64,000 nt of DNA from Haloplasma contractile (lineage in GTDB: Bacteria > Bacillota_I > Bacilli_A > Haloplasmatales > Haloplasmataceae): assembly GCA_016841945.1 (NCBI GenBank), contig JAENYC010000012.1, positions 1-64,000 on the forward strand, in the 5' to 3' direction. The translations under genes were made by a program, and so were the position numbers. The notes below the pieces were generated by a model that saw only the letters and a list, made by a program, of their open reading frames with translations, had not been told where the DNA came from and did not search any database. This document shows, piece after piece, positions 1-64,000 of this stretch; the stretch's first letter is position 1, and the number at the start of each line of letters is the position of its first letter.

Positions 1-74
1 TTTTTCATATCAAATTTTTAAGACAATGTCAACAGTTCTTAAGTTGATGACATTGTGGAAATCCAATGCTTTTT

Positions 75-1364
75 TTATCTTATACGACTACGAAGTATGA
101 CAGTACCAACACCTATTAGCGCTACAACAGTTATGCCAGCAATTATAAAACCTGTATAATTTCTTTCTTCTTCATTTTTTTCTGTAAAGATATCCTGAGT
201 AACTGTAGTATCTTTAAATGTTGTCTTTTGCTCATCAAACTGGTTATAGTGATGCATGACGGTATACTGATTTCCCTCTTTAATATTACTATCTAAAACG
301 ATTTTATAAGTTTTTTCATTAATTTGTGAGACATTGTGTATTGGTATAGCGTTACCTTCTTGATCTGTAACTTCAATATTATCACTATTTATACTGGTAT
401 CACTATAGGATAATCCATCGTTTAACTCAACAATCAGCGTATTCTTTGAATTAAATAGCGCTTTGGTAAATTCAAGTTTAAATGCCTCAGACTTAAAAAA
501 ATTAAAATCTTCAAACAGTGTTTTTTCACCATTCATAACATAGATAAATTTAAATCCAGCACCCTTGATATCTGACACATTAATCATTCTATCACCTGTC
601 AACAAATATGTATGACCATTTTCATCCGTCATGTTTTCTGTCATATTTTCTGTCCAGCTTGTATCTTTCATTATCCATGAATCATTCATTTTTTCAATAT
701 TAAATCCTATTTGATCAAAAGCATCATATCCAACATTTATAATACCAACATTAAATAGATTAGGGTTAGTTCCACCATCTAAACCAAGATGGTAATTAAA
801 TGCTACTTGTTCGGCATTTATATCGTCATTTCTACCCCAAGTACTAATAGATTCATTAGCTTCACTATCATTAGGATTATAATAAATTATAACCACATGA
901 CCATGATTGGGTTTCCCCAGGTAATTGGCTTTAGAATTATCTTGATAAAATACTTCATTTGCACCTTGCAAGATATAAACATGTTTGGTATTTGCGGTTC
1001 CTTTTAAATCACTAACATCAATCGTCTTATTGTCAATCTCACCATCCTTGTTCGCATCTATACCATCTTTGTTCCAAGTCCCTACTTCTTTTAATACAAT
1101 ACCAATTTCGTTTTGGGCATCATTACAAATATTGATTTCAAATACAGCACCAAATGCATCTGTATGGGTTGGTAATAATATTAATTCTTCATCACTTGAA
1201 TCAAAGTTCCATGTATAAAGTTCATAATTATCGTAATCTTCATTAAACCGATGATAATGTAGGATAACCTTTGCTTGACAGGCATCTTCTGCTTTTACAT
1301 CTTGATGTATAAAAAAGAAACTACATATAATAAATAATGAAAGTATAGAGAAATATTTTCTCAT
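75..1364 (-). CDS. Membrane-anchored protein with pullulanase-type starch-binding (PUD/CBM41-like) domains
   Basis: Predicted exported protein of 429 residues. A signal peptide covers residues 1-25 (basic MRKYF start, long hydrophobic core, cleavage near VKA-ED). Residues about 31-142 and 155-290 look like two pullulanase-associated (PUD/CBM41) domains: the first opens with VILHYHRF and contains an Asp-rich loop DANKDGEID at 103-111, the second opens with VVIIYY. Residues about 295-395 resemble the all-beta module that precedes the GH13 barrel in pullulanases. A single membrane helix follows (about 404-425), ending in RSRIR. There is no glycoside hydrolase domain, so I infer a surface glucan-binding or sensing protein, not an enzyme. 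The start has a strong ribosome site (AAGGAGGAAGGAAA before ATG). It follows the rbfA terminators, so it is probably transcribed alone. Confidence 0.6.
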   Translation of the reverse strand: MRKYFSILSLFIICSFFFIHQDVKAEDACQAKVILHYHRFNEDYDNYELYTWNFDSSDEELILLPTHTDAFGAVFEINICNDAQNEIGIVLKEVGTWNKDGIDANKDGEIDNKTIDVSDLKGTANTKHVYILQGANEVFYQDNSKANYLGKPNHGHVVIIYYNPNDSEANESISTWGRNDDINAEQVAFNYHLGLDGGTNPNLFNVGIINVGYDAFDQIGFNIEKMNDSWIMKDTSWTENMTENMTDENGHTYLLTGDRMINVSDIKGAGFKFIYVMNGEKTLFEDFNFFKSEAFKLEFTKALFNSKNTLIVELNDGLSYSDTSINSDNIEVTDQEGNAIPIHNVSQINEKTYKIVLDSNIKEGNQYTVMHHYNQFDEQKTTFKDTTVTQDIFTEKNEEERNYTGFIIAGITVVALIGVGTVILRSRIR

Positions 1365-1397
1365 TTTCCTTCCTCCTTATGCATAAATAAAAAAATA

Positions 1398-1418
1398 AAG
1401 ATGGATATACCCATCTTT
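1398..1418 (-). terminator. Second hairpin downstream of rbfA
   Basis: AAAGATGG and CCATCTTT form an 8-bp stem; read on the minus strand it is followed by ATTTTTTTATT. It lies between rbfA and the starch-binding protein gene and is a back-up terminator for the infB-rbfA operon. Confidence 0.6.
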
Positions 1419-1464
1419 AATTTTTCCTATTATTTTCTAATTTATACATATTTTACCATTCAAA

Positions 1465-1490
1465 AGAGTAAAGATTTTAAACTTTACTCT
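1465..1490 (-). terminator. rbfA operon terminator
   Basis: AGAGTAAAG pairs with CTTTACTCT around an 8-nt loop and overlaps the last codons of rbfA; on the minus strand it runs into TTTTG. The U tail is short, which fits the presence of a second hairpin just downstream. Confidence 0.55.
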
Positions 1491-1840
1491 TTATGATTAT
1501 CTTTTTGCTTAATCTGCTCAATGAGTTGATCTATTTTATTACCATAATCAATCGATTCATCATAAGTAAATATTAGTTCAGGTACTTTTCTCATTTGCAC
1601 GCGTGAACCAAGTGTTGTACGCACAAATCCTTTTGCTTTCTCTAATCTTTTTTTTACCGCAGATTTTTTTTCATCATTTCCTAATACTGAATAATAAACT
1701 TTAGCAAATGATAAATCATTTGTAAGGTCTACACCGGTAATAGTAATAAATCCAACATCTTCTTTCACATCATTCAAAAAGATACGTGATAATTCTTTTT
1801 CAATTTGTTTTTCTAATTTTTGAATTTTTACGTTAGCCAT
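1484..1840 (-). CDS. rbfA: Ribosome-binding factor A
   Basis: RbfA, 118 residues, the usual family length. It is a small KH-fold protein that binds the 30S subunit and helps the 5' end of 16S rRNA mature (helix 1 region). Family features are visible: the N-terminal stretch KIQKLEKQIEKELSRI, the core ITGVDLTNDLSFAKVYYSVL, and the later block RVQMRKVPELIFTYDESIDYG. It is the last gene of the rimP-nusA-infB operon, 18 bp after infB, the same position as in Bacillus. The start is preceded by AAGAGGGGTCTT. Two hairpins follow. Confidence 0.95.
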   Translation of the reverse strand: MANVKIQKLEKQIEKELSRIFLNDVKEDVGFITITGVDLTNDLSFAKVYYSVLGNDEKKSAVKKRLEKAKGFVRTTLGSRVQMRKVPELIFTYDESIDYGNKIDQLIEQIKQKDNHKE

Positions 1841-1858
1841 AAGACCCCTCTTAAGTTT

Positions 1859-3922
1859 TTATTTTATTTCTTTTTCTTCCATGATGTAACATTCTACGAC
1901 ATCACCAACTCTGATATCATTATAGTTTTCTATTGTAAGACCACATTCATATCCTTGATTTACTTCTTTCGCATCATCTTTAAATCGTTTTAATGTTGAT
2001 AGCTTTCCTTCATATATAACAACACCATCTCGAATTAAACGAACACCACAATTTCTTTTTACTTGTCCGTTGGTTACCATACATCCAGCAATCGTACCGA
2101 CTTTTGATACTTTAAAGGTTTCTCTAATCTCAGCATTTCCAATAACTTTTTCTTCAAAGACTGGATCTAATAAACCTTTCATTGCTTTTTCAATGTCTTC
2201 AATGACCTTATATATAATATTATATAAGCGGATTTCAACATTTTCTTCTTTTGCAAGTTCTCGTGTTTTTCCAGTTGGTCTTACATTAAATCCTATGATA
2301 ATAGCACCCGATGCTGATGCTAAACTCACATCGGTTTCAGTGATAGCACCAACACCTTTACGGATGATGTTTATCTTAACACCTTCAACATTTAATTTTA
2401 ACAGCGAAGCAGATAATGCTTCTAAGCTTCCTTGTACATCAGCTTTTATAATTAAATTTAATTCTTTTAGTTCTCCTTCTTGGATTTGAGCAAACAAATC
2501 ATCTAATGATACTGGTTTATTTGATTTATGCTCAGCACTTTTAGTCTTTTGAGTTCTAGCCTCTGATATTTTTCTCGCTTCTTTTTCATCAGTAAATACC
2601 ATGAAATTATCACCAGCTTTTGGTACTTCATTTAAACCAATTACCTCAACTGGTGTAGATGGTAAGGCTTCAGTCATAGGACGATTTAAATCATCTTGCA
2701 TTGCACGTATTTTTCCATAAGTATTTCCAACAACAATTGCATCTCCTGTGCGCAGGGTTCCATTTTTAACAAGTAATGTCGAAACAGGTCCACGTCCTTT
2801 ATCAAGTTTCGCTTCTACCACTGTACCAGATGCTAAACGTTGAGGATTCGCTTTTAAGTCTGCCATTTCAGCAACAAGATTAATCATCTCTAAAAGCTCT
2901 TCAATTCCTTCTTTTTTCAAAGCAGAAATTTTACAATAAATGGTTTCTCCTCCCCATTCTTCAGGCAGTAAATCTAATTCCGATAGTTGCTGCATCACAC
3001 GCTCTGGATTTGCATTTGGTCTATCCATTTTATTTATGGCAACGATAATTGGACACCTCGCTGCACGAGCATGTTCAATGGCTTCTTTAGTTTGAGGCAT
3101 AACACCATCATCTGCTGATACCACTAAAATCGTAATATCCGTCACTTGTGCACCACGTGCTCGCATTTGCGTAAATGCTTCATGACCTGGTGTATCAATA
3201 AATGTGATGGTCTTACCATTTTGTTCAACCTGATAAGCCCCAATATGTTGAGTGATGCCACCAGCTTCACTTGTGACAACCCGACTATGACGAATCGCAT
3301 CAAGCAACGTTGTTTTCCCATGGTCTACATGCCCCATGATGGTTACAACAGGTGGTCTTCCCTCTAAATCTTTTTCATCATCTTCAAAAACGATTTTTTC
3401 AAACTCAGTGGCATCAGTGACAACTTTATCTTTCACTACATAACCAGCCTCATCCGCTAACAACTCAACTGTATCTCTATCTAATGTCTGATTCTTAGTC
3501 GCCATTACACCCAACATCATTAAGTTTTTAATAATATCAGATACACTTTTATTCAATTGTTCTGCAATGACGCCAACCGTTATATCTTCATTATAATAAA
3601 TAATATTATTCTTTTCATCTTCCTTTTTTACTGGAATATTAGAAATTCTGTCTTCTTTATTTCCTTTTGATTTATGTTGATTAGAACCTTTTTTCTTCTT
3701 TTTAGTTCTAACCTTATCTTTTTGAAATTCTGATTCCCAATATTTATCAGTATCTTTATTTTGTTTTTTAATGTCAGTATCAAAATGTTCTTCTAAAAAT
3801 GTAATCATATCATCCTTTAAAACAGACATATGATTTTTAACCTCAAATCCATTTTTATTAAGTGCATTTACTATTTCTTTATTTGGTATATTATGTTTTT
3901 TTGAAAATTCATGTACACGCAT
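1859..3922 (-). CDS. infB: Translation initiation factor IF-2
   Basis: IF-2 GTPase, which brings fMet-tRNA to the 30S subunit and promotes subunit joining. I choose ATG at 3922 (687 residues), because the upstream in-frame GTG at 3931 is itself part of the ribosome site AGAGGTG. Layout: an N-terminal IF2_N helix domain (about 1-50), a Lys-rich linker (about 70-95), a second IF2_N module (about 110-165), then the G domain with GHVDHGKT (197-204), DTPGH (243-247) and NKMD (297-300), domain II, and the C-terminal fMet-tRNA-binding part. The N-terminal region is short, as in other low-GC Gram-positives. It lies between ylxQ and rbfA in the standard operon. Confidence 0.97.
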
Positions 3923-3933
3923 AAAATTCACCT

Positions 3934-4233
3934 CTATCTTGTTATTTTTGCGAGTAACCCTTTAGCAAAACCTACATCACAAATTCCAATCGCAACGCGA
4001 TTCCTTTTTCCTATCGCATGAGATATTTCGTCAATGGTTCCATATTCAATGCATCTCACATTATAATAAGCACATTTATCAAAATATTTTTTCTTAGTAT
4101 TGTTCGATGCATCTAAAGCAACCAAAACTAATCTTATATGTTTGTTTCTTATTTTATTAATTATATTTTCTTCACCTGTAATGATTTTACCAGCTCTTTG
4201 GGCTAAACCAATATATTGTTGCCAATCTTCCAT
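3934..4233 (-). CDS. ylxQ: L7Ae-family RNA-binding protein YlxQ
   Basis: A 99-residue protein of the L7Ae/L30e/Gadd45 fold (YlxQ, sometimes called a ribosomal L7A-like protein). Recognisable blocks are [15 protein letters not shown] near the N-terminus, [15 protein letters not shown] in the middle, and [13 protein letters not shown]. Family members bind kink-turn RNA; the exact target of YlxQ is not firmly established. It sits between rnpM/ylxR and infB, 7 bp downstream of the former, as in nearly all Bacilli. Confidence 0.92.
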
Positions 4234-4240
4234 TAAAGAA

Positions 4241-4507
4241 TCACCCTTTATCTAATAATGAGAATAATTCTTCATAAATATGCTCAGGAACTTCAATTTC
4301 TAATTGTTTATTTAATATTTTTGTTTTTTTAGCTTTTTCAATGATATCTTTCTTTAACAGAATATAGGCACCTCGTCCATTCTTCTTTCCTGTTAGGTCA
4401 ACAAATACCTCGTCTTCCTTATTTTTTACAATTCTTATTAATTCTTTCTTGGGATATTTTTCATTTGTTACGACACATTTTCGCATAGGTATTTTTCTTT
4501 GTTTCAT
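4241..4507 (-). CDS. rnpM: YlxR/RnpM family nucleic-acid-binding protein
   Basis: DUF448 (YlxR) protein, 88 residues from ATG 4507. The in-frame GTG at 4516 belongs to the ribosome site AGAGGTG and is not a likely start. The family signature is clear: RKIPMRKCVVTNEKYPKKEL with its conserved Cys, and KNGRGAYI. The B. subtilis homologue has been described as an RNase P modulator (RnpM) and a nucleoid-associated regulator; I carry that role over by homology only. It lies between nusA and ylxQ. Confidence 0.92.
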   Translation of the reverse strand: MKQRKIPMRKCVVTNEKYPKKELIRIVKNKEDEVFVDLTGKKNGRGAYILLKKDIIEKAKKTKILNKQLEIEVPEHIYEELFSLLDKG

Positions 4508-4530
4508 AAATATCACCTCTTAACAAAAAA

Positions 4531-5592
4531 TTAAAACTCAATATCTGCTTCCATCGCTTCTTTTTCTGATTTGATATCAATTTTCCATCCGGTTAACTGA
4601 TGAGCAAGTCGCGCATTCTGTCCTCTTTTTCCAATCGCTAGTGACAATTGATTATTTGGAACAATCACTTGAGATTGCTTATTCTTTTCATCTTTAATAA
4701 TCACAGCGATTACTTTGGCAGGTGAAATCGCTTGTTTAATCAGCTCTTTAGGATCACTACTATAAAGCGCTAAATCTATTTTTTCACCTTTTACTTCTTT
4801 TATAATACTGTTAATTCTTGTTTGTGCTGGTCCTATACAAGCACCAATTGGGTCAACATTTTCATCCTTTGAATGAACAAGAACTTTAGAACGATCCCCT
4901 GCATCTCTAGCAACTGCTTTTATTTCAACAATTCCATCATATATTTCTGGTACTTCTAATTCAAATAATCTTTTAATTAATATTGGACTTGTTCGAGATA
5001 AAAAAATAAGAGGTCCTTTTGTTGTTTTTTCAATTCGACTGATGACAACTTTTATTCTTTCATTCGGAATAAATTCTTCATTTGGTAATAATTCTTTAAT
5101 AGGTAAGATACCATCTACCCGATCTAAATGAATATAGATGTTCTTTTCATCACGGCGATTCATTAACCCTGTAATTAAATCCTGTTCTCTATCTTTAAAT
5201 CGGTTGAAAATAATTTCTCTTTCTGCTTCAATAACTGCCTGTTGTACACGTTGTTTTGCAGATTGAATCGCAATTCGCCCAAAATTTTTAGGCGTTACTT
5301 CAATTTCAACTGTATCGCCTATATCACAATTTTTACTTATTTTTTTTGCTTCTTCTAAAGTGATTTCATTAGCTGGATTGGTAACTTCCTCTACCACATG
5401 TTTAATTCCATATACAACAATTTTATTTGTTTTTTCTTTAAAGTCTATTCGAACCTCTGCAGTATCTTTCCCAAAATTTTTACGGTAAGCAGATATAATA
5501 CCTTGCTCAAAAGCTTCTAGAATTGTTTCCCTCGGAATTCCTTTTTCTTTTACAATATCTTCTAGCGCTTCATAAAATCTTTTACTTATCAC
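4531..5592 (-). CDS. nusA: Transcription termination/antitermination factor NusA
   Basis: NusA, 353 residues, slightly shorter than B. subtilis NusA. It binds RNA polymerase and nascent RNA and modulates pausing and termination. Order of domains: an N-terminal RNAP-binding domain (about 1-130), S1 (about 135-200, around NRRDEKNIYIHLDRVDG), then two KH domains (with IGPAQTRINSI and AIGKRGQNARLA). There is no acidic C-terminal repeat, typical of Firmicutes. The start is GTG at 5592, placed 11 nt after AGGAGG in the stretch that follows the rimP stop codon. Confidence 0.96.
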   Translation of the reverse strand: MISKRFYEALEDIVKEKGIPRETILEAFEQGIISAYRKNFGKDTAEVRIDFKEKTNKIVVYGIKHVVEEVTNPANEITLEEAKKISKNCDIGDTVEIEVTPKNFGRIAIQSAKQRVQQAVIEAEREIIFNRFKDREQDLITGLMNRRDEKNIYIHLDRVDGILPIKELLPNEEFIPNERIKVVISRIEKTTKGPLIFLSRTSPILIKRLFELEVPEIYDGIVEIKAVARDAGDRSKVLVHSKDENVDPIGACIGPAQTRINSIIKEVKGEKIDLALYSSDPKELIKQAISPAKVIAVIIKDEKNKQSQVIVPNNQLSLAIGKRGQNARLAHQLTGWKIDIKSEKEAMEADIEF

Positions 5593-5608
5593 TGTCTTCT
5601 AACCCTCC

Positions 5609-6076
5609 TTAAAATTTAATCGCAAGACGTATTTTAGAAATAAGCTCATATTTAATTTCTACGGTTTTAACGGCTTGTTTATCTTTATATCTAAGGGTAA
5701 TCACATCGCCATCAAACGCAATTAAATCTCCTTCAAACTCTTTTTGTTTATTAACAGGTGCATATAATCTAACATTCACATATTTATTAACCGCATTTTT
5801 TATATCCTGTTTAGTTTTTAGTGGTCTCTCAGCACCAGGAGATGAAATTTCTAGAAGATACTCTTCTTTAATTGGATCTCTTTCATCAAGTATACGACTG
5901 ATATTTTCACTCATGATGGCACAATCGTCAATATCAACACCTTTTTCAGAGTCAACAAGGTATCGTAATATATATTTTTTACCCTCTTTAACATACTCAA
6001 CATCAACTAAAGTGTACCCCATTTCCTCAATAATAGGTTTCCCTATTTCAGTACATGTATCTAACAAGATTGACAC
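5609..6076 (-). CDS. rimP: Ribosome maturation factor RimP
   Basis: RimP, 155 residues, which assists 30S assembly by helping S12-proximal steps. Visible family motifs are YTLVDVEYVKEGKKYILRYL, DIDDCAIMSENISRILDE and LEISSPGAERPL (about residues 85-96), then the C-terminal SH3-like domain with DGDVITLRYKDK. It is the first gene of the rimP-nusA-rnpM-ylxQ-infB-rbfA operon and follows a strong leader hairpin. Confidence 0.95.
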   Translation of the reverse strand: MSILLDTCTEIGKPIIEEMGYTLVDVEYVKEGKKYILRYLVDSEKGVDIDDCAIMSENISRILDERDPIKEEYLLEISSPGAERPLKTKQDIKNAVNKYVNVRLYAPVNKQKEFEGDLIAFDGDVITLRYKDKQAVKTVEIKYELISKIRLAIKF

Positions 6077-6099
6077 TTATAACACCTCATATTCTAAAG

Positions 6100-6126
6100 A
6101 TAAAAGAGTGGGACTGCCCACTCTCT
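6100..6126 (-). promoter_or_regulatory. Leader hairpin/terminator ahead of rimP
   Basis: On the minus strand AGAGTGGG-CAGT-CCCACTCT forms an 8-bp GC-rich stem followed by TTTATCTTT, only about 25 nt before the rimP start. It lies downstream of the SpoU methyltransferase gene. It could end that transcript or act as an attenuator that lets NusA control its own operon; the sequence alone cannot distinguish these. Confidence 0.6.
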
Positions 6127-6188
6127 TAATTCCTTTTTTGCATTTTTAATTTTACCATATATTAAAATATTATTCAATATGAAATCAA

Positions 6189-6920
6189 TTATTTTCTAAA
6201 AATATACATGATGATTGATGCCGCTATAGATACGTTTAACGATTCACTTTCTCCATTCATCTCGATATAAATATTCTTATCTGTCATTTGTAGTAAAGTA
6301 TTAGAAACTCCATTTCCTTCATTACCCAAAATAAATGCCATATTTTCACAACTTCCTATATGACTTAAACTTTCTCCATCTAAAGAAGTACCATAAACCT
6401 TGATACCTTTTTCTCTTAAAATCGGAATATAATCAATTAAATCTTTCTTCATCATAGGTACACGAAAAATAGCACCTTGTGTCGCTCTAACAACTTTTGG
6501 ATTATATACATCTACGGTACGTTCATTCATCACAATGCCATCAAAATTAAATGCATCACATGAACGAAGAATCGTCCCTAAATTTCCCGGGTCCTGTATA
6601 TCATCAATTAATAATAGACGTTGATTAGATTTAAAAGAATCAAAGGTATTTTGTTTACATAAGGCGATAATTCCCTGAGGTGATTTGGTATCACAAATTT
6701 TTTTCATAATACCTTCAGTCACTTCTATATACTTAAAATTTTTATTCTCAATATATTTTTTATCAGAAACCATTATTTCCAACACGACATTCGCTCTAAT
6801 TGCTTCTTCAACTAAATGCCTACCCTCTACAATAAATAACTTATCTTTGTCTCTTTCTTTTTTACTATTCATTAATCTTTTATAATATTTTACTTTTTCA
6901 TTTTGAAATGAAGTAATCAT
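6189..6920 (-). CDS. TrmH/SpoU-family RNA 2'-O-methyltransferase (YsgA-like)
   Basis: SpoU-family SAM-dependent RNA methyltransferase, 243 residues. It has an N-terminal substrate-binding domain (about 1-90) with LFIVEGRHLVEEAI, and a knotted catalytic domain with the three SpoU motifs: DDIQDPGNLGTILRS, ILGNEGNGVS and SLNVSIAASIIMY. It is closest in size and context to B. subtilis YsgA, whose gene lies beside sspI and pheST, all of which are also in this window. It probably methylates a ribose in 23S rRNA, but the target nucleotide cannot be read from the sequence. It overlaps no neighbour; a GNAT-like gene lies 8 bp upstream. Confidence 0.9.
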   Translation of the reverse strand: MITSFQNEKVKYYKRLMNSKKERDKDKLFIVEGRHLVEEAIRANVVLEIMVSDKKYIENKNFKYIEVTEGIMKKICDTKSPQGIIALCKQNTFDSFKSNQRLLLIDDIQDPGNLGTILRSCDAFNFDGIVMNERTVDVYNPKVVRATQGAIFRVPMMKKDLIDYIPILREKGIKVYGTSLDGESLSHIGSCENMAFILGNEGNGVSNTLLQMTDKNIYIEMNGESESLNVSIAASIIMYIFRK

Positions 6921-6928
6921 TCAATCAC

Positions 6929-7186
6929 CTATCTTACTACTTCTTTATATTTATTTTCTAAAATTCTTTTTATCACAGGACAGGTAGGAAGGATTAATTT
7001 ATTCTTTTCTTTACTAAATTCAACAAAACAATCAACTAACTTTACAGAAAATCCTTTTCCTCTATATTCAGGATTAACATAAATATAACTACCAACTATA
7101 TAATTATCTTTTTCATCAAATAATATATATCCTACTTTCACATCATCAATAATATAATTAATGTGATTCTTTGTTATTTCAAACAT
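6929..7186 (-). CDS. Small GNAT-like N-acetyltransferase (YjdJ family)
   Basis: An 85-residue minimal GNAT-fold protein. The acetyl-CoA-binding block is VNPEYRGKGFSVKLV (about residues 37-51), followed by LPTCPVIKRIL, which is the hallmark of the YjdJ/COG2388 family. Members are truncated acetyltransferases with unknown substrates. It lies directly upstream of the SpoU methyltransferase (8-bp gap) and is probably co-transcribed with it. It is preceded by AAAGGAGTTGATGCT before ATG. Confidence 0.82.
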   Translation of the reverse strand: MFEITKNHINYIIDDVKVGYILFDEKDNYIVGSYIYVNPEYRGKGFSVKLVDCFVEFSKEKNKLILPTCPVIKRILENKYKEVVR

Positions 7187-7254
7187 AGCATCAACTCCTT
7201 TAATATTATATCATGTAACACCAAAAATAACTAAGGATTTAACTTGTTAAATCA

Positions 7255-7279
7255 AAAAGATACCAAAATGGTATCTTTT
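7255..7279 (-). terminator. Terminator after the 69-residue unknown gene
   Basis: AAAAGATACCA pairs with TGGTATCTTTT around a 3-nt loop, ending in TTTTTG on the minus strand, 7 bp after the stop codon. Confidence 0.75.
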
Positions 7280-7285
7280 ATCCTA

Positions 7286-7495
7286 CTACTCCATATATTC
7301 ATTAATCACAATCTCTTTCATCAAATTTTGAGGCACAAATATTATTTGAGCTGGTTTAATTAATTTAGCAATCGCATGAGCTGTCACAATTAAATCATAT
7401 ATATTATGGTTACATGCTATCTTATCTATTAAATCTTGATGAAATAATTCCCATATTCTATTTTCATAATTATATATTATTTTAAGTTTTATCAT
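7286..7495 (-). CDS. Small protein of unknown function
   Basis: I take ATG 7495 as the start (69 residues) because AAGAGGTGG lies 5 nt upstream; an in-frame start at 7525 lacks a ribosome site. The protein is soluble, with no signal or membrane segment. It reads like a small alpha/beta protein with a hydrophobic central part (IYDLIVTAHAIAKLI) and an Ile/Val-rich end. I do not recognise a family. It follows the HTH-TPR regulator and its peptide gene on the same strand and has its own terminator, so it may be part of that cluster. Confidence 0.55.
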   Translation of the reverse strand: MIKLKIIYNYENRIWELFHQDLIDKIACNHNIYDLIVTAHAIAKLIKPAQIIFVPQNLMKEIVINEYME

Positions 7496-7570
7496 TTCTA
7501 CCACCTCTTGGTAAAATGATATCACTTATTAATAACTAATTATGTCATTTTATGTACGAAAACAAGATTT

Positions 7571-7696
7571 TTATTTAACTTGAACACATATTATATCAGG
7601 ATATTTCTCTCCAGTAATCTCTACTTCATTTACTGCATAATTAAATCCTATTGCTACTAATAAACTTAACAACAATATTGCAATTATTTTTTTCAT
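7571..7696 (-). CDS. 41-residue exported-type peptide, candidate signalling propeptide
   Basis: Not previously called because of its size. It reads MKKIIAILLLSLLVAIGFNY, then a polar tail ending KYPDIICVQVK and TAA. The first 20 residues have the Lys-Lys start and hydrophobic core of a secretion signal or membrane segment. The start codon overlaps the stop codon of the upstream regulator (ATGA at 7693-7696), and AAGGAGG lies 10 nt before it, so the two are translationally coupled. This is the architecture of Phr, PapR, NprX and AimP propeptides beside their receptors. A mature signal would be expected from the C-terminal part. It could instead be a tiny membrane protein. Confidence 0.65.
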   Translation of the reverse strand: MKKIIAILLLSLLVAIGFNYAVNEVEITGEKYPDIICVQVK

Positions 7697-8991
7697 ATGC
7701 AATCATCCTCCTTCACTTGATTTTTCTTATTTAATAATGCAACTATTTTTTTATACTCATTTATACATTCATGATTATTATGATTCTGTTCTAAAAAACT
7801 TGCATACTCTCTCCTTACACGAATTTCTAATGATTTATTATTATTTATGCAATAAGGAATGAACTCTCTTTTATATGTAAGTAATTTATCTTGAATATCT
7901 TTTTTATTCAATTTATAATCATAATATTTAATATAAAATTTGTGTTTTTCATCGTTTTTTACAATAGATTTCAACATCAAAAAATACTTATATGCCTCTT
8001 TAAACCTTGATAGATTGATTAATAAATCTATATATTCAATGTATACATTAAATAATATTCTATCATTATTTGGATAATCATTAATTAATTCAAGTAATGC
8101 ATTTTCTGCTTTTTTTATTAAGTTAGATTTTTTATATAAAAATGCTAAATTAATCTTGCTGATTTTAATCATATTTGTATAATTATTTTGACTTGCTATA
8201 AAGTATATTTTCTCATAAAGTTTTAATCCTTTATCTGGAAACCATCTACTCATTTTAATCGCAATCAATATTTGACATTGTAATGATCGGTAAACGTTAT
8301 GGTTTATAGTAAATATTTTCTCAGCTTCTTCAGCATATTCTATACTTTTTAAATCATTGTGTAATTTACCTTGAATCCAAGCATACTTGTATAGAATCAT
8401 TGGTCGTATAAAACTAAATCGATCTTTTAGTTTTATCGCCAAATTTAAAATTTCTTCAGCGTCGTTATAATTTTTACAACACATTTGATAAGAAGCTAAA
8501 TTCTCAAGATACAATAATAATTCTTCATTATTAAAATGTATTTGTTGAGAATGTAATTTTTTTATGAGAGGTTTTACCTCATTAATCTTTTGATGATAGA
8601 TTAGGTAAATAAAGTTGTATAGCTCTATATGTATATCAAAACCATTTTTAATATTTTGATATTCTAATTCAACTAATCGATCATTTTTATATTCTATCGC
8701 AGTTAAAAACCGGTTTATAACTTCTTTGTTAATAGATGACAAATTTTTAGGAATAGGTTTATTTAATTTCTTTAAAATCTTGTTGACATACACATCAGAT
8801 GGGTCCACTTTATTACTTTCAATACGACTGTAATAAGAAACTGAACAAATATCTTTACATACCGATACTTGCTTCAATCCTTGAGCTAACCTTTCTTTTC
8901 TGATGTATGCTCCAATTGTGGGTTTTTTAACCTTTAGATTTTGATTGTTAATACGATAAAATACTGCCTTTTCAGAAATTTTTAAGTTCAT
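7693..8991 (-). CDS. HTH-TPR regulator, candidate RNPP-type peptide receptor
   Basis: A 432-residue protein with an XRE-type helix-turn-helix at residues about 26-78 (IGAYIRKERLAQGLKQVSV ... YYSRIESNKVDPSD) followed by an all-helical, TPR-like region to about residue 425 (for example the pairs around YNDAEEILNLAIKLKDR, YAEEAEKIF and KKAENALLELINDY). This domain order and length match the RNPP family (NprR, PlcR, AimR, Rap-like), in which TPRs bind a small imported peptide. The next gene, overlapping by 4 bases, encodes a small exported-type peptide. Codon use and composition match the neighbourhood. The targets are unknown; autoregulation of the pair is likely from family behaviour. Confidence 0.75.
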   Translation of the reverse strand: MNLKISEKAVFYRINNQNLKVKKPTIGAYIRKERLAQGLKQVSVCKDICSVSYYSRIESNKVDPSDVYVNKILKKLNKPIPKNLSSINKEVINRFLTAIEYKNDRLVELEYQNIKNGFDIHIELYNFIYLIYHQKINEVKPLIKKLHSQQIHFNNEELLLYLENLASYQMCCKNYNDAEEILNLAIKLKDRFSFIRPMILYKYAWIQGKLHNDLKSIEYAEEAEKIFTINHNVYRSLQCQILIAIKMSRWFPDKGLKLYEKIYFIASQNNYTNMIKISKINLAFLYKKSNLIKKAENALLELINDYPNNDRILFNVYIEYIDLLINLSRFKEAYKYFLMLKSIVKNDEKHKFYIKYYDYKLNKKDIQDKLLTYKREFIPYCINNNKSLEIRVRREYASFLEQNHNNHECINEYKKIVALLNKKNQVKEDDCI

Positions 8992-9144
8992 GAACTTTTC
9001 ACCCTATTCTATTTTATCAAAATATATCATAAAGTAATAAACCTTTTTATTTGCACAAATTAATATAACAAAAAATTTGTCAATTAAGTATAAAAAAGCG
9101 ATAAATAGTCTTCCTAATGTCAAAAAATTTACCACTAAAATAAT

Positions 9145-9171
9145 AAAAAGCTCGCTTATTACGAACTTTTT
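9145..9171 (-). terminator. pheST terminator
   Basis: AAAAAGCTCG and CGAACTTTTT pair with one wobble around a 7-nt loop; on the minus strand it ends in CTTTTTATTATTTT, 16 bp after the pheT stop. Confidence 0.7.
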
Positions 9172-9186
9172 ATTAATCATTATTTA

Positions 9187-11589
9187 TTATTTGCGCAAAA
9201 TTGCATCAAATTTATCTTCTAGACAAGATATTATACTTTCATATCTGTCATTTACTTCTTCATCTGTCAATGTCTTTTCAATATTTTCAAACACTAATGA
9301 AAATGCGATTGATTTCTTATTCTCTTCAATATGCTCTCCTTGATATACATCAAATACTTCTACAGATTTTAATATTCCTTTTCCTTGATTAATAATCGCA
9401 TCTTCAAGGGTTTTTGCTGTTATATCTTCATCTACTATAACAGCGATATCTCTTGTTACAGAAGGATACTTAGAAATGGTTTGATAATGCACTTCTTCTT
9501 GTTCTTTACTATATATTGCATCCAAATTAATCTCAAACACATAGGTTTCTTTTATACCATAATCTTTTTGAGTATTTGGATGAACTTGACCTAAAATTCC
9601 TATAATTTCATCATGAAGCATAATATTAGCTGTTCTCATTGGATGAAAATCTTCTGTAACATCTGTATTTTGAACAAAAGATACTTGATTTAAAATGTTT
9701 AACTTTTTAAATAAATTTTCCAATATTCCTTTGACATAGAAGAAATCAACCTTTATTTCTTGTTTTTGCCATTTAGTTGATGATACCACCCCTGTACAAG
9801 CCCCACTTAATAAATTCATCTCTTGAGGCATATCCTTTTTGAATCCATATCTTTTACCTATTTCGAATAATAATACATCAGACAAATTACGCGCATGATT
9901 ATAACTTACAATTTCAATTAAATTACTGATTAATCCATTGATCATCACTGAATGTATTTCACTCATTGGTTTTAATAGCTTAATTGGTTTTAAATTATCT
10001 TGTATATGTTTAAATCGGTTAACCTGGTTTTCATCCATAAGTGAATAAGTCATGACTTCATTCATACCACAAGCTAATAATGTGCGTCTAATTAATCGTT
10101 CCATTTTTTGTTGAGTTGTAAATCCACCAACTGTTTCTGTTTGTGGTAATGTCTTATTAAGATGGTGATAGCCATGTATACGTATTATTTCTTCTATTAA
10201 ATCTTCAGGAATTGTAATATCCGGTCTTCTTGAAGGCACTGTTACTACAAAGGAACCATCTAACACCACAAAATCAAACTTTAATCTTCTGAAAACATCA
10301 ATGACATCATTTTCTGATAATTGAATTCCTAAGACATGATTTATTTTTTCTAAACTAATTTTCACTAATTTTTCATTTTCTTCCAAATTTGAATCCATTG
10401 ACAATTGATCATCAATTTCTCCTGATGCGATATCTTTAAGTAATTGACAAGCTCTATTTAAAGCATATAAAGTACGATTTGGATCAACTTGTTTTTCATA
10501 TCTAAGACTCGCTTCACTTTTTAAATCTAACCTTTTATACGTTTTTCTAATGGTTATTGGATCAAAAACAGCACTTTCTAATAATACATCCGTTGAATTA
10601 TCATCAATTTCTGTATTTAAGCCCCCCATTACTCCAGCTAATGCAATTGGTCTTTTACCATCAGTGATCACTAAATCTGTAGGTAATAAGGTTCTTTTAA
10701 CATTATCTAAAGTGTGGATGGTCTCATTCTTTTTAGCATTTCTAACTAATATTTCTTGGCTATTTATTTTATTTAAATCAAAAGCGTGAAGCGGTTGACC
10801 TAATTCTAACATCACATAATTTGTTACATCTACCACATTATTAATTGGTCTTATACCACAAGCGATTAATATTGATTGAAGCCATTGAGGAGATTTATGA
10901 ACTTTTACATTTTTAATTTTTTTAGCATAATACAAAGAACAATCATTAGATTTAATTCTCACTTTAAAATGAGGATCTTTAGAAAAAGGGACATTTTCTC
11001 CAAATGGTTTTTTAAAATCTTTATCTAATATTGCACCTACTTCATAGGCGATGCCTAACATTGATAAACAATCAGAACGATTTGGTGTTAAGCCTAATTC
11101 TAAAATCGTATCATCAAAGCCTAAATAAGATATCGCATCTGTACCCACTTTGGCATCATCGTCTAAAACAGCAATACCCTCTTGAAAAGCTTGTGGGACA
11201 AACTTATTTTCTATTCCTAGTTCCTTCATAGAACATATCATACCGTGTGATTCAACCCCACGTAATTTAGCTTTTTTAATTTTCATACCACCAGGAAGTA
11301 CCGCACCAATCTTAGATACAACAACCTTTTGTCCTTTTTCAACATTAGGTGCTCCACATACAATTTGAACGACTTCTTCACCAATATCTACCATACAGAC
11401 ACTTAATTTATCTGCTTTAGGATGCTTTGTCTTCTCTAATACTTTACCTACCACACAATTTGTGACTTCTGTTAGAGGATAAACTTTTTCTACTTCAATA
11501 CCAGATAAAGTAATTTTTTTAGCTAATTCATCTGGATTTATATGATCTAAATCAATAAATTTCTTTAACCAGTTTATAGATAATAACAT
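9187..11589 (-). CDS. pheT: Phenylalanyl-tRNA synthetase beta subunit
   Basis: PheT, 800 residues, the normal bacterial length. With PheS it forms the (alpha-beta)2 enzyme charging tRNA-Phe. In order: an EMAP/tRNA-binding OB domain (about 40-150, with GKVLEKTKHPKADKLSVC), the B3/B4 editing domain (about 210-390, with RPINNVVDVTNYVM and HAFD), B5 (about 405-475), the catalytic-like core (about 490-680), and the C-terminal FDX-ACB anticodon domain (about 705-800, starting YHYQTISKYPSVTRDIAV without the first residue certain). It follows pheS by 10 bp with AAGGAGG before ATG. Confidence 0.97.
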   Translation of the reverse strand: MLLSINWLKKFIDLDHINPDELAKKITLSGIEVEKVYPLTEVTNCVVGKVLEKTKHPKADKLSVCMVDIGEEVVQIVCGAPNVEKGQKVVVSKIGAVLPGGMKIKKAKLRGVESHGMICSMKELGIENKFVPQAFQEGIAVLDDDAKVGTDAISYLGFDDTILELGLTPNRSDCLSMLGIAYEVGAILDKDFKKPFGENVPFSKDPHFKVRIKSNDCSLYYAKKIKNVKVHKSPQWLQSILIACGIRPINNVVDVTNYVMLELGQPLHAFDLNKINSQEILVRNAKKNETIHTLDNVKRTLLPTDLVITDGKRPIALAGVMGGLNTEIDDNSTDVLLESAVFDPITIRKTYKRLDLKSEASLRYEKQVDPNRTLYALNRACQLLKDIASGEIDDQLSMDSNLEENEKLVKISLEKINHVLGIQLSENDVIDVFRRLKFDFVVLDGSFVVTVPSRRPDITIPEDLIEEIIRIHGYHHLNKTLPQTETVGGFTTQQKMERLIRRTLLACGMNEVMTYSLMDENQVNRFKHIQDNLKPIKLLKPMSEIHSVMINGLISNLIEIVSYNHARNLSDVLLFEIGKRYGFKKDMPQEMNLLSGACTGVVSSTKWQKQEIKVDFFYVKGILENLFKKLNILNQVSFVQNTDVTEDFHPMRTANIMLHDEIIGILGQVHPNTQKDYGIKETYVFEINLDAIYSKEQEEVHYQTISKYPSVTRDIAVIVDEDITAKTLEDAIINQGKGILKSVEVFDVYQGEHIEENKKSIAFSLVFENIEKTLTDEEVNDRYESIISCLEDKFDAILRK

Positions 11590-11599
11590 GTTTGCCTCC

Positions 11600-12637
11600 T
11601 TAATATTTTAAATTAAATTGACGATTAAACCGTAAATCATTTGTATAAAACTGTCTAATATCATCAATTCCATATTTTAACATTGCAATTCTTTCTGGCC
11701 CTATTCCAAAGGCAAATCCTTGATATTTATTAGGGTCAAAACCTCCCATTCCTAATACATTAGGATGAACCATACCAGCACCTAATATTTCAATATATCC
11801 ACTGTGTTTACACATTGAGCACCCTTTACCTTTACATTTCGCACAGGTCACATCCACTTCTACACTTGGTTCTGTAAATGGGAAAAAGGATGGACGAAAT
11901 CTAATTTCACGATCTTCGCCAAATACTTTCTTTACATAAAACTCTAATGTTCCTTTTAAATCAGACATCGTGACATCTTCACCAATTACCAAACCTTCAA
12001 TTTGTAAGAATTGATGTGAATGCGTGGCATCATCATCATCTCTTCGATACACTTTTCCAGGACAAATAATTTTAACCGGGCCTACTCCGTTATATTCTAA
12101 CATTGTACGAGCTTGAACAGGCGATGTATGGGTTCTAAGTAATAATTCTTCCGTAATATAAAATGTATCTTGCATATCACGAGCAGGATGGTCTTTCGGT
12201 AGATTTAACATCTCAAAGTTATAATGATCTGTCTCTACCTCAGGACCTGTTGCGATTGTATATCCCATTCCTACAAATATATCTTCAATTTCTTCAATGA
12301 TTTGATTGGTTAAATGCATGGTACCTAATGGTGGTTTAAAAGATGGAAGGGTCACATCAATCGCTTCTTTTTTTAACTTTTTCTCAAGCATTTGTTTTTC
12401 AAGTTTTTTTGTTTTAGCATCAATTGCCTCTAATATATCATTTTTAGTTTCATTAGAAACTTGTCCAAGTACTTTTCGTTGTTCTTTGTCTAAATCTTTC
12501 ATCACTTTCATCGCATCTTGAATAGGTCCCTTTTTTCCAAGATATTTAACTCTTAAAAGATTAAGTTGTTTTAAATCCTGGCATTCATTAATTTCACATA
12601 AAGCATTTTTACAGATATCTTTTAATTTTTCTAACAT
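11600..12637 (-). CDS. pheS: Phenylalanyl-tRNA synthetase alpha subunit
   Basis: PheS, 345 residues, carrying the class II catalytic core. It has an N-terminal coiled coil (about 1-85) that binds tRNA, then the catalytic domain with motif 2 region [11 protein letters not shown] and [13 protein letters not shown], the [13 protein letters not shown] segment, a Cys cluster [12 protein letters not shown] (typical of Firmicute PheS), and motif 3 [13 protein letters not shown]. It is the first gene of pheST and is controlled by the T-box leader just upstream. Confidence 0.97.
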
Positions 12638-12667
12638 AATATCACCTTTCTTTATTAAATAATAAAA

Positions 12668-12890
12668 ACGCCCTTAAAATAAGGACGTCTATAAACGTGG
12701 TACCACCTTAATTGTGAACAACAAGTTCACCACTCGACATTGATAACGGTTTTCCCGGATGTGATTAGCATCACTCTAAAGGTGAATTCATTAGTCTTTA
12801 TTATAAGTATACTTTCAGTCAAGGTATACTATTCCTAAATAATCAGTGTCTAATTACTACTCCTTTGTCATCATTTTAGTTTATTAACAA
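12668..12890 (-). promoter_or_regulatory. Phenylalanine T-box leader of pheST
   Basis: On the minus strand the antiterminator bulge AAGGTGGTACCACG lies at 12710-12697 and matches the T-box consensus. It is followed by an intrinsic terminator (ACGTCCTTAT / AAGGGCGTTTTTATT, 12688-12664). A plausible specifier is UUC (Phe) in GAAUUCACC, with UUC at 12786-12784. Uncharged tRNA-Phe would pair with both sites and permit transcription of pheST. Confidence 0.92.
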
Positions 12891-12891
12891 T

Positions 12892-12920
12892 ATTATACTA
12901 CAGTTTTTTTTAAAAATCAA
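12892..12920 (-). promoter_or_regulatory. Sigma-A promoter of pheST
   Basis: TTGATT, 17 bp, TATAAT on the minus strand. The -35 box overlaps the end of the coat-protein gene, so pheST has its own start independent of that gene. Confidence 0.75.
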
Positions 12921-13135
12921 TATTGGCAACAACTTCCACATTGAATATCCTGACAAACTTGTTCTTGTGAACATGTATATCTTGGTACGTAATGATGTCT
13001 ACAAATCTGATGATTAACAATATGTGTATGAACAGGGCATACATGGCACAAATCTACACAATTATAACGATGTATCACTCTACATTTTGGTTGAATTCTT
13101 GGCATACAACAGCAATTAGGTTGCATATTAAACAC
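12917..13135 (-). CDS. CotD-like Cys/His-rich spore coat protein
   Basis: A 72-residue protein rich in Cys, His, Tyr and Pro (MFNMQPNCCCMPRIQPKC at the start, SCCQY at the end). The alternation of Cys/His pairs with HIVNHQICRHHYVPR resembles B. subtilis CotD, an inner-coat protein (VNHQHFQHVHYFPH). GTG at 13135 is the best start: GGGGGGTG lies 8 nt upstream, while the internal ATG at 13126 is too far away. A CATAGTATA -10-like box lies upstream. Cys-rich composition suits disulphide or metal cross-linking in the coat. The family assignment rests on composition and short motifs. Confidence 0.65.
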   Translation of the reverse strand: MFNMQPNCCCMPRIQPKCRVIHRYNCVDLCHVCPVHTHIVNHQICRHHYVPRYTCSQEQVCQDIQCGSCCQY

Positions 13136-13170
13136 TTACGTCACCCCCCTAATATAATACGAGTCATTAC

Positions 13171-13179
13171 TATACTATG
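13171..13179 (-). promoter_or_regulatory. Possible sigma-K/sigma-E -10 box for the CotD-like gene
   Basis: CATAGTATA on the minus strand fits CATANNNTA, the -10 consensus of mother-cell sigma factors, about 36 bp before the start codon. I cannot find a convincing -35 element. Confidence 0.35.
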
Positions 13180-13217
13180 TAAATAATGAAAACCTCCTTA
13201 TAACAAATGCCCCAATA

Positions 13218-13895
13218 TCAATATTTATTTAAATTCTTTCGAACTGATGAATGATTAGGATAAATTTTATCTAATAACTCATAAAATTTTTTCCCATGAT
13301 GATGATGAATGAGATGACTTAATTCATGATAAATAACGTAATCGATTCTCTCTATATTATATTTTATCAGATGACTATTTAAGTTTATTTGATTTTTGTT
13401 GTAATAACAAGTTCCAAACCTTGTTTTCATCTTTCGTATCGAAAGGTTTGGATATTTAACATGATAAAACTGATTAAAGTGTTTAAAACAATGCTTAAAC
13501 CGCTGAGGTAATAATATCTTTGCTTCTTGTTTGTAAAATAAATCGATTGTATCAGATTTAGATAAATTTGTATAAAATACAATTTCTTTATGTTTTATAT
13601 CATATTCAAAATGCGTATGATTGATGAAGATGATTTCATATATTTTACCTAAATATGCCAATTGATGACTTAACAGTGCTCGTTGTTTTTTATTATGAAC
13701 CATTTTTTCTATTTTATCTTGATTTTTTAATATTAAATTTTTTAACTGTTTAATTGGTGTAAAGTGATTGGTATTAACTACAATATTGAATTGTTCATCA
13801 ATACGAATATATGTATTTTTATTGTTTTTCCGATTGATAATCACTTTATATATTTTATTATTAATTATTATGTCGTTAAATTCCTTTTTTATCAT
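13218..13895 (-). CDS. YgjP-type (DUF45) zinc metallopeptidase
   Basis: A 225-residue protein of the YgjP/DUF45 family (M48-related, SprT-like). The N-terminal half is a beta-rich domain (about 1-90). The C-terminal half has the zinc motif HELSHLIHHHHGKKF (HExxH with a following His and Glu), preceded by the family block MKTRFGTCYYNKNQINLNSHL. No signal peptide or membrane helix, so it is probably cytoplasmic. The substrate is unknown. It diverges from sspI, with 62 bp between the starts. Confidence 0.85.
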   Translation of the reverse strand: MIKKEFNDIIINNKIYKVIINRKNNKNTYIRIDEQFNIVVNTNHFTPIKQLKNLILKNQDKIEKMVHNKKQRALLSHQLAYLGKIYEIIFINHTHFEYDIKHKEIVFYTNLSKSDTIDLFYKQEAKILLPQRFKHCFKHFNQFYHVKYPNLSIRKMKTRFGTCYYNKNQINLNSHLIKYNIERIDYVIYHELSHLIHHHHGKKFYELLDKIYPNHSSVRKNLNKY

Positions 13896-13957
13896 TTTTT
13901 ACCCCTTATGTATAAAATAAACAATAATTTAAACACTATATTTAGGAGGTTGATACG

Positions 13958-14164
13958 ATGGATGTAAACATTAGACGTGCTGTTTTACAAAACATGAATA
14001 AATCAACATTTGATGATGTTAAGTCAACTGTAGATGATGCAATATCAAGTGGTGAAGAAAAGATGTTACCTGGATTGGGTGTATTATTTGAAGTATTATA
14101 TAATACAAGTGATAATCAAGGTAAACAAAATATACTAAATCAACTTGTTCAAGGATTACAATAA
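13958..14164 (+). CDS. sspI: Small acid-soluble spore protein SspI
   Basis: A 68-residue SASP of the SspI family, found only in spore formers; it is a minor forespore protein. The diagnostic block is AISSGEEKMLPGLGVLFEV (about residues 29-47), nearly identical to B. subtilis SspI, and the N-terminus MDVNIRRAVLQNM also matches. A strong ribosome site TAGGAGG precedes ATG. In B. subtilis sspI lies beside ysgA and pheST, as it does here. Expression in the forespore under sigma-G is expected; a GTATA...CACTATA pair upstream is only a weak candidate promoter. Confidence 0.95.
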   Translation: MDVNIRRAVLQNMNKSTFDDVKSTVDDAISSGEEKMLPGLGVLFEVLYNTSDNQGKQNILNQLVQGLQ

Positions 14165-14170
14165 TTTTAA

Positions 14171-14196
14171 AACCAACACAATCTGTGTTGGTTTTT
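14171..14196 (+). terminator. sspI terminator
   Basis: AACCAACACA-ATC-TGTGTTGGTT stem followed by TTTT. The glycerophosphodiesterase gene converges on it from the other side and ends 3 bp beyond. Confidence 0.85.
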
Positions 14197-14198
14197 TA

Positions 14199-15236
14199 TT
14201 ATAAACCTAGTTCTTCATACACTTCTTTTAAATAATCCGGTCTATCGGTTATAATACCATCTACTCCCATATTAATTAACTTTTTCATCATTTCTTTATC
14301 ATTTACCGTCCAGTACTGAACAGCCATATTATGTCGATGTGCATCGTCAATAATATGTTGTTTAACTAAAGCTGTATAATATACATCATTTTCCTCATCA
14401 TACGTTGTCAATTGAGACCGAAGAAGTCCTGGTACTTTTTCAACTAAATTACGCTGTGATTCGGTTAAATCATCCTTGATTGGTAGTAATAATGCACCAT
14501 CTTTAGGGCGATAAAAGAAATCAATTCGAAGTAAAGAAAAGATGACAAAATTAAAAGAATCTTTCGTTGCAGTCGAAGTCATCACAGTATTATTAGATTC
14601 TTCCTGAATTAAATGAGTTACTTTATCATCATATGAGGATACCATTACTTTATCTTTCATATTCTTATCCTCGATAAGGTCTAATAGAATATCAACTGCA
14701 TCTTTAAAAGTGTCTTCTCCACTATTTTCAACCGTATCCTTTAGTTCTAAAACATAATACTTATTAGGATAAGTATTAAATAAATACGCTAACTTAGCTG
14801 GTCTCATTTTTTCAAGTAATAAAGCATCTGGTGTTTCAAATGGCTTTTCATTATCTAAATTGACAAAATCTTTGGCAAAATTTGTTTTTTCTTGAATAAG
14901 TTCTGAATAGCTTAAATCCAAGATTCGTTTTTCTTCACCTAAATCGTTTATAATGGTGACATCATGATGAGAGATGAGTTGATTATCTTTTGTTAGACAT
15001 AAATCAATCTCAAATACATCATATCCTTCTTCATGTAATTGTTCAAACGAATAAATCGTATTTTCTGGATATAGTAATTTCGCACCACCATGTGGTATGA
15101 TAAGTGGTCTCTCTCCTTCTTGAATGATCCACGGATTTGTATCTGGATATTTAGGCGCAACAGGTATGACCTCTAAAAAAATTAAAACAGCAAAAATAAT
15201 TAATATAAAAATCAAAAGTGATTTCAGTACTTTCAT
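14199..15236 (-). CDS. Membrane-anchored glycerophosphodiester phosphodiesterase
   Basis: GDPD-family TIM-barrel enzyme, 345 residues. An N-terminal membrane helix (about 5-26) anchors it with the barrel probably outside the cell. Catalytic and metal residues are in place: IIPHGG (His49), YPENT (Glu58), FEIDLCLTKDNQLISHHD (Glu76, Asp78, His91), and the closing block GVDGIITDRPDYL. It would hydrolyse glycerophosphodiesters to glycerol 3-phosphate and an alcohol, for phospholipid or teichoic-acid turnover. It stands alone between two terminators. Confidence 0.9.
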   Translation of the reverse strand: MKVLKSLLIFILIIFAVLIFLEVIPVAPKYPDTNPWIIQEGERPLIIPHGGAKLLYPENTIYSFEQLHEEGYDVFEIDLCLTKDNQLISHHDVTIINDLGEEKRILDLSYSELIQEKTNFAKDFVNLDNEKPFETPDALLLEKMRPAKLAYLFNTYPNKYYVLELKDTVENSGEDTFKDAVDILLDLIEDKNMKDKVMVSSYDDKVTHLIQEESNNTVMTSTATKDSFNFVIFSLLRIDFFYRPKDGALLLPIKDDLTESQRNLVEKVPGLLRSQLTTYDEENDVYYTALVKQHIIDDAHRHNMAVQYWTVNDKEMMKKLINMGVDGIITDRPDYLKEVYEELGL

Positions 15237-15360
15237 ATTCTCACCTCAGTTTCTTAACGTATTTATTATATCATATCATGGTAAAAATAAAAGGTAAATG
15301 GAATTTCTATTAAAATCATAATTAACAGTATGATAATTCAAAAAATTACCTAAATATATA

Positions 15361-15392
15361 TTAAAATCACACGACGAAACGTGTGATTTTAA
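15361..15392 (-). terminator. Terminator of the M42 aminopeptidase gene
   Basis: TTAAAATCACACG and CGTGTGATTTTAA form a long stem; on the minus strand it ends in GATTTTAATATATATTT, 11 bp after the stop. Confidence 0.75.
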
Positions 15393-15402
15393 TATAAACA
15401 AA

Positions 15403-16488
15403 TTAATCAAAAGTAATATTATTAACAACATCTTTATTTAATCTCTTAATAACCTCAACAATTAACTTAACCGCATTTTCATAATCATCGCGATGAATCA
15501 TTGAAGTATGAGAATGAATATATCGTGATGGAATACACATTCCAATAGATGGGACTCCTTGATGGGTGACATGAATTGCTCCAGAATCTAAACCTCCACC
15601 ACTCATTGATTCAAATTGATATGGGATGTTTAACTCATTTGCGATATTTAACACAAATTCTCTTAATCCCTTATGGCCTACCATCGAAGCATCATATAAC
15701 ACGATTTGTGGACCCTTCCCTAATTCAGCATCAGCTTTATCTTTAACACCTGGTGTGTCTCCTGCAATTCCAACATCCGTTGCGATACATATATCTGGAT
15801 TCACTTTAAAACCAGAAGTTTTTGCGCCACGTAATCCAACTTCTTCTTGAACCGTTCCAACGCCATAAACTGTAGAAGGAATCTTTTCATTTTTTAATTG
15901 TTTTAATACATCTATCGCAATGGCACAACCAATTCTATTATCCCAGGCCTTAGCAAGTAAATATTTATCATTTGCCATCGTTCTAAACTCAATATATGGT
16001 GTTACCATATCTCCAGGTTTAATGCCTAATTTTTCAACTTCTTCTTTATTACTTACACCCAAATCGAAATACATCTCTTTAATATCCACTGGTTTTTTAC
16101 GGTCTTCAGCAGATAAGATATGTGGTGGCATTGAACCAATTACACCGTGATAAGTATCTCCTTTGCTTGTCGTGATGGTAACTTGTTGTGCAAGCATGAC
16201 TTGGTTCCACCATCCACCTAGAGTTTGAAATTTTATAAATCCCTTATCAGTGATTTTGGTTACCATAAAACCAATCTCATCCAAGTGTCCTGCGACTAAA
16301 ACCTTTGGTCCATCATCTTCACCATTTAATACACCAATAATTGAACCTAAATTATCATAGATAATTTCATCGGCATGTGGTTCTAAATACTTTTTCATGA
16401 CTAGACGTGCTTCTCTTTCATTGCCAGGGACACCATTAGCATCAGTCAACTCTTTTAACATTGTTAAAGTATCATCATAATTTGCCAT
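15403..16488 (-). CDS. M42-family metal-dependent aminopeptidase (YsdC/FrvX-like)
   Basis: M42 (tetrahedral TET) aminopeptidase, 361 residues. The dinuclear metal site is complete: His68 (GHLDEIGF), Asp183 (AWDNRIG), Glu215-Glu216 ([10 protein letters not shown]), Asp238 (ATDVG) and His325 (RYIHSHTS). The family often appears as 'endoglucanase M' or cellulase-like in older databases, but this is a peptidase fold acting on short peptides in the cytoplasm. It has AAAGGAGG before ATG and is monocistronic. Confidence 0.92.
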
Positions 16489-16560
16489 AATTTTCCTCCT
16501 TTATTAACCTAAGTCTATTATACCGATTTAATGATATAAATTCAAACTTTTTCACATAAA

Positions 16561-16590
16561 AAAATAAAGTCGAATCATCGACTTTATTTT
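16561..16590 (-). terminator. Terminator of the DUF445/HdeD-like operon
   Basis: AAAATAAAGTCGA-ATCA-TCGACTTTATTTT is a near perfect stem loop, ending in U-rich sequence on the minus strand, 13 bp after the HdeD-like gene. Confidence 0.8.
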
Positions 16591-16602
16591 ATGCATTATA
16601 TA

Positions 16603-17292
16603 TTAATTTATATCTACAGATGGACGATTGTCATCATTTGGTTCATCTATTTTCTTTTCTACAATAGGTTCTGGTTCATCAATTTTTTCAGTTTCATCTT
16701 CTTTTTCTTTTTCTAAGTAATCTCCCATTTTCATTTGATTTTGTTTTTGTATACGATAATTATTGTAACCATTATATGAACGATAAGTGAAGAAAATCGA
16801 GAGTAATATAGAAATGATCATTAATATAATGACAATGGTCTTTGTTGTTAAATTGTCTGACCAAATAAACAAGAATCCAAAGGAAATAAAGAATACATGC
16901 ACTATAAATGAGATAATATCATGTAACTCATAACGCTTTGCGGTTGTCCAAAAATGACTAACACCTCGGACAAATAAGACAAGACCTAGTAAACGACTAA
17001 AACTCAATATACCTTCATCTTTTACCTTATCAGCAAAAAATATTAAGATAATACCAATCACAATATCGATTAGAATTTCTGTAAACATCACGAGTACATA
17101 ATCTTTTTCATCTCTTGAAGATATAATCGGTTTAATTCTCATTAACGTAAAGAATATGATACCAAAACCTGTTAATACTTTGACCAAACTTCCCACTTCT
17201 GTACCATTAAAGACCATTAAAACAAATGCGACTAATAAGACAAGTGCAGCTAATCCTTCTAACACCCAATGATAATCTTTAAATTTAATCAT
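16603..17292 (-). CDS. HdeD/DUF308-like membrane protein
   Basis: A 229-residue integral membrane protein with six predicted helices (within residues about 10-170), in three pairs as in DUF308/HdeD proteins, followed by a charged cytoplasmic tail rich in Glu and Pro (EPEPIVEKKIDEPNDD). Function is unknown; HdeD in enterobacteria is linked to acid stress, which I do not transfer. It starts 20 bp after the giant DUF445 gene with AAAGGAGGTTAAAAGCC before ATG, so the two are co-transcribed. Confidence 0.6.
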   Translation of the reverse strand: MIKFKDYHWVLEGLAALVLLVAFVLMVFNGTEVGSLVKVLTGFGIIFFTLMRIKPIISSRDEKDYVLVMFTEILIDIVIGIILIFFADKVKDEGILSFSRLLGLVLFVRGVSHFWTTAKRYELHDIISFIVHVFFISFGFLFIWSDNLTTKTIVIILMIISILLSIFFTYRSYNGYNNYRIQKQNQMKMGDYLEKEKEDETEKIDEPEPIVEKKIDEPNDDNRPSVDIN

Positions 17293-17312
17293 GGCTTTTA
17301 ACCTCCTTTAGG

Positions 17313-20300
17313 TTACTTTCTTTTTATAAATTTTGTTAAGTACGATAAGAAGATAATCAGTGACACACCCTCTATCGCAAAAATACCACCAAATATACCA
17401 TACATTTCTAATTTTCGGAAATATTTATTACCAAAACTATCAAAAATGTATTTTATTTGTTTTGGTTCCATAGCTGAAATTTCTCTTATTGTAACTTCTT
17501 TTAAGTCTACAGCACTTAATAGTGGTAATAAGTTATCACTTACGACATCATATGTTGAATCAATGATATCCGTTAAGATTTGCATTTTTAATTCTTGGTC
17601 AACTAAACTTGTAAATTCAGATATTGTTAAGGTAAACAAATGAAGTATAGATTCATGAACAACATTTTCAAAATGACGGTCAACCGCTAATTTTCTAAGT
17701 AATTTTTTCATATCTTGTTTTAAGAATAAATCATCAAGTAACTCATCTAATGGAACTAAAACTAAATGACTAAACATAATATCGATTATTTGAGCCATAT
17801 TTTGTTTTAAGAAATCATTTTGATTTAAAGTAATGAGTAATTTTTCAACAAATCGATTAATTTCTTCTTCTGTAATACCTAATGTAAGATTTCTCACTTT
17901 ATTTGATAATATTTCTTTAGTTATAAATTTATTAATCAATAAAGAAACATCAAATACTATTTTATCTTTTCTATTATTTAGTGTGTCATAAGTTCCGTTA
18001 TTCACTAATACAAAAATATCTTTAAATTTTGATAAAATATCTTTTGTTTCATGTATATCTAATATGTCAAATAATTGACTCGATTCAAAATCATAGAAAT
18101 AAGACATCACAACATGAATAAAGCGTCTTGTTTTAATTTCTATTTCTTTACTCTCAAATATTTCACTTAAAAAATATTGCAATTCTTCTTTTCTTAACTC
18201 CAGTTTTGCATCTTTTAATCTAATTTTTCCAAGATTATCAAAGAAACGATTAAATTCTACATTTAAAGTTTCAATTTTCTTTGATATAAACTCAGGTAAC
18301 CTGTATTCAATGATTCTATAGACGGTTTCACGTATGAGTTTATCACCATTTATCGCTTTATACCCAACTTGTTGAACAACAGTTAATTCTTCAATGACAC
18401 GTTTAGTAACCGATTCATTTATTTCATCTCGGTAACTGATTAACCAACTTTTCACTGTCTCATCAATTCGTTCTAAAATAGTTGACATATTATAATTAAC
18501 TAATTCAATAAAACGCCCACCAAATAATTCATCAATACTATCATTATTATTTAAAATAGTGGTTATTTCGTAAATTACATAATTAGATAATGAACGTTGT
18601 TTTTCTCTAGAATATAAATAGGTTGAAACAAAATTGTATAAAAAGTTTTCTAAACTCAATTTTGTTGTATCAGGTAATACATCATCTAATTTTTTATTAA
18701 TAATATCATCTATTTTTTCATGATAACTTTTCACGACTTGAATCAAGAAATGACTATCGCTAAATTTATGAATAAATTTTAATACTTCATTTTCTATTAA
18801 AGAATTAATTTTACTTTCAACTGTATTTATGTTTAATTCTTCAGATAGCTCTTTTATAGTTTTCCCTGATTTAAACTTATTCGCGAGATAGCGGCTAATC
18901 GCATTGCTTGATTCATTCACTTTTTGAGTAAATAAATTCGCAAATACTTGAACGAATATTTCTGTTTCAATATTTTTTAAATTAAATTTCAGCATCTCAT
19001 CCGTTAACTTAGTTGCTAACATAGCATTATGCTCACGTAAATATTTTATGATATAAACTGTTGATTTTTTCACAATTTTTTCATTATTTTCATCTAAATA
19101 TGTTTTTAAAACCTTATAATCATCTTTCTCGATATTTTTAACGAACTCACTTTTCAATTTATTCTCGTTATTTTTAATCATGTTATTAATGCTGTCTTCA
19201 GATAATAAATTATTAGAAACCACATTTCCCATTGCTTTTGCTAAAACAGGAATTTGCTTTGGAATAATACCTTGTAAACGTTTAATTCCAAACAGTGGTT
19301 TATACGGTCTAAAAATAAAGAATATCGCAATCACATTCGTTAAATAACCAAGTAAAGCATAAATTCCAATGGATGTAAATAAAACACCTAAATTTTGAAA
19401 ATTGAGTATAAAATTATAATCATTAAAGATAGATAAATTAACACCTAAAAACAATCCTACGAAACCACCTAAAAATGCCCCTACAATTGTTAAAGGTTTT
19501 AATTTTGTTCCCATAAAAGTTTGCATCATTTCGAGTACTTCTTCATTACTTAGACTCTTGATATTGTCTTCAACAACTTTTGCGATATTACCTTCTAAGA
19601 TATTACTTAAGCCATTATCTAAGTAATCCATAATCGCATTTACCACATTTTCACTTAAATTATCAATAGAGTTAACATGTTTAAATAAATCATGCACTTT
19701 ATATTCTTTATTATCTTCAATAAAGTTTCTTAACGATTTTAATATCACATCTATAATAACATCGCTTTTAAAGACGGTATCTTTATTTTTACTAAGTACA
19801 GAAGCCATATTATGGTTCACAAAATATTGGTCTAAATTTTTATATACAATATCTAAAATATCATCATAATTTTTATTTAATTGTTTATTAATACCATCTT
19901 GAAACTTCTCTGCATAATCTTCTACTTTAGAATCTAAAATAAAGGTATTAATCGGCATTTTTGTGATACTTTTTAATGACTGACTAATTTGTTTCTTCAC
20001 TAACGCTAAGATATCTTCATTATAAATGATATGTTTTGTAATTATGGTTACCGTTAAATTATTAACGAAAGGTTTAAAATTGATTGAAAATAATTCATTT
20101 ATCTTCTTATTTAGAAAATCAGCATGTTCGATATCTTTAGATAAATAGCGTTCACATAAGAACGTCAATATACGATGGACTTGACTAGAAATTAATCTTG
20201 CAGTCAAAATATTATTAACTTCAAGTTCATTTATAATACTTGATATACTCTTTTGATGTAATAAATCTACGACTTGCTGAGAAATTGTTTTAGAAAGGTC

Positions 20301-21479
20301 TTCAATATCAATTCCTTTTAACATCTCAACTATCTTATTAATAATATCATATTTTTGAGTGAAATTTTCAATTAAAAACATTCTAATAGCGGATAAAATT
20401 AATCGTTTAATCGTTTGTTGGTCATATATCGTCTGATCAATAGAAGATTCTATTAGTTCTTCTATTTCATGACTATTTCTCTGTACAACCTCTATCAAGC
20501 GGTCAATAATACTTGGTAATTGATTCTCAAGAAATCTTTCAACTTCTATTCTTAAATCACCTGTAAATAATTCAATAATTGGTTTCTCAATCTTCTTTAA
20601 TGCGACTAATAGTCCATCACAAAATACCTCAATTGATTCTTTTGAGTTTGGATTTTGTAAATATTCTGTAAATAAATCATATAATTTCTCTAAACTTTTC
20701 TCAGAGATAAAATAACTTAATTTCTTGTCCCCAATGTATGATTCTAAAGTTTCTACAAAACTATCAAAATCTAAATCTCGATATAACTTACTAATCAAAG
20801 TTTGTATATCACGGTCATTTTTATAACGCATTTCATCAAATATATTATTTAGTAGTTCATTTAGATTATGGATGATAATATTTGTGATTTCATCACCAAT
20901 CAGTTCATCTAATGATACCTCATGATAATTCTTATATAAATCCTTGATAATCGTTTCTAATACACGTTTTTCATTTATAACGGTTAAAATTTGTTTTGTG
21001 ATGGATACTGCCAAATTATAAGCCTGTTCACTTGATACAATATCATTAAGTTCTATACTTTTGCTCATTTTAATAAATGTTTTTGTAAGATTTTTTTCCA
21101 AATATTTACTTAAAAAATCTAATATTTTATCTGTAGTATTATCAAAACCAGGTATATCATTTAAACTGACATTTTTTGTATTTTTAAAAATAGCATCATT
21201 AAAGAAAGAAACCACTGTCTTTGACACAGCTTCTTTTAGTTCTTTTTTATGAAACTGACTTTTTAATGTATTATGATTAATAATTTCTTTTTCAACTAAT
21301 AAAGAAAGGTTTTTTTCTAGGTCCTTACGTGTTTTAACAATCACACCACCTAATTTAAACCTTCCAATTCCATATTCACGAAATAACATCTTAATTGCGA
21401 CATCATTTGTGATATATCCAGTCCATGCACCTGTTAATACCATGACAATAATAAATATTGGAGTAAGTAATTCTATCAT
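17313..21479 (-). CDS. Giant protein with two tandem DUF445 (YheB-like) units
   Basis: A 1388-residue protein. DUF445 proteins are usually about 400 residues. Here the N-terminal membrane helix plus the block GYITNDVAIKMLFREYGIG (about residues 22-40) is repeated near residues 665-745: two membrane helices followed by GYLTNVIAIFFIFRPYKPL and IIPKQIPVLAKAMG. Between and after them are long, helix-rich Lys/Glu/Ile-rich stretches, with a final membrane helix near 1362-1384. It is therefore an internal duplication or fusion of two YheB-like units, with large extra-membrane helical bundles. Function is unknown. The start has GGGGGGTGTCATCCC before ATG. It leads an operon with the HdeD-like protein. 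Confidence 0.75.
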   Translation of the reverse strand: MIELLTPIFIIVMVLTGAWTGYITNDVAIKMLFREYGIGRFKLGGVIVKTRKDLEKNLSLLVEKEIINHNTLKSQFHKKELKEAVSKTVVSFFNDAIFKNTKNVSLNDIPGFDNTTDKILDFLSKYLEKNLTKTFIKMSKSIELNDIVSSEQAYNLAVSITKQILTVINEKRVLETIIKDLYKNYHEVSLDELIGDEITNIIIHNLNELLNNIFDEMRYKNDRDIQTLISKLYRDLDFDSFVETLESYIGDKKLSYFISEKSLEKLYDLFTEYLQNPNSKESIEVFCDGLLVALKKIEKPIIELFTGDLRIEVERFLENQLPSIIDRLIEVVQRNSHEIEELIESSIDQTIYDQQTIKRLILSAIRMFLIENFTQKYDIINKIVEMLKGIDIEDLSKTISQQVVDLLHQKSISSIINELEVNNILTARLISSQVHRILTFLCERYLSKDIEHADFLNKKINELFSINFKPFVNNLTVTIITKHIIYNEDILALVKKQISQSLKSITKMPINTFILDSKVEDYAEKFQDGINKQLNKNYDDILDIVYKNLDQYFVNHNMASVLSKNKDTVFKSDVIIDVILKSLRNFIEDNKEYKVHDLFKHVNSIDNLSENVVNAIMDYLDNGLSNILEGNIAKVVEDNIKSLSNEEVLEMMQTFMGTKLKPLTIVGAFLGGFVGLFLGVNLSIFNDYNFILNFQNLGVLFTSIGIYALLGYLTNVIAIFFIFRPYKPLFGIKRLQGIIPKQIPVLAKAMGNVVSNNLLSEDSINNMIKNNENKLKSEFVKNIEKDDYKVLKTYLDENNEKIVKKSTVYIIKYLREHNAMLATKLTDEMLKFNLKNIETEIFVQVFANLFTQKVNESSNAISRYLANKFKSGKTIKELSEELNINTVESKINSLIENEVLKFIHKFSDSHFLIQVVKSYHEKIDDIINKKLDDVLPDTTKLSLENFLYNFVSTYLYSREKQRSLSNYVIYEITTILNNNDSIDELFGGRFIELVNYNMSTILERIDETVKSWLISYRDEINESVTKRVIEELTVVQQVGYKAINGDKLIRETVYRIIEYRLPEFISKKIETLNVEFNRFFDNLGKIRLKDAKLELRKEELQYFLSEIFESKEIEIKTRRFIHVVMSYFYDFESSQLFDILDIHETKDILSKFKDIFVLVNNGTYDTLNNRKDKIVFDVSLLINKFITKEILSNKVRNLTLGITEEEINRFVEKLLITLNQNDFLKQNMAQIIDIMFSHLVLVPLDELLDDLFLKQDMKKLLRKLAVDRHFENVVHESILHLFTLTISEFTSLVDQELKMQILTDIIDSTYDVVSDNLLPLLSAVDLKEVTIREISAMEPKQIKYIFDSFGNKYFRKLEMYGIFGGIFAIEGVSLIIFLSYLTKFIKRK

Positions 21480-21584
21480 GGGATGACACCCCCCGAATAA
21501 TTGTATATCTATTTTTCTGTATCTTAATAAATTTTATCACAAATATTGGGTTTTTTCAACAAAGTATTACTTTTATACCTTTAA

Positions 21585-23888
21585 TTACCAACCAATTTTT
21601 TTAAAATGTGACCAGTGTTTAGGAAAGAGTTTTATATACTCAGGATTCATGTAACGATTTCCAATTAACAGTGCAATTCCTTTATCATTTTCATCACGAA
21701 TGACACGACCAACCGCCTGGAGAACTTTATTAAAACCAGGATACATATAAGCATACTGATATCCCTTTTGATAGACCTCTTGAAAATAATGTTTTAATTC
21801 CTTTCTAAAATCATCAAACATCGGAAGTCCTACTCCAACCACACAAACACCATTTAGTTTATTGCCTTTCAAATCAATTCCTTCAGCAAAAATACCTCCT
21901 AATACCGCAAAGCCTACAATGTTGTTTTGACTTTCGTCAAACTTCTCAATAAATTGTGATTTTTCTAGTTCTGACATATGACGACTTTGTTTAATAATAC
22001 CAATTTCTTGATCATTTATTTTAACAAACACTTGATATACTAATTCCAAATATTGATAACTAGAAAAATAAACGAGATAATTGCCACCATTTGCGATTAA
22101 ATCCCTTATTTGATATGCAATTTGATATTTTGTATCATCTCTAACGCGATATTTTGTAGAAATATATGGATTAATATATAGTTTCAAGTTTTCTTGATTA
22201 AATGGCGAATCTAAAATTAAATAACGGCTATTTTCTTGTCCACCTAATAATGACTGATAGTAATCAATCGGATGTAGTGTTGCAGAAAAAAAGACAGTGG
22301 ATAACACTTGGTCTGTTCTCATTTTTATTAAATCTCTAGGATTTAAACAAGTGATTTGATAATTCAATTCTTCAAAATGACGATGAACCCATATCATAAA
22401 ATCATCACTATAATATTCCGCAATTTTTAAAAAATAATACAATTCAAAATAACGATTTAATAACTCCTCAGCTATATCATTATCTTTCTCCCTTGCTTTT
22501 TCAAAATATTTTTCTAATCGACTCACTAAAGATGAAACATCATCTAATAAAGCTTCGTCTATATCATAAAATTTCATTGTCTTTTTATGTTCACTTATTA
22601 AATGATTCTCATATTGCTGTAATTTTTCTATCACCTTTTGTGAAGATTTTATGATATCTTTATCTTCATTAACATCATCTAATATATCATGAATCATTTG
22701 AAAATTAATATATGCTGTGAACATTCCACATACTCTATCATACATATTATGTGCCTCATCAATAAGAAATATAAAATGACTGGTATCAAAATCAAAAAAT
22801 CTTCTTAAATAAACCCTTACATCAAAAACATAATTATAATCACAAATAATAATATCAGAATATAAGGCAAGTGTTAACTGATATTCAAATGGACAAACTT
22901 GATATTTTTTCGCATAAGATATGATGACATCATAGGAAAAATCATCTTCATTTTGATATATCTCATAGGTAGCGTCTTTAATACGACTATAAAAATCTTT
23001 TGCATAAATACAATCATCTGGATTGCATTTTACACAATCATTGATACAAACTTTATCTTTTGCTGTAATTAATAATGATTTCAATTTTAAATCACTATGC
23101 ACTCTTAATAAATTAACACTTTGCCTTGCCACTTCTTTTATCATTGATTTAGAGGTTAAGTAAAATATTTTATTATCCATTTCATGAATTGATTGAATAG
23201 CAGGATATATAGTGCCTAAACTTTTTCCTATACCAGTTGGCGCACATACGAAAAGAGTTTGCTTATTTTCAATTACTTCACTTACTTGATGAATTAAATC
23301 AAGTTGTCCTTTTCTATACTTTTCATATGGAAAACTTAATCGTTTCAGACTGTCTAGTTTTATATCATGATATCGCGCTAATATTTTATGAAATCTTAAG
23401 TAAGATTTTATTGTCTCATAAAAAAAGGTTTCCAATGTTTTATATGTGTATGTTCTTGTAAAAAACTTTTTTTGATATGAATATTTATTGACATACATTA
23501 CTGATACGGTGTTTTCTATATTAAGATCTAATTGAAATTGATAATAAAGCATATAAGTATAAAATTTAGCCTGTGCAAAATGTGCTAAATAAGTTGTTTC
23601 ATCTAGGTTTTCAAATGTATGGGTACTTTTCACTTCAATTACATGATAACCCTTATCCTGTTTTTCTAATAAATCTATTCGACCTTGTAAAATAATATGA
23701 TAATCGTCTAGATCACATTCTTTTTTAACAAATACCTCTTTATCACACTGATATTGATTTTGAATATGTTGATGTATAATCGTACCATCTCTCATATTGT
23801 TTTTTTGTGCCATCACAGGAAGAATATCCCCTTGAGAAAAGACATAGTCAACGATATCTCTTACTGAAACTTGTATTTCTTTTTTCAA
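21585..23888 (-). CDS. Rad3/DinG-type helicase fused to a PD-(D/E)XK nuclease domain
   Basis: About 767 residues. The N-terminal part has a Cas4/RecB-like nuclease signature, LQGRIDLLEKQ then YHVIEVKST (Asp...Glu-x-Lys, about residues 67-88). A superfamily 2 XPD/DinG helicase follows: Walker A CAPTGIGKS, four Cys of an Fe-S cluster (CINDCVKCNPDDC), the DEAH box LIDEAHNM, and motif VI QAVGRVIRDE. It should unwind DNA 5' to 3' and cut it, in repair. The best start is TTG 23888, with GGTGAT 4 nt upstream; an in-frame ATG at 23900 lacks a ribosome site, and a more upstream start at 23975 would add a spurious hydrophobic leader. Confidence 0.82.
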   Translation of the reverse strand: MKKEIQVSVRDIVDYVFSQGDILPVMAQKNNMRDGTIIHQHIQNQYQCDKEVFVKKECDLDDYHIILQGRIDLLEKQDKGYHVIEVKSTHTFENLDETTYLAHFAQAKFYTYMLYYQFQLDLNIENTVSVMYVNKYSYQKKFFTRTYTYKTLETFFYETIKSYLRFHKILARYHDIKLDSLKRLSFPYEKYRKGQLDLIHQVSEVIENKQTLFVCAPTGIGKSLGTIYPAIQSIHEMDNKIFYLTSKSMIKEVARQSVNLLRVHSDLKLKSLLITAKDKVCINDCVKCNPDDCIYAKDFYSRIKDATYEIYQNEDDFSYDVIISYAKKYQVCPFEYQLTLALYSDIIICDYNYVFDVRVYLRRFFDFDTSHFIFLIDEAHNMYDRVCGMFTAYINFQMIHDILDDVNEDKDIIKSSQKVIEKLQQYENHLISEHKKTMKFYDIDEALLDDVSSLVSRLEKYFEKAREKDNDIAEELLNRYFELYYFLKIAEYYSDDFMIWVHRHFEELNYQITCLNPRDLIKMRTDQVLSTVFFSATLHPIDYYQSLLGGQENSRYLILDSPFNQENLKLYINPYISTKYRVRDDTKYQIAYQIRDLIANGGNYLVYFSSYQYLELVYQVFVKINDQEIGIIKQSRHMSELEKSQFIEKFDESQNNIVGFAVLGGIFAEGIDLKGNKLNGVCVVGVGLPMFDDFRKELKHYFQEVYQKGYQYAYMYPGFNKVLQAVGRVIRDENDKGIALLIGNRYMNPEYIKLFPKHWSHFKKIGW

Positions 23889-23974
23889 TTTAATCACCAT
23901 TATAATCATATCATAATTGATACAATTAAAACATAAAAAAATAAAGAAAAAGGTTATATCATAAAATATAACCA

Positions 23975-24259
23975 CTATCTCCTTTGTTTTTCATCGTGAT
24001 TAGGAGATGCATCATAAAGTTTCTTATCATCATGAACCCTTTGATCATCGACTTTATTCTTTAGTTCCTTATCTAGATGTTCTTTCGCAAATTCTTCCCT
24101 ATATGTGTAAGACCCTGGATATTGACCCGATAATCGATTATAATAATCCTCATTATCAAAAGCATCTACATGATCATTATCCTTTGCTTGTCTCACTAAA
24201 TCACTTATAAATACTGTTAGTAACAAAAAAATTATAATACCTAAAATATAATATCCCAT
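23975..24259 (-). CDS. Small single-helix membrane protein with a charged tail
   Basis: 94 residues from ATG 24259, chosen because AAAGGTGG lies 4 nt before it (an in-frame upstream extension to 24352 lacks a site and would overlap another small gene). It starts MGYYILGIIIFLLLTVFISD, one membrane helix, followed by about 70 hydrophilic residues rich in Asp, Lys, Tyr and His (HVDAFDNEDYYNRLSGQYPG). No family is recognised. It follows a second tiny membrane gene by 13 bp on the same strand. Confidence 0.55.
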   Translation of the reverse strand: MGYYILGIIIFLLLTVFISDLVRQAKDNDHVDAFDNEDYYNRLSGQYPGSYTYREEFAKEHLDKELKNKVDDQRVHDDKKLYDASPNHDEKQRR

Positions 24260-24272
24260 ATTACCACCTTTC

Positions 24273-24413
24273 TTATTTTCTAATAAATTTAATAAATTCA
24301 CATCTTTTAAATAATAAACTAAGAACTCGGTTATTATTTTTATTAATACCATTAATCAAATAAAACAATACACAACTAATGATAAATCCCACAACCAAGT
24401 ATAGTATAATCAT
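24273..24413 (-). CDS. 46-residue membrane miniprotein
   Basis: Short gene with a clear ribosome site (AGTAGGTGATGACAT before ATG 24413). It reads MIILYLVVGFISCVLFYLIN, one membrane helix, then a basic tail (NKNNNRVLSLLFKRCEF) ending in KFIRK. The next gene starts 13 bp later, so they form a two-gene unit of tiny membrane proteins. Function is unknown, and chance cannot be fully excluded at this size. Confidence 0.45.
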   Translation of the reverse strand: MIILYLVVGFIISCVLFYLINGINKNNNRVLSLLFKRCEFIKFIRK

Positions 24414-24471
24414 ATGTCATCACCTACTATATTATTGTTTTCCTTATTAAGTGTTTTATACAAAAGAAAAA

Positions 24472-24493
24472 ATCAACTTGAAATCAAGTTGAT
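24472..24493 (-). terminator. Terminator of the 151-residue membrane protein gene
   Basis: ATCAACTTGA pairs with TCAAGTTGAT around AA; on the minus strand it is followed by TTTTTTCTTTTG, 13 bp after the stop. Confidence 0.8.
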
Positions 24494-24506
24494 AATAAGC
24501 TAATTT

Positions 24507-24962
24507 TTATTTTTTTCTAATTTTATAAGTAATTGACTCAATAAACAAAGCAAAATAATTTAATGCAATCAGTTTAAAAATTATAGAAAAAATCTCTTCT
24601 AAATCAATGTTTTTAATTATGTAGTATAATGGGACAGTTAAAACAACAATAAGGCCAATGATAGTAAGAGGAAATCGAATCACTTGTTTTATATTTTTAA
24701 TACAATAAATTATAAATATAATAAAGGCATATATACCAGGGAGAAAGGACAAAGAAAAATAAACATCAAATTCAAAAATAAGTGGAGAAAATAAAACTAT
24801 AATACTAATAGCAATGGTAAATATAAAACACAATGTAAACCAAAAAATACGACGCCTCTTTATCACAAATAACATGATTACATTAATGATAGAAATATAA
24901 ATCGCATATATAATAATAATAAACCAAACACTGATAAAAGAGAAATATTCAAACAACTCCAT
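24507..24962 (-). CDS. Multi-pass membrane protein of unknown function
   Basis: 151 residues from ATG 24962; AAGGAG lies 9 nt upstream and overlaps an alternative in-frame GTG at 24980, which is therefore unlikely. Four or five hydrophobic helices span most of the protein, separated by short basic loops (VIKRRRIFW, CIKNIKQVIRF), ending in ESITYKIRKK. No family is recognised. It has its own terminator and follows no operon partner. Confidence 0.6.
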   Translation of the reverse strand: MELFEYFSFISVWFIIIIYAIYISIINVIMLFVIKRRRIFWFTLCFIFTIAISIIVLFSPLIFEFDVYFSLSFLPGIYAFIIFIIYCIKNIKQVIRFPLTIIGLIVVLTVPLYYIIKNIDLEEIFSIIFKLIALNYFALFIESITYKIRKK

Positions 24963-25017
24963 CGCATCATTCTCCTTCACAAAATACTTTAATCTATTAT
25001 ACTATATATCTCATAAA

Positions 25018-25040
25018 AAAAGCGCAATTTTTGCGCTTTT
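25018..25040 (-). terminator. topA terminator
   Basis: AAAAGCGCAA-TTT-TTGCGCTTTT followed by TTTATG on the minus strand; it abuts the topA stop codon. Confidence 0.85.
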
Positions 25041-27120
25041 ATTCAATATCTTTTTTATAATCACATTTTTTATTTTCACAAATAATAGATGAACCATTAT
25101 TTGTTAAAATATTACCACATTTAGGACAAGTTTCATCAATTGGTTTATTTACAACAATATTTTTACATTTTGGATAATTGCTGCAGGCATAAAACTTCTT
25201 ACCCTTTAATTTACCTTTTTTTGCAATCCTTTCAACAAAATGACCTTTGTGACATTTAGGACATTCTATATCTAATGAAATAAGATTTCGTTCTTCTTTA
25301 TCCTTTTTTATGTATTTACAATCAGGATAACCACTACATCCAATAAATTCACCATATCTTCCTCTTCTAACTACTAATTGTTTCCCACAATTTGGACAGT
25401 ATTCATCGATATATTTTGGAGGGATTTTCTCCATATTTTCTTTTGCATAATCGACCATTGGTATAAAGAAATCATAAAAAGTCTTTAATTCTTCATGCCA
25501 TATTTTATCACCTTGTGCGATAGAATCAAGATTTTCTTCCATTTCTTTCGTATAGGTGACATTAATAATTTTATTAAAGAATTCTTGTAATTTATCACTT
25601 GTTATGACCCCTTGTTCGGTAGGTTTAAATTTCTTTTCTTCTATAATCACATAATGACGTGCGCGTAAAGTATCCATTGTTTGTGCATATGTAGAGGGTC
25701 TCCCGATGCCTAATTCCTCCATCTCTTTAATTAATTTTGCTTCAGTGTAGCGACTTGGAGGTTGAGTAAAGTGTTGATTGGCATTGATTTCAACTAAACC
25801 AACAACTTCATCTTTTTCTAAATTAGGCAATAAATTATTTTTAGTATTTTCATATTCACTATATACCTTTAAATAACCATCAAATAAAAGCTCTTGACCA
25901 TTTGATTTAAACTGATAATGATTATTATGAATGACAACAGAAGTTTGATTAAGCTGCGCTGGTGCCATTAATGAGGCCAGAGAGCGAAGATAAATTAATT
26001 TATATAATTTAAATAAATCTGGTGTCAAATATTTTTTAATCGATGATGGTGTTCGGTTAATATCAGTAGGACGTATTGCCTCATGAGCATCTTGAGCATT
26101 TTTATTTTTCTTAAATTTAGGATTGTAATTGGCGTATTCTTTTCCATAATTATTTGTTATGTAGGTTTTAACATCCTTAATAAATTCTTCAGAATATCTC
26201 ACTGAATCAGAACGCATATAGGTGATGAGACCAACAGGGTTCCCATTAATATCAATACCTTCATATAATTTTTGAGCCAACATCATCGTTTTTTTCGCAC
26301 TAAAATATAACTTATTAGATGCTTCTTGTTGTAAAGTAGATGTTATAAAAGGTGATTTTGGTTTTTTAGCTTTTTTCTTCTTCAACACACTTAAAACCTG
26401 ATAATCTTTGTTCAACGCTTTTAAAATTTCATCTGCTTCTTCTTGTGAATTAATTTTAATTTTCTTATGATCTTTGGCATATAAGTTCCCATCAAATTGA
26501 ATCTTATCTTTTTCAAATAAAGCATCAATTGTGAAATATTCAATGGATTTAAAATTTTGTATTTCTCTTTCTCTATCCACGATTAATTTCAATGCAACTG
26601 ATTGTACTCGCCCAGCTGATTTAGATTTAATTTTGGCTTGTAATAATTTAGATAATTTAAAACCAATAATTCGATCCAAGATTCTTCTTGATTCTTGAGA
26701 TCTGACTAAATCATAATTAATTTGACGTGGATGTTCAATTGCTTTTACTATCGCGTTTTTAGTAATCTCATTAAATACGACACGATAGACATTTTTTTGG
26801 TCCTCTTTACCTAGATTTAAGACATCAAAAAGATGCCAACTAATGGCTTCACCTTCACGGTCAGGGTCGGTCGCAAGATAAACTTCATCTACATCTTTGA
26901 CCGCTTTTTTTAATTGTGTAATCACTTTCTTTTTCCCAGGTATCATCGTATACTTCGGTTTAAATTGATTTTCTATATCAACACCTAAGCCCCCTGGACC
27001 TGACTTTGCTAAATCACGAATATGCCCTACACTAGAAAGCACCATATAGTCTTTACCTAGATATTTTTCAATTGTATGTGCCTTTGCTGGCGATTCTACA
27101 ATAACTAATTTCTTCCCCAT
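25039..27120 (-). CDS. topA: DNA topoisomerase I
   Basis: Type IA topoisomerase, 693 residues, which relaxes negative supercoils. It starts with the Toprim domain (KKLVIVESPAKAHTIEKYLG; the DxDxxxEG-type motif is DPDREGEAI). The catalytic tyrosine lies in LITYMRSDSVRYS (about residue 304). The C-terminus has three Cys4 zinc ribbons: CPNCGK...CSGYPDC, CPKCHK...CSNYPKC and CPKCGN...CENKKC. It lies downstream of dprA, as in Bacillus, with CTAGGTGAAGTAA before ATG. Confidence 0.97.
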   Translation of the reverse strand: MGKKLVIVESPAKAHTIEKYLGKDYMVLSSVGHIRDLAKSGPGGLGVDIENQFKPKYTMIPGKKKVITQLKKAVKDVDEVYLATDPDREGEAISWHLFDVLNLGKEDQKNVYRVVFNEITKNAIVKAIEHPRQINYDLVRSQESRRILDRIIGFKLSKLLQAKIKSKSAGRVQSVALKLIVDREREIQNFKSIEYFTIDALFEKDKIQFDGNLYAKDHKKIKINSQEEADEILKALNKDYQVLSVLKKKKAKKPKSPFITSTLQQEASNKLYFSAKKTMMLAQKLYEGIDINGNPVGLITYMRSDSVRYSEEFIKDVKTYITNNYGKEYANYNPKFKKNKNAQDAHEAIRPTDINRTPSSIKKYLTPDLFKLYKLIYLRSLASLMAPAQLNQTSVVIHNNHYQFKSNGQELLFDGYLKVYSEYENTKNNLLPNLEKDEVVGLVEINANQHFTQPPSRYTEAKLIKEMEELGIGRPSTYAQTMDTLRARHYVIIEEKKFKPTEQGVITSDKLQEFFNKIINVTYTKEMEENLDSIAQGDKIWHEELKTFYDFFIPMVDYAKENMEKIPPKYIDEYCPNCGKQLVVRRGRYGEFIGCSGYPDCKYIKKDKEERNLISLDIECPKCHKGHFVERIAKKGKLKGKKFYACSNYPKCKNIVVNKPIDETCPKCGNILTNNGSSIICENKKCDYKKDIE

Positions 27121-27192
27121 TTACTTCACCTAGTATTCTATTTTTTTTTACATTATTATATTATGATAGAAAATATTAAAATTTGCAAGTAA

Positions 27193-28032
27193 TTAATACT
27201 TAATATTTTCCAAAATATCAAAAATGTTGGTGACAAGATTTGCACCTTGCTTAATTAAGTGATTAGTACCAACACTATTCTCTTCAAAAATACCATTTGG
27301 AATAACAAATATGTCTTTTCCTTGATCTAATGCATAATCACAAGTGATTAAGGTCCCACTTCTTTCTTTTGCTTCAATAACTAATATGCCATTTGATAAC
27401 CCACTGACAATACGATTCCGAAAAGGAAAATGGGTTTTAGTTGCTCTCTCATATGGTGGATATTCACTTATCAATAAATGATTTTTCCCAATATCCCGAG
27501 CTAAATTTTCATGCTGTTTAGGATAAACAGATTTAATGCCTGAACCTAAAACCGCTATGGTTTTTCCATTTGCCTCAATACAATTTCTATGAGCAATACT
27601 ATCTATTCCATAGGCTAATCCACTTATTATTGTAAAGTGATGATGAACAAGTTCGGGAACCATTAATTTAGTTACCCTCTCTCCATAAGGAGAATAATCT
27701 CTACAGCCAATAACAGCCAACATTTTAGAGTTAACAAGTGCATAATCTCCTTGATAAAACAATACTAAGGGTGGCATATAGATGTGACCAAGTTTTTGAG
27801 GATAATGTGGATCAACAATGGTTACATATTCAATATTATGATTGATGAGCTCTTTTTTTATACGTTCACAATCTAATTTTTGATATGTGATATAATTATT
27901 CTTTAGTACTTGTTTTAATATGGAATGGTCAATCTTTTTACTTAAATATAGCTTTTTTATTATTCTGTAAATTTCATGTATTTCTAAACCTAAATAATGA
28001 AGTTTGAGTAGTATGTTTCTCACATCACTCAT
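27193..28032 (-). CDS. dprA: DNA processing protein DprA/Smf
   Basis: DprA, 279 residues. It binds incoming single-stranded DNA and loads RecA during transformation. The Rossmann-like core is clear: LAVIGCRDYSPYGER, IISGLAYGIDSIAHR, TIAVLGSGIKSVYPKQH, RNRIVSGLSNGILVIEA, SGTLITCDYALDQGK and VGTNHLIKQGA. An N-terminal helical extension occupies about residues 1-75; there is no C-terminal winged helix. Its presence does not by itself show natural competence. It lies between rnhB and topA. Confidence 0.95.
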   Translation of the reverse strand: MSDVRNILLKLHYLGLEIHEIYRIIKKLYLSKKIDHSILKQVLKNNYITYQKLDCERIKKELINHNIEYVTIVDPHYPQKLGHIYMPPLVLFYQGDYALVNSKMLAVIGCRDYSPYGERVTKLMVPELVHHHFTIISGLAYGIDSIAHRNCIEANGKTIAVLGSGIKSVYPKQHENLARDIGKNHLLISEYPPYERATKTHFPFRNRIVSGLSNGILVIEAKERSGTLITCDYALDQGKDIFVIPNGIFEENSVGTNHLIKQGANLVTNIFDILENIKY

Positions 28033-28061
28033 ATTTTATCACCTCATTATTTATATACGTT

Positions 28062-28796
28062 TTATCCTTTGTAATTAAATATTGTTCTTTCTTTTTTTAT
28101 GATTGTTTTAACGGGTTCAAATGACTTTCTATGAACAGGTGTTACACCATATTGTTTAATAGCATTAAGATGTGCTTTTGTGCCATAACCTTTATTATTT
28201 CTAAATTCATATAACGGATATGCTTTATCTAACTTTTCCATATAACGGTCTCTTGTTACTTTCGCAATCACACTAGCTGCCGCAATGGTAATGCTCTTTT
28301 GGTCACCTTTAATAATATTAGTCTGGTCAATATCAATATCTAATTTCATCGCATCAATTAATAAATGTTTCGGTCTAATCGATAAGTTTAAAATAGATTT
28401 CTTCATTGCCATTTTAGTACTGTTGTATATATTATGTTGATCAATTTCCTCTACACCAACGGTACCAATTCCAAAACTAATTGCCTCTTGAATAATAATT
28501 TCATAATATTCATCTCTTTTTTTAGCTGATAGTTTTTTTGAATCATTTAATCCTGGTAGATAAAAGTGTTCTGGTAATATAACACATGCAGCAACTACAG
28601 GACCAGCTAAAGGTCCACGACCTGCCTCATCAATACCTGCTATATGTTTTACTTTCCGATTGATTAAATCATTCTCAAAAGCATACATTTCTAAGTATTT
28701 ACTATAAGAAAGGTATTCCTTATCATTTTTTAAATCGTTTTTATTTTCAATTATTTCTTCTATCAACTCATTTAAAAGTACCCTATTATCATGCAT
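28062..28796 (-). CDS. rnhB: Ribonuclease HII
   Basis: RNase HII, which removes ribonucleotides misincorporated into DNA and RNA of RNA:DNA hybrids. I take ATG 28796 (244 residues), 8 nt after the GG of AAATGGTGAGACT; an upstream ATG at 28820 lacks a site. The catalytic carboxylates are in GIDEAGRGPLAGPVVAA (Asp, Glu near residues 58-59) and later LLIDAMKLDID and KVTRDRYM. It heads the rnhB-dprA-topA run. Confidence 0.95.
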   Translation of the reverse strand: MHDNRVLLNELIEEIIENKNDLKNDKEYLSYSKYLEMYAFENDLINRKVKHIAGIDEAGRGPLAGPVVAACVILPEHFYLPGLNDSKKLSAKKRDEYYEIIIQEAISFGIGTVGVEEIDQHNIYNSTKMAMKKSILNLSIRPKHLLIDAMKLDIDIDQTNIIKGDQKSITIAAASVIAKVTRDRYMEKLDKAYPLYEFRNNKGYGTKAHLNAIKQYGVTPVHRKSFEPVKTIIKKERTIFNYKG

Positions 28797-28873
28797 AGTC
28801 TCACCATTTCCATAAAACATATTTAAAATTATATCACATTGATTGAAACGTGTAAATTAAAAAATATATTCTT

Positions 28874-28904
28874 TATGATAGTTTAAATCAATTTATCATA
28901 TAAT
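28874..28904 (+). promoter_or_regulatory. Possible operator and -10 box of the PadR gene
   Basis: TATGATA (28874-28880) and TATCATA (28894-28900) form an interrupted dyad that runs into TATAAT (28899-28904), about 17 bp before the ATG. PadR proteins often repress their own promoter, so this is a candidate operator. Confidence 0.4.
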
Positions 28905-28920
28905 ATATAGGGTGATTTAT

Positions 28921-29232
28921 ATGAATTTAGAGTTTAAAAAGAGTTTATTAGAAATGGTCATACTACTCATTGTATCTAATAAAAAAATATCTGGTTATCA
29001 ATTAACACAAAATATTTATGATATATTATCGCTTAAAGAAGGCATTTCATATCCTGTTATTAGAAAACTAACGAACGAAAAATTATTGCAGGTATATGAA
29101 GAAAAAGATGAAAAAAGGTACTATTTTATAACGGAAGATGGTATAATTGTATTAAAGAAGTTAATTAATCAATATATGTTTATCACAAATGAAATTAAAC
29201 AATTAATGAAAGGATTTGAAATGAATGAATAA
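28921..29232 (+). CDS. PadR-family transcriptional regulator
   Basis: 103 residues from ATG 28921 (GGGTGATTTAT upstream; the GTG within that site is not the start). Winged-helix PadR protein: helices LEMVILLIVSNKKISGYQLTQ, trimmed to the family core LLIVSNKKISGYQLT, then SYPVIRKLTNEKLL and the wing EEKDEKRYYFITEDG. It overlaps the next gene by 8 bp. PadR followed by a HAAS (DUF1700) protein is a common Bacillota pair controlling membrane or stress functions. Confidence 0.85.
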   Translation: MNLEFKKSLLEMVILLIVSNKKISGYQLTQNIYDILSLKEGISYPVIRKLTNEKLLQVYEEKDEKRYYFITEDGIIVLKKLINQYMFITNEIKQLMKGFEMNE

Positions 29233-29671
29233 AGAAAAGTACATTATTGAATTACGTAAAAGATTATCTCTTCTAAGTTCTGATGAAGTAGATGATATTA
29301 TCAGTGAGTATTTAGATTATATTAAACAAAAACAAAATGAAGGGACATCAGAAGCTGTTGCTTTAGAACAACTCGGAAATGTCAATGAACTCGCAAAGAA
29401 AATCTTAAAAAGTTATAAAATATCTGATACCTATATTAAACTATTTGTAGGAAAAGAAAAGGTTATTGATGAATTTAATGACTTTGTTAGAAAATTCGCT
29501 GATGCATCTACTACTTTAATTTCAAAAATTGAATCATCTATTTCAGACATCGCAAATACTGTTTATAAAGAAACTAAAAAATTCAGTGAAGAAAAAATCA
29601 GTGAAGTTAAAAAAAGATTTAACAATAAAGAAAAAACTGATGATACTGATACTAAATTCGAAGAGGTATAA
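29225..29671 (+). CDS. HAAS-domain (DUF1700) protein
   Basis: 148 residues. The N-terminal half (about 1-70) is the HAAS/DUF1700 signature: LRKRLSLLSSDEVDDIISEY then SEAVALEQLGNVNELAKKIL. The C-terminal half is a long amphipathic helical region rich in Lys, Glu and Ser, ending in an acidic tail. Unlike most HAAS proteins it has no membrane helices. It overlaps the PadR gene by 8 bp, indicating translational coupling. Partners such as a DUF4097 adhesin-like protein are absent here. Confidence 0.75.
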   Translation: MNKEKYIIELRKRLSLLSSDEVDDIISEYLDYIKQKQNEGTSEAVALEQLGNVNELAKKILKSYKISDTYIKLFVGKEKVIDEFNDFVRKFADASTTLISKIESSISDIANTVYKETKKFSEEKISEVKKRFNNKEKTDDTDTKFEEV

Positions 29672-29692
29672 AAGGATTTTTATCCTTTTTTC
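29670..29692 (+). terminator. Terminator of the PadR-HAAS operon
   Basis: AAAAGGAT-TTTT-ATCCTTTTTTC directly after the stop codon. Confidence 0.75.
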
Positions 29693-29710
29693 TATTTATA
29701 GGTGATAATG

Positions 29711-30107
29711 ATGAAATATTGTCCAGAATGTGGGAAACAATTAAAGGGAGAAGAGATTAATACTTGTCAATGTGGTTACACTGATTTTAATAACTGAATT
29801 TTTATCTCTTGTAATGTTTGAGTTTAAACGAAACTCTAGAAGAAGCAGCTAAGCGAGAGTTTTATGAAGAAACCGGTTATATCATTGATGAGCCAAAATT
29901 ATATAAAGCTTATACACGTGATGATTTAAGACTCGTTTGGTTAGGCTTTACTGCTAATATCATTAGTGGTAGTTTTAAAGAAATGATGAAACGAGTGAAG
30001 TAATATTCTGTTCAAAAAACAAATTACCAAACTACAATGAATTTCGTGGGAGTATTACAAAACAATTCTTTAATGATATGATCAATCACAAAAAAAATGA
30101 TAGATAA
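29711..30107 (+). pseudogene. Decayed Nudix hydrolase with N-terminal zinc ribbon
   Basis: A ribosome site (AGGTGAT) and ATG open MKYCPECGKQLKGEEINTC, a zinc ribbon ending QCGYTDFNN and a stop at 29797. About 25 bp on, the Nudix box appears in another frame: NETLEEAAKREFYEETGY, but without the preceding Gly-containing strand, so a block is deleted. This frame stops at 30003 after SFKEMMKRVK. Shifting by one base at about 29983 restores NDETSEVIFCSKNKLPNYNEF and continues to TAA 30107. At least one deletion and one frameshift are therefore visible. The ancestor was a zinc-ribbon Nudix pyrophosphatase. Confidence 0.75.
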
Positions 30108-30119
30108 TCTATCATTTTT
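30093..30119. terminator. Bidirectional terminator between the Nudix remnant and rbgA
   Basis: AAAAATGATAGAT-A-ATCTATCATTTTT is a perfect palindrome with A and T tails on both sides, overlapping the ends of both convergent genes. Confidence 0.8.
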
Positions 30120-30966
30120 CTATGTCTTTAGGTAATTCAAAGGTTAAACGTCCTAATTTTACATTTCTTATTTCATACAAGATAATATCAATCACTTTAT
30201 CATAATTAATTTTATTCCCGGGTAATAAGCATCCTCTTTTACGTCCAATTTCGTCCATTAATTCTATATGATTATCACTTAATTGTTCTAAATCAAATCG
30301 CTCTTTTAACTGATTTGGATAATGCTTTTTTAAATATTCTAATGCATAAATTACTACATCATCAAGGGGTAGTATTTTATCTTTAATGGCACCTGTCACT
30401 GCTAGTTTTAATCCAACTTGTTGCACTTCAAATTTTGGCCATAAAACACCTGGTGTATCAAGTAACATCATTTCTTCTTTAATATTAATCCACTGTAGAT
30501 TCTTCGTCACACCAGGTTTATTTCCAACCTGAGTGACTTTTTTCTTAGCTAAGGTATTAATTAAGGTTGATTTCCCTACATTAGGAATACCAATTATCAT
30601 GGCTTTTATGGGACGTTCTTTTAAACCTTTTTCTTTCTCTTTTGTTAGTTTGTCCTTTAATATTTTTTTTGCTGTAGGAATAATTTTATTAATTTGATAC
30701 CTTGTAATAGAATCAATCGCAAGTGCTACAATCCCTTTTTCTTTATAATATTTAATCCAATCATGGGTTTTCTTATCATCCGCCATTTTCGCTTTATTAA
30801 GTAAGATTAAACGGGGCTTCCTATTTATAATCGTTTCAATTTTAGGGTTTTTTGAAGAATAAGGAACTCTTGCATCTCGAAGTTCTAATACGATATCAAC
30901 ATATTTTAATGATTCTTCTACTTGTCTTAATGCTTTAGACATATGTCCTGGGTACCATTGTATCAT
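30112..30966 (-). CDS. rbgA: Ribosome biogenesis GTPase RbgA (YlqF)
   Basis: Circularly permuted GTPase, 284 residues from ATG 30966 (TAGGTGATAGTG upstream; the GTG at 30975 is inside the site). It promotes late assembly of the 50S subunit (uL16 incorporation). The start IQWYPGHMSKAL is the family signature. Permuted motifs: G4 LLNKAKMAD, G1 GIPNVGKST, G3 LLDTPGVLWPKF. The C-terminal ANTAR-like RNA-binding domain follows. It lies between lepB and rnhB as in Bacillus; here a plus-strand cluster interrupts the interval to rnhB. Confidence 0.96.
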   Translation of the reverse strand: MIQWYPGHMSKALRQVEESLKYVDIVLELRDARVPYSSKNPKIETIINRKPRLILLNKAKMADDKKTHDWIKYYKEKGIVALAIDSITRYQINKIIPTAKKILKDKLTKEKEKGLKERPIKAMIIGIPNVGKSTLINTLAKKKVTQVGNKPGVTKNLQWINIKEEMMLLDTPGVLWPKFEVQQVGLKLAVTGAIKDKILPLDDVVIYALEYLKKHYPNQLKERFDLEQLSDNHIELMDEIGRKRGCLLPGNKINYDKVIDIILYEIRNVKLGRLTFELPKDIEK

Positions 30967-30975
30967 CACTATCAC

Positions 30976-31659
30976 CTAATCAAATGTCTTTCCAAAACGA
31001 TTAAAGGGATAAAAAACAAAGATAGCTTTTCCAATCACTCTATCCTCAGATACTAAACCAATCATCCGACTATCGGTACTGTTATTACGATTATCTCCTA
31101 ATACTAAATAATATCCATCGGGAATTTTAATTTCACCATCTATATTACAATCTGTATCTGAAAGATTACAGATTGATTCTAAAGTAAAATCTGTTTTGTC
31201 ACCATATGCATTTTCTACTCCTGTATAAAATGGATCTGAATCTAAATAAGGTTCTTCAACCAGTTCATCATTTATATATAACTTATAATCCACCATATGA
31301 ATCGTATCACCGGGTAAACCAATTATTCTTTTAATATATGGTTCTTTACTATGAGATACATCAAACACCACCACATCAAATCGTTCGATTTTACCTAAAC
31401 GCGATAAAATAATTCGATCCTTATTATAAATGGTCGTCATCATAGATGGTCCTACTACCGTAACAGGTGTAAAGATAAAACGGTGAATAATTTGAGCTAA
31501 TCCAAAAGCTATCGCAATTAATATAATGTAATTTAATATTTCCTTAAAAAAGTTATCTTTTTTTTCTTTTTTATTATTTAAATGACTATCATCTAATTTC
31601 ACTTCTGCTTTTTCAGTCGTGTCAATAATTTTAATTCCTTCTTGTTCATGACCTTCCAT
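30976..31659 (-). CDS. lepB: Type I signal peptidase
   Basis: Signal peptidase I, 227 residues, with one N-terminal membrane helix (about 41-60) after a charged cytoplasmic segment. The catalytic serine is Ser72 in VVGPSMMTT, and the general base is Lys110 in YIKRIIGLPGDTI; the closing block is YYLVLGDNRNNSTDSR. It cleaves signal peptides on the outer face of the membrane. It lies between rplS and rbgA. An extended -10 (TGATATAAT, about 31712-31720 on the minus strand) lies upstream. Confidence 0.95.
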   Translation of the reverse strand: MEGHEQEGIKIIDTTEKAEVKLDDSHLNNKKEKKDNFFKEILNYIILIAIAFGLAQIIHRFIFTPVTVVGPSMMTTIYNKDRIILSRLGKIERFDVVVFDVSHSKEPYIKRIIGLPGDTIHMVDYKLYINDELVEEPYLDSDPFYTGVENAYGDKTDFTLESICNLSDTDCNIDGEIKIPDGYYLVLGDNRNNSTDSRMIGLVSEDRVIGKAIFVFYPFNRFGKTFD

Positions 31660-31751
31660 CTAATATCATCTCTTTCTTTATCTATCTATATTATGCGAAT
31701 TATACCTTCCTATTATATCATAAAATGGATATAAATGGGTAAAATCATGAA

Positions 31752-31780
31752 AAAAGAACTTGTTACCCACAAGTTCTTTT
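31752..31780 (-). terminator. rplS terminator
   Basis: AAAAGAACTTGT and ACAAGTTCTTTT form a 12-bp stem around TACCC, with TTTTTTC on the minus strand, 7 bp after the stop. Confidence 0.85.
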
Positions 31781-31786
31781 CATCAA

Positions 31787-32134
31787 CTATCTTAGTTCCT
31801 TAATACGAGCAGCTTTTGCTGATAAATGACGAATGTAGTATAATTTTGCTCGACGAACTTTCCCTCTACGTATGACTTCAATTTTTTCAATAAATGGTGA
31901 ATGTATCGGAAAAGAACGTTCTACACCCACTCCATAAGAGACTTTACGTACAGTGAACATTTCACTTACGCCTCCACCTTGGCGAGAAATTACTAATCCT
32001 TCGAAAACCTGAATACGCTCACGTTCACCCTCTTTAATTCTTAGGTAAACCTTGACGTTATCTCCAGGACGAAACTTAGGAATATCGTCTTTCATGTATT
32101 CCTTTGTAATTTCATGTAATAGTTGTTGGCTCAT
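31787..32134 (-). CDS. rplS: 50S ribosomal protein L19
   Basis: L19 (bL19), 115 residues from ATG 32134, the same length as in B. subtilis; AAGGAG lies 8 nt upstream and the in-frame GTG at 32143 is part of the leader. It lies at the 30S-50S interface. Family blocks: [48 protein letters not shown] and [12 protein letters not shown]. It has its own promoter and leader, separate from trmD. Confidence 0.97.
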
Positions 32135-32205
32135 TTCTAACACTCCTTATCTATCCAATGTTCTTAAGAATAGATAATCTCAGCGGAACACGGTTGTTTA
32201 TTACG
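32135..32205 (-). promoter_or_regulatory. Candidate L19 (rplS) leader
   Basis: The 70-nt transcript leader contains GTGTTCCGCTGAGATT, which resembles the conserved part of the Firmicute L19 leader RNA, and a potential stem TTATCTAT / ATAGATAA near the ribosome site. L19 probably represses its own synthesis through it. Confidence 0.5.
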
Positions 32206-32211
32206 CAAAAT

Positions 32212-32240
32212 ATCATATCACATTTTTTATGTAGATTCAA
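32212..32240 (-). promoter_or_regulatory. Sigma-A promoter of rplS
   Basis: TTGAAT, 17 bp, TATGAT on the minus strand with TG one base before the -10. It abuts the trmD stop codon. Confidence 0.75.
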
Positions 32241-32987
32241 CTATTTTTTATTATTTTGCTTCTCTTCATCTATAATTTCTTGTAATAATTTCTTTTCTTT
32301 ATCAGTTAATGAATAATTCTTTAATAAATCCGGTCTTTTTAAATAAGTATTTCTTAAAGATTCTTTCATACGATATCGATTAATTAATTTATGGTTACCT
32401 GATAGTAAAACATCTGGTACTTTCATCCCTTGAAACTCAGCGGGTCTAGTATAATGGGGATGCTCTAAGATTCGAGTTGAAAAAGAATCATTTTGATGAG
32501 ATGATTCATTTATTACCTCTGGCAATAATCTTATAATCGCATCTACAAGAATTAAAGCAGGTAATTCGCCACCCGTTAACACATAATCTCCAATTGAGAT
32601 CTCTTCATCTACAAGATGCTCTCTTACCCTATCATCAATTCCTTCGTAATGTCCGCAAATAATAATAAGATGCTCCTCTTGGCTTAACTCCTCAGCCTTC
32701 ATTTGATTAAATGGTTGTCCTTGTGGAGTTGTTAAGATTACTTTTGTTGTTTTTTTCTTATCTATACTTTGTAGTGCATCATATATTGGTTGGATGCCAA
32801 TCAACATACCACTTCCCCCACCAAAGGGATAATCATCTACTTTATTGTGTTTATTATTTGAAAAATCTCTAAAATTAATGACATGAATTTCAATTTTATT
32901 CTCTTTTATTGCTTTTCCTATGATTGATTCCTTTATAATCGGTTCTATCATCTCTGGAAATAAGGTTAATATATCAATCCTCATCAT
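32241..32987 (-). CDS. trmD: tRNA (guanine-37-N1)-methyltransferase
   Basis: TrmD, 248 residues, methylates G37 in tRNAs reading CNN codons and prevents frameshifting. The trefoil-knot core is complete: GGGSGMLIGIQPIYD, ILTTPQGQPFNQ, LIIICGHYEGIDDRV and EISIGDYVLTGGELPAL, then the C-terminal tRNA-binding domain with RILEHPHYTRPAEFQG. Two consecutive ATGs (32987 and 32984) are possible starts. It overlaps the end of rimM by 14 bp, so the two are coupled. Confidence 0.97.
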   Translation of the reverse strand: MMRIDILTLFPEMIEPIIKESIIGKAIKENKIEIHVINFRDFSNNKHNKVDDYPFGGGSGMLIGIQPIYDALQSIDKKKTTKVILTTPQGQPFNQMKAEELSQEEHLIIICGHYEGIDDRVREHLVDEEISIGDYVLTGGELPALILVDAIIRLLPEVINESSHQNDSFSTRILEHPHYTRPAEFQGMKVPDVLLSGNHKLINRYRMKESLRNTYLKRPDLLKNYSLTDKEKKLLQEIIDEEKQNNKK

Positions 32988-33492
32988 GTAACAGACCTTC
33001 TATAACTTTGATTTGTATCTTTTTATTATTTGTATTTACATCCAGTATAAATTCATCTACAAAAGGAATCATCAAATCTTTTTCACTATCATTTTTTATA
33101 ATCAATATATCACTCGCTCCATAATTTACGACATCCTTAACTATTCCTATCCTTTTTTCATCATGGTATACAACACAGTTAAATAATTCATGATAGTAAT
33201 ATTCATTCTCTTCAAGGGGCGTTAAATCATCTTCTTTTACATAGATTTTACATTTTGTAAAAGGAAGAACATCATTAATATTTTGATAACCCTGAAAACT
33301 AACCAAATCGCATGATTTATGAACACGATATGATTTTACCTTCACTGGATACATTTTGTTATCTTTTTTTATATACAAAGTATTTCCTAATTTGTAACGC
33401 TCTTCCTTAAAATCAGTAATGGAATATATCTTTACTTCTCCTTTTAAAGCATGTGTCGAGACTATCGTACCTATTTCATAGTATTCTTCCAT
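32974..33492 (-). CDS. rimM: 16S rRNA processing protein RimM
   Basis: RimM, 172 residues, binds S19 and helps the 30S head mature. The N-terminal RimM domain starts YEIGTIVSTHALKGEVKIYS (about 4-23); the C-terminal PRC-barrel contains EYYYHELFNCVVY and IGIVKDVVNYGASDILII. It overlaps trmD. Its start diverges from the AI-2E-type permease gene. Confidence 0.95.
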   Translation of the reverse strand: MEEYYEIGTIVSTHALKGEVKIYSITDFKEERYKLGNTLYIKKDNKMYPVKVKSYRVHKSCDLVSFQGYQNINDVLPFTKCKIYVKEDDLTPLEENEYYYHELFNCVVYHDEKRIGIVKDVVNYGASDILIIKNDSEKDLMIPFVDEFILDVNTNNKKIQIKVIEGLLHDED

Positions 33493-33574
33493 AACAAACT
33501 CCTTATAAAAATAATTTTTATATTAAACTTTACCTTCTTTATGATATAATGTATTTAGAGTAGGTGAAAAATAT

Positions 33575-34654
33575 ATGAATAAACGACTTTATTATTTAAT
33601 AATAGCATCCTTATTAATCATTATCTTTTTCTTAATAAAAATGTTATTACAATATTCTTTTTTTAATACAATAAAAATTGCAGTTATCAATATTTTTTTA
33701 CCATTTTTAATTAGTTTTATCATCGTTTATATTTTTCATCCTCTATTATATTGGATTGAAAAGAATTTTTCAATAAAAACCTGGGTCACAACATTATTCC
33801 TAATGTTTGTTAATACAGTGGGAATTATCCTTTTAATTGAGTTCATTTTGCCTATTTTCGCAAAACAACTTGCCAATATTTTACTAGAGTTACCTAAATA
33901 TTCAGAAGAATTTAAAACAATTATTGCTCATTTACAAGTACGTTTTAACTTAAATGGTGATATCATTAATACATTAAATGATTACATTAATAAAATATCA
34001 TTAAGTATTGGAAAATCACTGGTCAAGTTTACAACTTCAACTGGAATATATATATTTAAAACCTTTTGGATTTTCATCATGATTCCTTTAATAATCTTTG
34101 TTTTGATGAAAGATTATGGTCTAATATATAATAAATTACAAAATTTTCTTATCCGTCATCAAAGAAGTGAATGGATACATCTACTTAAAAAGATAGATGT
34201 AAAACTTGGTGCCTATATAAGAGGTCAGTTCATCATTATGGGATATATGTTCTTAGGTTCATTTATACCTTTAATGATTTTAGGTATGCCAAATGCTTTT
34301 ATTTTTTCTATTATTATTGCCCTAACCAATATTATTCCCTATTTAGGACCGTATTTAGGAGGCATTCCTCTATGTATTTATGCTTATTTTCAATCTCCTT
34401 ACCTCCTTATCGCTTCTTTTCTCATCATCTTATTTATGCAACAATTTGATGGAAATCTAGGACAACCGCTCGTTTATGGGGCACAACTAAAAATCCACCC
34501 TTTAATAGTTATCATTGTCATGTTAATCGGTAGTGCTATTGGAGGCGTTATAGGACTTGTTGTATCCGTGCCAATTTATATTATTTTTAAAGAAACATAT
34601 ACTTTCTTTAAACCAAATATTAAAAATTTAAAAACAGTAGAAAAAAACCTATAA
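33575..34654 (+). CDS. AI-2E transporter family (PerM/YtvI-like) permease
   Basis: A 359-residue membrane protein of the AI-2E transporter/PerM family, with about eight helices. Typical features: two N-terminal hairpins, an amphipathic middle domain (about 110-200), then the block LGAYIRGQFIIMGYMFLG and IIPYLGPYLGGIP, and the ending PLIVIIVMLIGSAIGGVIG. Family members export small molecules or ions; the substrate is not predictable. An extended -10 (TGATATAAT) lies about 25 bp upstream of the start. Confidence 0.85.
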   Translation: MNKRLYYLIIASLLIIIFFLIKMLLQYSFFNTIKIAVINIFLPFLISFIIVYIFHPLLYWIEKNFSIKTWVTTLFLMFVNTVGIILLIEFILPIFAKQLANILLELPKYSEEFKTIIAHLQVRFNLNGDIINTLNDYINKISLSIGKSLVKFTTSTGIYIFKTFWIFIMIPLIIFVLMKDYGLIYNKLQNFLIRHQRSEWIHLLKKIDVKLGAYIRGQFIIMGYMFLGSFIPLMILGMPNAFIFSIIIALTNIIPYLGPYLGGIPLCIYAYFQSPYLLIASFLIILFMQQFDGNLGQPLVYGAQLKIHPLIVIIVMLIGSAIGGVIGLVVSVPIYIIFKETYTFFKPNIKNLKTVEKNL

Positions 34655-34668
34655 AAATAGGTTTTTTT
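34641..34668. terminator. Bidirectional terminator between the permease and khpA
   Basis: AAAAAACCTAT-AAAA-ATAGGTTTTTTTT, overlapping the end of the permease gene; it serves both convergent transcripts. Confidence 0.8.
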
Positions 34669-34670
34669 TC

Positions 34671-34916
34671 TTAAAAATGATCAATATTAATTCTAATTCT
34701 TTTTTTACTTTTCATTGCTGCTGCATAACAAATCGTTCTTATTGATTGGGCAACACTACCATGTCTTCCAATCACACGACCAATATCTTCCTGATGAACC
34801 ATTACCTCATACACAATGTACCCATCAGCATCTTCATCAAAAGATTTAACAAAAATATCTTCTTTATGATCAACTAAGGGTTCAATTAAGGTTTTTATTA
34901 AATTTTCTATCGCCAT
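34671..34916 (-). CDS. khpA: KH-domain RNA-binding protein KhpA (YlqC)
   Basis: A single KH domain, 81 residues, with the GxxG loop in VIGRHGSVAQSIRTI. KhpA forms homodimers or heterodimers with KhpB and affects cell division and small RNA biology in Gram-positives. It follows rpsP by 2 bp, in the conserved rpsP-khpA pair upstream of rimM-trmD in most Bacilli; here the permease gene separates it from rimM. Confidence 0.93.
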   Translation of the reverse strand: MAIENLIKTLIEPLVDHKEDIFVKSFDEDADGYIVYEVMVHQEDIGRVIGRHGSVAQSIRTICYAAAMKSKKRIRINIDHF

Positions 34917-34918
34917 GA

Positions 34919-35188
34919 TTATTTCCCTGATTTTTGTTGATTATATTTTTCTATAATTCCATGGCGAGAAAATATTGAACGTACTGTATCAGTTGGTTGT
35001 GCACCATTATGAAGCCATTTTAAAGCTTTTTCTTCGTCAATTTTTATTTCTGCTGGTTGAGTAATAGGATTATATGTTCCAATAATTTCTAAAAATCTAC
35101 CATCTCGTGGAAATCGACTATCAGCAGCAACGATTCGATAAAATGGACGTTTCTTAGCACCAAAACGTTGTATACGTAATTTTACCAT
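34919..35188 (-). CDS. rpsP: 30S ribosomal protein S16
   Basis: S16 (bS16), 89 residues, normal length. It starts [19 protein letters not shown] and includes [14 protein letters not shown] and [19 protein letters not shown]. It assembles early into the 30S body. It leads the rpsP-khpA pair; ACAGGAGGTATTTAA precedes ATG and a strong promoter lies upstream. Confidence 0.97.
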
Positions 35189-35212
35189 TTAAATACCTCC
35201 TGTAATACTTGG

Positions 35213-35234
35213 TGTTAAGTGTTTTTGCTTAACA
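35213..35234 (-). promoter_or_regulatory. Leader hairpin upstream of rpsP
   Basis: TGTTAAG and CTTAACA pair around an 8-nt loop in the 5' leader between the promoter and the ribosome site. It may protect the 5' end or act in control of rpsP. Confidence 0.4.
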
Positions 35235-35239
35235 GTTAT

Positions 35240-35267
35240 ATTATAACACAAAAACCTTATAAGTCAA
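35240..35267 (-). promoter_or_regulatory. Sigma-A promoter of rpsP-khpA
   Basis: TTGACT, 16 bp, TATAAT on the minus strand, immediately after the ylbG terminator. Confidence 0.8.
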
Positions 35268-35273
35268 CAAAAA

Positions 35274-35296
35274 AAGAAGGAGTTTTATTCCTTCTT
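35274..35296 (-). terminator. Terminator of the ylbDEFG operon
   Basis: AAGAAGGA and TCCTTCTT pair around a 7-nt loop and run into TTTTTTTG on the minus strand, overlapping the ylbG stop. Confidence 0.8.
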
Positions 35297-35525
35297 ATAA
35301 ACTAAATGTAAAATCAGACATTTCTGACAAGGATAGTTCAACCTTAGTAACGCCTTTTATTCTCTTAATATTATCCATCGTTGATTTGACTTTTTTCTCA
35401 TCAACATATAAGTAAGCATAACGTAACTTATTTGAATGATAAATTAAATTTCCAAAATTACTTATTTTTTTTAGACAATGTTTATTATTATAATAAACGA
35501 TGATTAATTTCCTTGAAATTTCCAT
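35295..35525 (-). CDS. ylbG: YlbG family protein (DUF2129)
   Basis: A 76-residue YlbG/DUF2129 protein. Family features: LIIVYYNNKHCLKKISNFG and the block LRYAYLYVDEKKVKSTMDNI. Function unknown. It is adjacent to ylbF, 13 bp downstream, as in Bacillus. It closes the ylbD-ylbE-ylbF-ylbG operon. Confidence 0.88.
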   Translation of the reverse strand: MEISRKLIIVYYNNKHCLKKISNFGNLIYHSNKLRYAYLYVDEKKVKSTMDNIKRIKGVTKVELSLSEMSDFTFSL

Positions 35526-35538
35526 ATCATCACCCTTG

Positions 35539-35919
35539 CTATTTAAAATTTATGTTTATCTTTCCATGTTTTTCTTTTATATTTAAAACATTTTTTAATC
35601 TAAGTTCAATTTCATATATATAAGCATCTAACTCTTTTTCATATATTTTGAATTCTCTAAATAAATCATGATGCATTAATTTTATTTTTGATTGTTGATA
35701 TTCTCTTTTTATCTTATTATATTTAGGATAATATGCTTTATATTGATAGGCCTCTTCAAACTGATGTTTTTTATCTTGAAAATCATCTAAAATCTCTTGT
35801 AAACAATTATCATTTAATACCTTATGCTCATATTCTTTATAAGAGTGATAAAGTTCACTTGTCTTAATTGCTTCAACTACTTCATATGTTTTTTCTATCA
35901 ACTTAACATACTGCAATTT
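35539..35919 (-). CDS. ricF: YlbF/RicF-family protein
   Basis: About 126 residues, helical, of the YlbF/YmcA family. In B. subtilis RicF (YlbF) works with RicA and RicT in the Y-complex, which directs RNase Y and affects sporulation and competence. Family residues: KTSELYHSYKEYEHKV and CLQEILDDFQDKKHQFEEAYQY. The start is uncertain: TTG 35919 sits 8 nt after the GG of GTGGTGA; GTG 35928 is the alternative. It is in the ylbDEFG run. RicA and RicT are not in this window. Confidence 0.85.
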   Translation of the reverse strand, partial: KLQYVKLIEKTYEVVEAIKTSELYHSYKEYEHKVLNDNCLQEILDDFQDKKHQFEEAYQYKAYYPKYNKIKREYQQSKIKLMHHDLFREFKIYEKELDAYIYEIELRLKNVLNIKEKHGKININFK

Positions 35920-35994
35920 CGTCACCACTTTTCTAATTCCTATTATACATGATATTATTCCTGTAGTAAATAAAAAATGAAAAATTTCACAATA

Positions 35995-36228
35995 TTACCT
36001 CTTCATATATTCATTGATTAAACTTAATAATTGTACTTGATTTTTAAATCGATCTATTTTATGGTTAAGTGTTAGTTTTAAATCCTCTTTTGCAGTCTTT
36101 AAAAATTGTTTATATAAATTGGGATGCCGATGTAAAACCTTATACCATTCTGGATGTGTCCTTAAGTAGAACAACATATCATTTTTACTGTATAATTCTC
36201 CCATAATACTTTTAGTCATCATAATCAT
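35995..36228 (-). CDS. ylbE: YlbE-like protein
   Basis: About 77 residues, with the YlbE signature MLFYLRTHPEWYKVLHRHPN, followed by a helical tail (QVQLLSLINEYMKR). Function unknown; the gene is linked to ylbD in spore formers. It overlaps the end of ylbD by about 17 bp and has no clear ribosome site, so it depends on translation of ylbD. Several ATGs near the start (36228, 36222, 36219) cannot be told apart. Confidence 0.75.
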   Translation of the reverse strand: MIMMTKSIMGELYSKNDMLFYLRTHPEWYKVLHRHPNLYKQFLKTAKEDLKLTLNHKIDRFKNQVQLLSLINEYMKR

Positions 36229-36595
36229 CAAATCGTCTAAATAAAGGATCTACTCTTCTTCTAGGTGCATAATTGATTCGATTTTGATTTCCTTTTGTCC
36301 CACCAAAGGATTGTACAATTCCCAAAACCTTTTGAACTGTACCAATTGTTTTTGTGATGTCATCAGGATTAATTTTCTTTACATATTGTAAAGCACTTTT
36401 TATAAATTCTTGCCCTTCAGTAGAAGTAATTTTAGAATTTTCAGATTCTTTATAACTTTCCCAACTACCATCATCTCCTAATAATGTCCATTCTTCATAA
36501 ATCGATTGCCACGTTCTTTTTCCTTCTCTCACTTCATGTTTTAATTTGGGATAATTTTTTACAAACGCTTTAAATTCTTCAATTGAAGTGCTCAT
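36212..36595 (-). CDS. ylbD: YlbD-like putative spore coat protein
   Basis: 127 residues, YlbD family. The signature is FKAFVKNYPKLKHEVREGKRTWQ then SIYEEWTLLGDDGSW, here cut to short pieces: FVKNYPKLKHEVREGKRTW and YEEWTLLGDDGSW. The C-terminus is basic and Tyr/Asp-rich (PRRRVDPLFRRFDDYDD). Annotated as a coat protein in Bacillus from proteomics-type evidence; I accept only the family. It leads the operon, with AAAGGAGGTATCAT before ATG. Confidence 0.85.
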   Translation of the reverse strand: MSTSIEEFKAFVKNYPKLKHEVREGKRTWQSIYEEWTLLGDDGSWESYKESENSKITSTEGQEFIKSALQYVKKINPDDITKTIGTVQKVLGIVQSFGGTKGNQNRINYAPRRRVDPLFRRFDDYDD

Positions 36596-36682
36596 ATGAT
36601 ACCTCCTTTTTATACTATTCTATTAATAAAATATAAAATAATATTAAAAAGGTGCATATTATTCTTCAATTTAGGAATCAAT

Positions 36683-36711
36683 AACCTTTTTCTAGGCAGA
36701 TACATATACTA
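36683..36711 (+). promoter_or_regulatory. Sigma-K-like promoter of the first YjcZ-like gene
   Basis: AACC, 16 bp, CATATACTA. This fits the sigma-K consensus mACm-N16/17-CATAnnnTA and is repeated with small changes before all four genes. Confidence 0.55.
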
Positions 36712-36743
36712 TATAAGATAAAAGTGGTTAAGGAGGAATTAAT

Positions 36744-36857
36744 ATGTATAATGGATACCCTCAATATTATCAAAGACCTTGTGATAATGGAAGAGGATAT
36801 TTATTTGCACTTTTGTTAGTCTTATTTATATTACTTGTGGTGGTTGGTAAGATATAA
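36744..36857 (+). CDS. YjcZ-like sporulation membrane miniprotein 1
   Basis: 37 residues, with AAGGAGGAATTAAT before ATG. A polar head (MYNGYPQYYQRPCDNGRG) is followed by the membrane helix LFALLLVLFILLVVVG and KI. The helix matches the YjcZ/'tiny TM Bacillus' family (FALILVLFILLVIIG pattern) found in spore formers. It is the most divergent of the four tandem copies: one Cys and no Cys after the helix. Confidence 0.75.
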   Translation: MYNGYPQYYQRPCDNGRGYLFALLLVLFILLVVVGKI

Positions 36858-36888
36858 TAGGTTGATACTGTAAAAATAGTTAAAAACA

Positions 36889-36918
36889 CACGCTAAATGA
36901 GATTTATCCCATATATTA
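36889..36918 (+). promoter_or_regulatory. Sigma-K-like promoter of the second YjcZ-like gene
   Basis: CACG, 17 bp, CATATATTA, 31 bp before the ATG. Confidence 0.55.
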
Positions 36919-36949
36919 ATAGTGAATAATACATTAAGGAGGGGTGTTC

Positions 36950-37114
36950 ATGTATTACGGTGGAACAGGTTATGGCTATGGATATGGCGCTGGATATGGT
37001 TGCTGTGAACCAGTATCATATTGCTGCAATCGTGGTGGATATGCATACGCATTAATATTAGTACTATTTATCTTATTAGTTATCATAGGATGTACTTGTT
37101 ATTTTCCACGATAA
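36950..37114 (+). CDS. YjcZ-like sporulation membrane miniprotein 2
   Basis: 54 residues, with AAGGAGGGGTGTTC before ATG. The head is rich in Gly, Tyr and Cys (MYYGGTGYGYGYGAGYGCC ... SYCCNRGG), then the helix YALILVLFILLVIIG followed by CTCYFPR. Predicted to sit in a spore membrane, with a tyrosine- and cysteine-rich tail that could be cross-linked. Closely related to copies 3 and 4. Confidence 0.85.
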   Translation: MYYGGTGYGYGYGAGYGCCEPVSYCCNRGGYAYALILVLFILLVIIGCTCYFPR

Positions 37115-37146
37115 AACATAGCCTATCTTAATGTAATAAATATGTT

Positions 37147-37169
37147 GGGGAGCATCGCTTCCCTTTTTT
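37147..37169 (+). terminator. Terminator of YjcZ-like gene 2
   Basis: GGGGAGC-ATC-GCTTCCC (one wobble pair) followed by TTTTTTC. Confidence 0.7.
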
Positions 37170-37188
37170 CACATCCATGACAAATGTA

Positions 37189-37219
37189 CACGCAAGGATT
37201 AGGTCATTCACATATACTA
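37189..37219 (+). promoter_or_regulatory. Sigma-K-like promoter of the third YjcZ-like gene
   Basis: CACG, 18 bp, CATATACTA; the -35 stretch TACACGC is shared with copy 2 (ACACGC). Confidence 0.5.
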
Positions 37220-37249
37220 TCATGACTCATTGATTAGGGAGGGATTTGG

Positions 37250-37351
37250 ATGTATGAAGGTTGTTACTCTGGCGGTGGATATGTTTATGCACTAATATTG
37301 GTATTATTTATTTTATTAGTCATTATAGGTTGCACTTGTGTAGGGTATTAA
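37250..37351 (+). CDS. YjcZ-like sporulation membrane miniprotein 3
   Basis: 33 residues, the shortest copy, with TAGGGAGGGATTTGG before ATG. A short head MYEGCYSGGGY precedes the conserved helix VYALILVLFILLVIIG and the ending CTCVGY. The helix and the CTC motif are identical in kind to copies 2 and 4, showing recent duplication. Confidence 0.8.
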   Translation: MYEGCYSGGGYVYALILVLFILLVIIGCTCVGY

Positions 37352-37402
37352 ATACTAATTTTTAACAATTGCTTCCTTTTATGTTGAATTAGGTAAATAA
37401 AA

Positions 37403-37432
37403 CACTCATTATTTAAACGAATACATATATTA
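37403..37432 (+). promoter_or_regulatory. Sigma-K-like promoter of the fourth YjcZ-like gene
   Basis: CACT, 17 bp, CATATATTA, 29 bp before the ATG. Confidence 0.55.
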
Positions 37433-37461
37433 TAAATGAAATACTTATAAGGAGGGGTTTT

Positions 37462-37623
37462 ATGTATTACGGTGGTGGCTATGGCGCTGGCTACGGCGGT
37501 GGTTATGGTGCTGGTTATGGATGTTGCTGCAATTATGGTGGAGGATACGGATACGCATTTATTCTCGTATTATTTATTTTACTCGTAATCATTGGTTGTA
37601 CTTGTTGCCCATTATTTCACTAA
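37462..37623 (+). CDS. YjcZ-like sporulation membrane miniprotein 4
   Basis: 53 residues, with AAGGAGGGGTTTT before ATG. The head is a Gly-Tyr-Ala repeat (GGGYGAGYGGGYGAGYG) ending in CCCNYGGGYG, then the helix YAFILVLFILLVIIG and CTCCPLFH. The Gly/Tyr repeats suggest a disordered or adhesive head. A terminator follows, so each copy is probably its own transcription unit. Confidence 0.85.
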   Translation: MYYGGGYGAGYGGGYGAGYGCCCNYGGGYGYAFILVLFILLVIIGCTCCPLFH

Positions 37624-37634
37624 TTAAGCTACAA

Positions 37635-37678
37635 AAAAGGAAGTGCTTGTTGCATGCAAGTTATCTTCCTTTTCTTTT
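37635..37678 (+). terminator. Terminator of YjcZ-like gene 4
   Basis: AAAAGGAAG pairs with CTTCCTTTT, enclosing an inner TTGCATGCAA stem, followed by CTTTTTG. Confidence 0.7.
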
Positions 37679-37733
37679 TGTCTATTATTTGCTATAATAT
37701 TGGAGATAATATAAGTTGGAGGAAGGAATTTAA

Positions 37734-38300
37734 ATGTTAACCATGAAAGATATCATAAGAGAAGGACATGAAACGTTGACTAAAGTAAGTAATGAAGTGA
37801 AACTTCCTATGTCAAGAGAAGATAAAAAGACGTTATTCTCTATGATGGAACTAATAAAAAATTCTCAAAACAAAGATATCGCAGAAAAATATCAATTGCG
37901 TCCAGGTGTTGGATTAGCTGCACCACAGATTAATGTGTCAAAAAAAATGATTGCTATACATACACTAGACGAAAACAATAAATTATATAGTTATATGCTG
38001 GTAAACCCAAAAATAATTAGTCATTCAGTTGAACAAACTTTTTTAACATCTGGTGAAGGTTGTTTATCTGTTGATAGAGAAGTCCCTGGCTATGTTTTAA
38101 GATCAAAACGCATTACTATCAAAGGCTACGAATTAAAAGAAAATGGTGAATTAGCTTCTATTAAATTACGTTTAAAAGGATATGTTGCAATTGTTTTCCA
38201 ACATGAAATAGACCATTTAAATGGCATTTTATTTATTGATCGTATTAATAAAGAAAATCCATTTTTGGTTCCCGAAAATGCTAATCCATTAGAATTTTAA
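37734..38300 (+). CDS. def: Peptide deformylase
   Basis: Deformylase, 188 residues, removes the formyl group from nascent proteins. All three metal/catalytic motifs are present: GVGLAAPQI (58-66), EGCLSV (108-113, with Cys110 as a metal ligand) and QHEIDH (156-161). The length and the longer insertion between motifs 1 and 2 fit the Gram-positive type II class. A TATAAT lies about 37 bp upstream. It stands alone. Confidence 0.96.
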
Positions 38301-38330
38301 AAATTGAGACAATTAAAAGTCTCAATTTTT
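38301..38330. terminator. Bidirectional terminator between def and the TPR gene
   Basis: AAATTGAGAC and GTCTCAATTT pair around an 8-nt loop with T and A tails on either side. Confidence 0.75.
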
Positions 38331-38337
38331 AAATGAT

Positions 38338-39705
38338 TTAATTAACAATCGTTTTATCTTTTTCATAAATACGATTAATGACTTCTTCTAATAATTGACT
38401 CGGTTTAATTTGATAAGCTTGTTCGTAATAATCAAGTGCTAAGTGATTGTTTCCTACATACTTCTCATATATATTTCCAATCACAAAATACAAATGCGAT
38501 AACTCTTTAGAATTCAATAATTCTTTTTTAATTTTTAGTAAAGATTCTAACGCTTCTGTCGCATTGTTATAATATTTCAGATAAATTTGAGCGATGATAA
38601 AATGAATAATAAAATTATCATGACTTAAATCAGCTATTTTCTTAAAGTAAGTGAGTGCTGTATCAATATGTTTATTATTGATTAAGTTATAAAATCCTAT
38701 AAAGGATAATGCATTTAAATTACTAGGATTTAGTTCAATGACTTTTTCAAAATACATCAGTGCTTCATCTTTATTATCATCAAGCATTACTTTTAGATAA
38801 CCAACCATTAATAATGCTTCTTGACTTTTAATTTCAAAATTTTCTGCTTGATGTAAATATTTTTTTGATTCACGATAATGACCTAATACAAAATGTAGGT
38901 TAGCTAAATAGGCATAATAGATAACAGAATCAGGATAAAATTCAATCGCCTTATGTAGTACCCTAATAGCACCTGTAAAATCCTTGTATTCAACAATCAG
39001 TAATTTCCCATATTCATATATTAACATTTCATTTATCTCTTTTAAATTTAGTGCTTTTTCAAATATCTTTTTGGCTTTATCATATTTTTTCTCTAATATA
39101 AAAAGTTGACCTAAATATGTGTATGCCAAATCATTTTCTTTATTTAGTTCTATCGCTTTATTTAAATTTTCTAAAGCTTTCTGATATTCTTTATACTTCA
39201 TCATTTCAATATAGGCAATTTGTGTATAAATATCACTATCTTCTACATATTTAAGCGCTTCTTGAACCACAATGTAACTAGAGTGAACATCTTCTAAACA
39301 TTCTAAATATAACCAAGAAAGATTTAGATAGGCATTGACATAGTCTGGTTCTAGTTGAATTGCTAGAAGATAATGATCTCTTGCCTTTTCATAATCTTGA
39401 AAATAAGTTTCTAATAATTCACCATAATAATAATGCGTTGTTGCATCTTTTTCATTAATATCTAAAATTGTTTCATAGTATTCCTTTGCTTTTTCTTCTT
39501 CATTTAAATAGTCACTATAAATAATCGCTAAATTTTTTAAAGCATCTATATCCTGTGGATGATGTTTAATCATTATTTCATAAAGATAAACAAGTTCCTT
39601 ATAATTATTTAATGATTCATAATAATCGATTAATACATCAAAAGCATGTTTATCTTGTTTTTCTTCTACTAACCTTTTTAACTTATGGATTTTCACCTCA
39701 TCCAT
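38338..39705 (-). CDS. TPR-repeat protein
   Basis: 455 residues made almost entirely of tetratricopeptide repeats, about a dozen. Clear units include IDALKNLAIIYSDYLNEEEK, THYYYGELLETYFQDYEKA, LAYTYLGQLFILEKKYDKA and YYAYLANLHFVLGHYRES. No signal peptide or membrane helix, so it is a cytoplasmic scaffold or adaptor. Several repeats resemble the O-GlcNAc-transferase/YpiA-type TPR style of Bacilli. It starts after AAAGAGGTGATGGT, 13 bp downstream of a HAD phosphatase gene with which it is co-transcribed. Confidence 0.8.
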   Translation of the reverse strand: MDEVKIHKLKRLVEEKQDKHAFDVLIDYYESLNNYKELVYLYEIMIKHHPQDIDALKNLAIIYSDYLNEEEKAKEYYETILDINEKDATTHYYYGELLETYFQDYEKARDHYLLAIQLEPDYVNAYLNLSWLYLECLEDVHSSYIVVQEALKYVEDSDIYTQIAYIEMMKYKEYQKALENLNKAIELNKENDLAYTYLGQLFILEKKYDKAKKIFEKALNLKEINEMLIYEYGKLLIVEYKDFTGAIRVLHKAIEFYPDSVIYYAYLANLHFVLGHYRESKKYLHQAENFEIKSQEALLMVGYLKVMLDDNKDEALMYFEKVIELNPSNLNALSFIGFYNLINNKHIDTALTYFKKIADLSHDNFIIHFIIAQIYLKYYNNATEALESLLKIKKELLNSKELSHLYFVIGNIYEKYVGNNHLALDYYEQAYQIKPSQLLEEVINRIYEKDKTIVN

Positions 39706-39718
39706 ACCATCACCTCTT

Positions 39719-40498
39719 TCAGATTAATTTAAGTTCTTTTAAAGCTTTCCATAAACCATCCTTATCAATATCATCCGTCACAAAAGATGCTACTTCTTTT
39801 AATGAATCTTTGGCATTACCCATCGCTACTCCAATATTGGCATACTGAAGCATTTCTATATCATTCGTTGAATCACCAAAAGCAATGACGTTATCTCTTG
39901 TTAATCCTAGTTTTTCTACAATTATCTCCATACCTTTGGCTTTAGAAGCATTAACTGGTATTATATCAGCACCATTATGTAACCATGGAATAAATCTTAC
40001 ATAATGCGCAAATTTCTGTGAAAAATAAGATATAGTTTCTAAATCTAAAAATATACCTTGATAAATATTCTGATATACATCTGCTTTTTTAATTAAACGT
40101 GGTAACTTCATCTTGAAGTCTTTAAAGGCCTTAATAACATGAGGACGATGACTAGAAACAAAGGTATCATTCTCTGTTAAGAAACCATAATCAACATCTT
40201 TTAACTCACATTCATTGATAAATTCAGTTATAAATGTTTGATTAATCGGGTTATGATAAATGACCTCATTATTTAGCATGACATATTGCCCATTGATTAA
40301 AACATATCCATCAAAGGTTAAATTATATCTTAAAAAGATTTCATCTCCTAGTATTTTGGAGCGTCCTGAAGATATACAAACCTTAATTCCTTTATCCTTA
40401 AGTTTATGTATAGCATCTATTGTAGATGAATGAATGATATCATTTTCATTATCAAAAAGCGTACCATCGATATCTATAAATACAATTCTCTGTTTCAT
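39719..40498 (-). CDS. Cof-type HAD-IIB phosphatase
   Basis: 259 residues, HAD superfamily subclass IIB. Motif I is FIDIDGTLFDN (nucleophile Asp8 or so), motif II is ICISSGR-like (VCISSGRSK), and motif IV is AFGDSTNDIEML; the ending VAMGNAKDSLKEVASFVTDD is typical of Cof proteins. It dephosphorylates sugar phosphates or flavin/pyridoxal phosphates; the substrate cannot be called. It forms an operon with the TPR gene. Confidence 0.88.
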   Translation of the reverse strand: MKQRIVFIDIDGTLFDNENDIIHSSTIDAIHKLKDKGIKVCISSGRSKILGDEIFLRYNLTFDGYVLINGQYVMLNNEVIYHNPINQTFITEFINECELKDVDYGFLTENDTFVSSHRPHVIKAFKDFKMKLPRLIKKADVYQNIYQGIFLDLETISYFSQKFAHYVRFIPWLHNGADIIPVNASKAKGMEIIVEKLGLTRDNVIAFGDSTNDIEMLQYANIGVAMGNAKDSLKEVASFVTDDIDKDGLWKALKELKLI

Positions 40499-40566
40499 CT
40501 TTTGCCTCCATGTTTAACGATGCCTATATTTATTATAAATTAAAATTAATTTTTTTACCAATATTT

Positions 40567-40596
40567 TTAGACTTTTAATTAATAAAAGATTATAAT
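40567..40596 (+). promoter_or_regulatory. Sigma-A promoter of the RNase J gene
   Basis: TTAGAC, 18 bp, TATAAT, about 48 bp before the ATG. Confidence 0.6.
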
Positions 40597-40644
40597 ATAT
40601 ACAGTTATTATTTTTCATACAAAGAAAGGATTGATACATCATAT

Positions 40645-42336
40645 ATGAATCAAAAATTATTAAAACCTAATGAACTGGGTATTTTAGCACTTGGCGGACT
40701 TGGAGAAATAGGGAAAAATACCTATTGTTTTCAATATAACGATGAAATTATCATTATAGATGCAGGTATTAAATTTCCTGAAAGTTATTTACTTGGTATA
40801 GATTATGTGATACCTGATTATCAATATTTAATCGATAATCAAGATAAAATTAAAGGTTTATTCATTACTCATGGACATGAAGACCATATCGGAGGTATTC
40901 CCTTTTTACTAAAGCAAGTTAAAGTTCCAAAAATATATGCGGGTAAACTTGCTATGGGAATGATTAAAAATAAACTAGATGAACACAGATTATCTAAGGC
41001 TACTGATTTAATCATTTATAAAGATTTAGATGTTTTTACATTTAAATATATGAAAATTTCATTTTTTAGAACGAATCATTCAATTCCTGATTCATTTGGT
41101 ATCGCTATAGAAACACCAGTCGGTACCATCTGTCATACTGGTGATTTTAAATTTGATTTTACGCCAATAGGACCCATCGCTGACTTCTCGAAAATGGCAA
41201 CCCTTGGTGAAAAAGGCGTTCTATGTTTATTATCAGATAGTACAAATAGTGAACTACCAGAATTTACAATGAGTGAACGACGTGTAGGCGAAAGCATTAA
41301 AGAAATATTTAGACGAATTACAGGACGGGTGATTGTCGCAACATTTGCCTCTAATATTCATAGGGTTCAACAAATTGTGGAAGCTAGTATTGCGAGCAAT
41401 CGTAAAATAGCTGTTTTTGGAAGAAGTATGGAATCCACATTAAAAGTAGGTTTAGAATTGGGCTATGTAAAGTGTGAAAAAGACACCTTCATCAATCGTG
41501 AGCAACTAAAAATAATGGATGAAAATCAAATCACCATATTATGTACTGGTTCTCAAGGTGAACCTCTCGCTGCATTATCTAGAATAGCTGAGGGAACTCA
41601 TCGACAAATCTCCATTATTCCTGGCGATACCGTTATTTTCTCATCATCTCCTATCCCTGGTAACGCAACGAGTATTGGAAATACTATCAACAAATTATTT
41701 AGAGCTGGTGCTGAAGTCATAACCCATAATCCATTAACTGACACCCATACTTCAGGACATGCAGGACAGGAAGAACTTAAACTAATGCTTCAACTGATAA
41801 AACCAAAATATTTTATGCCTGTACACGGTGAATATAGAATGCAAAAGATTCATGCTGAACTTGCACAACTTTGTGGAATTAAACCAGAAAACACCTATGT
41901 ATTAGATATAGGCCAAGTGTTAGCCTTCTCTAATAAAGGGGCAAGAATTGCAGGAGAAGTACAATCAGGCGCAATATTCATTGATGGTAGTGGTATTGGA
42001 GACATTGGCAATGTGGTCATACGAGATCGAAAAATATTATCTAATGATGGCTTATTAGTCGTTATCATAAATGTTGACCTAAGTACAAAAGAAGTCTTAA
42101 GAAAACCAATTATTATATCGCGTGGATTTATCTACTTAAAAGACTCTCAAGAACTAGTAAGAGAAATAGAAACTCAAACAACCGATTTCTTAAAAGGTAT
42201 TCTAAAAAGTAGAAAAAATATTGTTCAAATGAAAAATGAATTAACAGACTATCTCATGAGTCTAATTTATGATAAGATTCAGCGAAAACCTATGATTATT
42301 CCTGTCATAATGAATGTAAAACGACAAAGTGCTTAA
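40645..42336 (+). CDS. rnjA: Ribonuclease J
   Basis: RNase J, 563 residues, a 5'-3' exo- and endonuclease for mRNA decay and rRNA maturation. Metallo-beta-lactamase motif HGHEDH is at 76-81, followed by HTGDFKFDF; the beta-CASP part includes SDSTNSELPEFTMSE, ATFASNIHRVQQI and HTSGHAGQEEL; the C-terminal domain ends the protein. The length and the C-terminus favour J1 rather than J2, but only one paralogue is visible here, so the letter is inferred. It has its own promoter and terminator. Confidence 0.93.
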   Translation: MNQKLLKPNELGILALGGLGEIGKNTYCFQYNDEIIIIDAGIKFPESYLLGIDYVIPDYQYLIDNQDKIKGLFITHGHEDHIGGIPFLLKQVKVPKIYAGKLAMGMIKNKLDEHRLSKATDLIIYKDLDVFTFKYMKISFFRTNHSIPDSFGIAIETPVGTICHTGDFKFDFTPIGPIADFSKMATLGEKGVLCLLSDSTNSELPEFTMSERRVGESIKEIFRRITGRVIVATFASNIHRVQQIVEASIASNRKIAVFGRSMESTLKVGLELGYVKCEKDTFINREQLKIMDENQITILCTGSQGEPLAALSRIAEGTHRQISIIPGDTVIFSSSPIPGNATSIGNTINKLFRAGAEVITHNPLTDTHTSGHAGQEELKLMLQLIKPKYFMPVHGEYRMQKIHAELAQLCGIKPENTYVLDIGQVLAFSNKGARIAGEVQSGAIFIDGSGIGDIGNVVIRDRKILSNDGLLVVIINVDLSTKEVLRKPIIISRGFIYLKDSQELVREIETQTTDFLKGILKSRKNIVQMKNELTDYLMSLIYDKIQRKPMIIPVIMNVKRQSA

Positions 42337-42342
42337 AAGATG

Positions 42343-42371
42343 AAAACTGTAGAAAAAAATCTACAGTTTTT
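42343..42371. terminator. Bidirectional terminator between RNase J and metK
   Basis: AAAACTGTAG and CTACAGTTTT pair around an 8-nt loop, with T runs on both strands; metK ends 2 bp beyond. Confidence 0.8.
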
Positions 42372-42372
42372 A

Positions 42373-43569
42373 TTATGCTAAATATTTTTTTAACTCATCA
42401 ACTTTATCCAATCTTTCCCATGGTAAATCTAAATCATCTCGTCCAAAATGACCATATGCAGCAGTTTGCTTATATATAGGTCGACGTAAATCTAACATCT
42501 TAATAATACCAGCTGGTCTTAAATCAAAATGTTTTCTGATAATTTCAGTTATCTTTGTGTCTGATATTTTACCTGTATTAAAGGTATCCACTCGAATACT
42601 TGTTGGTTGTGCTACACCAATGGCATAAGACAGTTGTATTTCGCATTTATCTGCTAGTTTTGAAGCAACAATATTTTTTGCCACGTAACGAGCAGCATAT
42701 GATGCACTACGGTCTACTTTAGTATAATCCTTACCTGAAAAAGCACCACCACCATGTCTTGCATATCCCCCATAGGTATCCACAATAATTTTTCTACCCG
42801 TTAATCCTGAATCACCTGTTGGTCCCCCAATAACAAATCTCCCTGTTGGATTAATAAAATATTTCGTTTTATCATCAATTAATTCCTTTGGGATGACTTC
42901 TTCAATAACATATTTTTTTATATCCTTTTTAATTTGTTCTAAAGATACCTCTGGTGAATGCTGTGTTGATAGCACAACAGTATCAATTCTAATCGGTTTA
43001 TCCTCTTCATCGTATTCAACGGTTACTTGCGTTTTACCATCCGGTCTTAAATAAGGCAATGTTTTATTCTTCCGTACTTTGGCTAATCTTCTTGCTAATT
43101 GATGAGCTAATACTATTGGTAGAGGCATATATTCTTTTGTTTCATTAGTAGCATACCCAAACATAATGCCTTGATCACCAGCACCAATTGCTTCTATTTC
43201 ATCAAAACCCTCTTGTTTTTCACGACGTTCTAATGCTTCATTTACTCCTTGAGCAATATCTGGTGACTGTTCATCTAAGGTAACTAACACTGCACAATGT
43301 TCTGCATCAAATCCATATTTTGCACGATCATAACCAATATCTCGAATTGTTTCCCTCACAATTCTTTGTATATCAATATTAGTTCTCGTTGATATTTCTC
43401 CCATTACTAAAACTAATCCAGTTGTAACACTTGTTTCACAGGCGACACGCGCAGTTGGATCATCATTTAAAATAGCGTCCAATACAGCATCACTTATTTG
43501 ATCACATATTTTATCAGGATGTCCTTCTGTTACCGATTCTGAGGTAAATAATTTTCTTTCTTTACTCAT
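42373..43569 (-). CDS. metK: S-adenosylmethionine synthetase
   Basis: MetK, 398 residues, makes SAM from methionine and ATP. Signatures: [19 protein letters not shown] at the start, [12 protein letters not shown] (about 116-127), and [17 protein letters not shown] (P-loop-like, about 264-280). The C-terminus ends [17 protein letters not shown]. It is expressed from a consensus promoter through a SAM-I riboswitch, giving feedback by its own product. Confidence 0.97.
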
Positions 43570-43632
43570 ATTGATTCCTCCTATATATTATTAGTTTTAA
43601 ATATATAATCCCTTATATTCATCTAAGAATTA

Positions 43633-43766
43633 AAAAATCCGCACAATAAGGCGGATTATTTTTTAATCTCCTTATTGATAAAGCTATTGCTTCCTAGAAC
43701 TAGCACCTTCCTTATGGGGTTGCTGCGATTTCATCGGGTTCTTTCCTCCATCGCTCTGAATAAGGT
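43633..43766 (-). promoter_or_regulatory. SAM-I (S-box) riboswitch of metK
   Basis: The minus strand reads CTTATTCAGAGCGATGGAGG, then AACCCGATGAAATCGCAGCAACC and AAGGTGCTA (split here as AACCCGATGAAATCGC and AGCAACC), the core of the S-box. P1 is CTTATT (43764-43759) with AATAAG (43676-43671). A terminator stem AATCCGCC/GTGCGGATTTTTTAA (about 43656-43633) follows; its loop carries a second CTTATT that can pair with AATAAG as the antiterminator. High SAM stops transcription. Confidence 0.95.
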
Positions 43767-43788
43767 CTATATAATTAAAGCATGTGTA

Positions 43789-43817
43789 ATTATATAATAG
43801 TTTCTAATATTTGTCAA
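43789..43817 (-). promoter_or_regulatory. Consensus sigma-A promoter of metK
   Basis: TTGACA, 17 bp, TATAAT on the minus strand: an exact match to consensus in both boxes and spacing. The riboswitch begins about 16 nt after the expected start of transcription. Confidence 0.9.
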
Positions 43818-43823
43818 ACATTA

Positions 43824-45062
43824 TTAATTATTTCTTGTTCTTTCATAAATGACTTCAAATTCAACATGATTATCAACAAATGTATTTAATACCTCATCAT
43901 CAAAGAAATGACTAAATTTATCCATCATCTCCTTCATCACTTTACCGTGAGGTAATGCTTTCTTATAACTTTGTTTATCTCTTAAAGTAACATATGTTTC
44001 ACACAATAAGACGATTTGATTTTCAATATTTGAATCTTCTGCTTTTATTTTTTTGAAATTTTCTGAAATAAACCATGATTCATATCGACTTCTTACCATA
44101 GCCTCAGATTTAATCCTAATTCTAGTACGTCTTAACAACATATTTCCGACTCCTAATTTATATCTGATTTTATGATAATCTTTTAAAATATTTTTCTTAT
44201 CATCTTCACTATAATTCAAATTAAAATCATTATTTACGCCAATTACAATTGAAAAATTAAACAATTGATCGCATTTTTCTTCATCAAATTTCAACAATAG
44301 CCCCAATCTTTTTGCCATTAATGCGACAACATATTCACTACTTAATTCATCATCATCGGTCGTTTGTGAAAAATCTTCAATTGTATCAAATACATCCCAA
44401 AGAACATTTTGAAATTCTTGTTCTAATTCCTCTCTTTTTTTCAATTCATTCTTTCTTTCCTTGTCCATGTATTCACTGAAAAAGACCATAGAAGTCATCA
44501 CAAAGATAAATAAAATTAAGAACATCGTATAAACTGAAATATCATGGGTTGCATTTTCTTGACTCGATATTAACGTCTTTCCTATCTCATTAATATGAAT
44601 AAAGGTAGCAACAGAAAAAATTAAGACATCTCCTAGGATAATCGCATGTCGATTCTGAAATAAGGCGATAATCACTAAAGCAATATAAATAAAGACATAG
44701 GTTTGTGGTGCTGGATATATGAAATATATACGCAAAGCAATGTAGCAAACAGATAATACTGCCAAATACATACCCATGACTTGCTTTTCATAATCTTTTT
44801 TCTGATTTGATACAAAGTATGCGATTAAAATATTGATAAATAGACTCGGCAATAATAAAGACAACGAACGAGGTAAACCAATTGATTGATAATACATGGT
44901 AACAAATATGGTAATAAGTATATTAGCAATCAATAATAACCTGTTTACAATAATATTTTTTCTACGCAATACTTCAGTAGAATTTAATATATCAAAACCA
45001 TCTACTTCTAATGTAAAAAACTTCATAATTTGTGAAAATAGGTTCATAATCAACTTATTCAT
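43824..45062 (-). CDS. Membrane protein with a degenerate HD-GYP domain
   Basis: 412 residues from ATG 45062 (weak site GGATGTGATAGAA; an in-frame GTG at 45077 is less likely). Residues about 40-205 hold six membrane helices; a short coiled coil (KERKNELKKREELEQEF) leads to a cytoplasmic domain. That domain follows the HD-GYP pattern: SSEYVVALMAKRLGLLLKF, then a reduced middle, then ETYVTLRDKQSYKKALPHG and FDDEVLNTFVDN. The HD dyad, the HHE motif and the GYP triplet are all absent, so c-di-GMP hydrolysis is not expected. It may bind a ligand or a partner. Confidence 0.6.
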   Translation of the reverse strand: MNKLIMNLFSQIMKFFTLEVDGFDILNSTEVLRRKNIIVNRLLLIANILITIFVTMYYQSIGLPRSLSLLLPSLFINILIAYFVSNQKKDYEKQVMGMYLAVLSVCYIALRIYFIYPAPQTYVFIYIALVIIALFQNRHAIILGDVLIFSVATFIHINEIGKTLISSQENATHDISVYTMFLILFIFVMTSMVFFSEYMDKERKNELKKREELEQEFQNVLWDVFDTIEDFSQTTDDDELSSEYVVALMAKRLGLLLKFDEEKCDQLFNFSIVIGVNNDFNLNYSEDDKKNILKDYHKIRYKLGVGNMLLRRTRIRIKSEAMVRSRYESWFISENFKKIKAEDSNIENQIVLLCETYVTLRDKQSYKKALPHGKVMKEMMDKFSHFFDDEVLNTFVDNHVEFEVIYERTRNN

Positions 45063-45168
45063 TTCTATCACATCCACTGCATAATTTATTTTATTTTATC
45101 ATATATAGTTCATGATGAAAATAACAAACACATAATATCCTATTAAAAAATCTATTTCATTGAATCAG

Positions 45169-46806
45169 TTAATCAAAAATCTGTTTATCTAGTTCTGGTA
45201 CCTCATATAAATCATCATTTAAATTTATTTCCCTACTATCTATATAGTCACTCATATTTAAAAACACATCATTCACAAAGTCATATTTTGTTGAAGTTAG
45301 TCCCTCTGGTAATTCAATACCCATTGTACTATCATCAATCATATGGAGATACCCCCCTATATCATAATCATAATCATCAACTGAAATTCGACTAGCTAAA
45401 ATTTCCTTCATCTCAATAAGTTTATCTTCTTCATAAGTGCCCTGTTGACTTTCTGCATCTAAGATAATGGTATCGTCTTGATATAATTCATAAGTTTTGG
45501 GATACATTGAATTTGTTAAGGCAATTTTTGTCCAACCACTCAAGTCGTTTAAGTTCCAAATAAAGCCCACATAATCATAAGGTTTTGTCCCTAAATATTG
45601 ATCAAATTCGTCATATAGAGGTAAATTTAATGAAACATCTCCCCCTATAAAAAGCAATTGATGATTCTCATCATAGATAAAAACGCTTATAACACGCTGT
45701 GCTGGTATATTTTCACCATAAAAATCTTCGTCAGATGCGGACCCATCCATATATAAAATAGAACCACTTTCATCAGCTGTTAAATAATATTTTACTGTTA
45801 AGGTATCAAAGAGATTTGATATAATATGATAACAAACATCAATCCCATCTTTTTGCTTTGTTAAAACAAATGATGACTGATGATATATAGATTCATCAAT
45901 ATCAGGTATTTCAATCCCACCTAAATGATTATTTACTAAATCAATTTTTATAGAAGAGAAAACATTTGAATTTACAATCACTTGTTTATTATCTATTGCT
46001 TTTACTGAATAACCTATTTCATAATTCATTTCACCAGTATCATTTTTTTCTGAGTCTGTCACACTCCCCTCAAGAGACAAATCACACGTCAAGTAAAAAT
46101 TAATCTCTAACGTGATATCATTATCATTAGACATTGAGATTTTTACATCTAAAAAAAGTCCAATTTCTCCAGAAAAAATCCCCATACTATCCTGATATTC
46201 ATAGTCATTCACTGTTGACATCAAGATATTTGAAACTTTACCTTCTTTGGTATATTTCGCTTTGACATCATTGAATGTGATAGTTTCACCTGTATTTAAA
46301 GGATCATCTATTCCTGTAAACTCAATCTCTGGTATGACGATTTCAGTATTATCAAACTCTATCATTCCATATTCTTCAAATTGAGAATTCATTTCTTCAA
46401 TAATTTGAAGCATATATTGAACAGCCGCAATATTAACATACACAATTTCTGTCGGTCCAATCGTATTGACTGATTGTTGTAGTTGTTCAAAAGTTAAATG
46501 AGTTAAATTACTTGGTATCATTTCTTCAGGCGTATTAACATCAATCATTGGTAATTTTGGAATATGCTCTTCATACTCACCATTTATTACATCTGTTACT
46601 AATTCCATAATATTTATGTCTTCATATTTATCAACAACAGCTTGTTGATATAAGCTACTTGGTAATAAATCATAATAAGATTGGTTATAAACAACAGTTA
46701 AATCTTCATAATTGACATCTTTATATGATTGTCTATTAAATAAATGACAGCCTGAAAGTATCACTGTCATCAATAACAATAAAAATGGTAATATTAATTT
46801 TTTCAT
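45169..46806 (-). CDS. Large lipoprotein of unknown function
   Basis: 545 residues. The signal peptide ends in a lipobox, VILSGC, with Cys20 as the lipidation site. The mature part is acidic and beta-rich, with no recognised domain; it contains repeated 'IEIPDI/IVIPEIEF' strands and long Asp/Glu/Tyr stretches. The C-terminal part (about 420-545) has an SSXP-poor, charged region ending LDKQIFD. It follows the HD-GYP-like gene on the same strand at 91 bp and diverges from the FtsX permease gene. No homologue is recognised; a surface ligand-binding role is a guess. Confidence 0.6.
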   Translation of the reverse strand: MKKLILPFLLLLMTVILSGCHLFNRQSYKDVNYEDLTVVYNQSYYDLLPSSLYQQAVVDKYEDINIMELVTDVINGEYEEHIPKLPMIDVNTPEEMIPSNLTHLTFEQLQQSVNTIGPTEIVYVNIAAVQYMLQIIEEMNSQFEEYGMIEFDNTEIVIPEIEFTGIDDPLNTGETITFNDVKAKYTKEGKVSNILMSTVNDYEYQDSMGIFSGEIGLFLDVKISMSNDNDITLEINFYLTCDLSLEGSVTDSEKNDTGEMNYEIGYSVKAIDNKQVIVNSNVFSSIKIDLVNNHLGGIEIPDIDESIYHQSSFVLTKQKDGIDVCYHIISNLFDTLTVKYYLTADESGSILYMDGSASDEDFYGENIPAQRVISVFIYDENHQLLFIGGDVSLNLPLYDEFDQYLGTKPYDYVGFIWNLNDLSGWTKIALTNSMYPKTYELYQDDTIILDAESQQGTYEEDKLIEMKEILASRISVDDYDYDIGGYLHMIDDSTMGIELPEGLTSTKYDFVNDVFLNMSDYIDSREINLNDDLYEVPELDKQIFD

Positions 46807-46952
46807 ATGTTACCTACCTTGAAAAGTTTTTACTAATTGAGTATATGAAAATTATAACAAATTTGATTATAAAAACAAAGTATTTATTTATCTATTTTAA
46901 AATATAAAATATTATGATACTATTACAGTATCATAAGGATTGAGGTTACATT

Positions 46953-49826
46953 ATGCTAAAGAAATGGTTGAGTTATAAAAAAGATTTATTCTTATATATA
47001 TTAATAGCTAGTCTCATCATAATATCTTCCTTTTTATTTGTATCACTTCGTGTTACATCTTTTTCACTTGACCATCATTATGAAACATATTCTAAAAAAT
47101 ATCATAAAAATGACTTTATTATAGTACCCGCTTATCATAAATTAGATCAACTCATTGAAACCGTAACTTTTTATGAATTTGAAACCTATCAGGAAGCCTA
47201 TGCAAATACACCTTATGCACTCATATATGATAATATTAAAAATATAGAGAACAATCCCTATCTCTCGCCCGAAGAAGTTAAATTCATCAATCAATATATA
47301 ACTGAGGATTTTATTCAACGGATTAAAAACTCAACTAAACCTTCTTTAGTTATTTATCAACCAATCAGACAATTAATCTATGATAATTTAGATCTAAATC
47401 TTCCTGATTATTATCGCAATAAGGTAGCGGAAACACAAGCTAAATACTACACAAAATTATTATTTCTCCTAACTTTAAATGAAACTAATTATTTAAAATT
47501 TATAGAGTACACACTTGATCAACGTCTACTTGCAAAAGATGAAAACAATGAATATTTAGATAGTACTTATGCTAAAAAATATGATTTAACCATCGAGAAA
47601 AAAATAGTTAAAAAAGAAACAATTCATTTAGATAATAAACAAGTCGATCTTTTCTTAACTAGTAAACAAAAAGTATTCAATCACCCCTACGTTATTAAAT
47701 CATTAGATCATCATTCTAAGTTGAAATTAGACCATCAAGAGATTGCTATCTTTCAAGAATTTGCTGAATTTAATCATCTTAAGTTAGGCGATTTCATTTT
47801 CATTCATAATAAAAAATATAAGGTTAAAGCATTTATTTATACCCCAGATACCATACATCCAATTCTTACAAACAATGAATTCAATTATGAACTAGATAAA
47901 GATACACTAGTCCTCATGAATGAAGATGATTTTTCAACTATTGAAACGAATGACTTCTATTCAATTACATATACAGCTAAATTTAATCAAGAAGGTAATA
48001 GTGAAAAACAGTTACTTCAATTACAGAATCAATTTAAAGAAGATAATCTTTTATTAAACGCTAGGCTTGGTATTAGTGATGAAGTCATACAAGTAAATAT
48101 ATATAATTTTAACCTATTATCATACGTCCTTTCTTTTTCTATTTTAATCATTTCAATAGTCTTTATGGCTATTTTACTCATTCGAAAAGTCAATCAACAA
48201 CAAAGACAAATCGGTCTATTAAAGGCATTAGGATATAAAAAAAGTGAAATAATGCGTCCCTACATCACACATTTTTTTATCTTAGTGTTTATTTCAATCA
48301 TACTAGGATTTATCCTTGGATTATTAGGAAGTAAGTTATTATTATTGACATTATATAAAATATTCTTATTACCTTATTCAGATATTAAATTTAATATAAG
48401 TATAATGGTGGGGATTTTAATCCCTCTCATGACAACAACGCTTGTAAATGTTTTTATTATGAACAAAAAACTCAGTAAAAAAAGTATACAATTATTAAAT
48501 GAAACGGATACAATATATATCAAACCAAATAAATATTCCCTACAATTAAAAATTACTTTCTTTATTATCATCACAACTATTTTATCTACCCTGATGAGTT
48601 TTATAATAACAAAAGAAGAAGAATTATTATTTATATTAATTGGCTTTCTTCTCATTTATATCCTATATTATTTTTCACAAAAACAAACCTTTACAAGAAA
48701 AGTCTCAAGGAAAATGAGTCAAAGAAATATCAAAAAAATCTTAAGTTTCAATATCACTCTATTCTTAACGACGCTTTTGATACTATTTGTTTTTCACATT
48801 AAGAATGTTTTTGTAGATTTATATCGTTCAGTAGAAAATAATTATACTTATTCTACCTATATAAAATACCCAAACTTTATCAATCTAACTTTAGAAGATT
48901 TACAGCAATGTGAACATTGTGAAGGTACTGTACTCTATAAATTTGAATTACATAAAGCAAATAATCGTAATATAAACGAAGAAGTATTTTTTGGTGGTTA
49001 CAAAGATAATACACCCTCTATGTTAAAATTTATAGATACTCATTTACTACAAGATAATCAAGTTCTCATATCAAAACCTTTACAAGATAAATATCATTTA
49101 GAAGTGAATGATACTTTAAGTATTGTTACAAATATAATTAGTGACAAACCTCATAATACTACACCTTGTCTTTTTGATAATGAAAAGCGTTGTGAAATTG
49201 ATACGGTAAAAATAGTAGGTATTTGTGATAATTATATTGCACTTGTTATTTATGGAAATATTTCATTATTAAATGAGTGGTATTATGGAGATAGGGAACA
49301 TCAATCACACATTAATGTTATTTATACTTCTAATCTAGCAAATACAGATGATTTTGTTTATACAGATAATATTTTAACCACCTATCAAATAGATGATATA
49401 TTTGCTGAACTAGATTTTTTACTCTATACACTAGTATTAATCACTAATTTATCCTTCATATTCATCACCATCATCAGCATCATTATGACGTTAATCATTA
49501 TGGAAATAACCGTAAAAGACAATGAAATACAAATTGCTCAATTAAAAGCTTTAGGCTATCACAATAAAGAAATAAAAACGATATTGTTAAATCAATATAG
49601 TCCCTATGTTTTATTAATATTTATTTTCACTTTACCCCTGTCTTATTATGCAAGTTATGCCTTATTTAGATATATTGGTTTATCAATGAACAAAACCTTA
49701 TTGGTACATATTCATTATATGAATATTATCATCAGTTTTATATTAATATTAATGATTTATACCATCTCCTCATATTTAGCCTTTATAAGAATTAAAAAAA
49801 TATCTTTAGCAAGTTGGTTAAAATAA
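46953..49826 (+). CDS. FtsX-type ABC permease without an ATPase partner
   Basis: 957 residues, MacB/LolE-like. One helix at about 17-37 is followed by a large extracellular domain (about 40-385), then FtsX core helices (about 388-410, 435-465, 485-505) with the hallmark RKVNQQQRQIGLLKALGY. A second extracellular part (about 640-815) precedes a second FtsX core with KDNEIQIAQLKALGYHNKEI and three more helices. It is thus a ten-helix permease of the type that moves lipoproteins or peptides, or drives cell-wall hydrolases. No ABC ATPase gene is in the window, so its partner must lie elsewhere. Confidence 0.8.
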   Translation: MLKKWLSYKKDLFLYILIASLIIISSFLFVSLRVTSFSLDHHYETYSKKYHKNDFIIVPAYHKLDQLIETVTFYEFETYQEAYANTPYALIYDNIKNIENNPYLSPEEVKFINQYITEDFIQRIKNSTKPSLVIYQPIRQLIYDNLDLNLPDYYRNKVAETQAKYYTKLLFLLTLNETNYLKFIEYTLDQRLLAKDENNEYLDSTYAKKYDLTIEKKIVKKETIHLDNKQVDLFLTSKQKVFNHPYVIKSLDHHSKLKLDHQEIAIFQEFAEFNHLKLGDFIFIHNKKYKVKAFIYTPDTIHPILTNNEFNYELDKDTLVLMNEDDFSTIETNDFYSITYTAKFNQEGNSEKQLLQLQNQFKEDNLLLNARLGISDEVIQVNIYNFNLLSYVLSFSILIISIVFMAILLIRKVNQQQRQIGLLKALGYKKSEIMRPYITHFFILVFISIILGFILGLLGSKLLLLTLYKIFLLPYSDIKFNISIMVGILIPLMTTTLVNVFIMNKKLSKKSIQLLNETDTIYIKPNKYSLQLKITFFIIITTILSTLMSFIITKEEELLFILIGFLLIYILYYFSQKQTFTRKVSRKMSQRNIKKILSFNITLFLTTLLILFVFHIKNVFVDLYRSVENNYTYSTYIKYPNFINLTLEDLQQCEHCEGTVLYKFELHKANNRNINEEVFFGGYKDNTPSMLKFIDTHLLQDNQVLISKPLQDKYHLEVNDTLSIVTNIISDKPHNTTPCLFDNEKRCEIDTVKIVGICDNYIALVIYGNISLLNEWYYGDREHQSHINVIYTSNLANTDDFVYTDNILTTYQIDDIFAELDFLLYTLVLITNLSFIFITIISIIMTLIIMEITVKDNEIQIAQLKALGYHNKEIKTILLNQYSPYVLLIFIFTLPLSYYASYALFRYIGLSMNKTLLVHIHYMNIIISFILILMIYTISSYLAFIRIKKISLASWLK

Positions 49827-49827
49827 A

Positions 49828-49862
49828 AAGAAATACTCAATTACCAAAGCGTATTTCTTTTT
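49828..49862. terminator. Bidirectional terminator between the FtsX gene and proS
   Basis: AAAAGAAATAC and GTATTTCTTTT pair around a 13-nt loop, with U tails for both directions; proS ends 8 bp beyond. Confidence 0.7.
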
Positions 49863-49869
49863 ATTTTGT

Positions 49870-51120
49870 TTAATAATTTTGTTTAATATAATTAATAATT
49901 CCCTCGATTTTTACTTCTTGTTTCTCTTTTTGATGACGGAACTTAACTTCTACAAAACCATTATTTATATTTTTACCAATGGTAATTCTGAGTGGTATAC
50001 CAATTAAATCAGACTCAATAAATTTAACGCCTGGGCGCTCATTTCTATCATCTACCAATACATCTAAATCCAATTTTGATAATGCTTGCTCTAGATGGTT
50101 TGATAGTGATAGTTGATCCTTATCTTTTGGATTGATTAAAATAATATGAATATCAAATGGAGCAATTGATTTTGGCCATATTATACCTGATACATCATTG
50201 TTTTGTTCGATAACTGCCATTAGTACACGGCTAACGCCTAATCCATAACAACCCATTAAAATATCTTCACGATTACCATCTTCATTTGTAAACTGTGCTT
50301 TCATCGCATTTGAATACTTTGTACCTAATTTAAAGACATGTCCAACTTCAATTCCTTTTGCGTGTAAAATTGTTCCTATTCCATCTGGACTTGGTTCACC
50401 TTCTTTAAGGTTATGTACTTCAATATTTGATGCAAAATCTGATGTGTCTGAATAAACAATGGTATCTTCTCCAATGTCAGTTAGGGCCATGAATTCACAC
50501 GATTCACTTCCACCAATATTGCCGCTATCAGCCTCAACCGCTCTAAATTTTAATCCACATTTTGTAAAGATATTAGAATAAATTTGGCGAAAATCTTCAT
50601 AAGCTTCATTTAATGATAACTCATTACTATGAAAAGAATAAGCATCTTTCATAATAAATTCTCTACCACGCATTAAACCAAAACGTGGGCGTAATTCATC
50701 ACGAAATTTAGTTTGTATTTGGTATAAAGAAATAGGTAATTTTTTATAACTATTCAAAACATCTCTTACAATATAAGTAATAATCTCTTCATGGGTAGGT
50801 CCTAAAGCAAAATCTCTATCATGACGGTCCTTCATTCTCATGAGCGTATCACCATATTGATTCCATCTACCTGATTCCAACCACAATTCAGAAGGTTGAA
50901 GTGCAGGCATTAATAGTTCAGCGCAACCAATTGTATCTAATTCTTTACGTATGATTTTTTCTACTTTTCTTAAAGAGCGTAGAGCCAGAGGCAAGTAGGA
51001 GTAAATACCTGCAGCGACTTGTTTTATATAACCCGCTCGAAGCATCAATTTATGAGAGTTGATTTCTGCCTCTTTTGGATCATCTCTTAAAGTTGGTATA
51101 AATAATATACTTTGTTTCAT
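49870..51120 (-). CDS. proS: Prolyl-tRNA synthetase lacking the INS editing domain
   Basis: 416 residues from ATG 51120 (AGAGGATAGTGATAGAA upstream; GTG 51129 touches the rseP stop). It is a class II bacterial-type ProRS: motif 1 in [19 protein letters not shown], motif 2 in [20 protein letters not shown], motif 3 in [17 protein letters not shown], then the anticodon domain. Bacterial ProRSs normally carry about 180 extra residues (INS domain, Ala-tRNA-Pro editing) between motifs 2 and 3. Here SDFASNIE (about 227-234) runs directly into [11 protein letters not shown] and [15 protein letters not shown]. The reading frame is intact, so the deletion is clean, not a decay. Confidence 0.95.
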
Positions 51121-51128
51121 TTCTATCA

Positions 51129-52733
51129 CTATCCTCTTATTCTAATGACATCATTAAATGTAATATATAAGAATAACATCATAAATAGTATAAATCCTAT
51201 CATATGAATATATCCTTCGATTTTACGATTGATCGGTCTTCTTACAACACCTTCAATCATTAAAAATAATAATCTTCCTCCATCAAGTGCTGGCAATGGT
51301 AATAAGTTGACAAAGCCAATATTGGCACTTATAAAGGCTACCCAGCTTAGTAGTGCCACAAAACCGGCCATCGCAAAGGTTCTTGTCATATCAAAGATAC
51401 CAACAGGTCCTGATAAATCACCAACAGAAACATTTTTATCATTAAATAACCAATCTAATGTTTTAAAAATTTGTCCAATGACACCAAATCCATCTTTAAA
51501 GCCATTACCAATAGACTGAAAGAAATTAAATTCTGTTTTTTGTATAATTCCTACTTTGGCTTGAGTGACATTAGCTGGTTCTAAAGCCTTAATAGTTTGA
51601 ACAGAAAAATTTAATTCTTCGCTATTTCTTAAAACCTTTATATTAATTTTCTCACCTAAATAAAAGTTCTCTAATATATTAGAAATATTTGTCCAACTTG
51701 TTAAATTATTATCTTCAATATAATCATTCTCTATAATATCTTCTGTATTCTTATTATCATTTAATGTACCGGATATACCGATAATTTCATCACCAGATTC
51801 TAACCCTGCTTTATCAGCAGGTGAATTAGGTGAAACCTCGCCAATTATGGTGTTAGATATTTCAGAAGTACTGCTAACACCAATCGTTGCAATCACAATT
51901 TCAGGTATAACCTCAAATGGTGTAGAAAGACGTTGTCCGTCGCGTTTTACGGTAATCTTAATTACACCTTCTTCATACTGACTCATAAATTCTGAAATAT
52001 CTGCCCAACTATTTATTTCTTTCTCTTGATTATTCATTGACATTAATACAATTTCATCGTCTGCTTGTATACCACTTAATTCTGCTGGTGACCCTTCTGA
52101 AAGACCACCTATTACAGGACTTTCAACTTCAACACCTGTTATGAAATTAATAATAATAAAGAAAACAATTGCTAAAATGAAATTAAACCCAGCACCGGCT
52201 ACAACAACTAAAAATCGATTTAACCATGATTTTGATTCAAAGCATCTATCATATGGAGCAATTTGCATTTCTAAATCTTCTTTAAATTGATAAAATGCAG
52301 TGCGACTAACTGTAACAAAATGTGTGTTTCCTTTTTCATCTTCGTAATGAATATATAAATTATTCCCTTCTTTTCCATATAAATCAAAGTCAATGACTTT
52401 TGCATAGATAACGTTATCATCATCCGGTTTATATAAAAAGATACGATTTACTATATTTCCTTCGGTTTTTAAGTAAATGACTTGATTCTTTTTAATTTTC
52501 TCTGTTTCTGGTTCTTCTCCTGCCATTGATACAAAGCCACCGATGGGAATAGCACGAATAGCATAGGTCGTTTCTCCTCTTTTTTTCTTATATATCGCTG
52601 GTCCCATTCCAATAGAAAATTCATGGCATAAAATACCTGCTCTTCTCGCAAATACGAAATGACCAAACTCATGGATTAGCACAACGACTCCTAATACAAG
52701 AATGAAAATTAAAATATATCCTAAAAAGCTCAT
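51129..52733 (-). CDS. rseP: RIP zinc metalloprotease RseP/RasP
   Basis: 534 residues, larger than B. subtilis RasP (about 420). Site-2 protease, cleaving anti-sigma factors and signal peptide remnants within the membrane. HEFGH (21-25) in the first helix binds zinc; the second ligand is in [13 protein letters not shown]. Between them lie two PDZ domains (about 195-285 and 290-385), one with an added polar loop ([19 protein letters not shown]), and an extra beta segment after the first helix. It overlaps dxr by 4 bp. Confidence 0.93.
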
Positions 52734-53902
52734 GATGATTCTCCTTTCGCGTAATTCTTAATAATGTATTCTTTTATCTGACGATCTAATGATAGAATGG
52801 TTTCCAAATCTGGATATTTGATTATATCATGTTTATTTAAAGCATCGTAAATAATTTGTTCAATTTTTATAAAAGATATCTTTTCTTCTAAAAACAATTG
52901 AACCGCAGCTTCATTTGCTGCATTAAGAACAGTCGGAAAACTATGCCCTGTTTTACCAGCATCATAGGCATATTTTAAGCATGGATAACGCTTAAAATCC
53001 ATTACCTCAAAATGGAGAGAGGCAATCTCTTCTAGTTTAAGTCTTTTAGACCGTTTTAATTCTAATCGATTGGGATAAGATAGTGCATATTGTATTGGAA
53101 TCCTCATATCAGGTGTTCCTAATTGAGCAATGATTGATGTATCGATGAATTCAACCATTGAATGGATGATGCTTTCTCTATGTAGTAGTGTTTTAATCTG
53201 TTCATATGGTAATTGAAATAAATGATGTGCCTCAATCACTTCAAATCCTTTATTCATCATCGTCGCTGAATCAATGGTAATTTTACTCCCCATTGACCAA
53301 TTGGGATGATTCAATGCTTCTTTTAACGTTACTTTTTTTAATTCTTCTCTTGTCTTGTCTCGAAATGAACCACCACTGGCTGTAATGATAATTTTATTTA
53401 TTTGAGATGTTTTTTCACCATTTAAAGCTTGATAAATGGCTGAATGTTCACTGTCAACAGGTAGTAAATGAACATGATGTTTTTCTACCATCTCCATGAC
53501 TAAGACCCCTGCTGTTACTAACGTCTCCTTATTTGCAAGTGCTATATCATACCCTTTTTTAATTGCTTCAATTGTAGGAATAAGACCAACAGAACCAACT
53601 AATGCGCTTAAAACAATTGTCTGATTATGATTTGATGCATCATAAGTCGATGCTTGAATCAGTCCCTCTTGACCATATCCGATTTCAATCTCAGAAAATC
53701 TCTCTTTTAATAGTGATGCATCCGCTTTACTTCGTACACTGATAAATCGAGGGCGAAATTCTTGAATGATTTCCATTCCTTTTTTTATATTCTTTCCAAA
53801 GGCTATACTCATTAATTGAAATTCATCAGGATGTTCTCTAATTACATCAAGGGTTTGAATTCCTATTGAACCAGTTGCACCTAATAATATCACATTTTTC
53901 AT
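52730..53902 (-). CDS. dxr: 1-deoxy-D-xylulose 5-phosphate reductoisomerase
   Basis: Dxr (IspC), 390 residues, second step of the MEP isoprenoid pathway. NADPH site LLGATGSIGIQTLDVI; central block GYDIALANKETLVTAG; metal site DSEHSAIYQAL; then SMGSKITIDSATMMNKG. The C-terminal helical domain is intact. Overlaps rseP and cdsA by 4 bp each (ATGA junctions), the compact uppS-cdsA-dxr-rseP-proS run. Its presence predicts the rest of the MEP pathway elsewhere. Confidence 0.96.
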   Translation of the reverse strand: MKNVILLGATGSIGIQTLDVIREHPDEFQLMSIAFGKNIKKGMEIIQEFRPRFISVRSKADASLLKERFSEIEIGYGQEGLIQASTYDASNHNQTIVLSALVGSVGLIPTIEAIKKGYDIALANKETLVTAGVLVMEMVEKHHVHLLPVDSEHSAIYQALNGEKTSQINKIIITASGGSFRDKTREELKKVTLKEALNHPNWSMGSKITIDSATMMNKGFEVIEAHHLFQLPYEQIKTLLHRESIIHSMVEFIDTSIIAQLGTPDMRIPIQYALSYPNRLELKRSKRLKLEEIASLHFEVMDFKRYPCLKYAYDAGKTGHSFPTVLNAANEAAVQLFLEEKISFIKIEQIIYDALNKHDIIKYPDLETILSLDRQIKEYIIKNYAKGESS

Positions 53903-54750
53903 CCTATCACCTTAAACAAACTCAGTAATTCTATGATATAAAAATAACAAAAGGAAGTGAATAGAATACTATCTAATCGATCTAAAACCCCACCATGTCC
54001 TGGAAATAGATTACCATAATCTTTCACTTTAAAATGTCTTTTAATGACGGATGCTAACAAATCACCAAATTGAGATAGTATAGATAGTCCAAATGTTAAA
54101 ATAACAATGTAGATGATCGAGTGATTAAACAAAAAATCAATTTCATTGGTAAAGATTCCATATAAACTTGCAACAACCGTTGCGATTAATGTACCTCCAA
54201 TAGAACCTTCAATCGTCTTTTTTGGACTAATTAAGGGACTCAGTTTATGTTTTCCAAATAATTTCCCTGTAAAATATGCAAAGGTATCAGTTAATACTGT
54301 TATAATAAGCAAATAAAATAGTATATAAATACCATTGTCTTTCATAAATAAATAAACTAACGCATGAAAAGTTAGTCCAATATAAAATATCGCAAATAAT
54401 ATAAAACTTCCATCCATTATTTTAAATGATTTTCTTAATACCATTGTTAAAGCCAATATAATGATGAGATACGGTAGAATATTAATTTTATTAGTTAGAG
54501 ATAACGAGAAAACTTCTTCAAAACTATCATAAAACGCGATGTAAACAACCGATAAATAAGCGAATAAATGGATTTCAAAGGGTAAATCTTTTTCAATTTC
54601 TTTTACAGATATCAATTCATTCATCGCAAAAATCGTTAAAATAAATCCTAATAAATAGATAAAATGATTAATATCAAAAAATAATTTTGATAAAAAAATG
54701 GGTATTAATACTAAAAAAATAACAATTGCGGTTATGATTCTTTGTTTCAT
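53899..54750 (-). CDS. cdsA: Phosphatidate cytidylyltransferase
   Basis: CdsA, 283 residues, eight-helix membrane enzyme that makes CDP-diacylglycerol for phospholipids. The signature is SPKKTIEGSIGG and LSQFGDLLASVIKRHFKVKD then LFPGHGGVLDRLDSIL. Overlaps uppS by 4 bp and dxr by 4 bp. Confidence 0.95.
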   Translation of the reverse strand: MKQRIITAIVIFLVLIPIFLSKLFFDINHFIYLLGFILTIFAMNELISVKEIEKDLPFEIHLFAYLSVVYIAFYDSFEEVFSLSLTNKINILPYLIIILALTMVLRKSFKIMDGSFILFAIFYIGLTFHALVYLFMKDNGIYILFYLLIITVLTDTFAYFTGKLFGKHKLSPLISPKKTIEGSIGGTLIATVVASLYGIFTNEIDFLFNHSIIYIVILTFGLSILSQFGDLLASVIKRHFKVKDYGNLFPGHGGVLDRLDSILFTSFCYFYIIELLSLFKVIG

Positions 54751-55508
54751 TTTATTTCTCCTTTTAATCCACCGAATCTTCTATTTCTACTTTGATAATC
54801 AATAATGGCTTTTTTCAATTCTTTTTCATTAAAATCAGGCCAATATTTATTTGTAAAATACAGTTCACTATAAGAGATTTGCCAGAGTAAAAAATTACTG
54901 ATTCTAATCTCTCCACTTGTTCGAATGAGTAAATCAACATCAGGAAGGCCTTTAGTCATTAATTTACTAGAAAAATAATCTTTCGTGATATCCTCTATCG
55001 ACATTTTTTCATCCTTTACTTCCTGAGCTATTTGTTTTGTAGCATGTATCAATTCATCTTGCGAACCATAATTTATAGCAATGGTAAAAACCATCCCAGT
55101 ATTGTGTTTTGTCTGTTCTATCGCAACTTCAATATCATACTTCATTTTATCAGGTAGCTGGTCTATAAAACCAATAAAATTCATTTTTATATTTGCTTCT
55201 TTAATTTTAGGCAAATACTTGTTTATATATTGACTGGGTAAGTCCATTAAGTAATTAACTTCATCTTTAGGTCTTGACCAATTTTCAGTACTAAATGCAT
55301 AAACTGTAATAGCTTTTACGCCTAACTCATTACAAACCTTTATCATTTCGAGGAGTGTTTTACCTCCTTCATGATGTCCTGCGGTTCTTGGTAATCCTCT
55401 TCTTCTTGCCCAACGCCCATTTCCATCCATAATAAAGGCGATGTGTTGGGGAAGTTTATCTTTTTCAACTTCTATTTCTTTTTTCTTTTTAAAACGATTA
55501 AGTATCAT
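54747..55508 (-). CDS. uppS: Undecaprenyl diphosphate synthase
   Basis: UppS, 253 residues, makes the C55 carrier lipid for cell-wall synthesis. It has the cis-prenyltransferase signature HIAFIMDGNGRWARRRGLPR, the block ITVYAFSTENWSRPKDEV, and RTSGEIRISNFLLWQISYSE. It is the first gene of the uppS-cdsA-dxr-rseP-proS cluster, with AAATATTTGGAGGAAAAATA upstream; here a membrane-protein gene separates it from frr. Confidence 0.96.
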   Translation of the reverse strand: MILNRFKKKKEIEVEKDKLPQHIAFIMDGNGRWARRRGLPRTAGHHEGGKTLLEMIKVCNELGVKAITVYAFSTENWSRPKDEVNYLMDLPSQYINKYLPKIKEANIKMNFIGFIDQLPDKMKYDIEVAIEQTKHNTGMVFTIAINYGSQDELIHATKQIAQEVKDEKMSIEDITKDYFSSKLMTKGLPDVDLLIRTSGEIRISNFLLWQISYSELYFTNKYWPDFNEKELKKAIIDYQSRNRRFGGLKGEIK

Positions 55509-55606
55509 TATTTTTCCTCCAAATATCTTCTCAATATTCTTATTTTATAACAAATTGCATTTTTTTTCCACCTAAACATAAATGTTTTGAATTTTTTATA
55601 TAAAAA

Positions 55607-55631
55607 GCTCTCACATTTAAATTGTGAGAGC
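55607..55631 (-). terminator. Terminator of the six-helix membrane protein gene
   Basis: GCTCTCACA-TTTAAAT-TGTGAGAGC stem followed by TTTTTATATAAA on the minus strand. It separates this gene from uppS. Confidence 0.8.
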
Positions 55632-55655
55632 AACTATTATTTAATAAATAATTTA

Positions 55656-56528
55656 TTAATATTCTTCTGTTTGTTGATTTAACTCTTCATTTCCTTGTTT
55701 TTTCATTTCATTTTCTTTATACTCTAGATATTCTCGTTTATAACCAGTAATAACAAATGCGATGTCAAAAAAGGTCATGGTAAATACAAATACTGTTGAG
55801 ATAATAGATAAAATAACAAATGTGACGATTTGATTATTTACTAAACTAGTTTGTATGTAGACTGATATGATACAATTTATAACCATAAAAAAGATTAATA
55901 CAAAGATAGATAATCCTAAATGATTTTTAATATAACGTTTTGAAGCGCCAAAGATACCATCCAAAAAATCAAATACTGCAATATATGGTATAAAGCGATA
56001 ATAACCTGCAAAATAAAAATAAAAAACAAATAAACCAATCATTAAGAAAAAAAAGATTAGAATACCTAAAATAGGAATCAATACAAATATTAATGATACT
56101 AATCCTAACACAATACCTATAACAAAAAAGACAGCAAAATAGGCTAAATACATGATTAGATAATGTAAATATTGAATAATAATAGACTTTTGATATCGAT
56201 TTTCTTTAACTCTCAGTACGACATTGGCTGTCATCCTTGTAAGTAAAACTAATATGAGAGAAATACACAATGTTGATAATAATAAGGTTAAAAAATATTT
56301 TAAATCAAATATTTGACCTAATTCTCTAAATACTTGTAGATGTTCAGTCAGATTTTGCATGTTCATTAAAGATATATATTTTTTCTGTAAAATCAACATA
56401 GTAAATATATTTACTGTGACATAAATCCCTAATAACACTGCAATAAAAGGTCCCCTTGCTTTAATAACCTCCTTCATATGTTCAATAATGTCACTTGCAT
56501 CATAATCCCTAAAAGAATCATACTTCAT
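55656..56528 (-). CDS. Six-helix membrane protein inserted between frr and uppS
   Basis: About 290 residues, with GGGGGATTT before the start. Six hydrophobic helices (about 28-50, 80-102, 125-150, 155-180, 205-230, 240-270) with a short charged N-terminus and a polar Gln/Glu-rich C-terminus (KQGNEELNQQTEEY). The pattern (pairs of helices, FDFLDGIFGASKRYIKNHLG) is reminiscent of DUF975 or glycerophosphodiesterase membrane-domain proteins, but I cannot assign a family. It interrupts the standard frr-uppS junction. Confidence 0.5.
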   Translation of the reverse strand: MKYDSFRDYDASDIIEHMKEVIKARGPFIAVLLGIYVTVNIFTMLILQKKYISLMNMQNLTEHLQVFRELGQIFDLKYFLTLLLSTLCISLILVLLTRMTANVVLRVKENRYQKSIIIQYLHYLIMYLAYFAVFFVIGIVLGLVSLIFVLIPILGILIFFFLMIGLFVFYFYFAGYYRFIPYIAVFDFLDGIFGASKRYIKNHLGLSIFVLIFFMVINCIISVYIQTSLVNNQIVTFVILSIISTVFVFTMTFFDIAFVITGYKREYLEYKENEMKKQGNEELNQQTEEY

Positions 56529-56626
56529 CATAAATCCCCCTTTTTTTATTATATTATAGCATAGAACTTAATATTAGTATATTGTTTTTTTATATATAGT
56601 TAATTAAATATAAATTTTGGATAATA

Positions 56627-56656
56627 AAAATGGTAGGAAAATTTCCTACCATTTTT
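56627..56656 (-). terminator. frr terminator
   Basis: AAAATGGTAGGAAA and TTTCCTACCATTTTT form a long stem with almost no loop, ending in U-rich sequence, 5 bp after the frr stop. Confidence 0.8.
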
Positions 56657-56660
56657 ATTA

Positions 56661-57218
56661 TTATACATGCAAGATGTCCTTTTCTTTTTCTGCGACTACT
56701 TCATCGATTTTATCTGTATAAATATTTGTCAATTCTTGAACATCCTCTGTATAACCTTTTAAATCGTCTTCAGTAATTTCACTATTCTTTTCTAATTTTT
56801 TTAATTGATCATTTGCATCACGGCGAATATTTCGAACAGCAACTTTTGCTTCTTCTCCATTTTTATGTACAAGTTTTGCAAGTTCTTTACGTCTTTCTTC
56901 TGTTAACTGTGGAAAAGCTATTCTAATAACTTGTCCATCATTAGATGGTGTAATACCTAAATCAGAAGCTAAAATTGCTTTTTCAACAGTCTGAAGCATT
57001 GATTTATCATATGGTTTAATCACTAATAAACGAGCCTCAGGAACTGTTACAGAAGACATTTGATTAATAGGTGTTGGTGCACCATAATAATCAACTGTTA
57101 TTCGCTCTAAAACACTTGCATTGGCACGACCTGTTCTAATGGTTGATAAATGATGTCGTAATGATTCTACTGCTTTTTCCATTCTTTCTTCAGCATCTAA
57201 TAAAATAGTATCTGGCAT
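56661..57218 (-). CDS. frr: Ribosome recycling factor
   Basis: RRF, 185 residues, splits post-termination ribosomes with EF-G. Family blocks: [54 protein letters not shown] and [17 protein letters not shown]. It ends KDILHV. It lies 4 bp after pyrH, with AAAGGGGAGATGATTTT before ATG. Confidence 0.97.
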
Positions 57219-57222
57219 AAAA

Positions 57223-57945
57223 TCATCTCCCCTTTACTGTAGTACCTATTTTTTGACCTTCAACGGCCTTCTTAATATTGCCTTTTGTATTCATATTAAA
57301 CACAACAACATCAATATTATTATCCATACATAGTGTTGCTGCTGTTGAGTCCATTACCTTTAAATCTCGATTAACTAATTGTAAAAAGGTTAAATCTTCA
57401 TACTTAGTTGCTTTAGGATTAATCATTGGATCACTATCATATACACCATCTACAAGATTTTTCGCCATAAGAATGGCATCGGCCCCTATTTCAGCCGCAC
57501 GAAGTGCTGCTGTTGTATCAGTTGAAAAGTATGGATTACCAGTACCTCCACCAAATATTACAACTCTTCCCTTTTCCAAATGCCTAATTGCTCGTCGTCG
57601 TATGTAGGGTTCAGCTACTGCTTCCATACTAATAGATGTCATAGCACGGGTTTCAACACCTAAAATCTCTAAAGCATTTTGTAATGCTAGAGCATTCATA
57701 ACGGTTGCTAACATCCCCATATAATCAGCACTCGCTCTTTCCATGCCCATTTCACTAGCGGATTTCCCTCGCCAAATATTTCCTCCACCGACTATAATAG
57801 CAATTTGTACTTTTGTTGAATAAGCGTCTTTTATTTCCTCAGCAATTTCTTTAACGGTTAATGGGTCAATTCCGACCTTATTTTTTCCTGCTAAGGCTTC
57901 ACCACTTAATTTCAAAATAATCCTCTGATATTTCTTATTATCCAT
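57223..57945 (-). CDS. pyrH: UMP kinase
   Basis: PyrH, 240 residues, phosphorylates UMP to UDP in the amino-acid-kinase fold. Motifs: [42 protein letters not shown] and [10 protein letters not shown]-like [17 protein letters not shown] 57945 is taken as the start, 3 bases after an in-frame GTG. It lies between tsf and frr in the standard order. Confidence 0.96.
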
Positions 57946-57975
57946 CACATTACCATCCTTTTAAAGTTTAAGAAT

Positions 57976-57993
57976 AAGGCACAAGAGTGCCTT
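57976..57993 (-). promoter_or_regulatory. Hairpin between tsf and pyrH
   Basis: AAGGCAC-AAGA-GTGCCTT, a 7-bp stem followed on the minus strand by ATTCTTAAACTTT. A weak terminator or processing site that would lower pyrH-frr expression relative to tsf. Confidence 0.45.
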
Positions 57994-57998
57994 TATAA

Positions 57999-58904
57999 CT
58001 ATGCACGAACTTGTGCCATAACTTCATCTTTAAAGTTATCGACTTTTTTCTCGATTCCTTCTCCAACTTCAAAACGGACAAATTGAACGATTTTACTATT
58101 ATTGTCTTTGGTATATTGCAAAACCGTTACATCTGGATTTTTAACAAATGGTTGTTCAATTAAGCAACTTTCTTTTAACCATTTCTTAACTTTTCCATCA
58201 ACTATATGTGGAATTCGCTTTGTTTTAGCTGCCTTAGCTTTTTCATTGGTTTCTTTTGCTAGTTCATTTTCAAATTCCTTAGTAAACATTTCTCTTTCAT
58301 GTTCTATATCTTTAGGGTCTACATCCTTACCACTGATATATCTAGGATTAATAGCAGCTACATGCATACTAATATCTTTTGCAACTTCTTCATTATTCCC
58401 TTCTAATACAGTGACAACTGCGATTTTACCACCCATGTGCTTATATGCACCAAATACTTGATCAGAAGTTTTCGTAATCGTCTCAATACGACGTAAAGTG
58501 ATTTTTTCACCTATTTTAGCACTTGCCTCTATTATATAAGTTTCAATTGTCTTATCTTCATATTGATATGCTAGAGCTTCACTTAGGTCTTTTGGTTTCG
58601 CTTCAATTAAAATAGTACCTATTTTATCAATTAGATTTAAAAATTGTTCATTTTTTGCAACAAAATCAGTCTCAGAGTTGATTTCATAAATAATCGCTGT
58701 ATTACCCTCAATCACTACATTACATAAACCTTCTGCTGCTATTCTATCTGCTTTTTTCTGAGCTTTTGCAATTCCTTTTTCTCTTAACCAATCAATTGAT
58801 TTTTCCATATCGCCTTCACAAGCAACTAATGCTTTTTTACAATCCATCATACCTGCACCAGTTTTATTACGAAGTTCTTTCACCATTTGAGCTGTAACAG
58901 TCAT
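57999..58904 (-). CDS. tsf: Elongation factor Ts
   Basis: EF-Ts, 301 residues, nucleotide exchange factor for EF-Tu. The N-terminal UBA-like helix bundle MVKELRNKTGAGMMDCKKAL is followed by the TDFVAKN motif (about 78-84, here SETDFVAKNEQF) and two core domains with HVAAINPRYIS. It ends the rpsB-tsf pair. Confidence 0.97.
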   Translation of the reverse strand: MTVTAQMVKELRNKTGAGMMDCKKALVACEGDMEKSIDWLREKGIAKAQKKADRIAAEGLCNVVIEGNTAIIYEINSETDFVAKNEQFLNLIDKIGTILIEAKPKDLSEALAYQYEDKTIETYIIEASAKIGEKITLRRIETITKTSDQVFGAYKHMGGKIAVVTVLEGNNEEVAKDISMHVAAINPRYISGKDVDPKDIEHEREMFTKEFENELAKETNEKAKAAKTKRIPHIVDGKVKKWLKESCLIEQPFVKNPDVTVLQYTKDNNSKIVQFVRFEVGEGIEKKVDNFKDEVMAQVRA

Positions 58905-58938
58905 ATAATTTCCTCCTAGTTAATTAATTATCTTTATA

Positions 58939-58971
58939 AAAAAGGTGATAAAGAAAGTTACTTTACCACCA
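58939..58971 (-). terminator. Attenuator between rpsB and tsf
   Basis: GGTGATAAAG and CTTTACCACC (one wobble) pair around a 7-nt loop; on the minus strand it runs into TTTTTTATAAAG. A partial terminator that sets the ratio of S2 to EF-Ts. Confidence 0.65.
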
Positions 58972-58982
58972 AAGAATTTGTA

Positions 58983-59801
58983 TTATTCTTGAGATTCCTC
59001 AGTAGTTTCTTTATTTTCTTCAACTACTTCTTTCGTTTGGTTATTATTTTCTTTCTCTCTACTTTGACTCTTATTATCTTTATTTCTATCGTCTCTACTT
59101 TCATTTAAACGAACGACTTTTCCACCTTGTGCTTCTACACAAGCATTCGCCATAAGCGTTAAGATTAATTTTACTGCTCTAATTGCATCATCATTTGCTG
59201 GAATCACAAAATCAACATCATCAGGATCACAGTTTGTATCAACAACACCAAACACAGGAATATTTAATTTATGAGCTTCTAAAATGGCATTCTTTTCTTT
59301 CTTAGGATCAATCACAAATAATGCATCTGGAAGCTTATTCATATGTTTAATCCCATCAAAGAATTTTTGTAATCTTTCCAATTCTTTTTTCATTAAAATT
59401 TGTTCTTTTTTTGGATAATTTGTAATTGTGCCATCTTCAAACATCGCTTCTAATTCAAATAAACGATTAATACGAGATTTTAATGTAGAATAATTCGTTA
59501 AGGTTCCACCTAACCAACGTTGATTCACATAAAATTGATTAGCGCGTACTGCTTCATCTTTAATTGAATATTGAGCTTGTTTTTTGGTTCCTACAAATAA
59601 TATTTTTCCACCATCTTTAACAATATCAAATATTAATTTGTAACCTTCATTAATTCTTTCTTGAGATTTTTGTAAATCGATAATATAAATCCCATTACGT
59701 TTTGCATAGATATATTTTTCCATCTTTGGATTCCATCTACGCGTTTGATGTCCAAAATGAACACCAGCTTCTAATAATTGTTTCATTGAAACGACTGACA
59801 T
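58983..59801 (-). CDS. rpsB: 30S ribosomal protein S2 with an extended C-terminus
   Basis: S2 (uS2), 272 residues. Core blocks: [74 protein letters not shown] and [14 protein letters not shown]. After about residue 228 it has an extra hydrophilic tail of about 40 residues rich in Asn, Lys and Glu ([19 protein letters not shown]). The fold itself is normal; the tail is probably disordered. It has its own promoter and leader. Confidence 0.96.
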
Positions 59802-59911
59802 TAAATTCCTCCTAATTTTTTATTTCGTTTGGCCTCCACAAATTTCTACAAAAAACGCCACTAATTACTAGCACACGACGATTTTCTCATTTGTGTGTGT
59901 ATTTTTTGCCG
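59802..59911 (-). promoter_or_regulatory. Long 5' leader of rpsB, candidate S2 autoregulatory RNA
   Basis: About 110 nt separate the promoter from the start codon. On the minus strand it contains CACACAA and TCGTGTG as a possible stem, then CTAGTAATTAGTGGCG and TTTTTTG. Firmicute rpsB genes often carry a structured leader to which S2 responds. I cannot confirm a fit to the consensus by eye. Confidence 0.45.
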
Positions 59912-59917
59912 CAGTAT

Positions 59918-59946
59918 AGTATATCACATTTATCGTGATTTTTCAA
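59918..59946 (-). promoter_or_regulatory. Sigma-A promoter of rpsB-tsf
   Basis: TTGAAA, 17 bp, TATACT on the minus strand, with TG one base before the -10. Confidence 0.75.
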
Positions 59947-59978
59947 TTATTTATACCACTTTTTTTATTATATTTCAA

Positions 59979-60428
59979 TTAGTGGCCACTACTTCCGAAT
60001 CCACCCATTCTTTTTTGATGGATGGGTGAATCACAATCAACAACTAAATATTTTTGAAAGATACCTTGAGCAATTTTTTCGCCTTTTCTTATTATGACCA
60101 ATTGATTAGAAAAATTGTATATTGGAATCATAATATGCCCATCATTTTTTTCATTATTATAATAATCGCAATCTATTATTCCGACATGATTGGCTAGCAT
60201 CAATCCTTTATTAAGTGCAACACTAGAACGGATATATATTTTTAACACTTCGTCCTCTAACATATAAGCCTTTAATCCGGTTTTTATAAGTTTTACTTCG
60301 TTGGGTTTTAATTCTACATTCTCAACAGATGATATATCATATCCAGCTGAGTTAAATGTTTGTCTCTTTGGCATAATAACTGCTTCATTCTTATAGCCTT
60401 TGACAATTTCAAATCCTCTATTCTTCAT
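59979..60428 (-). CDS. dut: dUTP diphosphatase
   Basis: Trimeric dUTPase, 149 residues from ATG 60428 (AAAGGAGGAAGAAC upstream, inside the end of xerC; ATG 60446 is the less likely start). It keeps dUTP low and supplies dUMP. Motifs: I SAGYDI (27-32), II RSSVAL, III GIIDCDYYNN, IV GEKIAQGIF-type, V RMGGFGSSGH at the end. The lineage resembles cellular and phage forms of Bacilli. It overlaps xerC by 11 bp. Confidence 0.93.
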   Translation of the reverse strand: MKNRGFEIVKGYKNEAVIMPKRQTFNSAGYDISSVENVELKPNEVKLIKTGLKAYMLEDEVLKIYIRSSVALNKGLMLANHVGIIDCDYYNNEKNDGHIMIPIYNFSNQLVIIRKGEKIAQGIFQKYLVVDCDSPIHQKRMGGFGSSGH

Positions 60429-61332
60429 GTTCTTCCTCCTTTGCATGAGGGTGGGCTTGCATATATATTTTTCTTAACTGTTCTTTTGAAACATGTGTAT
60501 AAATTTGTGTCGTAGATAGCTGCTCATGACCTAATAATTCCTGAACACTTCTGATATCAGCCCCACTGTTTAATAAATGGGTAGCAAATGTATGTCGTAA
60601 CATATGAGGAGAGATACTTGTAATTTTTGAAGAATTTCCGATAATACGATTTAGAATATCACGAACACCACGAACTGATAATTTTCTTCCCCGATGATTT
60701 AAAAATACAGCATTTGTATTGGATTTCGATTTCATTAATAACTTTTTCCGACTATTGTTGATATAATCGACTAATGCTTCTTGACAAAAATTATTCATCG
60801 GGACAAGTCGCTCTTTATTTCCTTTTCCTTTTACATAGATGATTTTATCATCATAATGGATGTTCTCTAATTCTAAACTACATAACTCACTCACTCGTAA
60901 ACCTGACCCATATAACAACTCTATAATCGCAAGATTCCTCTCTCCTAAAAAATCATCTAAATTTATACTATTATAAAGCTCATTCATTTCAACTTCATAA
61001 AAGAATTTAGGTATTTTCTTCTCCTTTTTAGGTAAGCTGAGCAGTAAAAAAGGATTATCTTTTACATATTCATTACTCTGTAAATACTTATAAAACGATC
61101 TTAAAGAAGATATCTTTCTTGCTAAAGTAGATTTTGATAATTTTCTTTTATGTAAAAAGGATAAATATTTCCTTGCTAACTGATAGGTCATTTCACTTAC
61201 TTTTTTCATATCTTCATACTCTAAAAACTCATAAAAATCACGTAAATCCACTTCATAATTTGTGATAGTATGAGCTGAATAATTTCTTTCATGCGCTAAA
61301 TATTTTTTAAACATGACAATATAATGTTCCAT
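60418..61332 (-). CDS. xerC: Tyrosine recombinase XerC
   Basis: 304 residues. Acts with XerD at dif to resolve chromosome dimers. All catalytic residues are visible: Arg146 (GSGLRVSEL), Lys170 (VKGKGNKER), His243 and Arg246 (HMLRHTFATH), His269 (LLGHEQLS), Tyr278 (QIYTHV). N-terminal SAM-like core-binding domain at about 1-85. It follows trmFO, as in Bacillus trmFO-xerC(codV), which supports XerC over a generic integrase. Confidence 0.93.
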   Translation of the reverse strand: MEHYIVMFKKYLAHERNYSAHTITNYEVDLRDFYEFLEYEDMKKVSEMTYQLARKYLSFLHKRKLSKSTLARKISSLRSFYKYLQSNEYVKDNPFLLLSLPKKEKKIPKFFYEVEMNELYNSINLDDFLGERNLAIIELLYGSGLRVSELCSLELENIHYDDKIIYVKGKGNKERLVPMNNFCQEALVDYINNSRKKLLMKSKSNTNAVFLNHRGRKLSVRGVRDILNRIIGNSSKITSISPHMLRHTFATHLLNSGADIRSVQELLGHEQLSTTQIYTHVSKEQLRKIYMQAHPHAKEEEHEE

Positions 61333-61346
61333 CTTATCACTTCACT

Positions 61347-62657
61347 TTATATTTGATACTTCTCCTTAATCAGTTTAATTTCTTCTAGTGCTCTTTTTGC
61401 ATATAGTGCTTTTCTTTCTTTCTTTTTATGTCTATAATCTAATTTTCTAATGAAGCCAAAGTTTGCATTCATCGGTTGAAAAGATTTAGAATCAGCACTA
61501 GAAATATATTGACTGAGTGCCCCTAACATCGTGACATCAGTAAAATGAATTATTGATTCATGATTTAGAAGTCTTGCCATATTAATTCCTGCAACCATTC
61601 CTGATGCTGCACTTTCTACATAACCTTCTACACCTGTCATCTGTCCGGCAAAGAAAATTTTTTCATTTCCTTTATATTGATAAATATCATTTAAAAATAT
61701 AGGTGAATTAATAAAACTATTACGATGCATAATGCCATAACGCAAAAATTCTGCTTTTTCTAATCCAGGTATCATACGGAAGACCCGTCTTTGTTCAGGG
61801 AAGGTCAAATGTGTTTGAAAACCAACTAAGTTATACATTGTTTTGGCTTTGTTATCTTGACGTAATTGTACCACGGCATGTGGAATTTTACCAGTTTTTG
61901 GGTTTTCTAATCCAACGGGTTTCATAGGTCCATATAATAAGGTTTGTCTACCTCTTTTAGCCATTACTTCAATTGGCATACAACCTTCAAAAAAAATTTC
62001 TTCTTCAAAAGATTTTGGTTTCACAACATTAGCACTCACTAAAGCATCATAAAATTGATTAAACTCCTCTTCAGTCATAGGGCAATTGAGGTAAGCTGCT
62101 TCCCCTTTATCATATCGAGATTTTAAGTATACCTTGTTAAAATCAATGGAATCTTTATCTACGATAGGTGCCGCTGCATCATAAAAATAAAAGTAATCAT
62201 GACCTAACATCCTTTGAATCTTTTGACTTAATTTAGGACTGGTTAATGGTCCTGAAGCGATGATGGTATACCCATTAGGGATGTCTATGACTTCTTTTTC
62301 AACGATTTCTACATTTTCAAATTTTGAAATTTGTTCTGTAACCATTTGCGGGAAACTTTCCCGGTCTACAGCTAGAGCTCCTCCTGCTGGAATTTGAGTT
62401 AAATCTGCTGTTTTAATAATTAAGGAATCTAATACACGCATCTCTTCTTTTAATAATCCTACCCCATTTTCAATACTATTTGAACGAAGCGAATTACTAC
62501 AAACGAGTTCTGCAAAATGAGGGGTTTGATGTGCTTCTGTTGTCTTTTTGGGTCGCATTTCATATAATCGCACTTTAAAACCACGTTTTGCTAATTGATA
62601 ACATGCTTCACTTCCTGCTAAACCTGCACCGATAATATTTACTACTTTATCCATCAT
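61347..62657 (-). CDS. trmFO: tRNA (uracil-54-C5)-methyltransferase, folate/FAD-dependent
   Basis: TrmFO, 436 residues, makes m5U54 in the T-loop using methylene-tetrahydrofolate and FAD. FAD motif [20 protein letters not shown] at about 7-26; Cys53 in [10 protein letters not shown] and a second conserved Cys in [12 protein letters not shown]; the C-terminal part includes [20 protein letters not shown]. Two adjacent ATGs (62657, 62654) are possible starts. It is the first gene of trmFO-xerC-dut. Confidence 0.95.
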
Positions 62658-62665
62658 AACAACTC

Positions 62666-63358
62666 CTAAAAATTAATTTCATAGGTCATTTTTTCGCCAC
62701 CAACTAATGCTAAAGCATGATTGCGAACCACCCATAAATTAGCTATTTTCGCTTTAATATCGTTTGATAAAAGAATAAGACTACAAGCATTGGCCAATTC
62801 TTTATCATGTGTCTTTAAGTCATCAATGATTCTTTTTAGATTCACCTTATATAACCGATGATGATTATAGTATAAATCAATTGCTTTTTGCAACAAGTCA
62901 TTCATTAAAAGAGTAGCTCCTTCAAATTGATTGTTTTGAATCAATCCCTCTATGGTATAAATATCCTGTGATAAAGAAATTTGTCTATTCAAAATATCTT
63001 CATCAGATAACTGAGGTGGACCACTTCTTTTTGCTTCTTCTTTTGCTTTATCGATTAATTCTTTAATATTATCTGATTTATCATATAAAACCTTTGCTGT
63101 AAATGAATAAGGTATTTTTCTTGTTTTTTTAAACAATCTATTTTTAAACCCATCAAATGACCGTTCTAGAATCTGAACCAACTTACCATCTATCAGTTTA
63201 CAACGTACTCTATCTACATCATATTGATAAATTGCTATTAAATCGATATCACTATTTGGATGTACATCTCCACTAGCAACAGAACCAAATAGGATAATTC
63301 CTAATAATTGGGGATCTTTTTTTAATTCTTTAACTATTTTATTGATTATTTTCTCCAT
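62666..63358 (-). CDS. Polymerase-beta-type nucleotidyltransferase with helical C-terminal domain
   Basis: 230 residues. The N-terminal domain (about 1-100) has the nucleotidyltransferase signature [19 protein letters not shown] (GS...DxD), with metal-binding Asp residues in place. The C-terminal half (about 125-230) is a four-helix bundle with [19 protein letters not shown], similar to kanamycin nucleotidyltransferase-type or HEPN-like partners. It could modify a small molecule, RNA or protein. It is 8 bp upstream of trmFO on the same strand, so part of that operon. Confidence 0.7.
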
Positions 63359-63465
63359 TTTATCCTCTCCTTATGATTATTTTATCACTTTATTAAGATT
63401 TTTAAAGTTTTTTTCCCCATTTTTACTATTTAGATTTATTTATATAATGAAGGGAGGTGAAAAGC

Positions 63466-63684
63466 ATGAATAAAACATTTGATGGTAAAACCTTAATTTT
63501 AATATTAGAAAATGGTGTGGATGAAAAAGGCAATCCTGTTTATTTGAGAAAATCTATCAAAAACATCTGTGAAACTGCAACTGAACAAGCAATCTATGAT
63601 GTTGGGAATGCTTTAGGTCAATTATTTTCAACCCCGTTATCTAGTATTTGTGTTGACGAAGACTATGTATTAGTCGCAATCTAA
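63466..63684 (+). CDS. DUF1659 family protein
   Basis: 72 residues from ATG 63466 (AGGGAGGTGAAAAGC upstream). Fits the DUF1659 pattern: KTLILILENGVDEKGNPVYL, KNICETATEQAIYDVGNALG and ending DEDYVLVAI. Function unknown; these small proteins are paired with DUF2922 in Bacilli. The partner follows 36 bp downstream. Confidence 0.8.
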   Translation: MNKTFDGKTLILILENGVDEKGNPVYLRKSIKNICETATEQAIYDVGNALGQLFSTPLSSICVDEDYVLVAI

Positions 63685-63720
63685 TTTCAGTAAAAATAAT
63701 TAAAAAGGAGGTGAAACGAA

Positions 63721-63945
63721 ATGAATACTGATAAAAAATTACAATTAACATTCAATACAGAAAACAACAAAACATTTTCACTTTACATTGATGAACCACT
63801 TGAACCTATCGTAGCTGCTGATGTAAAATTAGCCATGGACACTATTATCGCAAATGATGTCATCAATAGTAAAAATGGCGCATTAGTATCAATTAAGAGT
63901 GCTAGATTTATTACCCGTACCGTAGAAGAAATCGTACTACCATAA
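63721..63945 (+). CDS. DUF2922 family protein
   Basis: 74 residues, with AAAAAGGAGGTGAAACGAA before ATG. Matches DUF2922: KLQLTFNTENNKTFSLYID, KLAMDTIIANDVINSKNGAL and IKSARFITRTVEEI. Function unknown; usually next to DUF1659, as here. It ends close to the window edge with its own terminator. Confidence 0.82.
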   Translation: MNTDKKLQLTFNTENNKTFSLYIDEPLEPIVAADVKLAMDTIIANDVINSKNGALVSIKSARFITRTVEEIVLP

Positions 63946-63950
63946 GTAAA

Positions 63951-63981
63951 AATGGCTATCTCAATGTTTGAGATAGCCATT
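63951..63981 (+). terminator. Terminator of the DUF1659-DUF2922 pair
   Basis: AATGGCTATCTCAA-TGT-TTGAGATAGCCATT, a 14-bp perfect stem, followed by ATGATT rather than a T run. Confidence 0.65.
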
Positions 63982-64000
63982 ATGATTAATCATCATCAAA

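Follow-up and report, generated by a model that had tools for sequence, protein, structure and literature searches.

The 64,000-nt stretch of Haloplasma contractile DNA analysed here (the window) belongs to a 3.43-Mb genome, in which contig C3 bears the cassette described below. Three minus-strand genes, flanked by pheT (9187-11589) and by a GNAT gene (6929-7186), encode a receptor, a 41-aa peptide and a 69-aa protein (Table 1). The start codon of the peptide gene and the stop codon of the receptor gene overlap as ATGA (7693-7696). The gene for the 69-aa protein starts with ATG at 7495; its product would have 79 aa if an upstream GTG were used. The original prediction, made from the sequence alone, had described a 432-residue HTH-TPR protein, a stop/start overlap with a 41-codon gene carrying its own AAGGAGG site, and a peptide with a basic start, a hydrophobic core and a polar tail. 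The first was borne out by the ORF 7693-8991(-), an HTH_3 match above the cut-off and a modelled TPR fold, the overlap and the ribosome-binding site were both seen in the sequence, and the description of the peptide is accurate for 7571-7696(-).

Table 1. Features of the cassette and its flanks (positions in the window).
Feature	Position	Strand	Evidence
Terminator-like hairpin (AAAAGATACCA/TGGTATCTTTT) 3' of the 69-aa gene	7255..7279	-	z -2.6
69-aa conserved partner protein	7286..7495	-	ORF and orthologue searches
ACATAA-N2-TGACATAAT, covering the -35 region of the 69-aa gene, candidate operator	7539..7555	-	alignment
41-aa propeptide gene, MKKIIAILLLSLLVAIGFNYAVNEVEITGEKYPDIICVQVK, tail GEKYPDIICVQVK	7571..7696	-	ORF; kept in relatives
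Conserved core codons G-E-K-Y-P-D-I	7592..7612	-	GE-x-YPD codons at 7595-7612
NprR-like receptor/regulator, 432 aa	7693..8991	-	ORF, Pfam HTH_3, AF2, Foldseek, profile search
Shine-Dalgarno AAGGAGG of the propeptide gene	7707..7713	-	sequence
Asn281 codon	8149..8151	-	aligned with RapF Asn227, NprR SNMG, RapI MNIG
Extended -10-like sequence TTTTGATAAAAT before the receptor, conserved	9011..9022	-	alignment
Palindrome TTTGTGCAAA 5' of the receptor, candidate regulator site	9050..9059	-	alignment
Terminator-like hairpin between pheT and the receptor	9141..9175	-	z -4.4

The cassette is surrounded by chromosomal housekeeping genes (pheT, GNAT, trmH-type). As terminator-like hairpins are present on both flanks, the three genes probably form their own transcription unit. 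The gene order receptor, (peptide), 69-aa gene and GNAT was read in seven of the eight Haloplasmataceae genomes, the cassette of G004 being interrupted by contig ends, and pheT was read 5' of the receptor in the 64-kb window and in G006. Elsewhere in the window (17313-21479), a 1388-aa protein has two similar membrane segments and resembles a duplicated form of a shorter family.

The receptor consists of an XRE-type HTH (residues about 26-75) followed by nine TPR-like helix pairs (residues 86-425, counted on the AlphaFold2 model). Pfam HTH_3 matched residues 30-80 with an E-value of 6.9e-8, over the cut-off, and the Pfam TPR models matched only weakly, below the cut-off. The AlphaFold2 model (69 sequences) showed the HTH and the nine helix pairs with a pLDDT of 90.4 and a pTM of 0.82. 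A single-sequence search of the PDB with the receptor gave no match, and NprR was reached by profiles only: for the profile built from the five intact Haloplasmataceae receptors, the best match was NprR (4gpk, E 1.1e-12, profile positions 93-429), followed by RapI (1.2e-9) and, at the HTH end, by PlcR (3.6e-7, residues 24-139). Likewise, Foldseek placed NprR chains on ranks 1-8, then Rap proteins; the match to NprR 5dbk_B had a TM score of 0.81 by target, an E-value of 2.1e-8 and 3.4 A over 357 columns. The structure prediction proposed as a check of the helical region thus indicates that it is TPR-like, with NprR as its nearest solved relative by both profile and fold. Based on sequence and model, NprR is the best-supported subfamily for this receptor, a placement that is tentative given an identity of only 17-19% in the structural match.

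Exactly one orthologue of the receptor is present in each of the eight Haloplasmataceae genomes, and no paralogue was found in its own genome. A scan of the genome contigs with the single receptor sequence yielded zero relatives, and the scan with the family alignment yielded 195. No match was obtained by tblastn of the receptor against the plasmid and phage collections. Two of the relatives, L066 (labelled Gammaproteobacteria) and L088 (labelled Bacillales), are near-identical and probably come from a misbinned MAG contig.

A peptide gene occupies the cassette position in six of the eight Haloplasmataceae genomes. Besides the 41-aa propeptide of H. contractile, the ORFs with the likeliest starts encode 43 aa in G001, 42 aa in G003 and 47 aa in G005; the contig of G004 starts inside the peptide gene, leaving the tail PDIVTVLPIK. 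The precursor of G006, which also shows the ATGA overlap, has 111 aa and carries EKLPDPV at its extreme C-terminus. The motif GE-x-YPD-[P/I] is common to all four complete short peptides, in which the identity before the motif is only 4-30%. In the five fully conserved codons of the motif, all five third positions are variable among these four peptides and none of the ten first and second positions; with five variable sites placed randomly on the 15 codon positions, exactly the third positions would be hit once in 3003 cases. On these codon patterns, the peptide tail is under purifying selection. The occurrence of the same tail type in six genomes of the family and the restriction of variation to third codon positions make the pattern more than chance.

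The end of the peptide had been singled out as the part to compare among relatives: GE-x-YPD-[P/I] was kept in 4/4 complete short peptides, while the last 5-8 residues vary. Absence or a frameshift of the small gene in close relatives had been named as counting against a signalling pair, and the gene was not found at the cassette in the sister species G002 and G007, which keep the receptor and the 69-aa gene; it is present in the six others. A search with the GE-x-YPD DNA pattern gave no matches in G002, G004, G006 and G007 and two further ones in the H. contractile genome (contigs C2 and C69), a level attainable by chance. The 41-aa peptide also matched Vsr and PHROG entries weakly, which was dismissed as chance.

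In two relatives, an intact peptide ORF adjoins an impaired receptor gene. The receptor gene of G003 has two in-frame stops within a short stretch (L003, 1501-2811), and that of G005 (L007) is without about 60 codons. G003 is an isolate with about 150-fold coverage according to the contig name, and its lesion may be real; G005 is an 85%-complete MAG. Both a peptide without an intact receptor and a receptor without a peptide therefore occur in the assemblies, where sequencing or assembly error is possible, above all in the MAGs.

In RNPP receptors that bind peptides, a shared asparagine, N227 in RapF, holds the backbone of the peptide (PMC3601957); by alignment, Asn281 of the receptor corresponds to it. 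An alignment of 79 receptors shows the anchor asparagine in 25 of the 25 that are accompanied by a candidate peptide gene and in NprR; of the 53 remaining receptors, 26 have it. The candidate peptides were chosen by a simple filter and by eye, and the counts ignore kinship. The co-occurrence is suggestive rather than a formal test. Of the two sister species without the peptide gene, G002 has Asn at this position and G007 has Leu. Six of six receptors from a family of another order (f11), all without a peptide, carry R, L or I there. In most Izemoplasma-type receptors (L009, L010/L091, L034-L039, L053, L055), the anchor position is occupied by I; no peptide gene was detected beside these receptors and they have no anchor Asn, so they are possibly peptide-independent orphans. 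Two of them (L009 and L010) sit 3' of dnaD- and nth-type genes.

The 69-aa gene was found in 14 of 395 genomes of the class, namely one orthologue in each of the eight Haloplasmataceae genomes and six in family f11. In all 14 it lies 3' of an NprR-like receptor (contig ends intervene in G004), and in the six f11 genomes it directly follows the NprR-like HTH-TPR gene, with no convincing peptide ORF in the interval between them. The f11 neighbourhood is different, with an mrp-type ATPase gene before the pair in most genomes and ytxH-type and murC genes after it. The suggested role of the 69-residue gene as partner or target gains strength, as this gene is the most constant neighbour of the receptor. 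No family in Pfam or NCBIfam was matched by the 69-aa protein. The modelled fold is tentatively beta3-alpha-beta2; a HicB-like fold (TTHA1013, TM 0.50, E 0.48) is not claimed, because only one of the five AF2 models was confident. The most likely role of the 69-aa protein is that of a cytoplasmic effector or adaptor within the response that the cassette regulates.

The promoter region of the 69-aa gene carries a conserved block in the Haloplasmataceae with YPD-type peptides: ACATAA-N2-TGACATAAT has one exact copy per genome in four genomes and a copy with one mismatch in a fifth. In f11, a different block, ACGACAAAATAAACT[T/G], lies before the 69-aa gene, upstream of a TATAAT box; four of the six genomes contain a single exact copy, which is the one at the cassette. 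A perfect -10 combined with a conserved block in place of a good -35 would have the look of an activator-dependent promoter; the conservation of the blocks may partly reflect shared descent. Before the receptor, the position of the palindrome is kept and its sequence nearly kept in most relatives, with a degenerate form in G006, and it could be an autoregulatory site or the site of another regulator. Matches to sigma-70-type promoters were at the level of shuffled sequences and were set aside. In the genome-wide regulon search with the operator-like elements, exact copies were found at the cassette only and weaker ones were no more frequent than in the control; we therefore propose no regulon.

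Taken together, the NprR-like TPR fold, the conserved peptide tail and the anchor asparagine support the original prediction of an RNPP-type receptor-propeptide pair. We consider it probable that the cassette is an NprR-NprX-like quorum-sensing system with the new 69-aa protein as its main local target. Gene structure, homology, predicted fold, tail conservation, the constancy of the 69-aa gene and the uniqueness of the operator-like element come directly from the analysis; export, processing, import, binding, the DNA target and the sign of regulation we infer from homology. Translation of the receptor and the propeptide would be coupled, and the 41-aa propeptide would leave the cell through Sec and be cut down to a short stretch around the GEKYPDI core. 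An oligopeptide permease would re-import this peptide; OppA-type proteins are present in all eight Haloplasmataceae genomes, which is consistent with such a step. The imported peptide would fill the concave groove of the TPR superhelix, partly held by Asn281, and its binding would change the conformation or the oligomeric state of the receptor. NprX shifts NprR from dimer to tetramer (PMC4970707). The HTH of the receptor would then target the conserved element that covers the -35 region of the 69-aa gene, with activation of this gene as the most likely effect, and perhaps the receptor's own promoter as well.

Another possibility, put forward tentatively, is that the receptor and the 69-aa protein form an ancient pair of genes, shared by two orders of Bacilli, in which peptide sensing is an optional layer. 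Some lineages might have kept a PD-type pheromone together with the anchor Asn, and others, without both, might use another input. The 69-aa protein could conceivably be an obligatory output of the module or a direct partner of the receptor.

It is rather unlikely that this core module answers a non-peptide input altogether, with the peptide as an accessory modulator or antagonist in some Haloplasmataceae. The 69-aa gene is found in 14/14 genomes of the two orders and the peptide in only six, the f11 receptors lack both a peptide and the anchor Asn, and G002 and G007 retain the receptor/69-aa pair without a peptide, all of which would agree with such a module; however, the peptide-bearing genomes keep the anchor Asn, and their tail is under purifying selection. 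Moreover, a PD-tailed precursor is already present in G006, which branches deepest among the Haloplasmataceae in the tree, and the loss of the peptide in G002 and G007 is therefore the simpler reading.

A receptor that is mainly Rap-like, controlling sporulation by protein contact that the peptide relieves, is very improbable. Apo-NprR does act on Spo0F (PMC4970707), the TPR domain matches both NprR and Rap, and Spo0A is present in 8/8 Haloplasmataceae genomes. However, with B. subtilis Spo0F as the query, a stand-alone Spo0F was not evident in most of the eight genomes, since, a 131-aa frame in G000 apart, the matches belonged to distinctly longer ORFs, and DNA is the target suggested by the conserved HTH and the operator-like element. 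A sporulation role of the cassette is possible, not supported. Least probable of all is that the small ORF encodes a stable membrane micropeptide, or a protein like a type I toxin, that simply lies beside the regulator. The basic start and the hydrophobic stretch are compatible with such a protein, but the hydrophobic part diverges while the tail is conserved, the long G006 precursor has the PD motif at its extreme C-terminus, and NprR relatives of Bacillaceae are accompanied by the same tail type.

Under the preferred reading, an NprR-NprX-like system, Haloplasmataceae, which are related to the wall-less Mollicutes, would possess an NprR-type pheromone circuit, and this suggests a distribution of PD-type pheromones beyond Bacillaceae. 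The 69-aa family would be the first candidate output of the circuit, and the receptor lineages that lack the anchor Asn as well as the peptide, beside a constant partner gene, offer a natural experiment. At the level of titles and abstracts, the papers searched that join Haloplasma and quorum sensing contained nothing on such a system, and Haloplasma is not mentioned in the main text of two large RRNPP surveys. The NprR type itself is known; the new elements are an NprR-like cassette with a new conserved partner and the lineage-specific absence of the peptide layer.

Among the known systems, AimR-AimP also combines an HTH/TPR receptor with an adjoining propeptide but is phage-borne; this assignment was rejected based on the housekeeping context, the lack of a phage tblastn match and the absence of AimR among the matches listed. 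PlcR-PapR shares the N-terminal HTH match given above and the principle of a peptide-activated transcription factor. However, the overall folds match poorly (TM 0.26-0.38 by query), the active PapR peptide lies at the very end of its precursor, and PlcR has five TPRs and about 285 aa compared with nine helix pairs and 432 aa here, which led to its rejection. Rap-Phr pairs resemble the cassette in the TPR fold, the anchor asparagine and the adjoining small propeptide, but Rap has an N-terminal 3-helix bundle and no HTH, and the Phr sequences differ; with HTH_3 at residues 30-80, the receptor was not assigned to this type.

Closer counterparts are found among the NprR relatives of Bacillaceae. 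A Rossellomorea relative is accompanied by a peptide with the tail EEEFPDPTIIKVLS, others have DDELPDP, SDYPDW and other tails, and on a plasmid of Priestia koreensis FS-1, for which plasmid-borne NprR-NprX systems are listed in PMC10075063, EEEFPEPTVAQVLI adjoins an NprR-type receptor. The Priestia and Rossellomorea pairs share with the cassette a receptor followed by a propeptide whose core has the form acidic-x-[F/Y]-P-[D/E]-P; their own propeptides have 42 aa and EEEFP[D/E]P tails. They differ in that their receptors are about 20% identical to the Haloplasmataceae one and in that the 69-aa gene is confined to Haloplasmataceae and f11 among the 395 class genomes. Multi-repeat precursors were also observed 3' of NprR relatives in Pseudalkalibacillus, Bacillus, Rossellomorea and Fictibacillus (L076, L078, L079, L085, L102, L106), with tandem pheromone-like repeats such as YDENPP, AVDNSPGIKS and AHDDNPR.

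Compared with NprR-NprX, the cassette differs in its neighbour, a 69-aa protein in place of the NprA protease of the B. cereus group (typical, not definitional), in the ATGA overlap of the peptide and receptor genes, in its host, Haloplasmataceae (Mycoplasmatota in NCBI taxonomy), and in the absence of an evident stand-alone Spo0F in most Haloplasmataceae genomes. The active heptapeptide of NprX is SKPDIVG (PMC5641580); it derives from an internal part of the tail of its precursor, which has 43 aa (PMC4147580). In both systems a PD core lies inside the tail, SKPDIVG in NprX and GEKYPDI here, although the remainder differs; the core and its internal position would fit the same kind of signal, and so short a motif can also converge. 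Both also combine an HTH and nine-TPR receptor of about 420-430 aa with a downstream same-strand propeptide of about 42 aa, and both receptors carry the anchor asparagine.
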